64,000 bases of DNA from Streptomyces endocoffeicus (GTDB lineage: Bacteria; Actinomycetota; Actinomycetes; Streptomycetales; Streptomycetaceae), in contig NZ_JAERRG010000010.1 of NCBI RefSeq assembly GCF_016741935.1, positions 248,001 to 312,000 on the forward strand, in the 5' to 3' direction. The notes under the pieces were generated by a model. The model saw only the letters and a list, made by a program, of their open reading frames with translations. It had not been told where the DNA came from and searched no databases. The translations under genes and the position numbers were made by a program. Positions within the stretch are counted from its first letter, which is position 1; each line of letters begins with the position of its first letter. Positions 1 to 64,000 of this stretch are shown piece by piece.

Positions 1-1346
1 ACCAGCTGGTCGAGGCCGCCGACGCGGAGACCGCCCTCGGCCCGGCCCGGCTCACCGGCGAACTCGCCCGCACCACCTACCAGCTGCGGTCGTTCGCGAC
101 CATCGTGGACGAGGGCGCCTTCCTCGACGTCCGCATCGACCACGCCGACGCCACCCAGACCCCGCCCTGGCCCGATCTGCGCCGCTACAAGCTGCCGCTC
201 GGCGTCGTCGCCGTCTACGCCGCCAGCAACTTCCCGCTCGCCTTCTCCGTGCCCGGCGGGGACACCGCGAGCGCGCTCGCCGCGGGCTGCCCGGTGATCG
301 TCAAGGCCCACCCCGACCACCCCGCCACCTCCGAGGTGGCCGCCTCCGCGCTGCGCCGCGCCGCCGAGCGGGTCGGGGTGCCCGCCGATGTGATCGCGGT
401 GGTGCACGGCTTCGACGCCGGTCTTGAGCTGGTCAAGCATCCGCTGATCGCCGGCGCCGGGTTCACCGGCTCGGTCCGCGGCGGCCGCGCCCTGCACGAC
501 GCGGCGGCCTCCCGGCCGGTGCCGATCCCCTTCCACGGGGAACTGGGCAGCCTCAACCCGGTCGTGGTCACCGAGGCCGCGGCAAGCGAGCGCGGCGACC
601 AGATCGGCGCGGGGCTCGCGGGCTCCATGACGCTGGGCGTCGGCCAGTTCTGCACCAAGCCCGGCTTCGTACTGGCCCCGGCCGGACCGGCGGGCGACGG
701 CCTGCTGAAGTCCCTGACCGACGCGGTCAGCAACACCGACGCCGGAGTTCTGCTCGACCACCGGATGCGGGACAACTTCGTCGCCGGGATCAAGGAGCGC
801 GCCGAGCTGGCGGACGTGGAGGCCCCGGTCACCCCCGGCTCCGGCGGTGAGCACACGGTGAGCGCGGGCTTCCTGACGGTCCCGGCGCGGCGGCTCACCG
901 AGGGCGGCCCGCACGATGTGCTGCTGGAGGAGTGCTTCGGCCCGGTGACCGTCGTGGCGCGCTACGAGAGCGACGACGAGATCAGCGCGGTGCTCGGGCG
1001 GCTCCCGGGCAACCTCACCGCCACCGTCCACCTCTCCGCCGCCGAGGGCGAGGGCGTCGAGGGCCGGGCCGGTGAGCTGATCGCCGAGCTCACCCCGCTG
1101 GCCGGCCGGGTGCTGGTCAACGGCTGGCCGACCGGTGTCGCGGTCGCCCCGGCCCAGCACCACGGCGGCCCCTACCCGGCCACCACCTCCACCTCCACCT
1201 CGGTCGGCGGCACCGCCGTCGAGCGCTGGCTGCGGCCGGTCGCGTACCAGGACACCCCGGCCGCCCTGCTGCCGCCGGAGCTGCGCGACGAGAACCCGCT
1301 GGAGCTGCCGCGGCGGATCAACGGCGTCCGGGAGCAGCGCGGCTGA
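1..1346 (+). CDS. Aldehyde dehydrogenase (NADP+), C-terminal part
   Basis: Cut by the left window edge: the reading frame is open from base 3, so the annotated start lies outside. About 447 residues are visible. This is an ALDH-superfamily enzyme that oxidises an aldehyde to the carboxylate with NAD(P). The nucleophilic cysteine sits in GQFCTKPG (codon at 651) and the general-base glutamate in HGELGSLNP (near 540). A cofactor-binding FTGSVRGGRAL segment precedes them. The motif style resembles alpha-ketoglutaric semialdehyde (2,5-dioxovalerate) dehydrogenases, but substrate cannot be fixed from sequence alone. The next gene starts about 200 bases downstream and may be independent. Confidence 0.88.
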   Translation, partial: QLVEAADAETALGPARLTGELARTTYQLRSFATIVDEGAFLDVRIDHADATQTPPWPDLRRYKLPLGVVAVYAASNFPLAFSVPGGDTASALAAGCPVIVKAHPDHPATSEVAASALRRAAERVGVPADVIAVVHGFDAGLELVKHPLIAGAGFTGSVRGGRALHDAAASRPVPIPFHGELGSLNPVVVTEAAASERGDQIGAGLAGSMTLGVGQFCTKPGFVLAPAGPAGDGLLKSLTDAVSNTDAGVLLDHRMRDNFVAGIKERAELADVEAPVTPGSGGEHTVSAGFLTVPARRLTEGGPHDVLLEECFGPVTVVARYESDDEISAVLGRLPGNLTATVHLSAAEGEGVEGRAGELIAELTPLAGRVLVNGWPTGVAVAPAQHHGGPYPATTSTSTSVGGTAVERWLRPVAYQDTPAALLPPELRDENPLELPRRINGVREQRG

Positions 1347-1541
1347 CCCCCGGAACCGCGACTCGGCCGCCGGACCCGCGGATCTGACCCGCGCGTCCGG
1401 CGGCCGATTCGCGTCGGTGTCCACCCGGGCGCTGCCCATGCCATCGGAATCGCCGCTGGTCAGCGGGTATGTATAAGGATCGCTTGAAGGCATCCGACAC
1501 GGAAACGCGATGGACGCGGGGGTGCGCCCGTCCCATAGTTG

Positions 1542-2594
1542 ATGGACATGGAGAGCCTGGCGGGCGCCGAATTCGCGCCACATACGACGTATCTCACCAC
1601 CGCGTCCAGCGGTCTGATCCCCGCACGCTCCGTAGCCGCCGTGAAGGCGGTCCTCGACGGCTCGGCCGCCGGACAGCCCATCATCGACGTGTCCTTCGAG
1701 GCGGTCGAGGCGAGCCGCGCCGCCTACGCCCGGCTCGTCGGCGTACCGCCCCGGCGCGTCGCGGCCGGCAGCTCGGTCGCCGTGTACGCGGGGATGATCG
1801 CGACCTCGCTGCCGCCCGGGGCCGAAGTCCTGGTGGCCGACGGCGACTTCAGTTCCCTGGTCAACCCCTTCGCCGTCCGCGGCGACCTCAAGCTGCGCAG
1901 CGTGCCGCTGGAGGAGATCGCCGAGGCGGTGCGGCCCGGTACGGCGCTGGTGGCCGTGAGCGCGGTCCAGTCGGCGGACGGGCGGATCGCCGACCTCGAC
2001 GCCATCCGGGAGGCCGCCCGGACCCACGGGGTCCGCACGCTGGTGGACCTCAGCCAGGCGGCGGGCTGGTTCCCGGCGAACGCCGCCGAGGCCGACTACA
2101 CGGTCTGCGTGGCCTACAAGTGGCTGATGTGCCCGCGCGGGGCCGCGTTCCTGACCGTGCCCGAGGACCTCGGCGAACTCACCCCCGTCTTCGCGGGCTG
2201 GGTCGCGGGCGAGAAGCCCTGGGACAGCTGCTACGGCCCGGTGGAGGAACTCGCCCACTCCGCACGGCGCTTCGACGAGAGCCCGAGCGTGTACGCGTAC
2301 GTCGCGGCCCGGCACTCCCTCGGGCTGATCGAGGAGCTGGGCACCGAGGCCATCGCCGCGCATGACCGCGCGCTCGCCGACCGCTTCCGGGACGGGGCCG
2401 TCGCGCTCGGCCACCGGCCCGTGGCCGCCCCCGGCTCGGCCATCGTCTCCGTACCGGGCCTGGGCGGCGCCGCGTCCCGGCTGGCGGAGGCGGAGGTGCA
2501 TGTCTCGGCGCGGGCCGGCAACCTCCGCGCCTCCTTCCACCTGTACAACACCGCGGCCGATGTGGACCGGCTGCTGGAGCTGCTGTCCGGCTGA
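1542..2594 (+). CDS. Class V aminotransferase family protein
   Basis: A 350-residue PLP-dependent enzyme of the class V aminotransferase/cysteine desulfurase fold. The Schiff-base lysine is expected in CVAYKWLMCPRG near residue 190, preceded by the LVDLSQAAGWF segment that contacts PLP. The usual desulfurase active-site cysteine loop is not evident, so an aminotransferase, kynureninase-like or lyase role is more likely than sulfur mobilisation. Starts at ATG 1542 or 1548 are both possible; no clear Shine-Dalgarno sequence is seen. The 190-base upstream gap holds GGGTAT at 1465-1470, a weak sigma-B-like -10. A strong hairpin follows the stop. Confidence 0.8.
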   Translation: MDMESLAGAEFAPHTTYLTTASSGLIPARSVAAVKAVLDGSAAGQPIIDVSFEAVEASRAAYARLVGVPPRRVAAGSSVAVYAGMIATSLPPGAEVLVADGDFSSLVNPFAVRGDLKLRSVPLEEIAEAVRPGTALVAVSAVQSADGRIADLDAIREAARTHGVRTLVDLSQAAGWFPANAAEADYTVCVAYKWLMCPRGAAFLTVPEDLGELTPVFAGWVAGEKPWDSCYGPVEELAHSARRFDESPSVYAYVAARHSLGLIEELGTEAIAAHDRALADRFRDGAVALGHRPVAAPGSAIVSVPGLGGAASRLAEAEVHVSARAGNLRASFHLYNTAADVDRLLELLSG

Positions 2595-2646
2595 GCGGGC
2601 CCCGGTACGGGGGATCCGCGGCACAGAAGATCTTCGCGGCACGGAA

Positions 2647-2686
2647 GATCTGAGGGAAGCCGGGACACTCCGGCTTCCCTCAGATC
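2647..2686. terminator. Bidirectional hairpin terminator
   Basis: A perfect 17-bp inverted repeat (arms 2647-2663 and 2670-2686, loop GACACT) lies between the convergent aminotransferase gene and ectD, 53 bases after one stop and 34 bases after the other. It can terminate both transcripts; no long T run follows, as is normal in Streptomyces. Confidence 0.85.
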
Positions 2687-2719
2687 ACGCACGGACGTCA
2701 CGTCATCGCACGGCGGTCA

Positions 2720-3607
2720 TCACCGTACGGGCGTGAAGTCCCTCGCGCCGATGAACTCCGGCCGGGGGACCGGCGCGGAGAACGGCTTCACCGCCGTGTT
2801 CTCCACGCTGTTGAACACGATGAACACATTGCTGCGGGAGTACGGCGTGATGTTGTCGCCGGACCCGTGCATGCAGTTGCAGTCGAACCACGTCGCCGAC
2901 CCGGCCAGGCCGGTGAACAGCTTGATGCCGTGCTTGTCGGCGAAACCGGTGAGGGCCTCGTCCGACGGGATGCCGGCGTCCTGCATCTGCAGCGACCGCT
3001 TGTAGTTGTCCTTCGGCGTGGCTCCCTCACAGCCGAGGAAGGTGCGGTGCGAGCCCGGCATGATCATCAGGCCGCCGTTGGTGTCGAAGTTCTCGGTCAG
3101 GGCGACCGAGACCGACACCGTCCGCATGTTCGGCAGGCCGTCCTCGGCATGCCATGTCTCGAAGTCCGAGTGCCAGTAGAAGCCCGAGGCCCCGAAACCC
3201 GGCTTGACGTTGATCCGGCTCTGGTGGACATAGACGTCCGAGCCCAGGATCTGCCGTGCGCGACCCACCACTCGTGGGTCGCGCACCAGGTTCGCGAAGA
3301 CCTCGCTGATCCGATGCACCTCGAACACCGACCGTACGTCCCTGGACTTCGGCTCGATGATCGAGCGTTCGTCGGCGCGCACGTCCGGGTCGGTGACCAG
3401 CCGGTCCAGTTCGGCGCGGTACACCGCGACCTCATCCGGAGTGATCAGCTGGTCGATCGCCAGGAAGCCGTCGCGATCGAAATCGCTCAGCTCGGACGGT
3501 TGCAGCGGCCCCGGAGCCCCGGGCTCGGACCACACCACCGGGTCCACGCGTGGTGTGGCCACCTCCATGGCCCCACGGGTCGGGTACAGGTCAGTGACCG
3601 TGGTCAT
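2720..3607 (-). CDS. ectD: Ectoine hydroxylase EctD
   Basis: A 295-residue Fe(II)/2-oxoglutarate dioxygenase that converts ectoine to 5-hydroxyectoine in the cytoplasm. The iron ligands are visible as HxD in FYWHSDFETWH and the distal histidine in CNCMHGSGDN. Length and the signature around FYWHSDFETWHAEDG are typical of EctD. It is the last gene of ectABCD, starting 4 bases after ectC, with GAGGAGG placed ahead of ATG 3607. Its presence indicates that the strain makes hydroxyectoine, a protectant against salt, heat and desiccation. Confidence 0.97.
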   Translation of the reverse strand: MTTVTDLYPTRGAMEVATPRVDPVVWSEPGAPGPLQPSELSDFDRDGFLAIDQLITPDEVAVYRAELDRLVTDPDVRADERSIIEPKSRDVRSVFEVHRISEVFANLVRDPRVVGRARQILGSDVYVHQSRINVKPGFGASGFYWHSDFETWHAEDGLPNMRTVSVSVALTENFDTNGGLMIMPGSHRTFLGCEGATPKDNYKRSLQMQDAGIPSDEALTGFADKHGIKLFTGLAGSATWFDCNCMHGSGDNITPYSRSNVFIVFNSVENTAVKPFSAPVPRPEFIGARDFTPVR

Positions 3608-3611
3608 CGGA

Positions 3612-4016
3612 TCATGCCTCCTCGGTCTCAGTAATCAGCGGGTATACGCCGTTCTCATCATGGTCCTCCCGTCCGGTGATCGGCGGGTTGAAGACACAAA
3701 CGCACCGGAAGTCCGTCTTGGGGCGCATTGTGTGCTTCTCGTGCCCGTTCAGCAAGTACATGGTGCCGGGCGTGATCCAGTGTTTCTCACCGGTCTCGTC
3801 GTTGGTCAGCTCGGCCTCACCCTCGACGCACAGCACCGCCTCGATGTGGTTGGCGTACCACATCGAGGTCTCGGTGCCCGCGTAGAGGATGGTCTCGTGG
3901 AGCGAGAAGCCGACGCCCTCCCGGGCGAGCACGATGCGCTTGCTCTCCCAGGTGCCGGACTTGGACTTGACGTGCCTCTCGGTGTCCTCGATGTCCTTGA
4001 AGGATCGGACGATCAC
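3612..4016 (-). CDS. ectC: L-ectoine synthase EctC
   Basis: A 134-residue cupin enzyme that cyclises N-gamma-acetyl-L-2,4-diaminobutyrate to ectoine. The cupin core is seen in [18 protein letters not shown] and [17 protein letters not shown], matching the family's usual length of about 130 residues. The start is GTG 4016, 40 bases downstream of the ectB stop. It is the third gene of the ectABCD operon and is followed almost immediately by ectD, so the two are probably translationally coupled. Confidence 0.97.
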
Positions 4017-4056
4017 GGTGAGTACTTGCCTTTCTCTTCTCTGCGGTGCGGGAGGG

Positions 4057-5319
4057 TTATGCGGTCTCGCGGACCGCGCGGGCGAGGGTCCGCAGCCCCT
4101 CGTCCAGGTCTTCGGGGGAGATCGTCAGCGCGGGCAGCAGCTTGACGACCTCGCTCTCGGGGCCGGAGGTCTCGACCAGCAGGCCGAGTTCGAAGGCGCG
4201 CTTGCAGACGGCCGAGGCGCGCGGCTTGTCCTCGAACTCGATGCCCCACACCAGGCCACGGCCGCGGAAGTGGGTGCCGGACTGCTCCTCGCAGAGGGCG
4301 CGCAGGGCCTGCTCGACCTGCTCGCCGCGGGCGAGGGTCTGCTTCTCCATCTGGCCGTCCGCCCAGTAGGTGTCCAGGGTGGCGGCGGCGGTGACGAACG
4401 CGGGGTTGTTGCCGCGGAACGTGCCGTTGTGCTCGCCGGGCTCCCAGATGTCCAGCTCGGGCTTGAACAGGGCGAGCGACATCGGCATGCCGTAGCCGCT
4501 GATGGACTTGGAGACGGTCACGATGTCCGGGGTGATGCCCGCCTCCTCGAAGGAGAAGAAGGCGCCGGTACGGCCGCAGCCCATCTGGATGTCGTCGACG
4601 ATCAGCAGCATGTCCTGGCGCTCGCACAGCTCGGCCAGGGCGCGCAGCCACTCGGGCCGGGCCACGTTGATGCCGCCCTCGCCCTGCACGGTCTCGACGA
4701 TCACGGCGGCGGGCTTGTTGAGCCCGGAGCCCTGGTCCTCCAGCAGCCGCTCGAACCACAGGAAGTCCTCGACCGTGCCGTCGAAGTAGTTGTCGAACGG
4801 CATCGGGGTGCCGTGGACCAGCGGGATGCCCGCACCGGCGCGCTTGAAGGCGTTGCCGGTCACGGCCAGCGAGCCCAGCGACATGCCGTGGAAGGCGTTG
4901 GTGAAGGAGACGATCGACTCGCGGCCCTTGACCTTACGGGCCAGTTTGAGCGCGGCCTCGACGGCGTTGGTGCCGGTCGGGCCCGGGAACATGACCTTGT
5001 AGGGCAGGTCGCGCGGCCGCAGGATGTTGTTCTGGAACGACTCGAGGAACGCGCGCTTGGCCGTGGTGGACATGTCCAGGCCGTGGGTGACGCCGTCACG
5101 CTCGATGTAGTCGATCAGCGCCCGTTTCAGCACCGGGTTGTTGTGGCCGTAGTTGAGCGATCCGGCCCCGGCGAAGAAGTCGAGGTAGGTGTGGCCGTCC
5201 TCGTCGTACATGTGGCTGCCCTGCGCGCGGTCGAAGACAGCAGGCCAACCGCGGCAGTAGCTGCGCACCTCCGACTCCAGGGCCTCGAAGACGCTCAGGG
5301 CGGGCGGGGTGATGGTCAC
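4057..5319 (-). CDS. ectB: L-2,4-diaminobutyrate aminotransferase EctB
   Basis: A 420-residue class III PLP aminotransferase that makes L-2,4-diaminobutyrate from aspartate semialdehyde using glutamate, the first committed ectoine step. The PLP lysine is in [14 protein letters not shown] and the cofactor aspartate in [18 protein letters not shown] 5319 is preceded by CAGGAG at good spacing. There are 72 bases between ectA and this gene, longer than the other gaps of the operon, but no terminator is evident there. Confidence 0.97.
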
Positions 5320-5391
5320 AGCGTTCTCCTGGGAGAGGGGTGTGAGGGGGGTGAGGAGGGGGTGAGAGATCGGGGTGAGGCGAGGTCGGGG

Positions 5392-5943
5392 TCAGGTCCG
5401 GTCGGCGCGCGGGCCGAACGGACCGATGCGGTAGAGCACCTCGGGCTCGTGCGCACCGTCGGGGAACAGACCGCCGTGGAAGAGGACCTCACTCTCGAGC
5501 GGGGCTTCGTGCCGTTCCGCGAACGAGGTGAACAGCCGCTTCGAGGCGGTGTTGTCCGGGGTGATCGTCGTCTCGATGCCGCGGACGCCCGCCGCGGCGA
5601 CCCGCTCGACCAGCCCGTCCAGCAGGGTGGCGGCCAGTCCGCGGCCACGCCAGGCGTGGTCGACGGCGACCTGCCAGACGACCAGGGTCTCGGGGCGCTC
5701 CGGGCGGACGTAGCCGGTGATGAAGCCGACCGGTCCGCCGTCGGCGTCGCGCGCCACTACGGATGTGGCGGCGAAGTCGCGGCACCACAGGAGGTAGCTG
5801 TAGGAGGAGTTGAGGTCCAGGGTTTTGGAGTCGCGGGCGATTCGCCAGATCGCGGCTCCGTCCTCGACGCGCGGGGTGTCGAGAGACAGGCCCTCCGGCA
5901 AATCCAATTCGCTACGGACTAGGTCTGCTTGTGCGGCGGTCAT
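5392..5943 (-). CDS. ectA: Diaminobutyrate acetyltransferase EctA
   Basis: A 183-residue GNAT-fold acetyltransferase that transfers acetyl from acetyl-CoA to the gamma-amino group of L-2,4-diaminobutyrate. The acetyl-CoA binding loop appears as AWRGRGLAATLLDGLV, and the substrate side carries NSSYSYLLWCRDFA, characteristic of EctA. It is the first gene of ectABCD. The start ATG 5943 lacks a good Shine-Dalgarno sequence and sits 8 bases after a TAAATT -10-like hexamer, so the transcript may be leaderless. Confidence 0.95.
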   Translation of the reverse strand: MTAAQADLVRSELDLPEGLSLDTPRVEDGAAIWRIARDSKTLDLNSSYSYLLWCRDFAATSVVARDADGGPVGFITGYVRPERPETLVVWQVAVDHAWRGRGLAATLLDGLVERVAAAGVRGIETTITPDNTASKRLFTSFAERHEAPLESEVLFHGGLFPDGAHEPEVLYRIGPFGPRADRT

Positions 5944-6262
5944 GCAAATTCAATTTACCTAGCAGAATCAGAAAATGCATCGCGGTGGGGGGTTACGTGG
6001 AGGGGGGTCGCTGTGTTATCACGCGGGAGCGTGTGCGCGCGCGGCCGTTGGCCGAAAGGCCTTGATTTGTGGGGGAGTTACTGGGTCATAGCGGATCGCG
6101 TGTGGAGTCTGTCACATGTGCGTAACTGGCTGGTGACCGGCTTGAATTTTGGTGGCAGGATCCCGTGAAAAATTTTGCGTTTAGGAATCACAAAAGCGGG
6201 CAGACGAATGTGGAAGCAGTAGCGGAAAAACGCGGGGAATTTCTGGCCAAGCTGCCATGAAT
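5944..6262 (-). promoter_or_regulatory. ect promoter region
   Basis: A 319-base gap, noticeably AT-richer than its surroundings, between ectA and the downstream end of the next minus-strand gene. On the minus strand TAAATT (5952-5957) fits a sigma-70 type -10 whose start point would fall at or next to the ectA ATG. No convincing -35 is seen. The rest, including the A/T-rich stretch around 6165-6200, holds no gene I can support; osmotic control presumably acts here. Confidence 0.5.
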
Positions 6263-7168
6263 TCAATCTCCCACGGTGAACTGAGGGAAGTCGCCCCGCA
6301 CCGCGAAGGCCCCGGAGGCGCCGTTGCCCGAGGCCGCGTACGCGTCCCGGCCGGTGTCCCGGTCGCCCTCGGCGTGGTTGTACTGCCCCGCGAGGACATA
6401 CCGGCCCGCGGGCACGGTCGCGCCCTTCCGGAGCGTCCAGCGGTAGACCAGCACGCCGTCCTCGACATGGGTGGCGGTGGTCACATCGCCGGTCGGCAGC
6501 GAGCTCCAGGACCCGGTGGAGCGCACACCCCCGGTGTCCGCCACTCGCAGCTCCACCGTCAGCGAGGTCAGCGGCCTGCCGGTGGTGAGCGTGATGTCGC
6601 TCTGCGCCCAGTACGGATTGGAATGGGTGTTGATGGCGCCCTTGGACCGCACGGTCGGTTCGGCGAGGTGGTTTGGACCGGCCGCGGTGGGATAGGCGCT
6701 CGGAGTGTGCCGCTCAGCATCGCTCTGCGACCCGGCGTCCGGCTCGTCCCCGGGCCGCCGGTCCGCGTCCGCGCTCGCGCTGCCCGCGCTGGCGCCCGCG
6801 CCCGCCGGGGGCGCGGCGGGCTCGCTCGAGGTGCGCACCGTCTGCGGTCGCTCGGCACCGTCCGTGGCCACCACCGCGATCCCCGTCGCGGCCACCGCGG
6901 CGGCCAGCCCGGCGACCGGGCTCACCACCCGGGTCCAGCGCGGGCTCGTCCGCGGGGCGCGGCGCCGGTCGTCGGCCGCCATGCCCGCCGTGACCCTGGC
7001 CAGCATCCGGATCCGGTCCGGTTCATGGGAGGCGGCGGCCGTACGCAGCTCGGCGACGACATCACGGCCCTCGGGGCGGCCGCGGCCTTCGGAGTGGCCG
7101 TGGCCCTCGGGGCGGCCGCGGCCCTCGGAGCGGCCGTGGCTCTCGGGGCGCTCGCGATGCTCGATCAT
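6263..7168 (-). CDS. Single-pass membrane protein coupled to a sigma factor
   Basis: A 301-residue protein of unknown function. Order: low-complexity His/Arg/Glu/Gly-rich N-terminus (about residues 1-36), a short predicted-cytoplasmic segment, a transmembrane helix near VAGLAAAVAATGIAVVA (about residues 88-105), an Ala/Pro/Ser-rich linker, then an extracytoplasmic domain of about 130 residues with a predicted beta-rich look. The start ATG overlaps the sigma-factor stop by one base (TGATG), so translation is coupled. By position it could be an anti-sigma or signal-sensing partner, but no ZAS zinc motif is present; that role is inference only. Confidence 0.7.
   Translation of the reverse strand: MIEHRERPESHGRSEGRGRPEGHGHSEGRGRPEGRDVVAELRTAAASHEPDRIRMLARVTAGMAADDRRRAPRTSPRWTRVVSPVAGLAAAVAATGIAVVATDGAERPQTVRTSSEPAAPPAGAGASAGSASADADRRPGDEPDAGSQSDAERHTPSAYPTAAGPNHLAEPTVRSKGAINTHSNPYWAQSDITLTTGRPLTSLTVELRVADTGGVRSTGSWSSLPTGDVTTATHVEDGVLVYRWTLRKGATVPAGRYVLAGQYNHAEGDRDTGRDAYAASGNGASGAFAVRGDFPQFTVGD
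7067..7138. repeat. 36-bp tandem repeat in the membrane-protein N-terminus
   Basis: Two 36-bp units (7067-7102 and 7103-7138, two mismatches) and a decayed third unit follow each other. They encode 12-residue repeats rich in Gly, Arg, Glu and His at the start of the membrane protein next to the sigma-factor junction. Confidence 0.85.
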
Positions 7169-8049
7169 CAACTGCCCCCTCCTGCGTGCCCGGCGTGGCC
7201 CATGTGACCGGAGTGGCGGGCAGGTCCTGTGTGGCTCGTGTGGCCTGTGTGGCCCGCGTTTCCGGTGCGGAGCGTTCGTACCGTCCGTCCTGTCCGTTCT
7301 GCCTCGGCCGCCGCGGACAGATCCTCCTCGTCCTCGCCGTCCGGAGGGCCGAGCAGCCGCTCCAGCTCGGCGATGCCGCGTGAGGTCTGGCTCTTGACCG
7401 TGCCCACCGAAATGCCCAGCGTACGGGCCGTCTCCCGCTCGGAGAGGTCAAAGGCGTGGCGCAGCACCACACACGCGCGCTTGCGGAACGGCAGCCGTAC
7501 CAGGGCGGCTTGCACATCCACCACGGCGGACACATCCGGGTCGTCCACGCGGTCGGGGCGCTGCGAGGAGAAGAGCGCCACGCGGCGCCGCTCGCGCACC
7601 AGGCTGCGGATCCGGGAACGGGCCAGGTTGGCGACCACACCCCGGGCGTAGGCGGCCGGGTGGTCGGCGGCCCGCACCCGGTCCCACTGGTGCCAGACCG
7701 CCACCAGCGCGTCGGCCGCGAGGTCATCCGCCCCGTCGGAGCTGCCGAGCAGCAGATGGGCGAGGCGGGCCAGCTCGGCGTGGTGCCGCTCGAAGAAATC
7801 CCGGAACTCGGCCTGTGGGTCGGCCGGTAGGGCGTCGGAGGACATAACGCCGGCCGGTGAGGCGTCAGCGGACAAGGCGTCGGCCGGTAAGCCGTCGGGG
7901 CCCTCCGGTGCGTCGGGAGCCCGCGGGGAGACGTCCCCCGGGTCCCCCGGGTCCCCCGGATCCCGTGCCGGGTCCGTCATGCGCGCCGCGTCCATCCGTA
8001 CGGCTCGCGCGGTGCCCGAGGCGGCCGCGTCATCGGCGGGAGCGCTCAC
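7168..8049 (-). CDS. SigE-family RNA polymerase sigma factor
   Basis: A 293-residue ECF-type sigma factor. Region 2 is seen at about residues 90-155 (FRDFFERHHAELARLAHLLL, then ADDLAADALVAVWHQW) and region 4 at about 185-235 (RHAFDLSERETARTLGIS, then VGTVKSQTSRGIAELERLLG). GTG 8049 has a textbook AGGAGG five bases upstream. Unusual features are a Pro/Asp/Ala-rich N-terminal extension of about 80 residues and a Gly/His-rich tail ending in repeated GH pairs (seven histidines in the last 30 residues). Translationally coupled to the downstream membrane protein. Its regulon cannot be inferred. Confidence 0.88.
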   Translation of the reverse strand: MSAPADDAAASGTARAVRMDAARMTDPARDPGDPGDPGDVSPRAPDAPEGPDGLPADALSADASPAGVMSSDALPADPQAEFRDFFERHHAELARLAHLLLGSSDGADDLAADALVAVWHQWDRVRAADHPAAYARGVVANLARSRIRSLVRERRRVALFSSQRPDRVDDPDVSAVVDVQAALVRLPFRKRACVVLRHAFDLSERETARTLGISVGTVKSQTSRGIAELERLLGPPDGEDEEDLSAAAEAERTGRTVRTLRTGNAGHTGHTSHTGPARHSGHMGHAGHAGGGS

Positions 8050-8185
8050 GAGGACCTCCTCACTGCGGCTCGTCCGGTGGGTTGCGTGAGCGTAGCAGCG
8101 CTCTGCGTGTTGTTCGAGTGGCGCCGTTCGCGCTGATGGGAATTGGCCGGTCAACGCCCTGCCCCGGTCTCGTACAGTGCGTTGC

Positions 8186-9295
8186 ATGAGGGATAGCGCG
8201 GTGCTCCACATCAAGGGCCGGGTCCTGGTCGGACCGGACACCGGCGACGCTGCCGGGGACGTACCGGACGAGCTGTGGGTGGTCGACGGCAGGATCACCT
8301 TCGAGCGGCCGTCCGGGGCCAGGGACATCAGGCTGATCGAGGGCTGGGTGCTGCCCGGCCTCGTCGACGCCCACTGCCATGTCGGACTCGACGCCCATGG
8401 GGCGGTGGACGACTCGACGAGCGAGAAACAGGCGCTGACCGACCGGGACGCCGGGGCGCTGCTGCTGCGGGACGCCGGATCGCCGGCCGACACCCGCTGG
8501 ATCGACGACCGCGAGGACCTGCCCCGCATCATCCGGGCCGGCCGCCATATCGCCCGCACCAAGCGCTACATCCGCAACTACGCGCATGAGATCGAGCCCG
8601 AGGACCTGGTCGCCTATGTGGCCGCGGAGGCGCGGCGCGGCGACGGCTGGGTCAAGCTGGTCGGCGACTGGATCGACCGGGAGACCGGCGACCTGGGGTT
8701 CTGCTGGCCGCGCGGCGCGGTCGAGGAGGCCATCGCGGAGGCGCACCGGCTGGGCGCGCGGGTCACGGCGCACTGTTTCGCCGAGGAGAGCCTCGCCCCG
8801 CTGGTCGAGGCGGGGATCGACTGCGTCGAGCACGCCACCGGGCTCACCGAGGAGACCATCCCGCTGTTCGCCGAGCGGGGCGTCGCGATCGTGCCGACCC
8901 TGGTCAACATCGCCACCTTTCCCCGGCTGGCGCTGGGCGGCGAGGCGAGGTTCCCGCGCTGGGCCGACCATATGCGGCGGCTGCACGCCCGCCGCTACGA
9001 GACGGTGCGCGCGGCCTACGACGCGGGCATCCCGATCTACACCGGCACCGATGCGGGCGGCGGCCTGGCCCATGGGCTGGTCGGGCAGGAGGTCGCCGAG
9101 CTGGTGAAGGCGGGCATCCCGGTGCGGGACGCGCTCTCGGCGGCGACCTGGAAGGCGCGGGACTGGCTCGGACGGCCGGGGCTGACCGAGGGTGCCTCCG
9201 CCGATCTCGTCGTCTACGACGCGGATCCGCGCGCCGATGTGCGGGTGCTGACGACTCCGCGGCGGGTGGTACTGCGGGGGCGGGTCGTCGGCTGA
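8186..9295 (+). CDS. Amidohydrolase family protein
   Basis: A 369-residue metal-dependent hydrolase of the amidohydrolase superfamily (imidazolonepropionase/prolidase-like branch). Metal-binding motifs run in order: VDAHCHVGLD near residue 60, VTAHCF near 195, VEHATGL near 215, and the catalytic aspartate in YTGTDAGGG near 290. A C-terminal composite beta-sandwich (ASADLVVYDADPRADVRVL) completes the fold. ATG 8186 is preferred over GTG 8177 because the former matches the normal start before the N-terminal strand. It is divergent from the sigma-factor gene; the substrate is unknown. Confidence 0.85.
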   Translation: MRDSAVLHIKGRVLVGPDTGDAAGDVPDELWVVDGRITFERPSGARDIRLIEGWVLPGLVDAHCHVGLDAHGAVDDSTSEKQALTDRDAGALLLRDAGSPADTRWIDDREDLPRIIRAGRHIARTKRYIRNYAHEIEPEDLVAYVAAEARRGDGWVKLVGDWIDRETGDLGFCWPRGAVEEAIAEAHRLGARVTAHCFAEESLAPLVEAGIDCVEHATGLTEETIPLFAERGVAIVPTLVNIATFPRLALGGEARFPRWADHMRRLHARRYETVRAAYDAGIPIYTGTDAGGGLAHGLVGQEVAELVKAGIPVRDALSAATWKARDWLGRPGLTEGASADLVVYDADPRADVRVLTTPRRVVLRGRVVG

Positions 9296-9359
9296 CCGAC
9301 GGGGTACGCGGGGCCGATACGGGCGGGGACAGGTGGGGCGAGGGGTGCCGGAAGGGAAC

Positions 9360-9385
9360 GTGGTTCGAACTGGGCGGCGAACCAC
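9360..9385 (+). terminator. Hairpin after the amidohydrolase gene
   Basis: Arms GTGGTTCG (9360-9367) and CGAACCAC (9378-9385) form a perfect 8-bp stem with a 10-base loop, 65 bases after the stop. It may be a terminator or an operator dyad for the following gene; nothing else was recognised in the 231-base gap. Confidence 0.45.
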
Positions 9386-9526
9386 ACCCTTTGGGATGAA
9401 CGGACATCATGTGTCTGCCTGTTTACCGTCGGTGCGCAAATATGGCGTGGTCGAGGCCGTCGGCGCCCGTGGAGTCCCCCGCGGCAGGCGCCGGCGGCTC
9501 CATGTCTCCTGTGGGGGTCCACTCAC

Positions 9527-10456
9527 GTGTCCTGTTCAAGTAACACCTACTTCGGCATGCCCACCCACCGTCTGGCGGCCGCCACCGCCGCTGCCGCGGT
9601 CTCCGTCCTGGGCCTGCTGCCCGCGACGACCGCGCAGGCCGACACCGGTGCGACCACCGGTAAGGCGGGTGCGGTCGTGCTCCGCACCGATCTCGATGTC
9701 TCCCTGCTCAACAAGACCCTCAGGGCTCCGCTCTCGGTTGTGCTGAACGATGTGCACGCGCCCGCGACCGCCAGCAAGACGGCGCTCAGCGCGACCCTGG
9801 ACGGCGTGGACGGGGGCCGGCCGTTCAGTGTCCTGCGGGCCGATGTGGCCACCGCCCGGGCCGCCGCGGACAAGCAGCGCGCCGAGGGGTACTCCAACCT
9901 CGTCAACGCCCAGGTGCATGTCCCGGGCCTGGCCGCGGTGCCGCTGATCACGGTCGAGCAGGTGACCTCGAAGGCGGTGTGTGCCGTCGGGAAGCGGCCG
10001 ACCGCCCACTCCAACCTGCTCGGCGGCGTCAGCGTGCTCGGTCAGAAGGTCACCCTGCGCACGAGCGGCACCACCACGGTCGATGTGCCGGCGCTCGGCC
10101 AGGTCCGGCTCGACCTGTCGCGGACGGCCACCACCTCGCGCACGGCGGCGGCCACGGCCCTCAACCTGAAGGTCTCCGTGAACCCGCTCAAGCTGAACGT
10201 CTCGGAGGTCGAGGGGCAGGTCACCCTCGCCCGGGCGACCTGTGAGTCGCCCGTGGCCGCGGCGGTCGAGCCCAGTCCGAGCGTGGGCTCCCAGACCAAG
10301 CCCGAGCCCAAGCCGGAGCACCTGGCCGAGACCGGCGGCAGCTCGGCCACGCCGTACCTGATGGCCGGTGGTGCCCTCCTGCTGGCCGTGGGCGGCGGCG
10401 CCGTCGTCCTGGCCCGCCGCCGTCGTGCCGCCACCACCCGCGGCGACGCCGCCTGA
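9527..10456 (+). CDS. LAETG-anchored surface protein (sortase substrate)
   Basis: A 309-residue secreted protein. The signal peptide includes LAAATAAAAVSVLGLLP and ends near ATTAQA. The mature part is an uncharacterised beta-rich domain of about 220 residues, followed by a Pro/Glu/Lys wall spacer. The C-terminus has LAETG, a hydrophobic helix (YLMAGGALLLAVGGGAVVL) and an Arg-rich tail, a class E sortase sorting signal. GTG 9527 has GGGGG upstream; ATG 9557 is an alternative that shortens the signal peptide. From memory it corresponds to S. coelicolor SCO1860, which also lies between ect and cob genes. No sortase gene is in the window. Confidence 0.85.
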   Translation: MSCSSNTYFGMPTHRLAAATAAAAVSVLGLLPATTAQADTGATTGKAGAVVLRTDLDVSLLNKTLRAPLSVVLNDVHAPATASKTALSATLDGVDGGRPFSVLRADVATARAAADKQRAEGYSNLVNAQVHVPGLAAVPLITVEQVTSKAVCAVGKRPTAHSNLLGGVSVLGQKVTLRTSGTTTVDVPALGQVRLDLSRTATTSRTAAATALNLKVSVNPLKLNVSEVEGQVTLARATCESPVAAAVEPSPSVGSQTKPEPKPEHLAETGGSSATPYLMAGGALLLAVGGGAVVLARRRRAATTRGDAA

Positions 10457-10472
10457 CGCTGGTCCGTTGGTC

Positions 10473-10504
10473 CCGGCCCCCGCGCCACCCGGCGCGGGGG
10501 CCGG
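10473..10504. terminator. Strong GC hairpin terminator
   Basis: A perfect 14-bp stem (10473-10486 with 10491-10504) and a 4-base loop ACCC lie 17 bases after the stop of the LAETG protein gene, towards convergent cobC. Confidence 0.88.
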
Positions 10505-10691
10505 CGCCGGTGCCGGGACCGGGGTGGGTGCCGGTGCCGGTGCGGGGCGGATACGCGCACGGGGCACGAAGGCGCGGGCGAGCCGTAGTTGACCGTGTGT
10601 CGCCTCGCAAGCGGGGCGCGGTCAGGCGGCGGTGTCCGCTGGGCGGCAGTGTGCGCTGAGCGGCCCCGCTGAAGTCCGGTGCGGTTCGGTT

Positions 10692-10757
10692 GCGCCCCGG
10701 AGGGGCGCGGGGCTGTGTCGATGTGCGGCTCCGCCGCGTGGGCGCGACCAGCCACGA
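10692..10757 (-). repeat. Dispersed intergenic element, copy A
   Basis: On the minus strand this contains a GCGGCGGAGCCGCA core, then a CAGCCCCGCG stretch and a GCGCCCC/GGGGCGC hairpin (10692-10708). The same arrangement occurs in plus orientation at 29577-29645, and the core again at 42690-42712. It sits in the 350-base gap 10457-10806, which otherwise holds the LAETG terminator and a degenerate GGTGCC-rich stretch but no gene. Confidence 0.7.
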
Positions 10758-10806
10758 CGCTGCCGCGGATGAACGACCGCACCTCGTGCCACTCCTCGCG
10801 GAGCGC

Positions 10807-11919
10807 TTACGCGGTCGTGTCCGCTATCGCCTTCGTCAAGGCGATGACGAAGCGATCGGTCGTGGCGCGGTCGCGGACGGCGAGCCGGAGCCACTCCGGG
10901 CCGAGGCCCGGGAACGTGTCACCGCGGCGGACGGCGAAGCCCAGCTCCCGCAGCCGGGTGCGGATCGCCGCCGCGCCCTCCACCCGGATCAGCAGAAACG
11001 GCCCGGCCGCCGGGCCGCACACCCGCACCCCGGCCGACTCCGCCAACTCCGCCAGCCGGTCGGCCAGATGGGCCCGGTCGGCGGCCGTACGATCGGCGGC
11101 CCGCGCGGCCTCGGCGAGGGCGGACGGGGTGCAGCACGCCTCGGCCGCCGCCAGCGCCGGGCTGGACACCGGCCACAGCGGCTGGACCCGCTCCAGCGCC
11201 GTGACGGTGTCCGGCTCCGCCAGTACATAGCCGATCCGCAGCCCCGCAAGGCCCCAGGTCTTGGTGAGGCTGCGCAGCACCACGAGCCCCGGCACATCGG
11301 TGCGGGCCGCCAGCGACTCCGACTCATCCGGTACGGCGTCCATGAACGCCTCGTCCACCACCAGCGTCCGCCCCGGCCGGGCGAGCCCGGCCACGGCGTC
11401 GGCCGGGTGCAGCACGGATGTGGGGTTGGTGGGGTTGCCGATCACCACCAGATCGGCGTCCTCCGGCACGGCCGCCGGGCCCAGCCGGAAGCCGTCCCGC
11501 TCATCGAGGACCACACGCTCCACGTTGTGTCCCGCGTCCCGCAGTGCCGCCTCCGGCTCGGTGAACTGCGGATGCACCACCACCGGCCGTCGGGCCGGTA
11601 TGGCACGGGCGAGCAGGACGAACGCTTCCGCGGCGCCCGCCGTCAGCAGCACCCGGCCGACCGGAAGCCCATGGCGCGCGGCGACCGCCTCCCGCGCCAC
11701 CCGCCCGTCCGGATAGGCGGCCAACGCGTCGAGGGACGCGGCGATATGGGCCTTGAGCCAGTCCGGAGGCGTACCGGCCCGGACATTGACCGCGAGGTCC
11801 GTCAGAGTGGCATCGGCACCCCGCACCTCCGCGTCCCCGTGGTGCCGCAGATCGAACCCGGCGGATTCGCGATCGTCGGGCGGGGCAGCGGGCGGGTCCG
11901 CCAACGGCTCAGCGGACAT
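10807..11919 (-). CDS. cobC: Threonine-phosphate decarboxylase / cobalamin aminotransferase-like CobC
   Basis: A 370-residue fold-type I PLP enzyme of the CobD(Salmonella)/CobC family, which supplies (R)-1-amino-2-propanol phosphate for the cobalamin nucleotide loop. Substrate-binding NPTNPTSVLHPAD and the PLP-lysine motif LRSLTKTWGLAGLRIGY are visible. I place the start at ATG 11919, overlapping the cbiX stop by 11 bases; ATG 11931 is also possible. It is the last gene of the minus-strand cobalamin group and converges on the LAETG gene. Confidence 0.88.
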   Translation of the reverse strand: MSAEPLADPPAAPPDDRESAGFDLRHHGDAEVRGADATLTDLAVNVRAGTPPDWLKAHIAASLDALAAYPDGRVAREAVAARHGLPVGRVLLTAGAAEAFVLLARAIPARRPVVVHPQFTEPEAALRDAGHNVERVVLDERDGFRLGPAAVPEDADLVVIGNPTNPTSVLHPADAVAGLARPGRTLVVDEAFMDAVPDESESLAARTDVPGLVVLRSLTKTWGLAGLRIGYVLAEPDTVTALERVQPLWPVSSPALAAAEACCTPSALAEAARAADRTAADRAHLADRLAELAESAGVRVCGPAAGPFLLIRVEGAAAIRTRLRELGFAVRRGDTFPGLGPEWLRLAVRDRATTDRFVIALTKAIADTTA

Positions 11920-12745
11920 CGGCGTGGGCATCCGGATGCGCGAAGGCATGGGCCTCATCGCTGAACCCGGCGCGCTCGCTGGTGTCGGCCACCTCCTCAT
12001 AGCGATCCATGACCAGGTCGGCCAACTCCCGCGCCGGGCCGATGACATCGGCCGAGACCACCTCGACCTCGGGGTGGGCCAGCCCCCAGCCCTCCGCCTG
12101 CTGCCGCACCCGCTCCAGGGCGTCACCCTCGAACAGGAAGTACGGCAGCACCACGACCCGCCGCGCCCCCAGCATGGCGCAGCGGTCCAGGCCGGAGGCC
12201 ACATCCGGGGCGGCGAGCGAGGCGAAGGCGGCCTCGACGCCCGCGAAGCCACGGCCCTCCCACAGCAGCCGGGCCGCGCGGTGCACCTCGGCGTTGGCCT
12301 CGGGGAGCGGCGAACCGTCGCCCACCAGCAGCACGGTCGTCTCGGCGCGGTCCGAGGGCAGCCGGGGCCGATTGCCCAGCGCCTCGTCGAGCCGCCGCTC
12401 CAGCAGGCTCAGCAGTGTGCGGTGCGGGCCGAGCGGCCGGGCGGAGGCGAACGAGGCGTCGGCGTGCCGCTCGGCCTGCTGGGCCAGTGCGGCGGCGATG
12501 CCGTCTCTCGGGGGAGCCGCCGGGATCAGCGTCATCGGGACGACCGCGAAGCGGGTCACCCCTTCCCCGACGAGCCGGGTGACCGCGTCGGACAGCGGGT
12601 GGCTGCCCGGTCCGGTGAGGCCACCCGCCACGGGCAGGTCCGGGTGGCGTGCGGCCAACTCCCTGACGAATGCCTGGAAGGCGGCGGCATGCCTTTCGTC
12701 TCGCGTGCCGATACCTGCGATGAGCAGGGCGGGCGGGGTCGTCAC
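11909..12745 (-). CDS. cbiX: CbiX-like sirohydrochlorin chelatase
   Basis: A 278-residue protein with two CbiX/CobK-type ferrochelatase-like halves. The first begins ALLIAGIGTRDERHA, the second VLLVGDGSPLPEANAEVHR, and the chelatase signature AMLGARRVVVLPYFLFEGD is present. In the family it inserts cobalt (or, for paralogues, nickel or iron) into sirohydrochlorin. The canonical active-site histidine of the HGS motif is replaced: the N-terminal half reads GIGTRD and the second GDGSP, so activity is uncertain. GTG 12745 has AGGAG five bases upstream. It lies between cobE and cobC. Confidence 0.75.
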   Translation of the reverse strand: MTTPPALLIAGIGTRDERHAAAFQAFVRELAARHPDLPVAGGLTGPGSHPLSDAVTRLVGEGVTRFAVVPMTLIPAAPPRDGIAAALAQQAERHADASFASARPLGPHRTLLSLLERRLDEALGNRPRLPSDRAETTVLLVGDGSPLPEANAEVHRAARLLWEGRGFAGVEAAFASLAAPDVASGLDRCAMLGARRVVVLPYFLFEGDALERVRQQAEGWGLAHPEVEVVSADVIGPARELADLVMDRYEEVADTSERAGFSDEAHAFAHPDAHADVR

Positions 12746-12788
12746 GAGGTCTCCTTGGTGCAAGTGGTGCGGGTGTCACGGTCGGCGA

Positions 12789-12808
12789 GGGGCGGGCTGT
12801 TCCGCCCC
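12789..12808 (-). terminator. Hairpin between cobE and cbiX
   Basis: GGGGCGG (12789-12795) pairs with CCGCCCC (12802-12808) around a 6-base loop just after the cobE stop and 44 bases before the cbiX start on the minus strand. It could end the upstream transcript, which would give cbiX-cobC their own promoter. Confidence 0.5.
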
Positions 12809-12814
12809 GAGACG

Positions 12815-13378
12815 TTACTGACCTGCGTCGGGGCGGTCTACGGCAGGTCTTCGCTGCCCGCCCTGCCCGGATTTGACCGCCGCCGGGCGGCCAGGGTCCT
12901 TCTGATGGATCTCCGCGGCGTCACGGCGTCCACGGAGATCCGTCAGAAGGACCCTAGCGACGGCGCAGGTGGCCTTCCCCGGGCGGCCGTGTGGCGTGGA
13001 CTTCCGCTTGGCGACGAGCAGTTGGCTCCCCGGACCGGCGGCCAGCAGCGCGGCCGCTTCGGCGACCCCGGCCGTGCCCACGGCGGTGAGCGGCGCCTCG
13101 GACGGGTTCGGGACCTCCACCGCGGCCAGCGCCTCGGCGGGGTATCCGCACAGCGGCACGCCAAGCCGTTCGGCCGCCGTCAGCAGTCCGGCCTCCCCGG
13201 CCTTGGCCTCGACCGTGGCCAACTCGGCGACACCGCGCGGCGAAAGGCCCGCCTCCGCCAGGGTGGCCTCGACCAGCGCGAGCACCTCGCCGGCGGATAC
13301 GCCCCGGCCGGCCCCGACCCCGACGACAAGCGGTGCCGCGGGCGGGGGAGACGCCGTGCCCCGGCCGATGACCTCCAC
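12815..13378 (-). CDS. cobE: CobE/CbiG C-terminal domain protein with aberrant C-terminus
   Basis: The first 140 residues form a CobE/GbiG-C domain, which acts in corrin ring synthesis at the precorrin-5A deacylation stage in CbiG fusions. Visible motifs are LVVGVGAGRGVSAGEV near the start and PGKATCAVAR near residue 138, where the family normally ends. Here the frame continues for about 47 residues through an inverted repeat (12893-12955) into sequence of no recognisable family. The natural 3' end therefore looks replaced. In this window it stands apart from its usual methyltransferase partners. Function of the truncated or extended form is uncertain. Confidence 0.7.
   Translation of the reverse strand: MEVIGRGTASPPPAAPLVVGVGAGRGVSAGEVLALVEATLAEAGLSPRGVAELATVEAKAGEAGLLTAAERLGVPLCGYPAEALAAVEVPNPSEAPLTAVGTAGVAEAAALLAAGPGSQLLVAKRKSTPHGRPGKATCAVARVLLTDLRGRRDAAEIHQKDPGRPAAVKSGQGGQRRPAVDRPDAGQ
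12893..12955. repeat. 26-bp imperfect inverted repeat at the cobE 3' end
   Basis: Arms 12893-12918 and 12930-12955 match at 24 of 26 positions and flank an 11-base loop. The outer ends read AGGGTCCTTCTGA. No target-site duplication is visible. It may be a terminator-like element, the scar of a rearrangement, or a small mobile repeat inside the cobE reading frame. Confidence 0.9.
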
Positions 13379-13397
13379 GTCAGCTCACCGCCCCGGC

Positions 13398-14846
13398 TCA
13401 ACCGGCAGGGGGCGCACATCTGTCGACGAACCGGGCCGCCGCCCCTGGGACCGAGGCCCAGTGCACATGCAGATAGGAAGCATGCACATCTCCCTGTGCG
13501 AACCCTTCGGTACGACGCTCCGGGTGGACGAGCCCCCAAGCGGGCTCCGGCCCCGCTCCGGGCACGATGGTGGTGCGGTGGAACTCATGGCCGCGCACCC
13601 GTGTCCCCGCGGCGGCGAGTGAGGTGTCGGAGACGGCCACGGCCTCACGGTAGCCCAGCGTCAGACGTTCCGACATCCGTGCTTTCGCGGCCAGCACCCC
13701 GCACATCGGCTCCCCGTCCAGCGAATGCGCCAGATACAGCAGTCCGGCACATTCGGCGGCGATGGGCGCGCCGGACGCGGCGAGTCCGGCGACTGCCGTG
13801 CGCAGCGGCTCGTTCGCGGACAGCTCGGGGGCGTAGACCTCCGGGAAGCCACCGCCGATCACCAGACCGCCGGTGCCCTCCGGGAGGCGCTCGTCCCGCA
13901 GCGGGTCGAAGGGGACGACCCGCGCCCCGGCCGCCGTGAGCAGCTCGGCGTGCTCCGCGTACGAGAAGGTGAACGCAGCCCCGCCCGCCACGGCGACCAC
14001 CGGCCGCGCCGCCCGGTCGCCCCGGACCACGGCACCGGGGACGGCGGCCATCGCCCGGTGTATCTCCTCCTCCGGATCCCAGGCCCGCCCGGACAGCGGC
14101 GGTGCGCTGCGCGCCAGCGCCAGCAGCCCGTCGAGATCGCAGCCCTCCCGCACCCGCGCCGCCAGCGCGGCCGCCGAATCGACCGCCTCCGCATGGCGCT
14201 CGGCCACCGGCACCAGACCCAGATGGCGGCTCGGGGCCCGCACCGCCCGCGTCCGGCGCAGCGCGCCGAACACCGGCACCCCGCACCCCTCCAGCGCCTC
14301 GCGCAGCATCGCCTCGTGACGGTCCGAAGCGACCTTGTTGAGGATCACCCCCGCGACCCGCACCTCGGGGTCCCAGGAGGCGAAGCCATGCACCAGCGCG
14401 GCCACCGACCGCGACTGCGACGACGCGTCCACCACCAGCACCACCGGTGCCCGCAGCAGCTTGGCCACATGCGCCGTCGAGGCCAGCTCGCCCTGCCCGG
14501 CCGCCCCGTCGAACAGGCCCATCACCCCCTCGACCAGGGCCAGATCGCAGCCCGCCGCCCCATGCAGGAACAGCGGCGCGATCCGGTCCGGACCGCACAG
14601 ATAGGCGTCCAGATTCCGGCCCGGTCGCGCGCCCCCGGCCCGCGACCGGCCGGCTCCCGAGGCGCCCGAAGAGGCGGCCGAGGAGATCGCCAGCGCGTGA
14701 TAGCCAGGGTCGATGTAGTCCGGGCCGACCTTGTGCGGGGACACATCCAGACCGCGCTCCGCGAAGGCGGCCATCAGCCCCGCCGTGACCGTCGTCTTCC
14801 CGCTGCCGGAGGCGGGCGCCGCGATCACCAGGCGCGGGACACTCAC
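13398..14846 (-). CDS. cobB: Cobyrinic acid a,c-diamide synthase (hydrogenobyrinate amidase)
   Basis: A 482-residue ATP-dependent amidotransferase that amidates side chains a and c of the corrin ring. The N-terminal P-loop is APASGSGKTTVTAGLMAAF, with the VGPDYIDPGYH motif close behind. The C-terminal glutaminase has its nucleophile cysteine in AAECAGLLYLAHSL and a GGGFPEVYAPEL segment. GTG 14846 overlaps the cobO stop by four bases (GTGA); GTG 14849 is an alternative. A Gly/Ser/Arg-rich insertion near residue 60 is unusual and probably a surface loop. Confidence 0.93.
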   Translation of the reverse strand: MSVPRLVIAAPASGSGKTTVTAGLMAAFAERGLDVSPHKVGPDYIDPGYHALAISSAASSGASGAGRSRAGGARPGRNLDAYLCGPDRIAPLFLHGAAGCDLALVEGVMGLFDGAAGQGELASTAHVAKLLRAPVVLVVDASSQSRSVAALVHGFASWDPEVRVAGVILNKVASDRHEAMLREALEGCGVPVFGALRRTRAVRAPSRHLGLVPVAERHAEAVDSAAALAARVREGCDLDGLLALARSAPPLSGRAWDPEEEIHRAMAAVPGAVVRGDRAARPVVAVAGGAAFTFSYAEHAELLTAAGARVVPFDPLRDERLPEGTGGLVIGGGFPEVYAPELSANEPLRTAVAGLAASGAPIAAECAGLLYLAHSLDGEPMCGVLAAKARMSERLTLGYREAVAVSDTSLAAAGTRVRGHEFHRTTIVPGAGPEPAWGLVHPERRTEGFAQGDVHASYLHVHWASVPGAAARFVDRCAPPAG

Positions 14847-15439
14847 CACTCGATGCCCCGCTGGCCCTTCTGACCGGTGTCCATCGGATGCTTGACCTTG
14901 GACATGTCGGTGACCAGGTCGGCGAAGTCCAGGAGCTGCGCCGGTGCGTTACGCCCCGTGATGACCACGTGCTGCGTCCCGGGCCGGTCCCGCAGCACCG
15001 CCACCACCTCGTCGGGGTCCACCCAGCCCCAGTGCATCGGATACGCGAACTCGTCCAGCACATAGAGCCGGTATGTCTCCGCCGCGAGATCGCGCTTGAC
15101 CTGCTCCCAGCCCTCGCGTGCGGCCTCCTCGCTGGAAGCCATGTCGCGCTGGACCCACGACCAGCCCTCGCCCATCTTGTGCCATGCGACGGTCCCCCCT
15201 TCGCCCGAGTCGCCGAGGACGCGCAGCGCACGCTCCTCACCGACCCGCCATTTCGCGGACTTTACAAATTGGAATACACCGACCGGCCAGTTTTGGTTCC
15301 ACGCCCGCAGCGCCAGCCCGAACGCCGCGGTCGACTTGCCCTTGCCCTGACCGGTGTGGACGAGCACCAGCGGACGGTTGCGGCGCTGGCGGGTGGTCAG
15401 CCCGTCGTCCGGCACGACGGTCGGTTGTCCTTGCGGCAT
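14843..15439 (-). CDS. cobO: Cob(I)yrinic acid a,c-diamide adenosyltransferase
   Basis: A 198-residue CobA/CobO/BtuR-type corrinoid adenosyltransferase that transfers 5'-deoxyadenosyl from ATP to Co(I) corrinoids. The P-loop VHTGQGKGKSTAAFGLALR near residue 30 and the VLDEFAYPMHWGWVD segment identify the family. The ATG overlaps the stop of the upstream chelatase by one base (TGATG) and its stop overlaps cobB by four, giving a tightly coupled chelatase-cobO-cobB unit. Confidence 0.95.
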   Translation of the reverse strand: MPQGQPTVVPDDGLTTRQRRNRPLVLVHTGQGKGKSTAAFGLALRAWNQNWPVGVFQFVKSAKWRVGEERALRVLGDSGEGGTVAWHKMGEGWSWVQRDMASSEEAAREGWEQVKRDLAAETYRLYVLDEFAYPMHWGWVDPDEVVAVLRDRPGTQHVVITGRNAPAQLLDFADLVTDMSKVKHPMDTGQKGQRGIEW

Positions 15440-17577
15440 CAGGCGGCCCTCCGAGGGTTCGAAACGGTTCGTACATCGCGCACCAGCGCGGTCACGCTGT
15501 CCGCGCGCAGCTCGTCGAGTGTCACCGGTGTGCCCCGCAGTTCGCGGGCGAGCGCGCCCGCGAGTCCCAGCCGCACCGGCCCCGACTCGCAGTCCACGAC
15601 CACCGAGGCGACCCCGTCACCCGCGAGCATCCGGGCCGCGCGCCCGGCCCGCTCGACCGGTGTGGGCCCGCCGGACCGCCGCGCCTCCGTGGCCCGCCCG
15701 TCGGTCACCACGACCAGCAGCGGACGGCGTGCGGGATCCCGCAGCCGCTCCACCCGCAGCACCTCCCGGGCCTTCAACAGCCCGGCCGCCAGCGGCGTAC
15801 GGCCGCCCGTCGGCAGCCGCTCCAGCCGTGCGGCGGCCGTGTCCACCGACGAGGTGGGCGGCAGCGCCAGCTCGGCGTCCGCGCCCCGGAAGGTGATCAG
15901 CCCTACCTTGTCCCGCCGCTGGTAGGCGTCCAGCAGCAGCGACAGCACCGCGCCCTTGATCGCGCTCATCCGCTTGCGCGCGGCCATCGAGCCCGACGCG
16001 TCCACCACGAACAGGACGAGATTGCCCTCCCGGCCCTCGCGCACCGCCTCGCGCAGATCGTCCCGGCGCACCAGCAGCCCGGGCCCGCGCCGTCCGCGCG
16101 CCAGCTGATGCGGGGCGGCCGCCCGGACGGTCGCCGACAGATGCAGCGCGGAGAGCGTGCCCCGCGGGCGGCGCGCGCCGGTGGTGCGGCCGTGCGCGCT
16201 GCGGGCGCGCGAGCGACGGCCTGCCGCGCCCTCGCCCAGGCCGGGGACGTCGAGCCGCCGGGTCCGGAACGGTTCGGCGGCGCCCACGGCCGCCCGCTCA
16301 CCGCCGGCCCCGCCCGCCCCGCCGTCCGCTTCGTCCGCCCCGCCGTCCTGATCGGCCGGGGCGGAGTCGGTCTCGCGGTCGGCCGTCTCGTGCTCACCCG
16401 TGCGCTGGTCGGGGACGGACGGCTCGGGTTCGGCGGGCGGCGCCTGCTCCCGTGCCCCGTCGCCCGTGCCCTCCCGCGGTCCGCCCTCGGGGTCGCCCGC
16501 GTCATCCGGCCCGGAACCGCCCGGTCCGTCCTCGGGACCCGGGTCCGGATCCGGCTCCGGGTCGTCCTCCTCGAACTGCCGCAGGATCTCGTCGAGTTTG
16601 TTCTCGTCGAGCCCCGGCGCGTCGAACGGCGCCCGCCGCCGCCGGTGGGGGAGCGACAGCAGCGCCGCCCCCCGTACGTCCTCGGTCCGGACGTCGGTGC
16701 GCCCCGCCCAGGCGGCCAGCGCGGTCGCCGTGCGGGCCGTCACGATGTCCGCGCGCATCCCGTCCACCTCGAACCCGGCGCACACCGCCGCGATCTGCCG
16801 CAGCGCGCGGTCGCCGAGAGCCACCCGCGGCAGCAGCGCGCGCGCCGCCGCGATGCGCTCCCGCAGGGCCTCCTCGTCCGCCGCCCAGCGCGCCGCGAAC
16901 CCCTCGGGGTGCTCGTCGTACGCCAGCCGCCGCCGCACCACCTCGACCCGCTCCTCGGTGTCCCGGGACGCCGCGACCTCCACCGTGAGGCCGAAGCGGT
17001 CCAGCAGCTGCGGCCGCAGCTCGCCCTCTTCGGGGTTCATGGTGCCCACCAGGAGGAAGCGCGCCGCATGCCGTACGGACACCCCCTCGCGCTCCACGTA
17101 GGAGGCGCCCATGGCGGCCGCGTCGAGCAGCAGGTCGATCAGATGGTCGTGCAGCAGATTGACCTCGTCGACGTAGAGCACCCCGCGGTGGGCGTCCGCG
17201 AGCAGCCCGGGCTCGAACGCCTTCACGCCGTCCGACAGCGCCCGCTCGATGTCGAGCGCGCCCACCAGCCGGTCCTCGGAGGCGCCCACGGGCAGTTCGA
17301 CCATCCGCGCGGGGCGCGCCTCGCCCGTGCCCGCCTCATGGGGCCCGTCGGGGCAGGACGGGTCGGGCGCGGCCGGATCGCAGGAGAACCGGCACCCGGC
17401 CACCACGTCCACCTCGGGCAGCAGCGCGGCGATCGCTCTTACGGCGGTGCTCTTGGCCGTGCCCTTCTCGCCGCGCACCAGGACGCCGCCCACGGCGGGT
17501 GAGACGGCGTTGAGGAGCAGGGCGAGCCGCAGGCCGTCCATGCCGACGATCGCGCTGAAGGGGTAGGTGGTGGTCAC
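15439..17577 (-). CDS. Magnesium-chelatase-type ChlI/ChlD fusion (cobaltochelatase subunit)
   Basis: A 712-residue AAA+ and von Willebrand A fusion. The I-like part has Walker [15 protein letters not shown], the sensor-type [14 protein letters not shown] and [21 protein letters not shown] long acidic/proline linker (about residues 330-460) leads to a VWA domain with MIDAS motif [13 protein letters not shown]. In Streptomyces such proteins accompany CobN as the aerobic cobaltochelatase ATPase. CobN is not found next to it here. GTG 17577 has AGGAGG nine bases upstream. Confidence 0.88.
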
Positions 17578-17635
17578 GCGGCGATACCTCCTGGGGTGCG
17601 TGGGCACAACGGTCCGGTGTGGGGGCGGGAGTTCG

Positions 17636-19240
17636 TCATGTCGTTCCCCCTGGCACCCCCGGCGGGACGAACGGCAGGCCCTCCGGGACGCCCTCCTCGA
17701 TGAGCCGCAGCAGCGCGTCCGTGTCGGCGTGCTCCTCGATCAGGTCGCCGAGGCGGTCGAGCTGCTCCTCGCGCAGCTCGCCGAAGCGGGTGTCCGGCGC
17801 CGGTACGAACGCCCGGCCCGCCGCGGCGGCCACCCGCCGCAGAAACGCCCGCCGGAAGCCGTCGCTCTCCAGCGAGCCGTGCCAGTGCGTGCCCCACACC
17901 GAGCCCACCCGGCAGCCGTCCAGGAAGGGCTCCTCGGCCCCGTCCAGCAGCTCGGCGACTCCGTGGTGGATCTCGTAGCCCTCCACCCGCTCGCCGAGCG
18001 CCTCGCCCACCGGCCGGGCCAGGGTCTTCTCGGGCGCGAACCGCACCCTTACCGGCAGCAGCCCGAGCCCGGCGACCGTCCCGGCCTTCGACTCGACCTC
18101 GTCCTCGATGCGCTCCCCGAGCGCCTGGAAGCCGCCGCAGACGCCCAGCACCGGACGGCCCTCGGCGGCCCGCCGGGCGATCGCGTCGGCCAGCCCGCGC
18201 TCACGCAGCCACTCCAGCGCCCTTACGGTGCCCCGGGTGCCCGGCAGCACCACCAGATCGGCGTCGGCCAGCTCCTCGGGCCGGTCCACGAACCGCACGA
18301 TCACACCCGGCTCCGCCGCCAGCGCGTCCACGTCCGTGAAGTTGGACATCAGCGGCACGGCGGCCACCGCGATCCGCAGGACATCCGCGCCGTAAGGGGG
18401 CGCCACGACGCTCTCCCGCACCGTGCCGCGCAGCGACACCCGCAGCCCGTCCTCCTCGTCGATCCCCAGCCCGTGGGCGAAGGGGAGCACTCCGACGGTC
18501 GGGCGCCCGGTGAGGTCGCGCAGCGTCTCGAGACCGGGCTCCAGAAGGCTCACATCGCCGCGGAACTTGTTCACCAAGTAGGCGGCCACATGCCGTTGGT
18601 CCGCCGCCGACAGCAGCGCGGTCGTGCCGAAGAAGGACGCGAAGACGCCACCGCGGTCGATGTCCCCGACCACCACGACCGGAAGCCCGGCGGCGCGCGC
18701 CAGCCCCATGTTGACGATGTCGGTGCGGCGCAGATTGATCTCGGCAGGGCTGCCCGCGCCCTCGCAGATCACCGCGTCATGGGCGCTCCGCAGCTCCTCC
18801 AGGCACTCCGTGACGGTCCCCAGCAGCGCCTCCCGCCCCGCTGAGAGCTTCCCGCCGGGCGAGGGGGCTCCGGGCCCGCCGAAGTACCCGCGCGCGCTCA
18901 GCTCGCCCACCGGCTTGCCCAGCAGCACCACTTGGCTGCTGCGGTCGCTGCCCGGCTTCAGCAGGACCGGGTTCATCAGCGCGCTGGGCTCGACGCGCGC
19001 GGCGGCGGCCTGCATGGCCTGCGCCCGCCCGATCTCCGCCCCCTCCCGGGTGACGAAGGAGTTGAGCGACATGTTCTGTGCCTTGAAGGGCGCCACGCTG
19101 ACGCCCTTACGGGCGAGCCACCGGCAGATCCCGGCCGTCACCACGCTCTTGCCCGCGTCGGAGGTCGTGCCCGCGACGAGCAGCCCCCCACCGCGCGCCC
19201 CGGAACCGTCCGTGCCGCCCTTACCGCGTATCCCGCTCAT
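17636..19240 (-). CDS. cobQ: Cobyric acid synthase CobQ
   Basis: A 534-residue ATP- and glutamine-dependent amidase that adds amides b, d, e and g to adenosylcobyrinic acid diamide. The synthetase domain begins [19 protein letters not shown] and includes [11 protein letters not shown] and the [15 protein letters not shown] signature. The glutaminase domain carries [15 protein letters not shown] with the nucleophile cysteine. ATG 19240 overlaps the cbiB stop as ATGA. The chelatase gene follows after a clean 58-base gap. Confidence 0.95.
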
Positions 19241-20220
19241 CCGCCGCCCCTTCCCAAGGCCCGGGGCCGTCCCGTCAACGCCCTCAGGACCGGCCGGGCC
19301 GCTATGGACACCCCGAGCGCCAGGACGCCGACGCGCCGCGACAGCCGTATCGCCCGCTCGATGTCGGCCGGCTCCACCGGCCGCCCGCCGGAGTTGAGCA
19401 CCGGCCGGTGCTCGACCCGGCCGCCGTACGCGAGGGTGCCGCCCAGCCGGACGCCGAGCGCGCCCGCGAAGGACGCCTCCACGGGGCCCGCGTTGGGGCT
19501 CGGATGGTGTCGGCCGTCGTGCCGCCAGGCGCGCCACGCACCGCGCGGATCGGGGCCGGCGAGCGTCGCCAGGGCCGCCGTAAGGCGCGCACCGGGCCAG
19601 CCGGCCACATCGTCCAGCCGGGCCGCCGCCCAGCCGAACCGCCGGTAGCGCGACGACTTGTGGCCCACCATGGCGTCCAGGGTGTTGACGGCGCGGAAGC
19701 CGATGAGCCCCGGCACACCGCCCACGGCGCCCCACACCAGCGCGCCCACGACCGCGTCGGAGGTGTTCTCGGCGACCGATTCGACGACCGCGCGGGCGAT
19801 CTGCGGCCCGTCCAGCGCCTGCGGATCACGGCCGCACAGATGCGGCAGCCGCTCCCGGGCGACCTCGAGGTCCCCGGCGGCCAGCGCCCCGCCGACGGCC
19901 CGTGCCGCACGGCCCAGGCTGGTGCCGCCCAGCACGGCCCAGGTGGCGGCGGCGGTCAGCGCGACCTCCGCGCCACGGCGGCCGTCAAGGCCCCTTACGG
20001 CGCGGGTCAGCAGCGCGGCACCGGCGGCCGCGCCGCCCGCGCACAACGCGGTGTGCAGGGCCCCGTAGCCCCGGTGGTCGCGCCACAGCCGGCGCTCGGC
20101 GGCCGCGGCGGCGCGCCCGAACGCGGCCACCGGATGGCCGCGGCGCGGATCACCCGTGGCGAGGTCGCCGAGGAAGCCGAGGGCCGCGCCGCACGCGAAC
20201 GAGGCGTGGTCGGCAGGCAT
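19237..20220 (-). CDS. cbiB: Adenosylcobinamide-phosphate synthase CbiB/CobD
   Basis: A 327-residue polytopic membrane enzyme that attaches the aminopropanol (phosphate) arm to adenosylcobyric acid. The family signatures [14 protein letters not shown] near the N-terminus, [16 protein letters not shown] and [19 protein letters not shown] are clear, with several hydrophobic helices. It is the first gene behind the cobalamin riboswitch, about 160 bases downstream, and is coupled to cobQ by an ATGA overlap. Confidence 0.94.
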
Positions 20221-20379
20221 CCCTCAGGCCGCCGTCACGCCTCGGCGCGGCGATACGGAACCAGACGGGCCGGAGGGGCCGGAAGAGCCGAATCGGACAG
20301 GGAGGGCTGGCGGCGTGGCGATGCCGGGCATGGCGGTATGTCCTCACTCAGGGTCCGCGCCCTGGTTCGACGTGACCGG

Positions 20380-20560
20380 CGGTGAGAGTCTCCTGGCTCC
20401 CGGATCCGCGGCCCTCCCGGTCTTCCAGCCCCGCGTACGCGACGAACCGTACGGACGAGCCGTGACCCCAATTACAGGCGATGGGAGGGTGCTCCCCGGT
20501 GACAGTGGCGGGACCGCGCCGGATTCTCACCGGCTTCCTCTCCTGCCGCCGTTTGGCTCG
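20380..20560 (-). promoter_or_regulatory. Cobalamin riboswitch
   Basis: Read on the minus strand, it carries the hallmark AdoCbl aptamer elements in order: GGAAGCCGGTGAGAATCCGG (20519-20538), GCCACTGT (20502-20509) and a B12 box GCCAGGAGACT (20387-20397). It lies about 160 bases upstream of cbiB in the 505-base gap 20221-20725. High cobalamin should repress the cbiB-led operon, by analogy with known B12 riboswitches. The remaining gap sequence shows no gene. Confidence 0.93.
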
Positions 20561-20725
20561 GGAAGTCCACCATGGGCCGCGAATGGCCGTCAACTCGCAA
20601 ATGACCCATCACGCCCGAGTGTGCCGAGCCCCACAGACAACCGCCCCTCACCGGACGGCCGCCGGACGGTCGGCGCTGGTCAGCGCGACCATCCGGCGGC
20701 CGGTGCGTTCGGGGAAGCGGGGTCC

Positions 20726-20977
20726 TCAGGCGACGATCAGATAGATGCCGTACGCCACGACCGCGGCGCACACCGCGAAGCAGGCGTACGCGCCGGTGCG
20801 CGCGAGCGGGGAGGCGCCCACCGCGCCCCCGGGCACGGCGGCGGCCGTGCCGCCCTGATCCGGCGCCGGCTTACGGGAGGTGCCGACGATGCCCAGGGTG
20901 AAGACGCCCACCATGCCGACCGTCACCGCGAGGCTGATGCCGAAGACCTGGCCGAGTGCCGCCCAGTCGATGCTCAT
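20726..20977 (-). CDS. Small two-helix membrane protein
   Basis: An 83-residue protein with two hydrophobic helices, VFGISLAVTVGMVGVFTLGIV near the N-terminus and YACFAVCAAVVAYGIYLIVA at the C-terminus, joined by a Pro/Gly/Ala linker. The ATG at 20977 has AGGAA upstream and lies 13 bases after the pitH2 stop, so it is cotranscribed with the phosphate transporter. Function is unknown; the pairing suggests an accessory role in phosphate transport. The first helix fragment is given in shortened form only to show its hydrophobicity. Confidence 0.8.
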   Translation of the reverse strand: MSIDWAALGQVFGISLAVTVGMVGVFTLGIVGTSRKPAPDQGGTAAAVPGGAVGASPLARTGAYACFAVCAAVVAYGIYLIVA

Positions 20978-20990
20978 GTTTCCTGGCTCC

Positions 20991-22247
<1,257 letters not shown>

Positions 22248-22281
22248 ACACCCGGTCAATCAGTTCGAAGGTCGTTAGTGG

Positions 22282-22322
22282 GCACGGTGAACGTAAGGAA
22301 ACAGGGTGAACGGAAGATGAAC
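22282..22322 (-). promoter_or_regulatory. PHO box (PhoP direct repeats) of pitH2
   Basis: On the minus strand GTTCATCTTCC (22312-22322) and GTTCACCCTGT (22301-22311) are contiguous 11-base direct repeat units matching the Streptomyces PHO-box consensus; a further GTTCACCGTGC follows at 22282-22292. The site is 35-75 bases upstream of the pitH2 start. The rest of the 351-base gap to 22598 shows no gene. Confidence 0.8.
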
Positions 22323-22598
22323 TGAGTAGGGCATCGGAGTGACATGGTTGCGGTGCCGCTAAAACCCGATGAATTTCAGCCTACGTTCCCATGTCGTACG
22401 GGAGTTGAGCCACGATCGAGGGCCGTTGGAGCGGGCCCCGGAACCGGCCCCGCGGGCGTCCGCGGTCCCCCCGCGTTCACCCGCCCGGAGCCGAGTGCCC
22501 ACGAGGCGCGGTCGTAGTCGCCCGCCGCGCCCGTTCCGGTCCCGCCGCCGCGCGGCCGGCGGCCGCCTGGAAGGATCGGGCCCGGGAGGTGAGGGCAG

Positions 22599-23285
22599 GT
22601 GACCCAGTCGCGATCCACGCGGCAGCCGCAGCCGCGGCTGACGCATCCCCTGCGGCAGGCATGGACGCAGGTGGTGAGTACGGCCCGCAGGACCACCGCC
22701 GACGGCCTCGTGGTCGGCACCTCGGGCAATGTCTCGGCCCGGGTCGGCGACACCGTCCTGGTGACCCCGAGCGGCGTCCCTTACGACCGCCTCGGCCCCA
22801 GGGACGCCGTCGCCGTCGACCTGGACGGACAGCAGGTCCTCGGCATGCTGAAGCCCACCAGCGAGCTGCCCATGCACCTCGCGATCTACCGCGAGACCGA
22901 CGCCCAGGCCGTGGTCCACACCCACGCCGTCCACGCCACGGCCGTCTCCACGCTCGTCGACGAACTCCCCGCGATCCACTACATGACCGCCGCCCTCGGC
23001 GGCCCGGTCCGCGTCGCGCCCTACGCGCTCTACGGCACGGACGAACTGGCCGACGCCATGCTCGAGGCGCTGCGCGACCGCAGCGGCTGTCTGCTGCGCA
23101 ACCACGGGACCGTCGTCCACGGCGCCACCCTGGACCAGGCGTACGACCGCACCGCCCAGCTCGAATGGATGTGCCAGGTCTGGCTCACCGCGGTCTCCGT
23201 TCCCGGCCGCACCCCCTCCCTGATCCCGCCGGACGAGATGCGGCGCGCCGCCGAGAAGCTGAGCGGCTACGGCCAGAAGGGCTGA
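22599..23285 (+). CDS. Class II aldolase/adducin family protein
   Basis: A 228-residue zinc aldolase of the L-fuculose-phosphate aldolase/L-ribulose-5-phosphate epimerase family. Visible are the phosphate-binding GTSGNVSARVGD, the catalytic glutamate in KPTSELPMHLAIYRE, zinc ligands HTH in AVVHTHAVHATAVS and the third histidine in LLRNHGTVVHG. It may act on a sugar phosphate or in thiomethylpentose/methionine-salvage-like side reactions; the substrate is not predictable. The gene stands alone, divergent from pitH2. Confidence 0.88.
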   Translation: MTQSRSTRQPQPRLTHPLRQAWTQVVSTARRTTADGLVVGTSGNVSARVGDTVLVTPSGVPYDRLGPRDAVAVDLDGQQVLGMLKPTSELPMHLAIYRETDAQAVVHTHAVHATAVSTLVDELPAIHYMTAALGGPVRVAPYALYGTDELADAMLEALRDRSGCLLRNHGTVVHGATLDQAYDRTAQLEWMCQVWLTAVSVPGRTPSLIPPDEMRRAAEKLSGYGQKG

Positions 23286-23303
23286 GCGCGCTCGGCACGC
23301 CCC

Positions 23304-23340
23304 CCGGGCCCCGGCCGGCACGCTGCCGGGCCCCGGCCGG
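23304..23340 (+). repeat. Duplicated 15-bp GC palindromic unit after the aldolase gene
   Basis: CCGGGCCCCGGCCGG occurs at 23304-23318 and again at 23326-23340. The copies are partly self-complementary and can pair with each other, so this is the likely terminator of the aldolase gene. Confidence 0.65.
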
Positions 23341-23402
23341 GCGGTCACCCGGCCGGGCACGCCCGCTGGCCGGGGGCCGCCTCCCCGACCACACTGGGAG
23401 GG

Positions 23403-24530
23403 ATGCGTCTGCGAACAACGGCGGTCGCGGCCGCCACCACCCTGCTGAGTGTCGGCGTGGCCGCGGTGGCGGCCGGACGGTACGCCACCAGCGCTGCGCT
23501 GAAACCGGTACCCGACCGTCCGCTGCCGAACGAGGCGCCGCTGACCGTCCACGCGACCGCGGCCGGCCAGATCACCCTGACCCGCTCGCTCGCCTCGCTG
23601 CGCCCCGGCACCTACGGCCTCACCGGCCGCTCCTGCCACGCCGTCGTCGGCCCCGTCATCGAGGACGCCCCGCACCCCGCCGACTGCGTCGTGCGCCGCC
23701 TGGAGCGGGTCACCCACGGCGAGCTCACCCCCGGCACCCGGGTCCGGCTGACCCCCCAGGTGCACATCGGCAACCCGCGGGACGCGCTCGGCATCGACCA
23801 CGCCGACGTGGACGTGCCCGCCGAACTCGGTCCGCTGCCCGCCTGGTTCATCCCCGGCGAACGCTCCACATGGGTGATCACCACCCATGGCCTCGGCACC
23901 ACCCGTGAGCACCCTATGGTCGTCATGCCCTTCCTGCGGCAGCTGCGGGTGCCGGTACTCGACCTCGCCTACCGCGGCGACCCCGGCGCCCCGCGCTCCG
24001 AGGACGGCATATCCCACCTCGGCGACACCGAGTGGCGCGACCTGGACGCGGCCATCCGCTACGCGGTGGCCTACGGGGCGACCGGGGTCGTGCTGCACGG
24101 CTGGTCCATCGGCGCCTCGATGGCCCTCCACGCCGCCGCGAACTCCGCGCTGCGGCACCGCGTCATCGGTCTCGTCCTGGACTCCCCGGTGCTCGACTGG
24201 CAGGCCACCCTGCGCGCCCTCGCCGCGGCCCGCGGCATCCCCGCGCCGCTGCTCCCGCTGGCCCTGCGCGCCGCCGAGGGGCGCACCGGACTCCACGACA
24301 GCAGGCTCCCGGAGGTGGCCGACCCGGAGCGGCTGTCCGTGCCCACGCTCGTCGCCCACGGCCCCGACGACACCCTCGCGCCCTGGCACGTCTCGCGTGA
24401 ACTCGTCGACCGCCGACGGGATCTGGTGACCCTTCACACGGTGCGGCAGGCCCCGCACGCGGCGATGTGGAACGCGGACCCCAAGGCGTACGAGGAGGCG
24501 CTGCGGCGCTTTCTGGTACCGCTCCTGTAG
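23403..24530 (+). CDS. Membrane-anchored or secreted alpha/beta hydrolase
   Basis: A 375-residue alpha/beta-hydrolase. An N-terminal hydrophobic segment (residues 7-25, VAAATTLLSVGVAAVAAG) suggests export or anchoring. The nucleophile elbow is LHGWSIGASMALHAA (serine about residue 240), the acid is probably in VAHGPDDTLAPWHVSREL, and a late histidine in RQAPHAAMWN completes the triad. Family members include dienelactone-hydrolase-like and acyl-peptidase-like enzymes; the substrate is unknown. Its last codons belong to a direct repeat that recurs downstream. Confidence 0.83.
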   Translation: MRLRTTAVAAATTLLSVGVAAVAAGRYATSAALKPVPDRPLPNEAPLTVHATAAGQITLTRSLASLRPGTYGLTGRSCHAVVGPVIEDAPHPADCVVRRLERVTHGELTPGTRVRLTPQVHIGNPRDALGIDHADVDVPAELGPLPAWFIPGERSTWVITTHGLGTTREHPMVVMPFLRQLRVPVLDLAYRGDPGAPRSEDGISHLGDTEWRDLDAAIRYAVAYGATGVVLHGWSIGASMALHAAANSALRHRVIGLVLDSPVLDWQATLRALAAARGIPAPLLPLALRAAEGRTGLHDSRLPEVADPERLSVPTLVAHGPDDTLAPWHVSRELVDRRRDLVTLHTVRQAPHAAMWNADPKAYEEALRRFLVPLL

Positions 24531-24586
24531 CGCCCGTAAGACGATCTCCCGCGCCGTCCGGCCTCCTGTAGCGCTCGTAAGGCGAT
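24522..24586 (+). repeat. 24-bp direct repeat over a stop codon
   Basis: CTCCTGTAGCGC-type sequence occurs at 24522-24545, spanning the hydrolase stop, and again at 24563-24586 with two mismatches. It looks like a local duplication of the gene's 3' end. Confidence 0.8.
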
Positions 24587-24727
24587 CGCGAAAGCGCGTG
24601 CGGGGCGGCGCGGGAAGCGTTCGCGGGGCGGCGGCGGAAGCGTCCGTAAGATGGCGTGAACCCTTCGCGGCGACCGCCGGACGGGTGCCGATTGGGCTTT
24701 CGGGCCGTCAACGGCGAGACTGCTTCC

Positions 24728-26224
24728 GTGACGTCCCGTACTCCGCGCGACTCCCGGCTCCGACTTGTCCGCAACCGGCCGATGGCCACGGCCCGCCGGC
24801 CCGCGGTGAACCGCGGCTCAAGACCGGCGCCCCGTCCGCCGGAGGGCACTCCACCACCGTCGGAGCTGGCCCGGCGGGCCCGGGCGGGGCTCACCGGGGC
24901 CGTGGCGATCGCCCACTGGGCCGCGGCCGAGCACGGCGCGCCCGGCGCGCTGTCCGACGAGGCCGCCGCCCGCGCCACCGAGGCACTCGGGGTGAGCGAG
25001 CGGGAGGTGCGGACCGACTGGGACCGCGCCCGCCTCATCGGCCTCATCGAGCACCACGCGGGCACCACCCGCCCCGGCTGGCGGCTCCAGGCGTGGGACC
25101 GGGACGACAGCGCCGTGCTGCGGGGCTGGGTCGCGCTCCTGGACGCGTGGTCCCTGGCCTGCCCCGCCCCCGAGACGGCCGAGCCGACGGCGGTCGCGGA
25201 GGTCGTCGAGGCCGTACCGCAGCTGCTCTCCCTGCTGCAGCTCTCGGCCGGTCCCGTGCCGATCTCCACCCTGCTGGACATGCTCCGGAAGCGGGTCGCC
25301 GAGCTGCGCACCGAGCGGTGCGAGGTCCCCCAGGAGGTCACGGAGCTGCGGGAGCCCGCGGAGGGCGCCGGGCGCGCCACGAGCGCCGACGATCTCAAGG
25401 ACGCGGAGGACGCCGAGGACGCCAAGGACGCCGCCACGCTGGAGGGGCTGCTCGACTGGGCCCTGGACGCCCTCTCGTCCGTCGGGGCGCTCACGGTGCG
25501 GGAGGAGCCCCAGGACGGGCCGGAGGGGCCGGAGGGCGCCGGGAGCGCGGCCGACGACGCCAAGGGCGACCGCCGGGAGGCCGAGCTGACCGCGCTCGGC
25601 AACTGGGCGGTGTGGGTCAAGCTGGAGCAGATCTGCGTCGCCGCCCAGAGCCCGGCCGGGAACATCGAGCAGCACGCCGCCGACATGCTGCGCGGCTGTG
25701 CGGGTCTGACCCCGGGCCCCGCCCGCGCCGAGTACCGCGCCTGGCTGGCCGCCCGCCCCGTCGGCAGCGCCGTCGTCGAGCTCATCGACGCGGCGCGCGG
25801 CGACGACGCGCTGCTGCGCGGGCTCGCCTTCGAGGCGCTGCGCGTCGTCGGGGCGCCCGCCGAGCCCAATGTGCGGGCCGTCGTCGACGAATCGTGCCTG
25901 CGGCCGTACGCGCTTCTGTGGCTCGCCGAGCACGAGGGAGCCGACCCGGACGAGGCGCTGGACGCGCTCACCCGCGAGGAGGCCACCTGGCTGTGGGTGG
26001 ACACCGCCGCGGCCATCTCCGACCACGGGGAGAGCCCGCTGCTCGTCCGCCACCTGGAGTCCGCCGTCCAGGGCACCGTGCCCGCGCTGCTGGCGGAGGT
26101 ACGGGCCGTGGGGCACCCCCGCACCGTGCAGGTCCTGGTGGCGCTGGCCGCGGCCCACCCCGATCCGGCCCTGGCCAAGGCGGTGCGCCGGGCGGCCTTC
26201 CAGGTGCACACGGGCGGGGCCTGA
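24728..26224 (+). CDS. Uncharacterised actinobacterial protein
   Basis: A 498-residue protein with no domain I can name. It has a basic N-terminus, a helical segment of about 100 residues (ELARRARAGLTGAVAIAHWA onwards) that could hold a winged-helix-like fold, a central acidic low-complexity linker with repeated DAEDAEDAKDAA, and a helical C-terminal half resembling HEAT-like repeats. GTG 24728 is chosen because the preceding frame has poor codon usage; ATG 24656 is possible. No signal peptide or transmembrane helix. Conservation among Streptomyces is remembered, function is not known. Confidence 0.7.
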   Translation: MTSRTPRDSRLRLVRNRPMATARRPAVNRGSRPAPRPPEGTPPPSELARRARAGLTGAVAIAHWAAAEHGAPGALSDEAAARATEALGVSEREVRTDWDRARLIGLIEHHAGTTRPGWRLQAWDRDDSAVLRGWVALLDAWSLACPAPETAEPTAVAEVVEAVPQLLSLLQLSAGPVPISTLLDMLRKRVAELRTERCEVPQEVTELREPAEGAGRATSADDLKDAEDAEDAKDAATLEGLLDWALDALSSVGALTVREEPQDGPEGPEGAGSAADDAKGDRREAELTALGNWAVWVKLEQICVAAQSPAGNIEQHAADMLRGCAGLTPGPARAEYRAWLAARPVGSAVVELIDAARGDDALLRGLAFEALRVVGAPAEPNVRAVVDESCLRPYALLWLAEHEGADPDEALDALTREEATWLWVDTAAAISDHGESPLLVRHLESAVQGTVPALLAEVRAVGHPRTVQVLVALAAAHPDPALAKAVRRAAFQVHTGGA

Positions 26225-26275
26225 GCGAGCGGCGGCCGGGGGCAAGCCGGGGGAAAATCGACTTGCCCGCCCCGC

Positions 26276-26281
26276 TAAACT
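26276..26281 (+). promoter_or_regulatory. -10 element of the ABC-F leader
   Basis: TAAACT matches TANNNT and ends 6 bases before the ATG of the 7-codon leader ORF, so the transcript would begin at or within a base of that ATG. No convincing -35 at normal spacing is seen. Confidence 0.55.
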
Positions 26282-26287
26282 AGCTCC

Positions 26288-26311
26288 ATGGCAATTCTCC
26301 TCGTGCATTAG
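26288..26311 (+). CDS. Putative 7-residue leader peptide MAILLVH
   Basis: A short ORF, ATG to TAG, encodes Met-Ala-Ile-Leu-Leu-Val-His. It begins at the predicted transcription start of the ABC-F transcript, 60 bases before the ABC-F GTG, and would be translated as a leaderless ORF. The stop overlaps the left arm (26311-26317) of a 7-bp stem closing with 26342-26348. The set-up resembles a translational attenuator or upstream ORF of a ribosome-acting gene. There is no homology evidence beyond the layout. Confidence 0.5.
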   Translation: MAILLVH

Positions 26312-26371
26312 ACGGCGTCGGCCGCCCTCGTCCGTCCCGTCCGCCGTCCACCCTGCCCAGGAGTAATTCCC

Positions 26372-27970
26372 GTGATCACCGCCTCCGGCGTCGAGCTGCG
26401 TGCCGGCGCCCGCGTCCTCATCGAGTCCGCTTCCTTCCGCATCGCCAGAGGCGACCGCATCGGTCTCGTCGGCCGCAACGGCGCGGGCAAGACCACGCTC
26501 ACCAAGTGCCTGGCCGGTGAGGGCATCCCGGCCGGCGGCACCATCACCCGCTCCGGCCAGGTCGGCTACCTCCCGCAGGACCCGCGCACCGGCGACCTCG
26601 ACGTCCTCGCCCGTGACCGCATCCTCTCGGCCCGCGACCTCGACTCCGTGCTCCGTAAGATGCGCGAGAACGAGGACCGGATGGCCAACGGCAAGGGCGC
26701 CACCCGCGAGCGCGCGATGAAGAAGTACGAGCGCCTGGAGACCGAGTTCCTCACCAAGGGCGGATACGCCGCCGAGGCGGAGGCCGCGACCATCGCCGCC
26801 AGCCTCGGCCTGCCGGACCGGGTGCTCGGCCAGCCGCTCCATACGCTCTCCGGCGGTCAGCGGCGCCGGGTCGAGCTGGCCCGGATCCTCTTCTCGGACT
26901 CCGACATCCTGCTGCTGGACGAGCCCACCAACCACCTCGACGCCGACTCGATCACCTGGCTTCGGGACTACCTCAAGACCTACAGCGGCGGCTTCATCGT
27001 CATCTCCCACGATGTCGACCTCGTCGAGACGGTGGTCAACAAGGTCTTCTACCTCGACGCCAACCGCTCGATGATCGACATCTACAACATGGGCTGGAAG
27101 CTCTACCAGGCCCAGCGCGAGGCCGACGAGAAGCGCCGCAAGCGCGAGCGCGCCAACGCCGAGAAGAAGGCCGCGGCGCTCAACGCGCAGGCCGACAAGA
27201 TGCGCGCCAAGGCGACCAAGACCGTGGCCGCGCAGAACATGGCCCGCCGCGCCGAGAAGCTGCTGTCCGGTCTGGAGGGCGTCCGGCAGTCCGACAAGGT
27301 CGCCAAGCTGCGCTTCCCCGACCCGGCCCCGTGCGGCAAGACCCCGCTGACCGCGGAGGGGCTGTCGAAGTCGTACGGCTCCCTGGAGATCTTCACCGAT
27401 GTCAACCTGGCCGTCGACAAGGGGTCCCGGGTCGTCATCCTCGGGCTGAACGGCGCCGGTAAGACGACCTTGCTGCGGCTGCTGGCCGGGGTCGAGACGC
27501 CGGACACCGGCCAGGTGACCCCCGGACACGGGCTGAAGCTGGGTTACTACGCGCAGGAGCACGAGACGCTCGACCCGGAGCGCACCGTCCTGGAGAACAT
27601 GCGCTCCGCCGCCCCGGATCTCGACCTCGTCGACATCCGTAAGACGCTCGGGTCCTTCCTGTTCTCCGGCGACGACGTGGACAAGCCGGCCCGGGTGCTC
27701 TCCGGTGGTGAGAAGACCCGGCTGGCGCTGGCCACCCTGGTGGTCTCCTCGGCCAATGTGCTGCTGCTGGACGAGCCCACCAACAACCTCGACCTGGCCA
27801 GCCGTGGGGAGATCCTCGGCGCGCTGCGCACCTTCGCGGGTGCGGTGGTCCTGGTGACCCACGACGAGGGCGCCGTCGAGGCGCTGCAGCCGGAGCGGAT
27901 CATTCTGCTTCCGGACGGTGTCGAGGATCTGTGGGGCCAGGACTACGCGGACCTCGTCGCGCTCGCCTGA
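26372..27970 (+). CDS. ABC-F family ATPase (ribosome-associated)
   Basis: A 532-residue protein with two ABC domains and no membrane part. Domain 1 has Walker A LVGRNGAGKTTLTK, signature LSGGQRRRVELARIL and Walker B LLLDEPTNHLD. A charged linker of about 80 residues (KRRKRERANAEKKAAALNA) corresponds to the P-site tRNA-interaction motif region. Domain 2 has LGLNGAGKTTLLRLL, LSGGEKTRLALATL and LLLDEPTNNLD. ABC-F proteins act on stalled or antibiotic-bound ribosomes. GTG 26372 has AGGAG eight bases upstream. Housekeeping and antibiotic-resistance roles cannot be separated by sequence. Confidence 0.92.
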   Translation: MITASGVELRAGARVLIESASFRIARGDRIGLVGRNGAGKTTLTKCLAGEGIPAGGTITRSGQVGYLPQDPRTGDLDVLARDRILSARDLDSVLRKMRENEDRMANGKGATRERAMKKYERLETEFLTKGGYAAEAEAATIAASLGLPDRVLGQPLHTLSGGQRRRVELARILFSDSDILLLDEPTNHLDADSITWLRDYLKTYSGGFIVISHDVDLVETVVNKVFYLDANRSMIDIYNMGWKLYQAQREADEKRRKRERANAEKKAAALNAQADKMRAKATKTVAAQNMARRAEKLLSGLEGVRQSDKVAKLRFPDPAPCGKTPLTAEGLSKSYGSLEIFTDVNLAVDKGSRVVILGLNGAGKTTLLRLLAGVETPDTGQVTPGHGLKLGYYAQEHETLDPERTVLENMRSAAPDLDLVDIRKTLGSFLFSGDDVDKPARVLSGGEKTRLALATLVVSSANVLLLDEPTNNLDLASRGEILGALRTFAGAVVLVTHDEGAVEALQPERIILLPDGVEDLWGQDYADLVALA

Positions 27971-28058
27971 CGAGGCCAGACGGCGGGCGGGGCGGGCCCG
28001 GCGGAGGGCCGGGGGTGGCGTTCCGGACGCCGCCCCAAGAGTCCGGTTCCTCCGGTCC

Positions 28059-28096
28059 GATCCCCTTCTCGTAGATCATTCGGCCTAGGCGTGATC
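28059..28096 (+). promoter_or_regulatory. GATC cluster upstream of gbn
   Basis: Three GATC sites (28059, 28074, 28093) lie 15 and 19 bases apart, with another GATCAT at 28352, all in the 423-base gap 27971-28393 ahead of the gene for a GATC-binding protein. Spacing suggests possible autoregulation. The gap shows no gene I can support. Confidence 0.4.
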
Positions 28097-28393
28097 CATC
28101 ATCTGAGTGAGAACGGCTGGTATCGCGGCGCGTCGCGGGCCACCGGCGCACACCCCGTGCCGTGCGCCGGTCCGCATCTCTGCGACGTAGCTCACGTATG
28201 CCCTGACCTGCCTCTTCGTCGATGAACACGAAAGAGTGTCAGGTTGAACAGCGCCGGAATCCTTGCTTCCGAAGGTCGTCGTGCCGCGATTTCCCGCAAT
28301 CCTTCATCCACAGACCTTGCCGAATGGGTGGCCAGGAAGCCCTGTAGGGGTGATCATGAGAGTCCAGAGCGCACTTCCCATGAGGAGGCACGG

Positions 28394-28615
28394 GTGGCCG
28401 AGACTCTGAAGAAGGGCAGCCGGGTGACCGGCGCCGCGCGCGAGAAGCTCGCGGCAGACCTGAAGAAGAAGTACGACTCCGGGGCGAGCATCCGGGCGCT
28501 GGCCGAGGAGACCGGCCGTTCCTACGGATTCGTTCACCGGATGCTCAGCGAATCCGGAGTTTCCCTACGGGGACGTGGCGGTGCGACGCGAGGCAAGAAG
28601 ACCGCCTCGGCCTGA
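28394..28615 (+). CDS. gbn: Nucleoid-associated protein Gbn (GATC-binding)
   Basis: A 73-residue basic protein with one helix-turn-helix: LAADLKKKYDSGASIRALAE, then ETGRSYGFVHRMLSESGVSL, and a Gly/Arg/Lys tail. Sequence and position match S. coelicolor SCO1839, described as the small nucleoid-associated protein Gbn that binds GATC-containing sites and influences sporulation and antibiotic production (from memory). GTG 28394 has GAGGAGG upstream; the reading frame stays open for 150 bases before it but codon use there is poor. A hairpin terminator follows. Confidence 0.88.
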   Translation: MAETLKKGSRVTGAAREKLAADLKKKYDSGASIRALAEETGRSYGFVHRMLSESGVSLRGRGGATRGKKTASA

Positions 28616-28659
28616 TCGCCCGCAAGCTCCATCACCATCAGCAGGCAGGGACAGGGGTG

Positions 28660-28691
28660 CCACCCGGCTGATCGTCGGTTCGGCCGGGTGG
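28660..28691 (+). terminator. gbn terminator hairpin
   Basis: CCACCCGGC (28660-28668) and GCCGGGTGG (28683-28691) form a perfect 9-bp stem 45 bases after the gbn stop. Confidence 0.7.
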
Positions 28692-28737
28692 TTACTGTGC
28701 AGTCACTTGTACTGACCGCACCCGACCGGAGGCCCCT

Positions 28738-29517
28738 GTGACCCTGCTCGACAAGGACGGCGTTCAGCTCACCGTCGATGACACGGTCGCCACGGTGACC
28801 CTGAACAACCCGGGGAAGCGCAACGCCCAGTCGCCCGCCTTGTGGCGGGCGCTGGCCGAGGCCGGAAAGCTGGTGCCGGGCACCGTGCGCATCGTGGTGC
28901 TGCGCGCCGAGGGCAAGTCCTTCTCGGCGGGTCTGGACCGACAGGCGTTCACGCCCGAGGGGTTCGACGGCGAGCCGTCGTTCCTCGACATGGCGCGCGG
29001 TTCCGACAGCGAGCTGGATGCCACCATCGCCGGGTACCAGGACGCGTTCACCTGGTGGCGGCGGAACGACATCGTGTCGATCGCCGCCGTCCAGGGCCAT
29101 GCCATCGGGGCCGGTTTCCAGCTTGCGCTCGCCTGTGACCTGCGGGTCTGCGCGGACGACGCACAGTTCGCCATGCGCGAGACCAGCCTCGGGCTGGTGC
29201 CGGACCTCACCGGCACCCAGCCGCTGGTCGGCCTGGTGGGATACGCCCGTGCGCTGGAGATCTGCGCGACCGGGCGCTTCGTCCACGCCGAGGAGGCCGA
29301 GCGGACCGGGCTCGCCAATCTCGTGGTGCCCGCCGCCGAACTCGACGGCGCGGTCCAGGACCTGGCGGCGGCCCTGCTCGCCGCGCCCCGCGACGCCGTG
29401 GTCGAGACCAAGGCGCTGCTGCGGGGCGCCGTGGACCGCACGTACGAGGAGCAGCGTGCCGCCGAGCGCGCCGCCCAGGCCCGCCGGCTGCGCGACCTGG
29501 CGGGGGTCACGGACTGA
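28738..29517 (+). CDS. Enoyl-CoA hydratase/isomerase family protein
   Basis: A 259-residue crotonase-fold protein. CoA/oxyanion-hole motifs are KSFSAGLDRQAF near residue 60 and GHAIGAGFQLALACDLRV near residue 120. One of the two catalytic glutamates may be in MRETSLGLVPDLTGTQ; the family position before LGLVPD carries S/L, so hydratase activity is not certain. GTG 28738 has CGGAGG upstream. Likely role in beta-oxidation or acyl-CoA modification; no CoA-pathway neighbours help to narrow it. Confidence 0.86.
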   Translation: MTLLDKDGVQLTVDDTVATVTLNNPGKRNAQSPALWRALAEAGKLVPGTVRIVVLRAEGKSFSAGLDRQAFTPEGFDGEPSFLDMARGSDSELDATIAGYQDAFTWWRRNDIVSIAAVQGHAIGAGFQLALACDLRVCADDAQFAMRETSLGLVPDLTGTQPLVGLVGYARALEICATGRFVHAEEAERTGLANLVVPAAELDGAVQDLAAALLAAPRDAVVETKALLRGAVDRTYEEQRAAERAAQARRLRDLAGVTD

Positions 29518-29576
29518 GCGCTCCGCGGAAGCTCTGCTGATCTGCCCTGATCTGCTGTCGATCGTCTGCGGCGCCG

Positions 29577-29645
29577 TGGTGGCTGATCGCGCCCCGCGGC
29601 GGAGCCGCATCTTGATACAGCCCCCGCGCCCCTTCGGGGCGCGGG
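29577..29645 (+). repeat. Dispersed intergenic element copy B with terminator hairpin
   Basis: Contains GCGGCGGAGCCGCA, a CAGCCCCCGCG stretch and a perfect 10-bp stem (29623-29632 with 29636-29645, loop TTC). It matches copy A at 10692-10757 in reverse orientation. Positioned between convergent genes, the hairpin should terminate both. Confidence 0.8.
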
Positions 29646-29653
29646 CGTCCCCG

Positions 29654-31555
29654 TCACGCCATCCGCTGCGGCTCCACCGCCGGCACCGCCTCCAGCACCA
29701 GCACCGCCAGGTCGTCGTCGATCGGCTCGGGGCTGAAGTCATGCGTGGCGCGCCGCACCCGCTCCGCGACCGCCTTGGCGCCCAGCCCCACGCAGTCCCG
29801 CAGGATGTCCGACAGACCGTCGTCGTCATCCAGCTGACGGAGGCCGTTGCGCCGCTCGGTCACCCCGTCGGTGACGCACAGCAGCGTCTCGCCGGGCTCC
29901 AGGGCCAGCGTGTCGGCGTGGAAGTCCGGGTTCTCGTCGATGCCGAGCAGCATCTGTGGGGAGGCGGCGGGCGCCACCGCGCCCCGGGTGGTCAGCCGCA
30001 GCGGCAGCGGATGGCCGGCGCTCGCCAGGGTGCAGCGGGCGCCGCCCCCGGCCGGGTCCGGCTCCAGCTCCCCGTAGAGCAGGCTCAGGAAGCGCGGCCG
30101 GGACTGCTCGCCGTCGATCTCCGCCGCCTCCGCGTCCTCCTCCACCAGTGCCTGGTTCAGCCGGTTGAGCACCGACTCCACCCCATGGCCCTCGCGGGCC
30201 AGCAGCCGGACCAGATGGCGGGCCAGCCCGGTGACCGACATCGCCTCCGGGTCGCTGCCCTGGACGTCGCCCAGCAGGAAGCACCAGCGGCGGTCGCCCA
30301 TGGGGAACAGGTCGTAGAAGTCGCCGCCGACGGTCTGCCCCTCGCCGTGCGGCTCGTAGACGATCGCCGTGTCCACCCCCGGGATATGGGCGAGCGACAT
30401 GGGCAGCTGGCGGCGCTGGAGCGCCCGGCTGATCGTCGCCTGACGGGTGTACTGCCGGGCCGTGGCCACCGCCTGGGCCACCCGCCGCGCCACGTCCTCC
30501 GAGAGCCGCACCACGCCCTCCGCCATGCGTGGCACGCCCGCCCGGCCGAGCAGCAGGACGCCATGGCTGCGGCCGTGTGCGATCAGCGGGAAGCACACCG
30601 CCGATCCGCCCGCCCCCTGGCTGTCCGCGACCCCGGGCCAGGGCCAGGAGGTGCCCGCCGAGCCGAGTCCGGTCGGCGGCGGATGCCGCTCCAGCGAGAC
30701 GCGGAGTTCGCCGATGCGGTGCTCATTGCTGTGCCAGACGCGGGCGAGCTGCAGCCCGCCGCTCTCGGTGGTCAGCCAGACCGCGCACCAATCGGCCAGC
30801 CGGGGCACCAGGAGCTGCCCGGCGAGGGCGGCCACCATGTTCTCGTCAAGCTGACCGGTGAGGAGTTCGCTGGCCTCGGCGAGGAAGGACGGTCCGCCGC
30901 GGTCCACCCAGTCCGCGGTCGGATCGCGCTGCTCACGCGGCGCGATGGGGGCCAGGGTCTCGGCGAACCGCAGCTCGCGCCCGAGCGCGCTGGTGGGGAC
31001 GGCGTCGTACTCGGTCCCCGCCCGCTCGGCGTCCAGCCGGAACCAGACCGCCTTACGGGTGCGGTGATAGGACACGCCCCAGGATTCGGCGAGCGCCCCG
31101 ATCAGCTGGAGGCCGCGGCCGCGGCCCCGGCGCTGGGTCTCCGGCCCTCCGTAGACGGTGCTGGCGGGGTGGAGGTCGGCCACCTCGACGACGATCCCCG
31201 GCCGCCTCGGCGCGTTCCTCGGCACATCGTCCGGGCCGCTTGTCCCCTCGGGCCGGTAGGGGCCGCTCTCCGGCCCGTAGTCCTCCCCGGCGGCGCCGTC
31301 GCCGGGCTGGAGCCGGCAGACCACCTCGACCCGGGTGCCCGCGTGCAGCACGGCATTGGTGACCAGCTCGCTCACCAGCAGCACCGCGTCGTCGATCGAC
31401 CGCTCGTCGAGGGTGATCGGGGCGAACGCCTCCGCCGCGCTCCGTCCCGTGAGCGCCGTACGGACGAAGGCGCGTGCCGCGCCGGGCGCGCGGACGCTTC
31501 CGGGCAACGTCGTCCGCGAGACGGACTCACGCGCGAGAGGAAACAAGGCTCCCAC
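29654..31555 (-). CDS. HATPase-GAF-SpoIIE (PP2C) phosphatase
   Basis: A 633-residue partner-switching regulator. Residues about 20-200 form an RsbW-like serine kinase ATPase (N-box DDAVLLVSELVTNAVLHAG; G-box GRGRGLQLIGALAESWG). A GAF-like sensor domain spans about 230-390. The C-terminal SpoIIE/PP2C phosphatase has metal-binding aspartates in GGDFYDLFPMG, LLGDVQGSDPEAM, VTDGVTERRN and DDDLAVLVLE. It probably dephosphorylates an anti-anti-sigma factor while its kinase domain phosphorylates one. GTG 31555 is divergent from the multi-HAMP kinase 94 bases away, implying shared regulation. Confidence 0.9.
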   Translation of the reverse strand: MGALFPLARESVSRTTLPGSVRAPGAARAFVRTALTGRSAAEAFAPITLDERSIDDAVLLVSELVTNAVLHAGTRVEVVCRLQPGDGAAGEDYGPESGPYRPEGTSGPDDVPRNAPRRPGIVVEVADLHPASTVYGGPETQRRGRGRGLQLIGALAESWGVSYHRTRKAVWFRLDAERAGTEYDAVPTSALGRELRFAETLAPIAPREQRDPTADWVDRGGPSFLAEASELLTGQLDENMVAALAGQLLVPRLADWCAVWLTTESGGLQLARVWHSNEHRIGELRVSLERHPPPTGLGSAGTSWPWPGVADSQGAGGSAVCFPLIAHGRSHGVLLLGRAGVPRMAEGVVRLSEDVARRVAQAVATARQYTRQATISRALQRRQLPMSLAHIPGVDTAIVYEPHGEGQTVGGDFYDLFPMGDRRWCFLLGDVQGSDPEAMSVTGLARHLVRLLAREGHGVESVLNRLNQALVEEDAEAAEIDGEQSRPRFLSLLYGELEPDPAGGGARCTLASAGHPLPLRLTTRGAVAPAASPQMLLGIDENPDFHADTLALEPGETLLCVTDGVTERRNGLRQLDDDDGLSDILRDCVGLGAKAVAERVRRATHDFSPEPIDDDLAVLVLEAVPAVEPQRMA

Positions 31556-31648
31556 GTGCGGCTCCAGGGCAATACAGGCGATTTAGGCCATCTAGGTGCC
31601 ATATTATGACAGACAGAGGGATATGAATGATCTTTAAGGGACGACGCC

Positions 31649-36045
<4,397 letters not shown>

Positions 36046-36049
<4 letters not shown>

Positions 36050-36537
36050 CTACGAGCGTGTCCGAGAAGGCCGGAATCCTCATCGTCGACGACATGGAGG
36101 AGAACCTGATCGCGCTGGAGGCCGTCCTCGGCCCGCTCGATCAGCAGCTCGTCCGCGCCCGCTCCGGCGAGGAGGCGCTGAAGGCGATGCTGCGGCAGGA
36201 CTTCGCCGTCGTTCTGCTCGACGTACTGATGCCGGGCATGGACGGCTTCGAGACCGCCGCCAACATCAAGCGGCTCGACCAGACCAAGGACGTCCCGATC
36301 ATCCTGCTGACCGGGACCGACGCCGACTCCGACTACGCCTACCGGGGCTATGCGATCGGCGCCGCCGACTTCCTCACCAAGCCCTTCGATCCCTGGCTGC
36401 TGCGGACGAAGGTCAATGTGTTCCTGGAGATGCACCACAAGAACCGCCGGCTCGAGGCGCGGACGGAGCAGCTGTCCGACCGGGTCGAGGAGCTGGAGCG
36501 CACGGTCGAGGGGCTGCGGAAGTACGTCGAGGAGTGA
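36046..36537 (+). CDS. Single-receiver response regulator with coiled-coil tail
   Basis: A 163-residue protein: CheY-like receiver (residues 8-125) with acidic pocket in ILIVDDMEEN, phospho-acceptor aspartate in VLLDVLMPGMDGFE, conserved threonine in IILLTGTDA and lysine in FLTKPFDPW. A C-terminal coiled coil (LEARTEQLSDRVEELERTVE) may dimerise it or dock to a partner. It has no DNA-binding domain. It starts within the last codons of the hybrid kinase (ATGA overlap), so it is the likely output or relay partner of that kinase. Confidence 0.93.
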
Positions 36538-36543
36538 CCGGCC

Positions 36544-36615
36544 GGGGCCGGGGACCGGTCAGGACTCCACGGCTGTGACGGGGCCGGGGACCGGTCAGGG
36601 CTCCACGGCCGTGAC
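36544..36615. repeat. 36-bp tandem duplication between convergent genes
   Basis: Two 36-bp units (36544-36579 and 36580-36615) differ at two positions. The second unit runs over the stop of the minus-strand gene at 36595. Each unit is GC-rich and can fold, so it may double as a terminator. Confidence 0.85.
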
Positions 36616-37305
36616 GAGGACGGCCACCGTGGGCGGCTGGTCTCCCGGCGCCGGGGCGGTATCCGCCACCGCCGCTCGTACCGCCCTCGCCACTTCCACG
36701 GCCCGGTGATCCGCCGCCACGGCCAGCTCGATCAGGATGTGCGCCCCCTCGATCCGCACGGCCCGGGGCGAGCCCAGCACCGGCGCGAGCCGGGCGACGC
36801 CGGGCACGGAGGCGGCGGCGTGGGCGACGGCCCCGGTGGCGGGGTCGGGGCCGTGGTCCGGGCTCTTGGTCCGGTGGGGCCGCGGGGTCTCCGGGGGCGG
36901 GGCCGGGAGCTCGTCCAGCACCTCCGTCACCCGTATGTCCACCGCCTCCACCAGCAGGCCGAGCCGGTCCGTCGCCGCGTCGAGCAGTACGCCGCGCAGC
37001 CGGTCCGCCGTCACCGGAATCGGCTCCTCCAGCGTCGCCCCGCACTCCGCCGCGATGCGCAGAGGCCCCGGCGGCAGTGCGCTCGGCGGAGGCGGAACCG
37101 CGGGCGTCCCGGCGGCGCCGGGGTCGACGGGCCCGATCCGCAGCGCTCCCAGGTGTGCGCCGGGGACCTCGGCGGCGGCCCGCCCGAGCACGTCGCTCGC
37201 CGCGCGTTCGGTGATCCAGGAGCCGTCCTCCCGCTCGCCAAGGGGCAGCAGCCGACCGATCCGCAATTGCTCCCTTACGGTCTGCGCGAGCCGGTCCGTG
37301 ACCAC
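36595..37305 (-). CDS. Uncharacterised protein next to the Asp23 operon
   Basis: A 236-residue protein with two weakly similar halves, each with an Asp23/Gls24-like beta-alpha arrangement: IRVTEVLDEL in the middle and VRIEGAHILIELAVAADHRA near the C-terminus, where VARAVRAAVAD resembles the Asp23 helix. In Streptomyces databases such neighbours are often called nucleopolyhedrovirus P10 family, which I consider an uninformative name. It is divergent from the asp23 gene 171 bases away and probably belongs to the same envelope-stress system. Confidence 0.7.
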   Translation of the reverse strand: MVTDRLAQTVREQLRIGRLLPLGEREDGSWITERAASDVLGRAAAEVPGAHLGALRIGPVDPGAAGTPAVPPPPSALPPGPLRIAAECGATLEEPIPVTADRLRGVLLDAATDRLGLLVEAVDIRVTEVLDELPAPPPETPRPHRTKSPDHGPDPATGAVAHAAASVPGVARLAPVLGSPRAVRIEGAHILIELAVAADHRAVEVARAVRAAVADTAPAPGDQPPTVAVLVTAVEP

Positions 37306-37476
37306 CGTGCCACCCCTTACGCCGTACGGACGTGAGCCCTACCGCTCTCAGCCTGCCGTATTGATCGCGCGAGTGCCGCATCTCCGAAGCGGTTCGGGGA
37401 AGGCGCCTTTAAGGTGGCAATTAGAGCGAGCGGAAATCGCTTCCACCGCTCTTCGCCTCGGAAGGGACGATCGGTG

Positions 37477-38002
37477 ATGTCCGAGACCGCACCACGGAAC
37501 CGACCCGAGAACCCCGCCACGGAACCCGCCGCCGGTACGCCCAAGACACTGGGCAACGGGCCCGGCATCGCCGCGGCAGCCGCCGCCACCGATCGGACCA
37601 GGCGGGGCGGAGGCGACCCGGCCGTGCGGGGGGCGCACCACCATCGCCGACGGCGTCGTCGAGAAGATCGCGGGAATGGCGGCCCGCGATGTGGTCGGCG
37701 TCCATGCGATGGGCGGAGGTCTCGCGCGTACCTTCGGAGTCGTACGGGACCGGGTGCCCGGCGGCCGGTCGGTCACCCGCGGGGTGAAGGCGGAGGTGGG
37801 GGAGGTACAGACGGCCCTCGACCTGGAGATCGTGGTGGACTACGGCGTCTCCATCGCCGATGTCGCACGGGCCGTACGGGAGAACGTGATCGCGGCGGTC
37901 GAGCGGATGACCGGCCTCGAGGTCGTCGAGGTCAATATCGCGGTCAGCGATGTGAAGTTGCCGGACGAGGAAGAGGAATCGCCGGAGCCGCGGCTCCAGT
38001 AG
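37477..38002 (+). pseudogene. Asp23/Gls24 family protein, frameshifted
   Basis: The family sequence is split between two frames. From ATG 37477 the frame reads MSETAPRNRPENPATEP and runs to a run of six G (37628-37633). Removing one G would continue as GRTTIADGVVEKIAGMAARD and then in the second frame to the stop at 38002, through VVDYGVSIADVARAVRENVI. The joined product is about 174 residues, the normal form for Asp23. As given, the gene makes either a truncated protein or an N-terminally shortened one. The cause may be a sequencing error, a true mutation or slippage. It heads a five-gene operon. Confidence 0.8.
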
Positions 38003-38043
38003 GCCGGCAGCGGTTCCGGTCGGCTCCAGCGAAGGAGCACACG

Positions 38044-38235
38044 ATGAGCATGGCCGTGGTCGGGATGATCGCGGGAATGGCGCTGGCTTTCGCAGGTTAC
38101 TTCGGTGGTTTCGGGGCCTTTCTGCTGGTGGCGGCGTTGGGAGCCGTCGGGTTCATCGTCGGCCGGTTCCTGGACGGTGATCTGGAACCGGGCGACTTCT
38201 TCCGTTCCCGTGGCCGTGACGGACGGCCACGGTGA
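38044..38235 (+). CDS. Small membrane protein of the Asp23 operon
   Basis: A 63-residue protein, mostly two hydrophobic helices (MAVVGMIAGMALAFAGYFGG and AFLLVAALGAVGFIVGRFL) followed by a charged tail DGDLEPGDFFRSRGRDGRPR. AAGGAG lies upstream of ATG 38044. It resembles DUF2273-type proteins that accompany Asp23 and probably helps anchor Asp23 proteins to the membrane. Confidence 0.83.
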   Translation: MSMAVVGMIAGMALAFAGYFGGFGAFLLVAALGAVGFIVGRFLDGDLEPGDFFRSRGRDGRPR

Positions 38236-38262
38236 ACGCCATGACGACCGTAAGGACGTGCC

Positions 38263-38697
38263 GTGGTGGAGCCGGGTGAGCGGGGTGCGACGCGGATCGC
38301 GGACCGGGTCGTAGCGAAGATCGCCTCGCAGGCGGCACGGGAGGCGTTGCGGGGCGGTGGCGCCGCGGATGCCGGTGCGGATGGCGGTGCGGATACGGAT
38401 ACGGATACCGGTGCGGGTGCCGATGAGGTCGCCCTCGCCGATGCCGTCGGCGCGCGGCCGTACGCGGTCGCCGCGGTGCGCGGGGGCGTCGCGCGCGTCC
38501 GGGTCGCCGTCGAGCTCGGCTATCCCTCGGACATCGGCGCGCACTGCGGTGCGGTGCGTCGCCAGGTGATCGAACGGGTAAGCGAGATGACGGGCATGGA
38601 GGTGCCCGAGGTCGCGGTGACGGTCGAACGGCTGCATGTGCCGCAGTGGGAGCGCCCGGAGCGCAGGGCGCGTCGGGGGAGGGACAGGGTGCGATGA
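38263..38697 (+). CDS. Asp23/Gls24-type envelope stress protein (second copy)
   Basis: A 144-residue protein. The N-terminal TRIADRVVAKIASQAAREAL and the central PYAVAAVRGGVARVRVAVEL with CGAVRRQVIERVSEMTGMEV show the Asp23 fold. It carries an Ala/Asp/Gly/Thr low-complexity insertion (about residues 33-55) encoded by short GATACG repeats. It lies fourth-base overlapped (ATGA) with the next gene and is presumably cotranscribed with the frameshifted paralogue upstream, which it might partly replace. Confidence 0.8.
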   Translation: MVEPGERGATRIADRVVAKIASQAAREALRGGGAADAGADGGADTDTDTGAGADEVALADAVGARPYAVAAVRGGVARVRVAVELGYPSDIGAHCGAVRRQVIERVSEMTGMEVPEVAVTVERLHVPQWERPERRARRGRDRVR

Positions 38698-39386
38698 ACG
38701 CGGACCAGAAGATGCGTCAGTCCACCTCGGCGTCGGCGTACGGCGCGAGGGCGGGGACGGGGACGGGTATCGGCTCCGGCACCGGGGACGGGGATCCGGC
38801 CGGGCGCGTCCGGCGCTTCTGGTCCGAGCGGCGGGTGCCGGCCGGCATCGTCGCCCTGGCCATCGCCGCCGTCAGCGGGCTGCTGCTGTACGACGTGGCG
38901 GCCGTGCGCTCGGGCCGGCGCGCCATGGGGTGGCGGGACTGGCTCGCCGATGAACTCGCCTCGCGCCCGCTGGACAACGCGTGGATCATGGGCGGTGCGG
39001 CGCTGCTGGCCGCGCTGGGGGTGTGGATGGTGATCCTCGCGATGGCGCCGGGGCTGCGAGGGCTGCTGCCGATGCGAGCGCCGGAGTCGGGGCCGGGGTC
39101 GGGTCCGGGGGCGGAAGCTGAGGCCCCCGTTCGAGCGGGAATCGACCGAACGTCGGCGGGGCTGGTGCTGCGGGACCGGGCGATGGAGGTGCCCGGTGTC
39201 CGGTCGGCCCGCGTGGACGTCGGCCGACGGCGGATCAGGGCCCGCGCGCTGGCCCACTTCCGCGACCTCGACGAGGTACGCGCGGATCTCGACGCCGCCC
39301 TCCACGAGGGCATCCGCCAACTCGGCCTGGCCCGGCCACCCGCCCTCTCCGTCCACGTACGGCGCTCCGCGAAGTCGAAGGGGTGA
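38694..39386 (+). CDS. DUF6286-type membrane protein of the Asp23 operon
   Basis: A 230-residue protein with two transmembrane helices (GIVALAIAAVSGLLLYDVAA near residue 55 and IMGGAALLAALGVWMVILAM near 105) and a C-terminal domain of about 80 residues (GLVLRDRAMEVPGVRSARVD onwards) typical of the actinobacterial DUF6286 group. ATG 38694 overlaps the upstream stop. It probably forms part of a membrane-bound complex with the Asp23 proteins and AmaP; the biochemical role is unknown. Confidence 0.82.
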   Translation: MNADQKMRQSTSASAYGARAGTGTGIGSGTGDGDPAGRVRRFWSERRVPAGIVALAIAAVSGLLLYDVAAVRSGRRAMGWRDWLADELASRPLDNAWIMGGAALLAALGVWMVILAMAPGLRGLLPMRAPESGPGSGPGAEAEAPVRAGIDRTSAGLVLRDRAMEVPGVRSARVDVGRRRIRARALAHFRDLDEVRADLDAALHEGIRQLGLARPPALSVHVRRSAKSKG

Positions 39387-39393
39387 GCGCGCC

Positions 39394-39948
39394 ATGCTGA
39401 GTGTCGTCAACCGGGTGCTGCTCGGGCTCGTGGGTCTGGTGCTGGCCGCCGCGGGCGCGGTGGTCCTGACCGGGGGGCCGCCGTTCGACGGCCGCGCCGA
39501 TGTGCTGCTCAGCCGGGCGGACCGCATGCGGTGGCGGGACACCGGATGGTGGTGGCCGGCCGTCATCGGGGCGCTGGCGGTGCTGTTCGTGCTCTCCCTG
39601 TGCTGGTTCCTGGTCCAACTGCGACGGCGTCGGCTCCAGGAAGTGCTCGTGGAGACGGGCGACGGCGAGGGCGCCCTGCTACGCGGCCGCGCCCTGGAGG
39701 CCGCCCTCCTGTCGGACGCGGAGTCGCTGGACGGCGTGGAGCGCGCCCACGTCCTGCTACGGGGCCGCCGGACGACACCGGAGGCCCGGATGGGCTTGGC
39801 GCTGGACGCGCGGGCGGACCCGCTGTCGACTCTGGACGCGGTGCGAGCGGAGGCCCTGGAACGCGCCCGCACTTCGGCGGGCCTGGAAGCCCTCCCGGCG
39901 GAGGTGCGGCTGAGGGTGGCCCGGCACGGGGCGGAACGAGCACGCTGA
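39394..39948 (+). CDS. AmaP-like alkaline shock membrane anchor protein
   Basis: A 184-residue protein with two helices, VNRVLLGLVGLVLAAAGAVV at the N-terminus and WPAVIGALAVLFVLSLCWFL near residue 55, then a cytoplasmic domain. This is the arrangement of AmaP, which tethers Asp23 to the membrane in firmicutes. It begins 7 bases after the DUF6286 gene and closes the operon. The name is by topology and context, so paralogue-level equivalence is inferred. Confidence 0.8.
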   Translation: MLSVVNRVLLGLVGLVLAAAGAVVLTGGPPFDGRADVLLSRADRMRWRDTGWWWPAVIGALAVLFVLSLCWFLVQLRRRRLQEVLVETGDGEGALLRGRALEAALLSDAESLDGVERAHVLLRGRRTTPEARMGLALDARADPLSTLDAVRAEALERARTSAGLEALPAEVRLRVARHGAERAR

Positions 39949-40061
39949 CGGCTGTGGCCGCCGGAGGCGAACACGGGCCGCGCTTGGCGTCCGGCCGTGC
40001 TGTGCAGTGTCGTGCCCGTGCCGTGTCATGCCCAGGTCCGTGGACCCACCCCCACGCCCCC

Positions 40062-40817
40062 TCAGATGTTGTGGAGGGCCCCGCCGTCCACCGGAAGCAT
40101 CAGCCCGGTCAGATACGACGCCGCGGGCGAGAGCAGGAACGCCGCGGCCTTGCCGAATTCCTCGGGCGTCCCGTACCGGCGCAGCGGAATCGCCGCCGCG
40201 TTCCGCTCCCGCGAGGCCTCCGCGTCGCCGGAGAGGGCGTCGAGCTCGCGCACCCGGTCGGTGTCGATGCGGGCCGGGAGGAGGCCCACGACGCGGATGC
40301 CGCGGGGGCCGACCTCGAGGGAGAGGGACTTGGCGAAGCCCGCGAGGCCGGGGCGCAGGCCGTTGGAGACGGTGAGGCCGGGGATGGGCTCGCGGACGGA
40401 GCCGGAGAGGACGAAGCCGATCACGCCCCCGGAGGGGAGCTGTTCCGCGGCGGCGCGGGCGAGGCGGACGGCGCCGAGGAAGACGGAGTCGAAGGCGGTC
40501 TGCCACTGGGCGTCGGTGATGTCGGCGGTCAGCCCGGCCGGGGGGCCGCCGACGCTGATGAGGACGCCGTCGAAGCCGCCGAAGCGCTCCCGGGCGGTGG
40601 CGATGAGGCGGGCCGCCACCTCGGGGTCGGCGTTGTCGGCGGCGACCCCGGCCGCGTTCGGCCCGAGGTCGGCGGCGACGGCGGCCGCCGTATCGGCGTC
40701 ACGGCCGGTGATGACGGTCTTCGCACCGTCGGCGATCAGCTCACGGGCGGCCGCGAGCCCCAGCCCGCGGGTGGCTCCGGTGACGATGTACACCCGGTCT
40801 TTGAGTCCAAGATCCAT
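40062..40817 (-). CDS. SDR-family oxidoreductase with altered active site
   Basis: A 251-residue Rossmann short-chain dehydrogenase fold. Cofactor-binding TGATRGLGLAAARELI and the NAD(P)-adenine region GVAADNADP are normal. The canonical YxxxK catalytic pair is replaced: the expected segment reads GLTVSNGLRPGLAGFAKSLS, with Ser in place of Tyr and Arg in place of Lys. This places it in an atypical SDR branch; activity may be different or lost. It starts 4 bases after the GH15 stop and is cotranscribed with it. Confidence 0.85.
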   Translation of the reverse strand: MDLGLKDRVYIVTGATRGLGLAAARELIADGAKTVITGRDADTAAAVAADLGPNAAGVAADNADPEVAARLIATARERFGGFDGVLISVGGPPAGLTADITDAQWQTAFDSVFLGAVRLARAAAEQLPSGGVIGFVLSGSVREPIPGLTVSNGLRPGLAGFAKSLSLEVGPRGIRVVGLLPARIDTDRVRELDALSGDAEASRERNAAAIPLRRYGTPEEFGKAAAFLLSPAASYLTGLMLPVDGGALHNI

Positions 40818-40821
40818 GGGG

Positions 40822-42603
40822 TCAGTCTGCCCTGGGCCGTTCCGCGAGGGTGAGGGCGGTCCCCACCAGTCCGATGTGGCTGAACGCCTGCGGGAAGTTG
40901 CCGAGCTGCCGGCCGGTCGCCGGGTCGTACTCCTCGGCGAGCAGCCCGACGTCGTTGCGGAGCGCGAGGAGGCGTTCGAAGAGGGCCAGGGCGTCCTTGT
41001 GGCGGCCGGCCAGCTGGAGGGCGTCGGCGAGCCAGAAGGAGCAGGCGAGGAAGGCGCCCTCGGAGCCGGGGAGGCCGTCCACGCCGCCGTCGGTGGTGTA
41101 GCGGCGGATCAGGCCGTCCTCGCTGAGCTCGCGGCGGACCGCGTCGATGGTGCCGAGGACGCGGGGGTCGGTGGCGGGGAGGAAGCCCAGGCGCGGGATG
41201 AGCAGGGTCGCGGCGTCGAGTTCGGCCGAGCCGTAGGACTGGGTGAAGGTGGACCGCTCGGGGTCGTAGCCCTTCTCGCAGACCTCGCGGTGGACGGCGT
41301 CGCGCATCGCGCGCCACCGGTTCGCGTCCCCGCCCAGCCGGGGGTCGGCCTCCATCGCGCGGACGGCGCGGTCCGCGGCCACCCAGGCCATGACCTTGGA
41401 GTGGACGAAGTGGCGGCGGGGCCCGCGGACCTCCCACAGCCCCTCGTCGGGGTCGCGCCAGGCGGACTCCAGGAAGTCCATCAGCGCGGTCTGGATCTTC
41501 CAGGCGTGCGGTTCGGCGGGCAGCCCGGAGGCGCGGGCGAGGTGGAGGGTGTCGAGCACCTCGCCGTAGATGTCGAGCTGGCGCTGGTCGACCGCGTCGT
41601 TGCCGACCCGGACCGGGGTCGAGCGCTCGTACCCCTCCAGCCAGGTCAGCTCCTGTTCATGGACCCGGCGCTCGCCCGCCAGGCCGTACATGATCTGCAG
41701 CTCGGCCGGGTCGCCGGCGATCGCCCGCAGCAGCCAGTCGCGCCAGGCGACGGCCTCCTCGTGGTAGCCGGCGCGGAGCAGGGCGTTCAGGGTGAGCGTG
41801 GAGTCGCGCAGCCAGCAGTAGCGGTAGTCCCAGTTGCGGACCCCGCCCGGCCGCTCGGGCAGCGAGGTGGTGGGGGCCGCGACGATGCCGCCGCTCGGGG
41901 CGTAGGTGAGCGCCTTGAGGGTGATCAGGGAGCGCATGACGGCGTCCCGGTACGGGCCCTCGTAGCGGCAGCGGGCGGCCCAGCCGCGCCAGTCCTCCAG
42001 GCTGGTCCGGAGGGAGTGGTACGGGTCGATGAGCCGGGGGCGGGGCTCGTGGGAGGGGTGCCAGGTGAGTACGAAGGCCACCCGGTCCCCGGCCGAGACG
42101 GTGAACTCGGAGCGGGTGCTGAAGTCCTCGCCGTAGGTGCGGACCTCGGGCTCCGAGCGCAGCCATACGGAGTCCGGCCCGGCGATCGCGATCCGGTGGC
42201 CGTCGGTGCGGCGCATCCAGGGGACGACCCGCCCGTAGTCGAAGCGGAGCCGCAGGACGCCGAGCATCTCGACGCTGCCGGAGACGCCCTCGACGATGCG
42301 CACGACGTCGGGGGCGCGGTCGCGCTGCGGCATGAAGTCGATGACCTTGACCGTGCCCGTCTCCGTCTCCCAGACCGACTCCAGGACGAGGGAGTCGTCG
42401 AGGTAGCCGCGGCGGGTGCAGGCGCCCGCGCCCTTGGGGGCGAGCCGCCAGTGGCCGTTGTCGCGGTCGCCGAGGAGCGCGGCGAAGCAGGCGGGGGAGT
42501 CGAAGCGGGGCAGGCACAGCCAGTCGATCGAGCCATGGCGGCTGATCAGTGCCGCCGTCTGGTGGTCACCGATGAGGGCGTAGTCGTCGATGTGCTGGGC
42601 CAT
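40822..42603 (-). CDS. GH15 family glycoside hydrolase (glucoamylase/trehalase-like)
   Basis: A 593-residue cytoplasmic protein. N-terminal beta-sandwich begins MAQHIDDYALIGDHQTAALI and contains GSIDWLCLPRFDSPACF. The (alpha/alpha)6 barrel includes RNWDYRYCWLRDSTLTLNAL, QLDIYGEVLDTLHLA and PGSEGAFLACSFWLADAL, the last two carrying the likely acid and base glutamates. This is the form seen in actinobacterial trehalases and alpha-glucosidases of GH15; which sugar is cut is not settled by sequence. ATG 42603 precedes the family's usual N-terminus, with no signal peptide. Confidence 0.9.
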   Translation of the reverse strand: MAQHIDDYALIGDHQTAALISRHGSIDWLCLPRFDSPACFAALLGDRDNGHWRLAPKGAGACTRRGYLDDSLVLESVWETETGTVKVIDFMPQRDRAPDVVRIVEGVSGSVEMLGVLRLRFDYGRVVPWMRRTDGHRIAIAGPDSVWLRSEPEVRTYGEDFSTRSEFTVSAGDRVAFVLTWHPSHEPRPRLIDPYHSLRTSLEDWRGWAARCRYEGPYRDAVMRSLITLKALTYAPSGGIVAAPTTSLPERPGGVRNWDYRYCWLRDSTLTLNALLRAGYHEEAVAWRDWLLRAIAGDPAELQIMYGLAGERRVHEQELTWLEGYERSTPVRVGNDAVDQRQLDIYGEVLDTLHLARASGLPAEPHAWKIQTALMDFLESAWRDPDEGLWEVRGPRRHFVHSKVMAWVAADRAVRAMEADPRLGGDANRWRAMRDAVHREVCEKGYDPERSTFTQSYGSAELDAATLLIPRLGFLPATDPRVLGTIDAVRRELSEDGLIRRYTTDGGVDGLPGSEGAFLACSFWLADALQLAGRHKDALALFERLLALRNDVGLLAEEYDPATGRQLGNFPQAFSHIGLVGTALTLAERPRAD

Positions 42604-42689
42604 GTCCGGGCGCCTTCCCGGGGAAGCGGTTCCTAGACCCTGCCCGGCCGAGATCCGCTGGGCGAGGGCCTACGGGGTGTCCGGCGGGC

Positions 42690-42712
42690 CACGCGGCGGA
42701 GCCGCATATCGT
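42690..42712 (+). repeat. Dispersed intergenic element, copy C (partial)
   Basis: GCGGCGGAGCCGCATATCG-type core between the GH15 start and the SURF1 stop matches the core of copies at 10692-10757 and 29577-29645. The distal hairpin is missing; a CACGACGCTGCCGCGG tract shared with the flank of copy A follows. Confidence 0.65.
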
Positions 42713-42767
42713 CCACGACGCTGCCGCGGACGATCGACGGCAGGTCAGGGCGCTTCCAGCGGAGCGC

Positions 42768-43577
42768 TCAGTCCGCCGCGGCCGTGGCGGGGACCTTCTC
42801 CGGTGTGGCCGCCGCCTTCGCGGCCTCGGCGACGCGGTCCCGGCGCTCGCGGCGGGCCAGTACGAACCAGCCGATGGGCACACCGGCGGAGAACAGCCAC
42901 CACTGGACGGCGTACGCCATATGCGGGCCGATGTCGCTGTGGTTGGGCGCGGCCACCGGCTGGGGCTGCTTGCCGCCCTTGGGGGAGGACGAGGTGAGCT
43001 CGATGTAGCCGCCGAGGACGGGCCGGGACAGCGCCTTCGCCTGCTGCTCGCTGTTGATCAGCGAGACCTGGCGGGGTGGCAGCCCCTGCTTGTCCTTGAT
43101 ACCGCTGTTGCCGGTGGTCTCGTCGGCCTTCAGCCGGCCGGTGACGGTGACCTTGCCGGAGGGGGCGGCGGGGACCCTGGGGAACTTGGTGAGGTCCGTG
43201 CCCGCCGGGATCCAGCCCCGGTTGACCAGCACCGCGCGGTCGTCCCGGAGCAGCATGGGGGTGAGCACGAAGTAGCCGATGGACTGCTCGTCGGAGCCGG
43301 TGCGCTGGCGGACGACGACCTCATGGGCGGTGTCATAGGTGCCGGTGGCGGTCACCGTGCGCCAGGTGTCGTCGCGGGGGACCGTACGGCCGGGGGCGGT
43401 GAACTTCTCGACGGCCACGGCCGGGGCGTCGAGGTTGTCCCCGATCAGCTGGTTCTGCGCGACCCGGTGTTCATGGCGGTGCAGCTGCCAGAAACCCAGC
43501 CTGATCATCGTCGGGATCAGGGCCAGGGCCACGAGTGTGAGGATCACCCACTGCCGGGTCAACAGGAAGCGGTACAC
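42768..43577 (-). CDS. SURF1 family cytochrome oxidase biogenesis protein
   Basis: A 269-residue membrane protein with the SURF1 topology: one helix near the N-terminus (TLVALALIPTMIRLGFWQLH) and one near the C-terminus (AYAVQWWLFSAGVPIGWFVL), separated by an extracytoplasmic domain. Family motifs GFWQLHRHEHR, VNRGWIPAG and GPHMAYAVQWW are present. SURF1 assists insertion of haem and assembly of aa3-type cytochrome oxidase. GTG 43577 starts directly before the first helix. A 13-bp inverted repeat lies 18 bases upstream. Confidence 0.9.
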   Translation of the reverse strand: MYRFLLTRQWVILTLVALALIPTMIRLGFWQLHRHEHRVAQNQLIGDNLDAPAVAVEKFTAPGRTVPRDDTWRTVTATGTYDTAHEVVVRQRTGSDEQSIGYFVLTPMLLRDDRAVLVNRGWIPAGTDLTKFPRVPAAPSGKVTVTGRLKADETTGNSGIKDKQGLPPRQVSLINSEQQAKALSRPVLGGYIELTSSSPKGGKQPQPVAAPNHSDIGPHMAYAVQWWLFSAGVPIGWFVLARRERRDRVAEAAKAAATPEKVPATAAAD

Positions 43578-43594
43578 ATCGTTGACCCTACTCG

Positions 43595-43642
43595 GCGTGG
43601 ATTGTCCCTCGGCCGCTGGGGGCGCCCCAGGACAATCCACGC
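43595..43642. repeat. 13-bp perfect inverted repeat upstream of SURF1
   Basis: GCGTGGATTGTCC (43595-43607) and its exact reverse complement (43630-43642) enclose a 22-base loop that itself contains GGGGCGCCCC. It lies between the small zinc-ribbon gene and SURF1, both on the minus strand, and may be a terminator of the first or an operator or attenuator of the second. Confidence 0.85.
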
Positions 43643-43654
43643 AGGTGGCCGGGT

Positions 43655-43888
43655 TCACACATGGTCGACGATGCCCACCTTCCCTTCCGCCCGCGCGCAG
43701 TGCGCACAGCAGTAGAAGTGGCCGTCGGCCTCCACGCCCTGCCCGATGATCTGGGCCCGGCAGTGCTCGCAAATGGGCGCCATGCGGTGGATGGCGCACT
43801 GGAAACAGTCGAAGACGTGCACATTGCCCTGTGCGTGCACTTCGAATGTCATCCGGTAGTCGTTTCCGCAGACCTCACAACGTGCCAT
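43655..43888 (-). CDS. Small zinc-ribbon protein
   Basis: A 77-residue Cys/His-rich protein. Metal-binding pairs run CEVCGNDY, DCFQCAIH, CEHCRAQI and CCAHCARAEG, enough for two zinc sites. Such proteins are common unnamed Streptomyces proteins and may bind nucleic acid or proteins, or hold metal. ATG 43888; 63 bases separate it from the exonuclease gene upstream. No enzymatic domain is evident. Confidence 0.83.
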   Translation of the reverse strand: MARCEVCGNDYRMTFEVHAQGNVHVFDCFQCAIHRMAPICEHCRAQIIGQGVEADGHFYCCAHCARAEGKVGIVDHV

Positions 43889-43951
43889 GCGCCTCAGCGT
43901 GCGGGGCCGCGCGGTGGCGGGCGAGCGGCGGGCGGGCGCGTCGCGCCGACT

Positions 43952-44938
43952 TCACCTGTTTGTCGGCGGCGCGGGGGTGACGTCCTGGAGGAGCTGCATG
44001 AAGGCCGCCTCGTCGATCACGGGTGTGCCGAAGGAGCGGGCCTTGGTGGTCTTGGACGTGGGCGACTCGGGATCGTTGGTGACCAGCACGCTGGTGAGCC
44101 GGGAGACGCTGGTGGCCACGTGCAGCCCGGCCTCGATGGCCCGGTCCTCCAGCAGCTCGCGGTCCACGGAGGTGTCCCCGGAGAACGCCACCCGCATGCC
44201 CTGGACCAGCTGCCCGCCCGGCTCGTAGCGCCCGGGGTTGGGGTAGGGGCAGGCGGGGCGCTTACGGCTGGGGCGCCAGGTCTGCTGGTACGACCGCTGG
44301 CGGCCGATGGCCGGTCCTTCGGACCACTCGGTGAGCGGCTGGCAGGCCAGCAGCGGCAGCCGCAGCCCGGTCTCGGCGGCCCGGTGGAGGCTGGGCCGGA
44401 AGGTCTCGGCGAGCACCCGCGCGTCGTCCAGGGCGTGGTGGGCGCGCCGCTGGACCACTCCGTAGTGCGCGGCGAGGGTCTCCAGCTTGTGGTTGGGCAG
44501 CGGCAGGCCCAGCTCCTTGGAGAGGGCGATGGTGCACAGCCGCTGCCGTACGGGCGCGGCGCCGCGGGTGCGGGCGTACTCGCGGGCGAGCATCGACCAG
44601 TCGAAGGCGGCGTTGTGCGCGACCAGGACGCGGTCGGCCAGGCGCTCGGAGAGCTCCGCGGCGATCTCGGGGAAGCGCGGGGCGCCCGCGAGCATCTCCT
44701 CGGTCAGGCCGTGGATCCACACCGGGCCCGGATCGCGCTGCGGATTGACCAGCGTGTACCAGTGGTCCTGCACCGCGCCCCGGGCGTCGAGCTGATAGAC
44801 CGCCGCGGAGACGATCCGGTCGTCGCGGGCGAGGCCGGTGGTCTCCACGTCGACGACCGCGTACCCCTGCGGATAGGTGGCCGGCCAGGAGGACGGCGGG
44901 GCGAGGTGCGGGGCGGCTGCCGTGGGGTCTTCGAGCAT
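43952..44938 (-). CDS. DEDDh 3'-5' exonuclease with C-terminal BRCT domain
   Basis: A 328-residue protein. The exonuclease domain (about residues 25-190) has Exo I VVDVETTGLARDD, Exo II VAHNAAFDWSML and Exo III RRAHHALDDARVLAE, all acidic residues plus the histidine being present. The C-terminal BRCT-like domain (about 245-325) begins GMRVAFSGDTSVDRELLEDR and ends SFGTPVIDEAAFMQLL. It resembles DNA polymerase III epsilon-type nucleases used in DNA repair. Start ATG 44938; a TTG two codons upstream is less likely. Confidence 0.88.
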   Translation of the reverse strand: MLEDPTAAAPHLAPPSSWPATYPQGYAVVDVETTGLARDDRIVSAAVYQLDARGAVQDHWYTLVNPQRDPGPVWIHGLTEEMLAGAPRFPEIAAELSERLADRVLVAHNAAFDWSMLAREYARTRGAAPVRQRLCTIALSKELGLPLPNHKLETLAAHYGVVQRRAHHALDDARVLAETFRPSLHRAAETGLRLPLLACQPLTEWSEGPAIGRQRSYQQTWRPSRKRPACPYPNPGRYEPGGQLVQGMRVAFSGDTSVDRELLEDRAIEAGLHVATSVSRLTSVLVTNDPESPTSKTTKARSFGTPVIDEAAFMQLLQDVTPAPPTNR

Positions 44939-45033
44939 GGTCAATGAGGATACGGGCCGTCACCGACAACCCTGACCGGCGGGCCGGTCGGGACGTCCGC
45001 CGCCCGGGGGTTGACGGGGCGTCGGGCCCGGGC

Positions 45034-45115
45034 GGCGGGTCAGAACCGGTACCCGGCGGGTCAGAACCGGTACCCGGCGGGTCAGAACCGGTACCCGGCG
45101 GGTCAGAGCCCGGAC
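45034..45115. repeat. 21-bp tandem repeat after the lipoprotein gene
   Basis: Units GGCGGGTCAGAACCGGTACCC repeat exactly at 45034, 45055 and 45076, with a fourth, decayed unit at 45097 running up to the lipoprotein stop (45125). Each unit holds ACCGGT and GGTACC palindromes. Unit length of seven codons keeps the frame. Confidence 0.92.
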
Positions 45116-45124
45116 GCGGCGGGG

Positions 45125-46027
45125 TCAGAGCCTGGACAGGGCCAGCTGCAGATCGATGTCGCTGATGAGGAGGCGGCCGGCGCGCTTGTCGCCCGGGCGG
45201 TCGGGCACCGTCACCTTCACCCCGGGCGAATCCCCGGTGAGAACCGTCACCTTGGCGCCGTCGAAGCGCGGGGCCCGCTGATGGATGACGGACTTCAGGC
45301 GTTCGGCGGCCCGTTCGGCGGTCCGTTTGCCATCGGTGAGGGCGCAGATGACCCCGGATGTCTGCTTCGCGGATTTCGCCAGCTGTCCGGTGGCCGAGAG
45401 GCGCACCGGGTCCTTGGGGTTCCTCCCGCCGAAGTCGACGCGGTAGACATCGCCCAGGCAGTCGCCCAGCGCCCGGTAGTCCGGGTCGTCCGCCACGGAC
45501 TTGCCCTTGGCCGGGCGCACCGCCGACAGGTCCTTACCGGCGTAGCCGAACGAGATCTCGTCCTTGGCGACCTGGAGGGTGATCCCGTCCTTCGCCCAGA
45601 CCGTCTCGCCGTGCCAGGCGCGCCGGGCGAATCCGCCCGCCTTGAGCTTGGCGGTGACGCGGCCGGCGTCGAAGGAGCCCTGCCAGCGCCCGGCGTATCC
45701 ATTGGTCACATCGGTGTCGATCATGGCCGGATCGAGGCCATAGGCATGGGCGTTGAAGCGGTACCCCGTCAGCAGCGGACTGCCCGCCTGGCCGACGGCG
45801 CGGAACCGCTGGGAGCCGCCCTTCTCCAGGGACCGCACCCGGGCGGCATCGAGATAGGAGACCTGGGCCCCCTGCGCGCCCGCGGTCGAGATGTGCCCCA
45901 CCGCGTCCATCAGGGCTGAGGCGGAGTCATCGCCGCCCGGCCCGGAGGAGCACCCCGTGGTGAGCGCCGACAGCAGGCAGGCGAAGGCTATGCCACCGAT
46001 CCGGAACCGTTCTCTGGCTCTGCGCAC
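45125..46027 (-). CDS. Putative lipoprotein of unknown function
   Basis: A 300-residue exported protein. The N-terminus has basic residues, the hydrophobic GIAFACLLSALTTGCSSGPG and an ALTTGC lipobox, so the mature Cys should be lipidated on the outer face of the membrane. The mature domain of about 265 residues resembles no family I can name; it contains a region AYGLDPAMIDTDVTNGYAGR and a KVTVLTGDSPGVKVTVPDRP segment. Start GTG 46027 has weak Shine-Dalgarno support. Its stop lies in a decayed unit of the neighbouring 21-bp repeat. Confidence 0.78.
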   Translation of the reverse strand: MRRARERFRIGGIAFACLLSALTTGCSSGPGGDDSASALMDAVGHISTAGAQGAQVSYLDAARVRSLEKGGSQRFRAVGQAGSPLLTGYRFNAHAYGLDPAMIDTDVTNGYAGRWQGSFDAGRVTAKLKAGGFARRAWHGETVWAKDGITLQVAKDEISFGYAGKDLSAVRPAKGKSVADDPDYRALGDCLGDVYRVDFGGRNPKDPVRLSATGQLAKSAKQTSGVICALTDGKRTAERAAERLKSVIHQRAPRFDGAKVTVLTGDSPGVKVTVPDRPGDKRAGRLLISDIDLQLALSRL

Positions 46028-46047
46028 AGGCAGGGAGCTTAATCGGC

Positions 46048-46077
46048 CATGCCGCCATCGGTCATGCCGCCATCGGT
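46048..46077. repeat. 15-bp tandem repeat upstream of the lipoprotein
   Basis: CATGCCGCCATCGGT occurs at 46048-46062 and 46063-46077 with a decayed third copy to 46090. On the minus strand the region reads as a 13-codon ORF with repeated MTDGG (46039-46080) ending 11 bases before the lipoprotein GTG; whether it is translated is unknown. Confidence 0.75.
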
Positions 46078-46177
46078 CATGCCGTCCGAGGCGGGACCTG
46101 TTGTTGACGCCGCATCTACCATACTTGTTGGTAACTACCCCTAGCGGCGGCCTTACGGGCGGTTCTATGTTGCGGAC

Positions 46178-47125
46178 ATGCCGCACCTGCCCAATGCCGT
46201 GATGTGGTCGATACCGGCCTTTGTCCTGCTCGCCGTCGTGGAGATGGTGAGCTACCGCTTCCACCCCGACGACGACGCCGAGGGCTACGCGGCGAAGGAC
46301 GCCGCGACCAGCGTCACCATGGGGCTCGGCAGCCTGGTCTTCGATCTGCTGTGGAAGATCCCGATTGTGGCGATCTATGCCGCCATCTACGAACTCACCC
46401 CACTGCGCGTGCCGGTGGTGTGGTGGACGCTGCCGCTGATGCTGCTCGCCCAGGACTTCTTCTACTACTGGTCGCACCGCGGGCACCATGTCATCCGCAT
46501 TCTGTGGGCGTGCCATGTGGTGCACCACTCCAGCCGCAAGTTCAACTTCACCACCGCCCTGCGGCAGCCGTGGACCACCTGGACCGTCTGGCCGTTCTAC
46601 GTGCCGATGATCGCGCTCGGGGTGCATCCGGCGGCGGTGGCGTTCTGCTCGTCGGTGAACCTCGTCTACCAGTTCTGGATCCACACCGAGCGGATCGGCA
46701 CCCTGCCGCGCCCCATCGAGTTCCTTTTCAACACCCCCTCGCACCACCGCGTCCACCACGCCTCCCAAGGCGGCTATCTGGACCGCAACTTCGGGGGCAT
46801 CCTCATCGTCTGGGACCGGCTCTTCGGGTCCTTCGTCCCCGAGACCGAGCGGCCCGTCTACGGCCTGACGAAGAACATCGACACCTACAACCCGCTGCGC
46901 GTGGCCACGCACGAGTACGCGGCCATCGCCCGCGACATCGCGGCGGCGCGGGACTGGCGCGAGCGGGCGGGCCGGGTCTTCCGGGGACCGGGCTGGCAGC
47001 CCGCGACGGTCTTGGAGGCGGGTCTCCCGGAGGCCGGTTCCCCGAAGACCGGTCCGGACGCCGGTTCTCCGAAGACGGGTCCGGAGGCCGGGCGGCCGGA
47101 GCCGGTCGGCGAGAGCGTGCGGTGA
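46178..47125 (+). CDS. Sterol desaturase / fatty-acid hydroxylase family membrane enzyme
   Basis: A 315-residue di-iron membrane oxygenase. The histidine-box set is clear: SHRGHHVIR near residue 108, HVVHHSSRKFN near 122 and PSHHRVHHAS near 190. Four or more transmembrane helices precede and surround them. Such enzymes hydroxylate or desaturate lipids, sterols or carotenoids, or cleave alkylglycerol ethers. The C-terminal 30 residues are a Pro/Glu/Gly repeat (EAGSPKTGP) of no known function. It overlaps the lysoplasmalogenase gene by GTGA, which supports ether-lipid metabolism as shared work. Confidence 0.88.
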   Translation: MPHLPNAVMWSIPAFVLLAVVEMVSYRFHPDDDAEGYAAKDAATSVTMGLGSLVFDLLWKIPIVAIYAAIYELTPLRVPVVWWTLPLMLLAQDFFYYWSHRGHHVIRILWACHVVHHSSRKFNFTTALRQPWTTWTVWPFYVPMIALGVHPAAVAFCSSVNLVYQFWIHTERIGTLPRPIEFLFNTPSHHRVHHASQGGYLDRNFGGILIVWDRLFGSFVPETERPVYGLTKNIDTYNPLRVATHEYAAIARDIAAARDWRERAGRVFRGPGWQPATVLEAGLPEAGSPKTGPDAGSPKTGPEAGRPEPVGESVR

Positions 47126-47790
47126 CGGCCGCCGCAGGGCGCGCGACGACGGTCCTTCAGGCCCTCTTCGCGCTGCTGACCGCCGTTCACCTGGGCGCCC
47201 TGCTCATGGACGCCACCACCGTCGTCCACCTCACCAAGCCCGCCCTGATGCCCGTGCTCGCCGTATGGGCCGTGGCGCGCGGCGGGCCGTGGCCGCTCCC
47301 GGCCGCGCTGCTGTGCGGCTGCGGGGGCGATGTGCTGCTGCAGATCGGCGGCGAGACCGCGTTCCTGGCCGGAATGGGCTGCTTCGCCGCCGGGCACCTC
47401 TGCTATCTGGCGCTGTTCGCCCGCGCCGGGCGGCGCCGTACGCGGCCCTGGGCGGCCGTCGGGTACGGGGCCGCGTGGCTGGGCACGGTGGCGCTGCTGT
47501 GGCCCGGTCTCGCCCCGCATCTGCGGCTTCCTGTCGCGGGCTACAGCCTGCTGTTGACGGTCATGGCGCTGGCCGCGCTCCGGGCGGGTGTGTGGACCGG
47601 GCTCGGCGGGGCGCTGTTCATGCTCTCCGACACCCTGATCGCGGCCGGGCTCGCTGACTGGCCACGACCGCCGGTGCCCCAGTTCTGGATCATGGCCACC
47701 TACATAGCCGCCCAGTGGCTGCTGGCGGCGGGGGCGACGCGCGACACGATCCCGCGCCCCGCGCCGGAACGGGCGCTCGTCAGCCCGTGA
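47122..47790 (+). CDS. Lysoplasmalogenase-like (YhhN/TMEM86) membrane protein
   Basis: A 222-residue polytopic protein with about seven hydrophobic helices. It has the YhhN signatures CGCGGDVLLQIGGETAFLAG and GALFMLSDTLIAAGLA, each with a conserved acidic residue inside a helix, and ends QFWIMATYIAAQWLLAAGA. Homologues hydrolyse the vinyl-ether bond of lysoplasmalogens. GTG 47122 overlaps the sterol-desaturase stop by four bases, so the two are a coupled pair, probably for ether or vinyl-ether lipids. Confidence 0.85.
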   Translation: MTAAAGRATTVLQALFALLTAVHLGALLMDATTVVHLTKPALMPVLAVWAVARGGPWPLPAALLCGCGGDVLLQIGGETAFLAGMGCFAAGHLCYLALFARAGRRRTRPWAAVGYGAAWLGTVALLWPGLAPHLRLPVAGYSLLLTVMALAALRAGVWTGLGGALFMLSDTLIAAGLADWPRPPVPQFWIMATYIAAQWLLAAGATRDTIPRPAPERALVSP

Positions 47791-47911
47791 CGTCCGTAAG
47801 GCCGTGACGCGTAAGTCGTGACGCCCGTAAGGCAGCGACACCCGTCAGCCCGTGGCGTCCGTACGGCCGTGACCCCGTCAGCCCGTGGCGCCCGTAAGGC
47901 CGTGACCCCCG
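47791..47911. repeat. Degenerate repeats after the lysoplasmalogenase gene
   Basis: CGTGAC-C-CGTAAGGC-like units of about 18-25 bases recur from 47797 to 47905 between the two converging genes. They contain four CGTAAG hexamers. No gene is supported here. Confidence 0.6.
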
Positions 47912-48460
47912 TCAGTCCATGACCGGCAGCCGCCTGAGCCGGACCACGCGCAGCGGGTCCGAGTGGCGGTCATGGCTCAGCTCCCAGTCCCGGGCGCGGG
48001 CTGCCTCGACCACATAGCCCGCGCCCACCCCGCGGTACTCGCGTACGGGGATGTCGTGCGGGCCCGGCGGCGGGGCCTTCTTCGCCTTCTGGGCGGCCAG
48101 TTCCTTGGCGGTCCAGGCCGCGATGCGCTTGTCGACCCGGGCCCGGTAGAAGGCCGCGTCGCCCTCGTGCCGCAGCTCCGGGAGCGTCACACACCAGGCG
48201 GGCCACACCTGCACGCTGTCCCCGAACTTGTCGATCAGGCCGAGGAACCCCTTCTCGAACCCGGGGATCACCGTAAGGATCTCGGCCACGAGCCCGAAGG
48301 CGAGGAAGCAGAGGAAGATCACCACGATCAGCACCCACCACAGCGGCAGCAGCAGCACGGTCAGCACGAACCGGATCAGCAGCGAGAAGGCCGGCCGCGG
48401 GGGCAGCGGTCCCCAGGAGTCGTCGTGGTGCACGGGAACGGGGTCCTCTCGCGGCTTCAT
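47912..48460 (-). CDS. Membrane protein of unknown function
   Basis: A 182-residue protein. One long hydrophobic stretch FVLTVLLLPLWWVLIVVIFL with CFLAFGLVAEILTVI behind it gives one or two transmembrane helices near the N-terminus. The remaining soluble part, with FYRARVDKRIAAWTAKEL and VREYRGVGAGYVVEAARARD, matches nothing I can name. ATG 48460 is used; a GTG four codons upstream is possible. It follows the protease gene on the same strand but a terminator intervenes. Confidence 0.72.
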   Translation of the reverse strand: MKPREDPVPVHHDDSWGPLPPRPAFSLLIRFVLTVLLLPLWWVLIVVIFLCFLAFGLVAEILTVIPGFEKGFLGLIDKFGDSVQVWPAWCVTLPELRHEGDAAFYRARVDKRIAAWTAKELAAQKAKKAPPPGPHDIPVREYRGVGAGYVVEAARARDWELSHDRHSDPLRVVRLRRLPVMD

Positions 48461-48469
48461 GGGAACACA

Positions 48470-48509
48470 CACGGGCCGCCGGGCGGCTGCTCCGCCCCGG
48501 CGGCCCGTG
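48470..48509 (-). terminator. Protease gene terminator
   Basis: A 14-bp perfect stem (48470-48483 with 48496-48509) and 12-base loop follows the protease stop by 16 bases on the minus strand. Confidence 0.85.
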
Positions 48510-48524
48510 CATTGTGTCAGCGGG

Positions 48525-50057
48525 TCACTTCTCGACGGCGTCCAGGGCGTCCGCGAGCCCGGCGCCGTAGAAGCCGTTGTACCGCTTGCCGCCCTCGCAC
48601 ACCGCGTCGACCGTGCCGTCGCCGTCGATGTCGTACGGCGTCGGGCAGGCCAGGTCATCGGCCTCGGCCTTGAGCAGCGCCTTCACCTGCCAGGGGGAGG
48701 CGTGCGGATGAGTGCTCTTGATGAGCGCCGCGACACCGGCCACATGCGGCGAGGCCATCGACGTGCCCGCCATGTAGCCGTACTGCCCGCCCGGCAGCGT
48801 GTTGTAGATCAGGCCGCTGGTGGCCGGGGGCTCGGGCTTCTGGTAGATGGTGCTGTCGCCGCCGGGGGCCGCGATGTCGATGACCCCCAGGCCGTAGTTG
48901 GAGAACGAGGACTTGAGCCCCTTGGCGCCGGTCGAGGCGACCGTGACGACGCCCGGCAGCTGGGTCGGGATGTCCAGGCAGACGCTCGGGTCCACCTCCC
49001 GGTCACCGGGGGTGGTGTCGTTGGGGCTGGAGGGGTCGGTGATGGTGTCCGAGGTCAGGTCGTAGTTCTCGTTGCCCGCCGCGGCCACATTGACCACGCC
49101 CCGGCGCTCGGCGTACGACGAGGCCCGGCGCACCGCCTCGACCAGGGCCTTCTGGTCCGGGTCGGTGGTGCAGTTGAAGTACCACGGGTCGGTGTAATAG
49201 CTGTTGTTGGTGACGTCCACGCCGTGCTCGGCGGCCCAGATGAAACCGCAGACGACCGCCTCGGTGTAGAAGAACCCGCCCGTCGTGGACACCTTGATCC
49301 CGGAGACCTTGACGCCCGGTGCCACGCCGGTGACGCCGATGCCGTTCTTCGCGGCGGCGATCTCACCCGCCACATGCGTGCCGTGCGGGGACTCCTCGGC
49401 GCTCGGCCGCCAGGCGCCGTCGGCGGTGTCCGGCTTGCCCGTCACACAGTTGACGGACGCCTTACGGTCGAAGTTCGGGGCCAGATCGGGGTGGGTGTCG
49501 TCCACACCGGTGTCGATGACCCCGACGGTGACCTTACGGCTGCCCAGGCTCTTCTCATGCGCCTTGTCCGCCTTGATCGCCGGCAGATCCCACTGCAGCG
49601 GCTCCAGCGGGTCCTGCCCGGCCTTCGCCTTCGCCGCCACCGCCTGCCGCTGCTTCTCGCTCAGCAGCTTCGGCGTGTCGATGTCGTCGGTGGACTGGGC
49701 GGGCAGCGGGGCGGTGCGGGTGTTCCCGGCGGAGGTGACACCGCGCACCTTACGGACGGTCTTGGCGAAGTCCGGGTTGGCGGAGTGGACGACGATGACG
49801 CCGATCCGGTCGTAGGACACGACGACCGTGCCGCCGGCCTGGGCGATGGCCTTGCGGATCCGGGACGGGTCCTGCCCCGTGCGGGTGTTGACGACATAGC
49901 TCAGGGACGGACCGTCGGCCGTGGTGGCCGCGGCGGCGTGGCCGTCCCGTCCGAGCGCGGTGGCGGTGGTGGGCAGGAAGGCCAGCGCGGTGGTGAGCGC
50001 CATGGCGGCGGGTATCGCGGCGGTGCGCAGCGGCAGGGAGGTGCGGCGCGGCGTCAT
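48525..50057 (-). CDS. Secreted subtilisin-like S8 serine protease
   Basis: A 510-residue preproenzyme. Signal peptide includes AAIPAAMALTTALAFLPT. A propeptide-like region (about residues 45-130, inhibitor I9-like) is followed by the catalytic domain with Asp in VGVIDTGVDDTHPDL, His in EESPHGTHVAGEIAAAKNG, Asn oxyanion hole in VVNVAAAGNENY and Ser in MAGTSMASPHVAGVAALI. The C-terminus has a calcium-binding-type DIDGDGTVDAVC. It corresponds to SCO1824 from memory, a protease made during aerial growth in S. coelicolor. A 640-base upstream region separates it from the divergent DUF485-actP genes. Confidence 0.93.
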   Translation of the reverse strand: MTPRRTSLPLRTAAIPAAMALTTALAFLPTTATALGRDGHAAAATTADGPSLSYVVNTRTGQDPSRIRKAIAQAGGTVVVSYDRIGVIVVHSANPDFAKTVRKVRGVTSAGNTRTAPLPAQSTDDIDTPKLLSEKQRQAVAAKAKAGQDPLEPLQWDLPAIKADKAHEKSLGSRKVTVGVIDTGVDDTHPDLAPNFDRKASVNCVTGKPDTADGAWRPSAEESPHGTHVAGEIAAAKNGIGVTGVAPGVKVSGIKVSTTGGFFYTEAVVCGFIWAAEHGVDVTNNSYYTDPWYFNCTTDPDQKALVEAVRRASSYAERRGVVNVAAAGNENYDLTSDTITDPSSPNDTTPGDREVDPSVCLDIPTQLPGVVTVASTGAKGLKSSFSNYGLGVIDIAAPGGDSTIYQKPEPPATSGLIYNTLPGGQYGYMAGTSMASPHVAGVAALIKSTHPHASPWQVKALLKAEADDLACPTPYDIDGDGTVDAVCEGGKRYNGFYGAGLADALDAVEK

Positions 50058-50642
50058 GGGTACTCCGGTTCTCTCGACGGTTCTCTCGAGGTGGCTGAGA
50101 AGGCTCTGGGCGGGCGGACCGGGCTGGATGGTCAGCGTTCCGGACCGGGGGCGCGGACGCGCGCTCAGCGCGCCACTCGGGGGACGTGGAGCCCCCGGGC
50201 GCGGGCGGCGGTCCGGCGGGCCGCGTCAACGGCGGCGGTCCGGCCGGGGTCATCCGCACAAGCGAATGTGCGCGCCCTCGTGGCGCGGCTCCCGCGCGCC
50301 GCCTCGATGCCCCGGGACGCCGCGGAACCGGGGCAGCGGCGGCGGGGAGTGGTGAGGGGGTGGTGCGAAGCCGACGGGCCGTCAAAAACCCGCCGTCCGG
50401 GTCTTGGAGGAGCCGATCTCAGATGAGCCATGGGGTCTCCACTTCATCCTTACGGGCCGCCCGAACGCCGTCCGCGGCTGGGCGGGTACATGACGAAGGA
50501 AGCTATCGCTGATCAAGGTCGGACATCAATGCATTCCGGAAGAAAACCCGCCACAGTACCCGGAGCCGATCCCTCCCCCGAATTCTTATCCGTCTTTCAA
50601 TCAACCGGCCTCTGTCGTACGGGTCCGCGCCGCCCTACCATG

Positions 50643-50658
50643 CGTGATCTGGATCACT
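50643..50658 (+). promoter_or_regulatory. Crp-like palindrome upstream of DUF485-actP
   Basis: CGTGATCTGGATCACT has the TGTGA-N6-TCACA spacing with one mismatch per half-site and a perfect GTGATC/GATCAC dyad. It ends 42 bases upstream of the GTG of the DUF485 gene. It lies in the 642-base gap 50058-50699, where I see no gene; a 6-bp stem around 50245-50263 is the only other structure noted. Confidence 0.6.
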
Positions 50659-50699
50659 CGCCGCCGCATTCCCGTCGGACCCACTCACCAGGAGAGACC

Positions 50700-51056
50700 G
50701 TGGATACCGCACCGGCCAACGATCGCCCCGACGATCAGCGGCAACTTGACCGTTCTGCCTACGCCGAGGTGCAAGCGAGCGCGGAGTTCGGCGAACTGCG
50801 CGGTGCCCACCGCTCGTTCGCCTTTCCGCTCACCATCGCGTTCGTCAGCTGGTACCTGCTCTACGTGCTGCTGTCCAACTACGCGGACGGCTTCATGGGC
50901 ACCAAGGTCGTGGGCCACATCAACGTGGCCCTGGTGTTCGGGCTCGCCCAGTTCCTGACCACCTTCCTCATCGCCTGGTGGTACTCCCGGCACGCCGCCG
51001 CCAAGCTGGACCCGCGCGCCCAGGCCATTAAGTCCCGCCTGGAGGAGCGCTCATGA
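50700..51056 (+). CDS. DUF485 membrane protein (YjcH-like)
   Basis: A 118-residue protein. The DUF485 core begins EFGELRGAHRSFAFPLTIAF, continues in helix VSWYLLYVLLSNYADGFMG and a second helix VALVFGLAQFLTTFLIAWWY. GTG 50700 has AGGAG five bases upstream. In enterobacteria the equivalent YjcH is encoded with acetate permease ActP; here too the stop overlaps the symporter start by four bases, so it is a likely accessory subunit. Confidence 0.9.
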   Translation: MDTAPANDRPDDQRQLDRSAYAEVQASAEFGELRGAHRSFAFPLTIAFVSWYLLYVLLSNYADGFMGTKVVGHINVALVFGLAQFLTTFLIAWWYSRHAAAKLDPRAQAIKSRLEERS

Positions 51057-52672
51057 GTACCTATCTGCTCGCTGCCGAGAGCGCCTCGGACAACCGGCCG
51101 CTGATCGTCACGCTCTTCTCGGTCTTCGTCGTGGCGACCCTGGTCATCACCGTCTGGGCGGGCCGGCAGACCAAGGACGCCACCGACTTCTATGCCGGCG
51201 GCCGCCAGTTCACCGGCTTCCAGAACGGCCTGGCCATCTCCGGCGACTACATGTCCGCCGCGTCCTTCCTCGGCATCGCCGGCGCCATCGCGCTCTCCGG
51301 CTACGACGGCTTCCTGTACTCGATCGGCTTCCTCGTCGCCTGGCTGGTGGCCCTGCTGCTGGTCGCCGAGCCGCTGCGCAACTCCGGCCGCTACACGATG
51401 GGCGACGTGCTCGCCTACCGGATGCGCCAGCGCCCGGTGCGCACCGCCGCGGGCGTCTCCACCATCGTCGTCTCGATCTTCTACCTGCTGGCGCAGATGG
51501 CGGGCGCGGGGGTGCTGGTCTCCCTGCTGCTGGGCATCACCAGCGAGGCCGGGAAGATCCTCATCGTCGTCCTCGTCGGCGTCGTGATGATGCTCTACGT
51601 CACCATCGGCGGCATGAAGGGCACCACCTGGGTGCAGATGGTCAAGGCCGTGCTGCTGATCGCGGGCACGCTGCTGATCACCTTCCTGGTGCTGCTGAAG
51701 TTCAACTTCAACATCTCCGACCTGCTGGGCGAGGCGGCCAAGAACAGCGGCATCGGAGAGTCGTTCCTGGAGCCGGGGCTGAAGTACGGGGTCAACGCCA
51801 CCACCAAGCTGGACTTCATCTCGCTCGGCATCGCCCTGGTCCTGGGCACCGCGGGCCTGCCCCACATCCTCATCCGGTTCTACACCGTGCCCACGGCGCG
51901 GGCCGCCCGTAACTCGGTCAACTGGGCCATCGGCATCATCGGCCTCTTCTACCTGATGACCATCGCGCTGGGCTTCGGCGCCGCCGCGCTGCTCAAGCAC
52001 GACGACATCATCGCCTCCAACAAATCGGGCAATACCGCCGCCCCGCTGCTCGCCGAGGAGATCGGCGGCGGACCGGACTCCACGGGCGGCGCCATCCTGC
52101 TCGCGGTGATCTCCGCGGTGGCGTTCGCGACGATCCTCGCCGTGGTCGCCGGACTCACCCTCGCCTCCTCGTCCTCCTTCGCCCACGACCTGTACGCCAA
52201 CGTGATCCGCAAGGGCGAGGCGACGCAGAAGGAGGAGATCTCGGCGGCGCGCTGGGCCACCGTCGGCATCGGCACCGTCGCCGTCGTCCTCGGCGTCTTC
52301 GCACGAGATCTCAACGTCGCCGGACTCGTGGCACTGGCCTTCGCGGTCGCCGCGTCCGCCAACCTGCCGACCATCCTCTACAGCCTGTTCTGGAAACGCT
52401 TCACCACCCAGGGCGCGCTGTGGTCCATCTACGGCGGACTGATCTCCTCGGTCTTCCTGGTGCTCTTCTCGCCCGTCGTCTCGGGCAAGGAGACCTCGAT
52501 GTTCCCGGACGTGGACTTCCACTGGTTCCCGCTGGAGAACCCGGGACTGATCTCCATCCCGCTGGGCTTCCTGCTCGGTTGGCTGGGCACCGTCGTCTCC
52601 AAGGAACAGCCCGACAAGGAGAAGTACGCCGAGCTGGAGGTGCGCTCGCTCACCGGGCACGGAGCCCACTGA
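51053..52672 (+). CDS. actP: Cation/acetate symporter (SSS family)
   Basis: A 539-residue transporter with about 13 helices of the solute:sodium symporter family. It has DFYAGGRQFTGFQNGLAISG with DYMSAASFLGIAGAIALSG directly behind, the Na+-binding-site region, and GTAGLPHILIRFYTVPTA further on, signatures of ActP/MctC-type permeases for acetate, propionate or pyruvate. Preceded by a GGAG site in the overlapped DUF485 gene. Solute choice is inferred from family and pairing. It would be under the same Crp-like site. Confidence 0.92.
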   Translation: MSTYLLAAESASDNRPLIVTLFSVFVVATLVITVWAGRQTKDATDFYAGGRQFTGFQNGLAISGDYMSAASFLGIAGAIALSGYDGFLYSIGFLVAWLVALLLVAEPLRNSGRYTMGDVLAYRMRQRPVRTAAGVSTIVVSIFYLLAQMAGAGVLVSLLLGITSEAGKILIVVLVGVVMMLYVTIGGMKGTTWVQMVKAVLLIAGTLLITFLVLLKFNFNISDLLGEAAKNSGIGESFLEPGLKYGVNATTKLDFISLGIALVLGTAGLPHILIRFYTVPTARAARNSVNWAIGIIGLFYLMTIALGFGAAALLKHDDIIASNKSGNTAAPLLAEEIGGGPDSTGGAILLAVISAVAFATILAVVAGLTLASSSSFAHDLYANVIRKGEATQKEEISAARWATVGIGTVAVVLGVFARDLNVAGLVALAFAVAASANLPTILYSLFWKRFTTQGALWSIYGGLISSVFLVLFSPVVSGKETSMFPDVDFHWFPLENPGLISIPLGFLLGWLGTVVSKEQPDKEKYAELEVRSLTGHGAH

Positions 52673-52690
52673 GCGGTCACTCCCACCCGC

Positions 52691-52770
52691 GCGGCCCCTC
52701 CATGTCACACCTGTCACGTACGCTGCGAGACAATTGAGCAGTGCACGCACACCAACCGTGGAGGGGCCGC
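52691..52770 (+). promoter_or_regulatory. Long-range stem masking the moaA ribosome-binding site
   Basis: GCGGCCCCTCCA (52691-52702) is exactly complementary to TGGAGGGGCCGC (52759-52770), which holds the moaA Shine-Dalgarno sequence (GGAGG at 52760-52764; ATG at 52775). If the left arm is on the transcript, the stem would hide the start. The 56-base loop includes GTCACGTACGCTGCGAGACA. The arm could alternatively be the actP terminator remnant. Confidence 0.5.
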
Positions 52771-52774
52771 CACC

Positions 52775-53764
52775 ATGTTGATCGACACCTATGGTCGCGT
52801 AGCCACCGACCTGCGTGTCTCCCTGACCGACCGCTGCAATCTGCGCTGCACCTACTGCATGCCCGAAGAGGGCCTGCAGTGGCTCGCCAAACCGGATCTG
52901 CTCACCGACGACGAGATAGTCCGGCTGATCCGGATCGCCGTCACCGAGCTCGGGGTCACCGAGGTCCGCTTCACCGGCGGTGAGCCACTGCTGCGCCCCG
53001 GTCTGGTCGGCATCGTGGAGCGCTGCGCGGGCCTCGACCCGCGCCCCCGGATGTCGCTGACCACCAACGGCATCGGTTTGGAGCGCACCGCCCAGGCCCT
53101 GCGCGACGCGGGCCTGGACCGGGTCAATGTCTCGCTCGACACCCTGCGTCCGGAGGTGTTCCAGGCCATCACCCGGCGCAAGCGCCATGGCGATGTGCTG
53201 CGCGGCCTCGACGCGGCGCACACCGCCGGGCTGACCCCGGTGAAGGTCAACGCCGTGCTGATGCCGGGGCTCAACGACGACGAGGCGCCAGAGCTGCTCG
53301 CCTGGGCCCTGGAAAACGGCTATGAGCTGCGCTTCATCGAGCAAATGCCGCTCGATGCGCAGCACGGCTGGAAGCGCGACGGCATGATCACCGCCGGGGA
53401 CATCCTGACCAGTCTCCGCACCCGCTTCGCCCTCACCGCCGAGGGCGAGGACGAGCGCGGCTCCGCGCCCGCCGAGCGCTGGCTGGTCGACGGCGGCCCG
53501 GCCCGGGTCGGCGTCATCGCCTCGGTCACCCGCCCGTTCTGCCGCGCCTGCGACCGCACCCGGCTGACCGCCGACGGGCAGGTGCGCACCTGCCTCTTCG
53601 CGCGCGAGGAGTCCGATCTGCGCGGAGCGCTGCGCTCCGGCGCCCCGGACGAGGAGATCGCGCGGCTGTGGCGGCTGGCGATGTGGGGCAAGAAGGCCGG
53701 ATCCGGGCTCGATGACCCGTCGTTCCTCCAGCCGGACCGGCCGATGTCGGCGATCGGCGGCTGA
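52775..53764 (+). CDS. moaA: GTP 3',8-cyclase MoaA
   Basis: A 329-residue radical SAM enzyme that, with MoaC, converts GTP to cyclic pyranopterin monophosphate, the first step of molybdenum cofactor synthesis. The radical-SAM cluster motif CNLRCTYCMPE is at residues 24-34, RFTGGEPLLRPGL follows, and the second cluster motif is in CRACDRTRLTADGQVRTCLF. The conserved C-terminal Gly-Gly is present (SAIGG). ATG 52775 has GGAGG. It converges without a gap on the next small gene. Confidence 0.95.
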   Translation: MLIDTYGRVATDLRVSLTDRCNLRCTYCMPEEGLQWLAKPDLLTDDEIVRLIRIAVTELGVTEVRFTGGEPLLRPGLVGIVERCAGLDPRPRMSLTTNGIGLERTAQALRDAGLDRVNVSLDTLRPEVFQAITRRKRHGDVLRGLDAAHTAGLTPVKVNAVLMPGLNDDEAPELLAWALENGYELRFIEQMPLDAQHGWKRDGMITAGDILTSLRTRFALTAEGEDERGSAPAERWLVDGGPARVGVIASVTRPFCRACDRTRLTADGQVRTCLFAREESDLRGALRSGAPDEEIARLWRLAMWGKKAGSGLDDPSFLQPDRPMSAIGG

Positions 53765-54004
53765 TCACTGGTCTTCGGTGGCCGACCATTCCTCCAGCGT
53801 CACCACGTCCTTGAGGAAGCCCCGCACTCCGAGGAACTCCGAGAGATATTCGCGGTGTTCCTCGCAGGCGAGCCAGGTCTTGCGCCGCTCCGGGGTGTGG
53901 ATCTTGGGGTTGTTCCAGGCCAGCACCCATACGGCGGGGGCGTGGCAGCCCTTGGCGGAGCAGATCACGGTGTCGGTCTCGGCGGCGGTCTCACGGGTGT
54001 TCAC
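53765..54004 (-). CDS. Small Cys/His protein of unknown function
   Basis: A 79-residue protein with a possible zinc site: CSAKGCHAPAVWVLAWNNPK near the N-terminus and TWLACEEHREYLSEFLGVRG further on (Cys-x4-Cys and Cys-x2-His). The tail LKDVVTLEEWSATED is acidic. Commonly unnamed in Streptomyces. GTG 54004; its stop adjoins that of moaA, with which it converges. No function can be assigned. The 193 bases upstream to the next gene contain no other gene. Confidence 0.75.
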   Translation of the reverse strand: MNTRETAAETDTVICSAKGCHAPAVWVLAWNNPKIHTPERRKTWLACEEHREYLSEFLGVRGFLKDVVTLEEWSATEDQ

Positions 54005-54197
54005 ACCGCAGACTCTACGAAAAGCGCGCCGGACATGACGACGCCGGGCAGCCACGGGGGGAGCCGCCCGGCGTCGGTCCGTCGCTCCGACGGGGGATGC
54101 GGAGCGCGTACGCAGTATGTCACGAGGGATGGGGCCCGGTGCACCGGTACTGCACTATTGATCTGAGGTTTTCTTGAGCTTACGGAAACGTGGCAGG

Positions 54198-54587
54198 TCA
54201 GCCACGCTCACCGCGTCCAGGCTCGCTGATATGTCCGACGTCCTCCGGGACGGATTCCGCCCCATCGGGATCGCTCGGCTCCTCTCCGCGCCCGGCGATC
54301 AGCATCGGACGGGGCGGGGTCGGGATGAAGGTGGTGGGCAGCGAAGTGACGTTCTCCCGGCCCGCGTTGGCTATCACGACCGCGATGTAGGGCAGCACCG
54401 CGCCGAGCACCAGAGCCACGATCGCCACATGGCGCTCCACGTTCCACAACACCGCCGCCAGCACGACCGCGAGGGTCCGGACCGACATCGAGATCACATA
54501 GCGGCGCTGCCGGCCGCGTACGTCGTCGGCCAGCCCCTGTCGCGCTCCGGTGATTCGGAAGACCTCCGCATCGCCGTGCTTCCGCAT
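54198..54587 (-). CDS. DUF3099 membrane protein
   Basis: A 129-residue protein. N-terminal RKHGDAEVFRITGARQGLAD and GRQRRYVISMSVRTLAVVLA lead into two hydrophobic helices (the second HVAIVALVLGAVLPYIAVVI), then an Asn/Arg/Glu-containing tail with a Pro-rich end. This fits actinobacterial DUF3099. ATG 54587 is used rather than the upstream ATG 54608 because the family starts at MRKHGDA. Function is unknown. Confidence 0.8.
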   Translation of the reverse strand: MRKHGDAEVFRITGARQGLADDVRGRQRRYVISMSVRTLAVVLAAVLWNVERHVAIVALVLGAVLPYIAVVIANAGRENVTSLPTTFIPTPPRPMLIAGRGEEPSDPDGAESVPEDVGHISEPGRGERG

Positions 54588-54668
54588 CACGTTCCACCAC
54601 CTGATCACCGAGCGGGCTTACCCCGCTCTGGGACGTACTCAACGTTACGCCGCGCCTGCTGTCGGTTC

Positions 54669-54699
54669 GAGACCGGGGCACCCTGATGGGTGCCGTCTC
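54669..54699. repeat. Hairpin between DUF3099 and GlsB-like genes
   Basis: GAGAC with GTCTC and GGCACCC with GGGTGCC form a two-part stem around TGAT, interrupted by CGG on one side, between two divergent genes. It might be an operator or an mRNA leader stem of the plus-strand gene. Confidence 0.6.
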
Positions 54700-54803
54700 C
54701 GGCTACGCCAGAGGGCGTATCGGCTCTCCGGCGTGCGCCGTACCCGAAGTGGTCGAACACTGGGAGGGATGTGCATCCCCTCGCCGCGTGTCAGGGAGGC
54801 GAC

Positions 54804-55088
54804 ATGAACTGGCTATGGGCGATCGTCGTGGGCCTGATCCTGGGTGTGATCGCCAGGGCGATCCTGCCCGGCAAACAGGCCATTCCGCTGTGGCTGACCT
54901 GCGTCTACGGCATCCTCGGCGGCATGCTGGGGAACGCGGTGGCCGGCTGGATCGGGGTCAGGACCACCGGCGGCTTCGACTGGATCCGGCATCTGCTGCA
55001 GCTGGGGTTTGCGGTGGCGATCGTGGCCATGGGCACCCCGCTGTGGCACTCCATCCGCGGTGGCGGACGCAGACGTAGTACGACCTGA
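54804..55088 (+). CDS. GlsB/YeaQ/YmgE-type stress membrane protein
   Basis: A 94-residue protein with three hydrophobic segments, beginning NWLWAIVVGLILGVIARAIL and containing WLTCVYGILGGMLGNAVAGW, the signature of transglycosylase-associated/GlsB family proteins, then a short basic tail. GGGAGG lies 5-10 bases upstream of ATG 54804. Its relatives accompany Gls24-type stress responses in firmicutes; the window has an Asp23 operon elsewhere, so the connection is suggestive only. Confidence 0.84.
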   Translation: MNWLWAIVVGLILGVIARAILPGKQAIPLWLTCVYGILGGMLGNAVAGWIGVRTTGGFDWIRHLLQLGFAVAIVAMGTPLWHSIRGGGRRRSTT

Positions 55089-55166
55089 GGGGCGCGGCGG
55101 CGGTGTGATCCGGTGCGCGACGGCGGCGGCCGGTACGACGGCGGCCGATGCGACGGCTGGTACGAC

Positions 55167-55209
55167 GGCGGCGGCCGGTGCGCGTGGTGGACGCGCACCG
55201 GCCGCCGCC
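55167..55209. terminator. Strong bidirectional hairpin before tyrS end
   Basis: A perfect 19-bp stem (55167-55185 with 55191-55209, loop GGTGG) lies between the convergent GlsB-like gene and tyrS, 28 bases from the tyrS stop. Confidence 0.92.
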
Positions 55210-55237
55210 CCCTTACGGCTGTGGGCCGGGGGCTGGA

Positions 55238-56653
55238 CTACACCCCGCGCACCTGGGCGATCTTCCGCCCGGCCTTGAGGTAGACCGCGCCGGAGGCCCC
55301 CGTGAGCCCGGCGGACGCCAGCGTCTCCGCGACCACCTCGGCCAGCGGGCGCACCGCCTGGGCCTCGGGCAGCACCACCGACTCCTGGCCGCCCTCGGTC
55401 TCGATCACCAGCCGCAGACCGTTCTGCTTGGCCACCCGGCGGGCGGCCGAGGCGCTGGGCTGGAACTCCAGCACCTTGCTCAGCACGGTCGCGATGGACT
55501 CGGTGCCGTGTTCCTCGGCGTCGACCACCGGCGTCTCGACGTCGGTGAAGCTCTTCTTGGAGAACTGGGCGACGAAGCCCGCACGGGCCGCCATCGCCTT
55601 CTCGAGGCCGTACAGCGCCGCCACCACCTCGCCCGCCAGGACCTTCTTCAGATCCATCGGGTGCAGCGACCGCTCCTCGACCCGGGCGATCGAGGCGGCG
55701 ATCTCGGTGTCCGTCCACTCGGTCCATGCCTCCAGGTACGGCTTCATCAGCCGGTCCGGAATCGACATGATCTTGCCGAAGACATCGTCGGCGGTCGCGG
55801 AGAGCGCCACATAGTTGCCCTTGGACTTGGACATCTTGGCGCCGGTGCCGTCCGTGCCCTCGATCAGCGGCATCGTGACCACCAGCTGCGGCCGCTGCCC
55901 GCGCAGCTCCATCAGCTTGCGGCCCATCTGCAGATTGAGCAGCTGATCCGCACCGCCCAGCTCCACATCGCACTCCAGGGCCACCGAGTCGAGGGCCTGC
56001 GCGATCGGGTAGAGCAGCTCGGACATGGTCAGCCCGGAGCCCGCCGCCAGCCGGTTGCGGAAGTCCTCGCGCTGCAGCAGCTGGGAGACCGGCACCTGGG
56101 AGAGCAGCCCCAGCAGCTCCGGGAAGGTGTACGGCGCCAGCCACTCGCTGTTCTGCCGGAAGTTGACCTTCTCGAAGTCGAAGAACGGCCGGACCTGGTC
56201 CTGGTAGCCCGCGAGGTTCCGGGCGATGTCCTCGTCGGTCAGCGGCGGGCGCTCCGCCGTACGGCCCGACGGGTCGCCGATCTTGGCCGTGAAGTCGCCG
56301 ATCAGCAGTGTGACGTCATGCCCCATGCGCTGGAAGCGGTTGAGGATGATCATCGGGACCACATGGCCGAGGTGCACATCGGCGGCCGTCGGGTCGATGC
56401 CCAGCTTGATCGCCAGGCCCTGGCCGGCGCCGCGGCGCTCCTCGATCCGCTTGGCCAGCTCCGCCACACCGGGCAGGATCTCGACCGTACGGGACGCGAT
56501 CAGCTCGGCCTGCTCCGTCGGCGACAGATCCGTCAGGTCGATATAGCGCCGCGAGCCCGTCTCCTCGAGCAGCCGCTCGACGGTCTTGTCGGAGGAGAGG
56601 TCCTGGCTGAGGAGCTCGCTGGCGCGGGCGACGGATTCGCCGAGGCGTGTCAT
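55238..56653 (-). CDS. tyrS: Tyrosine--tRNA ligase
   Basis: A 471-residue class I aminoacyl-tRNA synthetase that charges tRNA-Tyr. HIGH-type motif is HLGHVVPMIILNRF (near residue 96), the tyrosine-binding region includes GDFTAKIGDPSGRT, and the second signature is GAKMSKSKGNYV. A C-terminal S4-like RNA-binding region (SAARRVAKQNGLRLV) ends it. This is the TyrZ-like subtype. The N-terminal 45 residues are longer than in many TyrRS; a later start is possible. Third gene of the tldD-tldE-tyrS minus-strand series, 84 bases after tldE. Confidence 0.95.
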   Translation of the reverse strand: MTRLGESVARASELLSQDLSSDKTVERLLEETGSRRYIDLTDLSPTEQAELIASRTVEILPGVAELAKRIEERRGAGQGLAIKLGIDPTAADVHLGHVVPMIILNRFQRMGHDVTLLIGDFTAKIGDPSGRTAERPPLTDEDIARNLAGYQDQVRPFFDFEKVNFRQNSEWLAPYTFPELLGLLSQVPVSQLLQREDFRNRLAAGSGLTMSELLYPIAQALDSVALECDVELGGADQLLNLQMGRKLMELRGQRPQLVVTMPLIEGTDGTGAKMSKSKGNYVALSATADDVFGKIMSIPDRLMKPYLEAWTEWTDTEIAASIARVEERSLHPMDLKKVLAGEVVAALYGLEKAMAARAGFVAQFSKKSFTDVETPVVDAEEHGTESIATVLSKVLEFQPSASAARRVAKQNGLRLVIETEGGQESVVLPEAQAVRPLAEVVAETLASAGLTGASGAVYLKAGRKIAQVRGV

Positions 56654-56737
56654 GGCGTTCCTGGTGATAGACGAAACGGATATGGATGGATCCGAAACGG
56701 TCGCTTCGGATGGGCCTGGACCAGTCTATTCGGCTCC

Positions 56738-58132
56738 TCACACCCCCTTGCTGACCGAGCTCATATTGAAGTCCGGAATGCGCAGCGGCGGCACCGCGGC
56801 GCGGTTGAAGTAGTCGCTCCACTCCCGCGCCAGCGTCCGCTCGGTGCGGCCCGCCTCGGTGGCGCGGGCGAGCAGACCCACCGGCGACTCGTTGAACCGG
56901 AAGTTGTTCACCTCGCCGACCACCTCGCCGTTCTCCACGAGATAGACGCCGTCCCTGGTCAGCCCGGTGAGCAGCAGCGTCGCCGGATCGACCTCGCGGA
57001 TGTACCACAGGCAGGTCAGCAGCAGCCCGCGCTCGGTCGACGCGACCATCTCCTCCAGCGAGCGGGTGCCGCCCGCGTCCACGATCAGGTTGTCGACCGC
57101 GGGGGCGAGCGGCAGCCCGGTGAGGGCGGAGGTGTGCCGGGTGGTGATCAGCTGCTGCAGCACCCCGTCCCGGACCCAGTCGGTGCCGGACAGTGGCAGA
57201 CCGTTGTCGAAGACCGACGTGTCGTCCCCGGACGAGTGCGCGATCACGAACGGCGCCGCCTCAAGCCCCGGCGCGGCCGGGTCGCTGCGCAGTGTGAAGG
57301 GCAGCTCGGACAGCTTCTCGCCGACCCGGGTGCCACCGCCCGGCTTGCTGAAGACCGTACGGCCCTCCGCCGCGTCCCGGGCCGAGGACGACCACAGCTG
57401 GTCGATCAGCAGATCGGCCACCGCGCTCGGGGGCAGCAGCGTCTCGTAGCGGCCGGCCGGCAGCTCGACCCTGCGCTCGGCCCAGGCGAGCCGCCGGGCG
57501 AGCTCGGCGTCGATCGCGGCCGGGTCCACATCGGTGAAGTCCCGGGTGGCCCGCCCGGCCCAGGCCGAACGCGTCCGGTCCGGTGACTTGGCGTTGACCT
57601 CGAGCGTGCCGGTGGGCTGGTCATGGCGCAGCCGCAGCCCGGTGGAGCTGCCGAGATAGCTGGAGACCAGCTCATGGTGGGCGAATCCGTACAGCTCCCG
57701 GCCGCCCGCGCGGGCCCGGGCGAAGGACTCGCCGAGGGCGGGCGCGAAGCCGGCGAACACCTCGGAGGAGGTCACCGCGGGGGAGTCGGCGAAGCCGGGG
57801 GAGACCGCCGCGCCCGGATCCCGCTCCACCAGCGGCTGGGCGTCCTCGGCCGGCTCCGCCTCCCGCGCCGCCGCCTCGGCGGCCCGGACCAGCGGCTCCA
57901 GCTCCTCGGCGGTGACCGCGGACCGGGACACCACGCCCGAGGCGGTGCCCTGCCCGCCGTTCACGGTGGCCACGACGGTCAGGGTGCGGCCGCGGGTGAC
58001 GCCGTTGGTCGTCAGGGCGTTGCCCGCCCAGCGCAGATTGGCCGTCGAGGTCTCGTTGGCGATCACCACACAGCCGTCCGCGCGGGACAGCTCCAGGGCG
58101 CGCTCGACGATCTCATGGGGCTGCACGCTCAT
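56738..58132 (-). CDS. TldE/PmbA-type metalloprotease partner subunit
   Basis: A 464-residue TldD/PmbA family protein, the TldE subunit of the heterodimeric metallopeptidase that acts on peptides such as microcin precursors and antitoxins. It has the TldE-type DVDPAAIDAELARRLAWAER and the late SGTDWVRDGVLQQLITTRHT region, and lacks the HExxxH zinc motif found in TldD. ATG 58132 overlaps the tldD stop by four bases (ATGA), showing co-translation of both subunits. Confidence 0.92.
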   Translation of the reverse strand: MSVQPHEIVERALELSRADGCVVIANETSTANLRWAGNALTTNGVTRGRTLTVVATVNGGQGTASGVVSRSAVTAEELEPLVRAAEAAAREAEPAEDAQPLVERDPGAAVSPGFADSPAVTSSEVFAGFAPALGESFARARAGGRELYGFAHHELVSSYLGSSTGLRLRHDQPTGTLEVNAKSPDRTRSAWAGRATRDFTDVDPAAIDAELARRLAWAERRVELPAGRYETLLPPSAVADLLIDQLWSSSARDAAEGRTVFSKPGGGTRVGEKLSELPFTLRSDPAAPGLEAAPFVIAHSSGDDTSVFDNGLPLSGTDWVRDGVLQQLITTRHTSALTGLPLAPAVDNLIVDAGGTRSLEEMVASTERGLLLTCLWYIREVDPATLLLTGLTRDGVYLVENGEVVGEVNNFRFNESPVGLLARATEAGRTERTLAREWSDYFNRAAVPPLRIPDFNMSSVSKGV

Positions 58133-59667
58133 CGTCCGGCCTCCTGGGTGGTGTTGAGGATGTTGACGCCGCGGAACAGCGCCGACGGGCAGCCGTGCGA
58201 GACCGCCGCGATCTGCCCGGGCTGGGCCTTGCCGCAGTTGAAGGCGCCGCCCAGGACATACGTCCGCGGGCCGCCCACGGCCGTCATCGAACCCCAGAAG
58301 TCGGTGGTGGTGGCCTGGTAGGCGAAGTCGCGCACCTGCCCGGCGAGAGCGCCGTTCCTGATGCGATACGCCCTCTGCGCCGTGAACTGGAAGTTGTACC
58401 GCTGCATATCGATCGACCAGGAGCGGTCGCCGACCAGATACAGACCGTTCTCGACATCCCCGATCAGCTCCTCCGTCGAGGGGCCACCGGGGGCGGGCCG
58501 CAGCGATACGTTCGCCATCCGCTGCACCGGCACATGGCCCGGCGAATCGGCGAAGGCGCAGCCGTTCGACCGCTCGAAACCGGTCAGCCGGGCGATCCGG
58601 CGGTCCAGCTGATAGCCGACGAGGGTGCCGCCCTTCACCAGGTCCCAGGACTGGGCGGCCACGCCCTCGTCGTCGTAGCCGATGGTGGCCAGCCCGTGCT
58701 CGGCGGTCCGGTCCCCGGTCACATTCATCACCTCGGAGCCGTACTTCAGCTTTCCGAGCTGGTCGAAGGTGGCGAAGGAGGTGCCCGCGTACGCCGCCTC
58801 GTAGCCGAGCGCGCGGTCCAGTTCGGTGGCGTGGCCGATCGACTCATGGATGGTCAACCACAGATTGGACGGGTCCACCACCAGGTCGTACGACCCGGCC
58901 TCGACGGATGGCGCGCGCATCTTCTCGGCCAGCAGCTCCGGGATCTCCGCCAGCTCCGCGTCCCAGTCCCAGCCGCCGCCCGCGCCGGGCCCACCGGTCA
59001 GATACTCCCAGCCGCGCCCGACCGGCGGAGCCAGGGTGCGCATCGAGTCGAACTCCCCGCTCGCCGGATCCACGGCCACGGCCGTCAGTTGCGGGTGCAG
59101 CCGCACTCGCTGCTGGCTGGTCACGGTGCCCGCCGTGTCCGCGTAGAACTTGTTCTCCTGCACGGTCAGCAGCGACGCGTCCGCGTGCGCGACCCCATCG
59201 GCCGCGAGCAGCCGCCGGCTCCACTCGGCGAGCAGTCCGGTCTTGTCGGAGTCGGCCACATCGAACGGGTTGACCTCATACGAGGACACCCACGTCTTGT
59301 CGGCGTGCACCGGCTCGTCCGCCAACTCCACCCGCTCATCGGACCCGGCCGCCTCGATCACCTTGGCCGACAGCTTCGCCATCGCCACCGCCTGCGAGGC
59401 CACTCGCGCGGCGGCGTCCATGTTCAGATCCACCCCCGACGCGAACCCCCACGCCCCGGCGTGCACCACCCGTACGGCATACCCCAGGTCGGTGCTGTCG
59501 GCCGCCCCCGCGGGCTTGGCATCCCGCAACCGCCACGCGGCACTCCGCACCCGCTCCAACCGGAAGTCGGCATGCTCGGCCCCGAGCGCCCGAGCCCGCG
59601 CGAGCGCCGCGTCGGCGAGCGCCCTCAGGGGCAGCGCGAGGAAGGACGGATCAATCTCGTGCGCCAC
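58129..59667 (-). CDS. tldD: TldD metalloprotease subunit
   Basis: A 512-residue protein that carries the active site of the TldD/TldE peptidase. The zinc motif HESIGHATELDRALGYEA (about residue 270) has both histidines and the glutamate; the third ligand is probably the cysteine in AFNCGKAQPGQIA. GTG 59667 has AGGGGAG upstream. Targets in Streptomyces are not known; a role in peptide natural product or toxin-antitoxin turnover is possible by analogy to E. coli. Confidence 0.93.
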   Translation of the reverse strand: MAHEIDPSFLALPLRALADAALARARALGAEHADFRLERVRSAAWRLRDAKPAGAADSTDLGYAVRVVHAGAWGFASGVDLNMDAAARVASQAVAMAKLSAKVIEAAGSDERVELADEPVHADKTWVSSYEVNPFDVADSDKTGLLAEWSRRLLAADGVAHADASLLTVQENKFYADTAGTVTSQQRVRLHPQLTAVAVDPASGEFDSMRTLAPPVGRGWEYLTGGPGAGGGWDWDAELAEIPELLAEKMRAPSVEAGSYDLVVDPSNLWLTIHESIGHATELDRALGYEAAYAGTSFATFDQLGKLKYGSEVMNVTGDRTAEHGLATIGYDDEGVAAQSWDLVKGGTLVGYQLDRRIARLTGFERSNGCAFADSPGHVPVQRMANVSLRPAPGGPSTEELIGDVENGLYLVGDRSWSIDMQRYNFQFTAQRAYRIRNGALAGQVRDFAYQATTTDFWGSMTAVGGPRTYVLGGAFNCGKAQPGQIAAVSHGCPSALFRGVNILNTTQEAGR

Positions 59668-59823
59668 GGGCGACTCCCCTTCGTCGGTTCTGTCGATGAT
59701 GTTGTCCGTCGGCAGTGAACCATGTCGCTACGACATTGGGCGCGGTAATTGCCACCGGCCCGCCGGGTCGAGGTCGCCGCCCTCGGCCTCCGGCCGCACC
59801 GCTCTGTTCTATGAAGACGACAA

Positions 59824-59851
59824 GGGCCGCCCCGGTTGCCCGGGGCGGCCC
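59824..59851 (-). terminator. Terminator hairpin after the DUF397 gene
   Basis: GGGCCGCCCCGG (59824-59835) pairs exactly with 59840-59851 around TTGC, 15 bases after the DUF397 stop. Confidence 0.88.
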
Positions 59852-59865
59852 CCAAGGGTGGGTGG

Positions 59866-60069
59866 TTACGCGCCGAACTCCTCAGCCGTGAGACGGTCGA
59901 TGAACGCGTCCCACTGGCGTATGGAGAAGGCGAGTTGTGATCCGTGGCGGTCCTTGGAGTCCCGTACGTGGACGGTGTCGGCGGTGGCGGCCACCTCGAC
60001 GCACATGCCGCCCTCACCGCTGCTGTAGCTGCTCTTGAACCACGACAGTTCGATGTCGTTGTCGTTCAC
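59866..60069 (-). CDS. DUF397 domain protein
   Basis: A 67-residue protein with the DUF397 signature SWFKSSYSSGEGGMCVEVA and VHVRDSKDRHGSQLAFS. Such small proteins occur next to XRE/DUF5753 regulators and RsbW-like ATPases in Streptomyces and work in the same developmental or antibiotic control circuits (whiJ-, abaA-like loci). GTG 60069 overlaps the upstream regulator stop by four bases (GTGA). Confidence 0.9.
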   Translation of the reverse strand: MNDNDIELSWFKSSYSSGEGGMCVEVAATADTVHVRDSKDRHGSQLAFSIRQWDAFIDRLTAEEFGA

Positions 60070-60863
60070 GTTTCTCCCCGCAGTTTCTCGATGAAGTCCA
60101 GCGACTCCCGTGGAGTGAGAGCCTGGGCCCTGATGATCCCGTAGCGCTGTTCGAGGGTGCGGACCGCTTTGCGATCCGTCAGCAATCTGCTGATGTCCTG
60201 GGCCTCTACGTAGGCCATCATCTGGCGCCCCTTGGGCTCCAGCAAGGCAAAGGGGCCGCCCGCTCCGGCGTGCTCTTCCAGCCCCGTCGGCATGACTTGA
60301 AGATCTACATTTCGCATCCGGCCGATGTGCAGCAGATGTTCCAACTGCGCGCGCATCACCGGTGTTCCGCCGCACGGTCGGCGCAACACCGCCTCCTCGG
60401 TCACGAAGCTCATGATGGGCGGGGGTTGCCGAGTGATGAGTTCCTGCCGTGCCAACCGGGCGGTGCCCCGCTGCTCGATGATCTCCTCGCCCAGCATCGG
60501 GCGTTGCATCGTGAAGACAGCGCGGGCGTAATCGCCGGTCTGGAGCAACCCGTTGATCACCTGGTTCTCGTACGCGTGGAACTCGACCGCCTGCGCCTCC
60601 AGCCGTGCCGCGCCCCGGAAGAACGCCGGGAGCTGTACGTTGGCGACTTCCTCCCTGGCCGCCCGCAGCACTCCGAACGCCTCCAGCGCCTCGTCCGCCG
60701 CGTCCAGGAAATCCGGCTGGGGCACTCGACGTCCCTGCTCGACCGAGGAGACCTGCTCCTCGCTGTACCCGATCGCCTCACCCAACTGTGCCTGTGTGAG
60801 CCCCGCCCGTTCGCGGAAGAGCTTCACCTGCCTGCCGATGCACTTGACGATGTCACCCGCCAT
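60066..60863 (-). CDS. XRE-family regulator with DUF5753 domain
   Basis: A 265-residue transcriptional regulator. N-terminal HTH (about residues 10-65) shows GLTQAQLGEAIGYSEEQVSS and VEQGRRVPQPDFLDAADEAL. The remaining 190 residues are the DUF5753 domain with AYENQVINGLLQTGDYARAV and HLLHIGRMRNVDLQVMP. ATG 60863 has GGAGG upstream. This is the WhiJ-like type. It pairs with the DUF397 gene and faces the ATPase gene across 150 bases. Confidence 0.92.
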   Translation of the reverse strand: MAGDIVKCIGRQVKLFRERAGLTQAQLGEAIGYSEEQVSSVEQGRRVPQPDFLDAADEALEAFGVLRAAREEVANVQLPAFFRGAARLEAQAVEFHAYENQVINGLLQTGDYARAVFTMQRPMLGEEIIEQRGTARLARQELITRQPPPIMSFVTEEAVLRRPCGGTPVMRAQLEHLLHIGRMRNVDLQVMPTGLEEHAGAGGPFALLEPKGRQMMAYVEAQDISRLLTDRKAVRTLEQRYGIIRAQALTPRESLDFIEKLRGET

Positions 60864-61013
60864 GACCCACCCACCTCCTTGCGCGAGAACGCGCCCCTTC
60901 CCCTCGGCGTCACGGCGGTCCTCCCGTACGGGCACCGGCCGTGCCCGTACCGCGACCCTGCGTACCCGCCGCCCGTCTGGTCAGGCTAGGCGCGCTTCGC
61001 CACGCTCGGTGAC

Positions 61014-61514
61014 GTGAATGGCGAAAATCCCCCTGGCGGTACGTTCGAGATGTTCTTCACCTCTTCGCGGCGCGGTGCCCGGCTCGCCCGGCGCCTCGTC
61101 GTTCGCAGACTGGAGGAATGGGGCATTGCCCGCGACAGTGACGCCTCGCAGAGCCTTGCGGTGATCGCGGGGGAACTCACGGCGAACGCCGTGAGCCATG
61201 GGCACGTGCCCGGTCGGCACTTCCATCTGCGGCTCAGCGTTCAGCCGCCGCCCGGTCCCGATGGCCGTCGGGCCCCTGCCTCGGCCCGTATCGAGGTGTC
61301 CGACGCCCGCGACGAGCGGCGTCCTGTGCTCCGTGACCAAGGAGACGAGGCGGAGGGCGGACGCGGGCTGCTGCTCGTGGACGCGCTGGCCTCGAAGTGG
61401 GGAGTGGCCGAACGAGGCGTCGGTAAGACGGTGTGGTGCGAATACGCTCTCGCGTCCGAGGAGTGCCGGTCGCAGCAGGTCACGGGAGACACTGGAGTCG
61501 GCGATGCGCGATGA
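61014..61514 (+). CDS. RsbW-like ATP-binding protein
   Basis: A 166-residue HATPase_c domain protein of the anti-sigma/serine kinase type. The N-box is SLAVIAGELTANAVSHGHVP and the G-box EGGRGLLLVDALASKWGVAE; the C-terminal strand ends GVGKTVWCEYAL. It has no partner domain. Divergent from the XRE-DUF397 pair, it completes the common three-gene set. GTG 61014; its 3' end overlaps the Uma2 gene by 11 bases. Confidence 0.88.
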   Translation: MNGENPPGGTFEMFFTSSRRGARLARRLVVRRLEEWGIARDSDASQSLAVIAGELTANAVSHGHVPGRHFHLRLSVQPPPGPDGRRAPASARIEVSDARDERRPVLRDQGDEAEGGRGLLLVDALASKWGVAERGVGKTVWCEYALASEECRSQQVTGDTGVGDAR

Positions 61515-62136
61515 TGGGGGCACAGACGAGCAGGTTCGCGGTGGTGAAGGGGCGTCGGCCGTGGAGTACGGTCGTCTACGGGGAATCGCGGAGCGGCTCG
61601 CCGAGCACGCCCCCGACCCGTTCCGGGGCTATGAGATCAGTGGTGACGAGATCGTCATGATGATGTCGACCTCGCGTCCGCACGAGTTCATCGCTTTGCG
61701 TATCCGCCAGCAGCTTGACCGGAAAATCCCATCTTTTCTGGTCGCTCACACGGGCGGTGAGGTGGAAGATTCCTCTCTTGGGAAACTTCGGCGTCCTGAT
61801 CTGATCGTCGTTCCCGACGCGGTGTTCGCCGAGAACACGATGGCGCCGTTCCATCCTCGAGATGTCGCTCTGGTCGCCGAGATCGTCTCGCCGTCGAATC
61901 ACTCCACCGATTATGTCGAGAAGATGCACGACTACCCGGCGATGGGTATCCCGCTCTATCTTCTCGTCGATCCACGGAAGGGCACGATCGCGGCCCTGTC
62001 CGATCCGGGGCCCGGGCTCGGCGGGGAGGGCTCCCGTTACCGCACCCGCAGTGATTACGCCTTTGGCGACGAGGTGACCATTGGTGACTGGACACTCGCC
62101 GCCACGGATCTGCGGACCTATCCCGAGGACCGTTGA
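61504..62136 (+). CDS. Uma2-family (DUF820) nuclease-like protein
   Basis: A 210-residue PD-(D/E)XK superfamily protein of the Uma2 group. Motifs LGKLRRPDLIVVPDAVF, LVAEIVSPSNHSTDYVEKMH and YPAMGIPLYLLVDPRKGTI contain the likely metal ligands Asp, Glu and Lys. Uma2 proteins are abundant in Streptomyces, and their biology is unclear. ATG 61504 lies in the last codons of the ATPase gene, so it is translated with it. Confidence 0.87.
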   Translation: MRDDGGTDEQVRGGEGASAVEYGRLRGIAERLAEHAPDPFRGYEISGDEIVMMMSTSRPHEFIALRIRQQLDRKIPSFLVAHTGGEVEDSSLGKLRRPDLIVVPDAVFAENTMAPFHPRDVALVAEIVSPSNHSTDYVEKMHDYPAMGIPLYLLVDPRKGTIAALSDPGPGLGGEGSRYRTRSDYAFGDEVTIGDWTLAATDLRTYPEDR

Positions 62137-62184
62137 CCTGCTGACCGCCGTCGGCGGTCGGCAATCGCTCGCTCCACTCGGCGT

Positions 62185-62544
62185 TCAACCGATCTCGACG
62201 TGTGTCGCTGTCGACTGATCGAAGTAGGAGACACGCCAGGTCTCGTCGAGCTCATCTCGTAGGCGGCGAGCCAATCCATGTCCCCGTTCAAAGAAGCTTT
62301 GCTCTGCCTCTTCCGAAGCGAATCCGGAGGTTATCGGGTCATCCCGGTTGTAGGTTGCCTCGTACTCGTCCCCCCAGCGATCCAGATCCTCGATGAGCTG
62401 TTTGCTGAGAAGAAGCGATTCGGGTGCTACGTTATCCAGCCCTTGTTCAGTCACGACCCATACGGGATGGCACTCGTAATCTACGGAAAGACGCACCGTA
62501 TGCTTCGCTGTGAAATTCACAGGTTGTGCCAGGCGTGATTGCAT
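62185..62544 (-). CDS. Hypothetical protein, candidate immunity or orphan Rhs-associated gene
   Basis: A 119-residue acidic protein with no recognised family. Segments such as LSVDYECHPVWVVTEQGLDN and SLLLSKQLIEDLDRWGDEYE suggest an alpha/beta fold with helices. It overlaps the end of the DUF5958 gene by 28 bases and shares the lower GC of the Rhs cassette. Position at the tail of an Rhs toxin operon favours an immunity or modulator role, as inference. Start ATG 62544; a GTG-like start upstream cannot be excluded. Confidence 0.65.
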   Translation of the reverse strand: MQSRLAQPVNFTAKHTVRLSVDYECHPVWVVTEQGLDNVAPESLLLSKQLIEDLDRWGDEYEATYNRDDPITSGFASEEAEQSFFERGHGLARRLRDELDETWRVSYFDQSTATHVEIG

Positions 62545-62900
62545 GCGCCGCGACACTCTGTTTCTCTTCGCCGCGTGTCAGCAACTGCGAACGTCGAGAG
62601 AAGAATGCGGAAGGACTTTATGTACTCGTTTGGTGGGAGATTGATGATCTTCCCCATCTGTTCGAGGATTGGTTCTCGGACAATCAAGACAGCAGGGGTC
62701 ATCGTCGGCTTCACCCCCGACTGCGCCAGGCCGTTTCGTCCATCCTCTGCTGTTGCGTGCGCCTGCATCGAATATCGAACCACCTCCTTCAGCACAGCCC
62801 GCTGCTCGGCCTGGTCCAGCGAACCGAACCAATTCGCGGCCTCGTCCATGCCGCGTAGACCTTGGGCAACCTCATTGATCATTCGCTCGGACTCATTCAT
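62517..62900 (-). CDS. DUF5958 family protein, candidate immunity protein
   Basis: A 127-residue protein resembling actinobacterial DUF5958: ESERMINEVAQGLRGMDEAA at the N-terminus, EVVRYSMQAHATAEDGRNGL in the middle, INLPPNEYIKSFRILLSTFA late, and CRGACNHAWHNL at the end. All helical by look. The ATG is 4 bases after the Rhs gene stop, so it should be cotranslated and is the best immunity candidate for that toxin. No direct evidence of binding exists here. Confidence 0.75.
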   Translation of the reverse strand: MNESERMINEVAQGLRGMDEAANWFGSLDQAEQRAVLKEVVRYSMQAHATAEDGRNGLAQSGVKPTMTPAVLIVREPILEQMGKIINLPPNEYIKSFRILLSTFAVADTRRRETECRGACNHAWHNL

Positions 62901-62904
62901 GTGA

Positions 62905-64000
62905 TCACCCGCTCCCTGGCTCGAATACGACATACGGCTTATCCTTTTCCAGCTCTGCATAGTCTGGCCGGTTTGGATTATAAGTCTGCCAGAAGTCTCG
63001 GCCGCGCCCACTGCCTTCACCGTCACCCGTTCCTCTTGGTAGAGAATTCTGGACGCTGTGTCGAGTCCTGGACGGGCCGGATAGGATGTAATCCCAGTCA
63101 GATGCAGGGTTGGCTGTTCCTCCCGCGCGGCTTCCAACCACAATGATGGGCTGCCCTGCTTTGTCGGCAGCATTCTGAATTCGCCGAGCATCGTTCGGGC
63201 TTATGCCCGCCTCTGATGGCGTTCTAGATCCTGGACCACTCCACTTATCGCCGCACTCCGGTGCGAGGCCGAAGGGATCGGCCCACCTGTGGGGATTGCG
63301 GATGTAGGACGCCGGGTTGGGGGCGGGTGCGAGGCCCAGAGGATCAGGGGAGGCGTATCGCGCTGTTTCGGGGTCGTAGTGGCGGAAGTAGTTGTAGTGC
63401 AGCCCCGTTTCCGGGTCGGCGTATTGGCCCGGGAAGCGGAGGGGGCAGTCGGTTGATCCGGGTGGGGCGGGGAGGGGGGTGCCCCAGAGGGTGGTGCGGT
63501 GTTGCCAGGCCAGGGTGCCGTCGGGGGTGACCAGTTCGGTGGGGGTGCCGATGAGGTCGGTGATGATGGCGTAGAAGCGGGCGTCGTATTCCGATTGGGC
63601 AGTCGTCTCGGTCAGGCGGCGGAGAAGCGATGAAGCTTCCTCCACTGGCTCACGCGATGGGCGGTGCTCGGTCTGGGCTATCGGGCGGTGGGTTCCTGGG
63701 GCGTAGTCCCAGGTTGTTGCCACGCCCTCCGGCGTGAGTTGTTCTGCCAGCCTCGTGCCGTCCCAGGCGAAGTCCACCGATTCGGCGACCGTGCCGTTCT
63801 CGGCCAGGCGCTGCTTGGCCGTGCGACGGCCCAGTGGGTCGTACGTGTAGTGCCAGCGTTCGCCGTCCGGGGTTGTCGCGTCCGTCAGGCGGTCTTCGGC
63901 GTTCCAGGTGTAGGTCCAGGTGCGGGTCTGGCCGTTGAGGAGTTTGCGGGTGCGGCGGGTGAGGCGGCCCTGGGCGTCGTGTTCGTATAACGTGCGGCCC
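62905..64000 (-). CDS. Rhs/YD-repeat protein with nucleotidyltransferase-like C-terminus (N-terminus off the window)
   Basis: The frame is open to the right window edge, so only the C-terminal 364 residues are present. YD/Rhs repeats appear as YEHDAQGRLTRRTR and WHYTYDPLGRRT; the Rhs core ends with RFPGQYADPETGLHYNYFRH, YDPETARYASPDPLGLAP and a variable-region junction WADPFGLAPEC. After it come about 115 residues with IIVVGSRAGGTANPASDWDY, a GS-x-DxD arrangement as in minimal nucleotidyltransferases. Rhs proteins deliver such C-terminal toxins into rivals. The junction and the lower GC of the tip show a swapped cassette. Catalysis is inferred. Confidence 0.85.
   Translation of the reverse strand, partial: GRTLYEHDAQGRLTRRTRKLLNGQTRTWTYTWNAEDRLTDATTPDGERWHYTYDPLGRRTAKQRLAENGTVAESVDFAWDGTRLAEQLTPEGVATTWDYAPGTHRPIAQTEHRPSREPVEEASSLLRRLTETTAQSEYDARFYAIITDLIGTPTELVTPDGTLAWQHRTTLWGTPLPAPPGSTDCPLRFPGQYADPETGLHYNYFRHYDPETARYASPDPLGLAPAPNPASYIRNPHRWADPFGLAPECGDKWSGPGSRTPSEAGISPNDARRIQNAADKAGQPIIVVGSRAGGTANPASDWDYILSGPSRTRHSVQNSLPRGTGDGEGSGRGRDFWQTYNPNRPDYAELEKDKPYVVFEPGSG

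Follow-up and report, generated by a model that had tools for sequence, protein, structure and literature searches.

In the erm and cat translation attenuators, a ribosome stalled on a short open reading frame (ORF) frees the hidden ribosome-binding site (RBS) of a resistance gene. The leader described here resembles them in its short ORF and its RBS, predicted to be hidden; it differs in that the erm and cat leader ORFs have their own Shine-Dalgarno sequences and, in erm, a defined arrest peptide.

Several ABC-F genes are controlled by attenuators with a very short upstream ORF (uORF), on which stalling likewise alters the leader: lmrC, are5sc and tiaA in Streptomyces, and vmlR, cplR, vgaA and msrD elsewhere (PMC8546547, PMC12421871, PMC10201436). 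According to the same sources, cplR also hides its Shine-Dalgarno, as the present leader does, whereas the are5sc and tiaA uORFs have their own ribosome-binding sites in leaders of 194–232 nt and the ORF presented here is predicted to be leaderless. The known cases, as described, centre on a terminator; here none is evident, the short ORF (sORF) itself is the RBS-hiding strand, and the ABC-F protein differs from those of the known uORF attenuators.

Leaderless short ORFs at the 5′ end of an mRNA control the next gene in the mycobacterial polycysteine attenuators (Canestrari et al., 2020, as reported in PMC9031893, PMC9094748 and PMC13236596), a system described as translation attenuation (PMC13236596). 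As described, these leaders stand before cysteine genes and detect cysteine by means of consecutive Cys codons, whereas the Streptomyces leader precedes a ribosome-protection gene, and no run of Cys codons occurs in the sORF peptides listed across our families. The 5′-terminal AUG of E. coli ptrB also affects translation of the next gene (Beck and Janssen, 2017, as reported in PMC9031893), in that description without a conserved short ORF or a family-wide RBS-hiding helix. The wblC/whiB7 leader resembles the mechanism proposed here in its uORF-based sensing of ribosome-targeting drugs in actinobacteria, but is described as controlling a transcription factor by transcription attenuation (PMC7157823, PMC13236596), whereas the present leader precedes an ABC-F gene. 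Published precedents exist for uORF attenuators of ABC-F genes, for leaderless attenuators that respond to cysteine and for leaderless leaders of amino-acid genes. A search of the open-licence literature, with subscription papers and supplements outside its scope, returned no report on the leader analysed here, and the sORF is absent from a table of eight Streptomyces lividans leader peptides, which was compiled from amino-acid genes only.

The window, by which we mean the whole 64,000-nucleotide stretch of Streptomyces endocoffeicus DNA that was analysed, comes from a Streptomyces-like genome of 13.1 Mb. It contains a leader in which, very probably throughout the Streptomycetaceae, the RNA of a conserved leaderless sORF hides the start site of an ABC-F gene. 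All features lie on the forward strand. A predicted leaderless promoter, based on sequence and on the profile of related leaders, has its -10 element TAAACT at 26276–26281. The ATG of the seven-codon sORF MAILLVH (26288–26311, stop TAG) lies at 26288, 6 nt past this hexamer, and the ABC-F gene begins with GTG at 26372, preceded by an AGGAG Shine-Dalgarno (26359–26363). The first-pass annotation had read the -10, the ORF with its TAG and the AGGAG followed by the ABC-F start in the same way, and each of these readings was borne out. Upstream, positions 24656–26224 encode a 522-aa protein that has no NCBIfam or Pfam match at E ≤ 0.001. Downstream lie a small helix-turn-helix protein (PF19575; 28244–28615), a neighbour retained in mycobacteria-like genomes, and, as further genomic context, a crotonase/enoyl-CoA hydratase family protein (28738–29517).

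The ABC-F protein (26372–27970, 532 aa) matches the ribosomal protection-like ABC-F family NF000355.4 with 388.1 bits, against a cut-off of 380, and a protein search places its closest named relatives in Streptomyces. Among proteins of solved structure it most closely matches PoxtA, which protects against oxazolidinones and phenicols (PMC8987054). The ABC-F is found at E ≤ 1e-120 in 189 of 197 Actinomycetes genomes. In one Mycobacterium-like locus (L160), an ABC-F gene with 64% identity is preceded by a crotonase gene and followed by a helix-turn-helix gene; inspection by eye places a WCGPC thioredoxin-like gene ahead of the crotonase. We take this order to be that of Rv1471-echA12-Rv1473-Rv1473A, with echA12 in the place of Rv1472. 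Rv1473 has been named ocrA for oxazolidinone and chloramphenicol resistance, and is reported to act against oxazolidinones and phenicols (PMC9159947). Because of the identity to L160, the shared gene order and the naming of Rv1473 as ocrA, the window protein is probably the Streptomyces ortholog of mycobacterial OcrA, with a putative resistance role in Streptomyces. The helix-turn-helix gene and the crotonase gene are each found near the ABC-F gene in 94 of 95 Streptomycetaceae loci. The survey of neighbours over all loci undercounts them, as L112–L151 were taken without their downstream flank.

The first-pass annotation had called for a comparison with orthologous ABC-F leaders. We collected 261 loci, which reduced to 240 distinct leaders after removal of 21 duplicates. 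The 95 distinct leaders from Streptomycetaceae (family f1) comprise the best protein hits, 15 other genomes of the same genus and the window, and are thus a non-random sample whose raw counts are inflated by relatedness. A mini-ORF, defined as TANNNT, a gap of 5–8 nt, ATG or GTG and a stop within 15 codons, is present in 95/95 of these leaders, compared with 1.3 of 95 after dinucleotide shuffling and 0/95 of the reverse complements. The sORF, its start, its stop and its placement relative to the -10 are all kept: the start is ATG in every one of the 95 leaders, and an in-frame stop always follows after 7 to 10 codons (7 codons in 88 leaders, 8 in 4, 9 in 1 and 10 in 2). The first-pass annotation would have been refuted by a lack of such conservation, and on this point it stood.

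Across ten families, the mini-ORF occurs in 159 of the 240 distinct leaders. Besides the Streptomycetaceae, the larger contributors are f17 (29/34), f19 (12/18) and f18 (12/30), where shuffled leaders give 0.5, 0.3 and 0.1, respectively; smaller samples are f9 (4/5), f28 (2/2), f37 (2/2), f20 (1/1), f8 (1/1) and f33 (1/4). It was found in 0/30 leaders of the Mycobacterium-like family f4, in 0/13 orthologs of the sister family f42 and in none of thirteen other small family samples. The 159 sORFs span 3 to 10 codons in 158 cases and 13 codons in one, starting with ATG (145) or GTG (14).

The encoded peptides differ between families: MAILLAH, MAILLVH and relatives in Streptomycetaceae, MMPVAD in f19, MRTPD or MRAPD in f17 and MTSAAS in f18. 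Residue 3 is free to vary even within Streptomyces. An arrest peptide was consequently rejected as the main explanation. Since unrelated peptides occupy the same place at a similar size in several families, the comparison suggests that selection keeps ribosome occupancy rather than peptide sequence.

Other leader architectures also occur. In L267–L279 of f42, inspected by eye, the ABC-F gene itself appears leaderless, in place of the sORF, and the same seems to hold for several loci of f4, f26, f38 and f13 (TANNNT, 7–9 nt, then GTG or ATG); the two states appear to interchange in evolution. In f4, inspection by eye of L153, L156–L158, L162, L167 and L170 revealed a TAAAAT -10 and, where the 5′ end is presumed to lie, [AGT]TGTGC; several of them have a possible GTGCCC...GGGCAC hairpin, which would make a different leader type for the same gene. 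Two f42 loci (L280 and L281) hold ABC-F paralogs with 61% identity and their own leaderless sORF, MSTPRMS, which folds onto the Shine-Dalgarno region. Two Kitasatospora leaders (L047 and L052) have a hairpin of minimal form: their sORF MAECHTHV ends in a TAG that overlaps the ABC-F gene's AGGAG Shine-Dalgarno, and its first bases, ATGGCT, are complementary to AGCCAT where the gene begins. In L110, the TGA stop of a leaderless GTG ORF overlaps the TTG start of the ABC-F gene, a coupled arrangement.

The position of the sORF relative to the -10 is tightly constrained. Of the 95 Streptomycetaceae leaders, 46 have a gap of 6 nt to the start codon and 49 a gap of 7 nt; in the ten families together the gap is 6–7 nt in 158 of 159 sORF leaders, although the search rule permitted 5–8 nt. 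Over the Streptomycetaceae the distance from sORF to gene ranges from 41 to 188 nt while the -10 gap stays fixed. In S. lividans, the mean distance from the -10 to the transcription start is reported as 6.3 nt and 17% of transcripts as leaderless (PMC8079986). We predict from this spacing that transcription starts at the sORF ATG. Four bases of the hexamer, T1, A2, A4 and T6, are invariant (95/95), the main variants being TAGACT (62), TAGAAT (24) and TAAACT (7).

Further upstream, the window carries the element GAAAAT-CGAC-TTGC (26253–26266), which is conserved in relatives: among the 95 leaders, GAAA starts 23 positions ahead of the -10 in 51 and 24 ahead in 24, and TTGN starts 14 ahead in 78. 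A scan of 25500–28600 with the sigma-70 consensus gave no promoter-like site and no TTGACA-like hexamer at the usual spacing. WblC-activated promoters are described as GAAAWY, 3 bp, TKGMNN, 16–19 bp, TANNNT (PMC7157823). A GAAAA-N3-TTGC box is present in most leaders, but only 8 bp, not 16–19, separate TTGCAC from the -10, and a WblC promoter was rejected. In 26253–26281 and in the relatives, the GAAAA of this WblC-like box occupies the expected -35 place and is strongly conserved.

Folding of the window leader gave a structure of -31.7 kcal/mol (z = -2.94; 3 of 200 shuffles were as good). Its principal helix joins the sORF to the ABC-F start site. The 5′ arm (AUGG.AAUUCUCCU, 26288–26301, supported by folding and by the alignment of relatives) begins with the first base of the sORF, and the 3′ arm (26359–26373) comprises the Shine-Dalgarno, the spacer and the first two bases of the GTG. 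AUGG (26288–26291) pairs with CCGU (26370–26373), AAUU with AAUU, and CUCCU with the AGGAG Shine-Dalgarno. The first-pass annotation had described a 7-bp stem at the end of the ORF. This stem exists, with its left arm GACGGCG at 26311–26317 starting on the last base of the sORF stop and its right arm CGCCGTC at 26342–26348, predicted by folding. It forms only the tip of a longer hairpin, however, the body of which is made by pairing between the ORF and the RBS of the ABC-F gene, and it is poorly kept: 76.6% of its alignment cells are paired, compared with 84 to 99% in the other helices, and one of its pairs forms in only 34 of 73 sequences. We therefore rejected it as the core structure.

Pairing between the Shine-Dalgarno and the sORF has a mean probability of 0.86 in the 95 Streptomycetaceae leaders against 0.17 in shuffles, with values above 0.5 in 83 of them. 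The corresponding figures are 0.52 against 0.09 in f17 (above 0.5 in 16/29), 0.22 against 0.09 in f19 (1/12) and 0.30 against 0.03 in f18 (2/12). RNAalifold, run on the alignment alone with no structure supplied, returned only seven pairs, four of which are CUCC with GGAG. The partners differ in other families. In f17, the sORF segment CACTCCCG pairs with CGGGAGTG at the Shine-Dalgarno, other members pairing TGCTCC with GGAGCA; in f19, CCGTGGC pairs with GCCACGG just upstream of the Shine-Dalgarno. No such pairing is seen in several members of f17 that have GTG starts and weak Shine-Dalgarnos. Many f17 folds leave the start codon out of the helix; even so, an ATG or GTG stands at an unchanged gap in 29 of 34 leaders, so that pairing leaves its conservation there unexplained.

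A ribosome placed on the sORF start changes access to the ABC-F start site in these folds. In the window, the cost of opening the RBS falls from 11.5 to 4.7 kcal/mol and the probability of an unpaired Shine-Dalgarno rises from 0.01 to 0.29, so that the site becomes only partly open. The Streptomycetaceae means move from 9.1 to 6.6 kcal/mol and from 0.06 to 0.20, and in f17 the opening cost falls only from 8.3 to 7.6 kcal/mol. The proposal in the first-pass annotation of a ribosome-sensing attenuator is partly supported, in that the leader folds in such a way that a ribosome on the ORF would alter access to the ABC-F start; the helix that matters is the ORF with the Shine-Dalgarno and start codon rather than the 7-bp stem.

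Selection on this pairing was assessed with several measures. Alignment A1 holds 73 sequences, drawn from 74 distinct leaders of at most 97 nt; the window stands in for its copy L081, and a 47-nt Kitasatospora leader was left out. Its covariation score is 0.119, against 0.095 for shuffles (0/500 as high), and slid registers all score 0.060 or less. Two of five measures on A1 were no better than shuffles: there were 3 pairs in which both partners had changed, where shuffles gave 3.5, and 18 further pair types, where they gave 18.3. At E ≤ 0.01, the covariance model built from A1 (R1) has hits in 145 of 150 Streptomyces genomes, some of which had supplied A1, with one match in 143 and two in two genomes. 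The best match adjoins the ABC-F start in all 16 genomes with known ABC-F coordinates. R1 has no match in 15 order-mates outside Streptomyces, and Rfam gave none up to E = 5 in 25500–28700.

In Ala codon 2 the third base is silent; it pairs with the base at -4 of the ABC-F gene in 81 of 95 Streptomycetaceae leaders (C-G 49, A-T 23, T-A 7, G-T 2) and fails to do so in 14. Placed on the gene tree, for which 76 of the 95 rows were entered, this count reduces to four supported independent pairs, of which three are concordant, none opposite and one without difference (sign test, p 0.25), and it is therefore suggestive rather than proof.

Natural sORFs were also compared with synonymous recodings. 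The sORF contributes 2.45 kcal/mol to the RBS opening cost in Streptomycetaceae, against 0.54 for synonymous recodings and 0.64 for shuffles, and the natural sORF lies above the recoded mean in 83 of 92 leaders; the recodings followed a simple GC-ending weight, and 2 of the 94 distinct leaders were skipped. The contribution is 0.83 against 0.01 for recodings in f17 (natural higher in 22/29), 1.88 against 0.89 in f19 (9/12) and 0.82 against 0.11 in f18 (8/12). Raw duplex energy is a weak measure of silent-site selection, and the RBS opening cost a clearer one: relative to synonymous recodings with measured codon use, raw duplex energy reached ≤ 0.05 in 5/86 Streptomycetaceae leaders, 12/29 in f17, 0/5 in f19 and 0/7 in f18, where the natural pairing is weaker than that of its recodings. 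When sORFs and RBSs were exchanged between leaders, permuted partners matched the leaders' own pairing in 0/5000 permutations for Streptomycetaceae, 1/5000 for f17 and 0/5000 for all 116 distinct leaders. The same permutation was not significant within f19 (2409/5000), where the cut at -16 drops part of the pairing, or within f18 (4654/5000). Comparing family means, own pairing beats cross-family pairing in 8 of 10 families. Codon choice is equally distinctive, with rare codons held fixed in the sORFs: Ile is ATT in 55 of 56 sORF codons, compared with 26 of 2045 in ABC-F genes, and His is CAT in 80 of 86, compared with 15 of 603. The computed pairing and the constraint on silent positions are thus carried by co-variation and the synonymous control in Streptomycetaceae and, matched separately, by f17 as a second family; the two further families are weak or mixed.

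These results lead us to propose a leaderless translation attenuator, in which a ribosome on the sORF, present longest when it is stalled by a drug, frees the ABC-F start site; we give this reading a probability of roughly 60%. Transcription would start at the ATG of the seven-codon sORF, so that 70S ribosomes could load at the very 5′ end as soon as it emerges. With no ribosome bound, the ABC-F start site would be masked, as the sORF RNA, its first base included (AUGG...CUCCU), would pair with the Shine-Dalgarno, the spacer and the start codon. A ribosome on the sORF would cover the 5′ arm and leave the start site free, and the hairpin would close when ribosomes leave. Normal passage over seven codons would be brief, whereas a ribosome stalled on the first codons, for example by a peptidyl-transferase drug, would keep the site open. 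The raised level of ribosome-protecting ABC-F protein would then clear the stalls and the site would close again. Transcription start, sORF translation, induction by stalling or drugs, and feedback by the ABC-F are all steps that we infer. That ribosome stalling, probably by drugs, is the signal seems to us about an even bet.

Plain translational coupling or ribosome delivery, in which a constantly translated sORF opens the RBS or feeds ribosomes to it with no sensing of stalls, is a rather unlikely explanation. The lack of peptide conservation between families and the freedom of residue 3 in Streptomyces look as if only ribosome passage counts; 5′-terminal AUGs in E. coli are reported to alter translation of the next gene (PMC9031893), and coupled leaderless small ORFs are described in mycobacteria (PMC4633059). 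Coupled pairs overlap, however, whereas the sORF stop would lie 20 to about 165 nt before the gene in nearly all Streptomyces leaders, and the strong hiding of the RBS suggests a switch rather than a constant feed.

Transcription attenuation, whether antibiotic- or Rho-dependent, would have stalling on the sORF change a terminator, a mechanism reported for lmrC, are5sc and other actinobacterial cases (PMC8546547, PMC12421871). Our scan of 25500–28600, which depends on a T run that may be missing from GC-rich terminators, revealed no terminator-like site, and translation attenuation is therefore the better fit; the conserved helix also includes the Shine-Dalgarno itself. We regard this mechanism as improbable. 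It is more doubtful still that the ORF is incidental to a conserved hairpin whose role is to reduce ABC-F translation or to make the 5′ end more stable: nucleotide constraint does exceed peptide constraint and AUGG itself is paired, but all 95 Streptomycetaceae leaders keep both the ATG and the in-frame stop, and f17 retains its start codon at the gap far above the shuffled expectation although that codon is often outside the helix.

For the attenuator opened by a ribosome on the sORF, the residues at which it might stall are of interest. Lincosamides, streptogramin A and pleuromutilins are reported to stall ribosomes at the start codon in the leaders of are5sc and tiaA (PMC12421871), and linezolid and chloramphenicol arrest best with Ala, less with Ser or Thr, at position -1 (PMC8987054). 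Ala is residue 2 in 92 and the penultimate residue in 53 of the 95 Streptomycetaceae peptides, and it is penultimate in 12/12 peptides of both f19 and f18; in f17, Thr or Ala precedes Pro in 16 of the 18 peptides that end in PD. This placement may partly follow from base pairing, and A, S and T are common residues whose counts here come without a null model; since pairing also constrains these codons, the placement fits drug arrest but is no test of it. Tentatively, and less likely than not, the mRNA 5′ end might itself detect stalled 70S ribosomes directly and be matched to those drugs that its own gene counters, in which case arrest at Ala, or at Thr/Ala, would keep the protection gene open until its product clears the arrest.

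If the proposed attenuator is correct, it would be a very small actinobacterial switch, whose first 24 RNA bases serve at once as anti-Shine-Dalgarno, sensor ORF and start site. Such a switch would connect leaderless translation, which is common in Actinomycetes, with intrinsic ribosome-drug protection in antibiotic producers, and would provide a testable model of how leaderless initiation reports the state of the ribosome.
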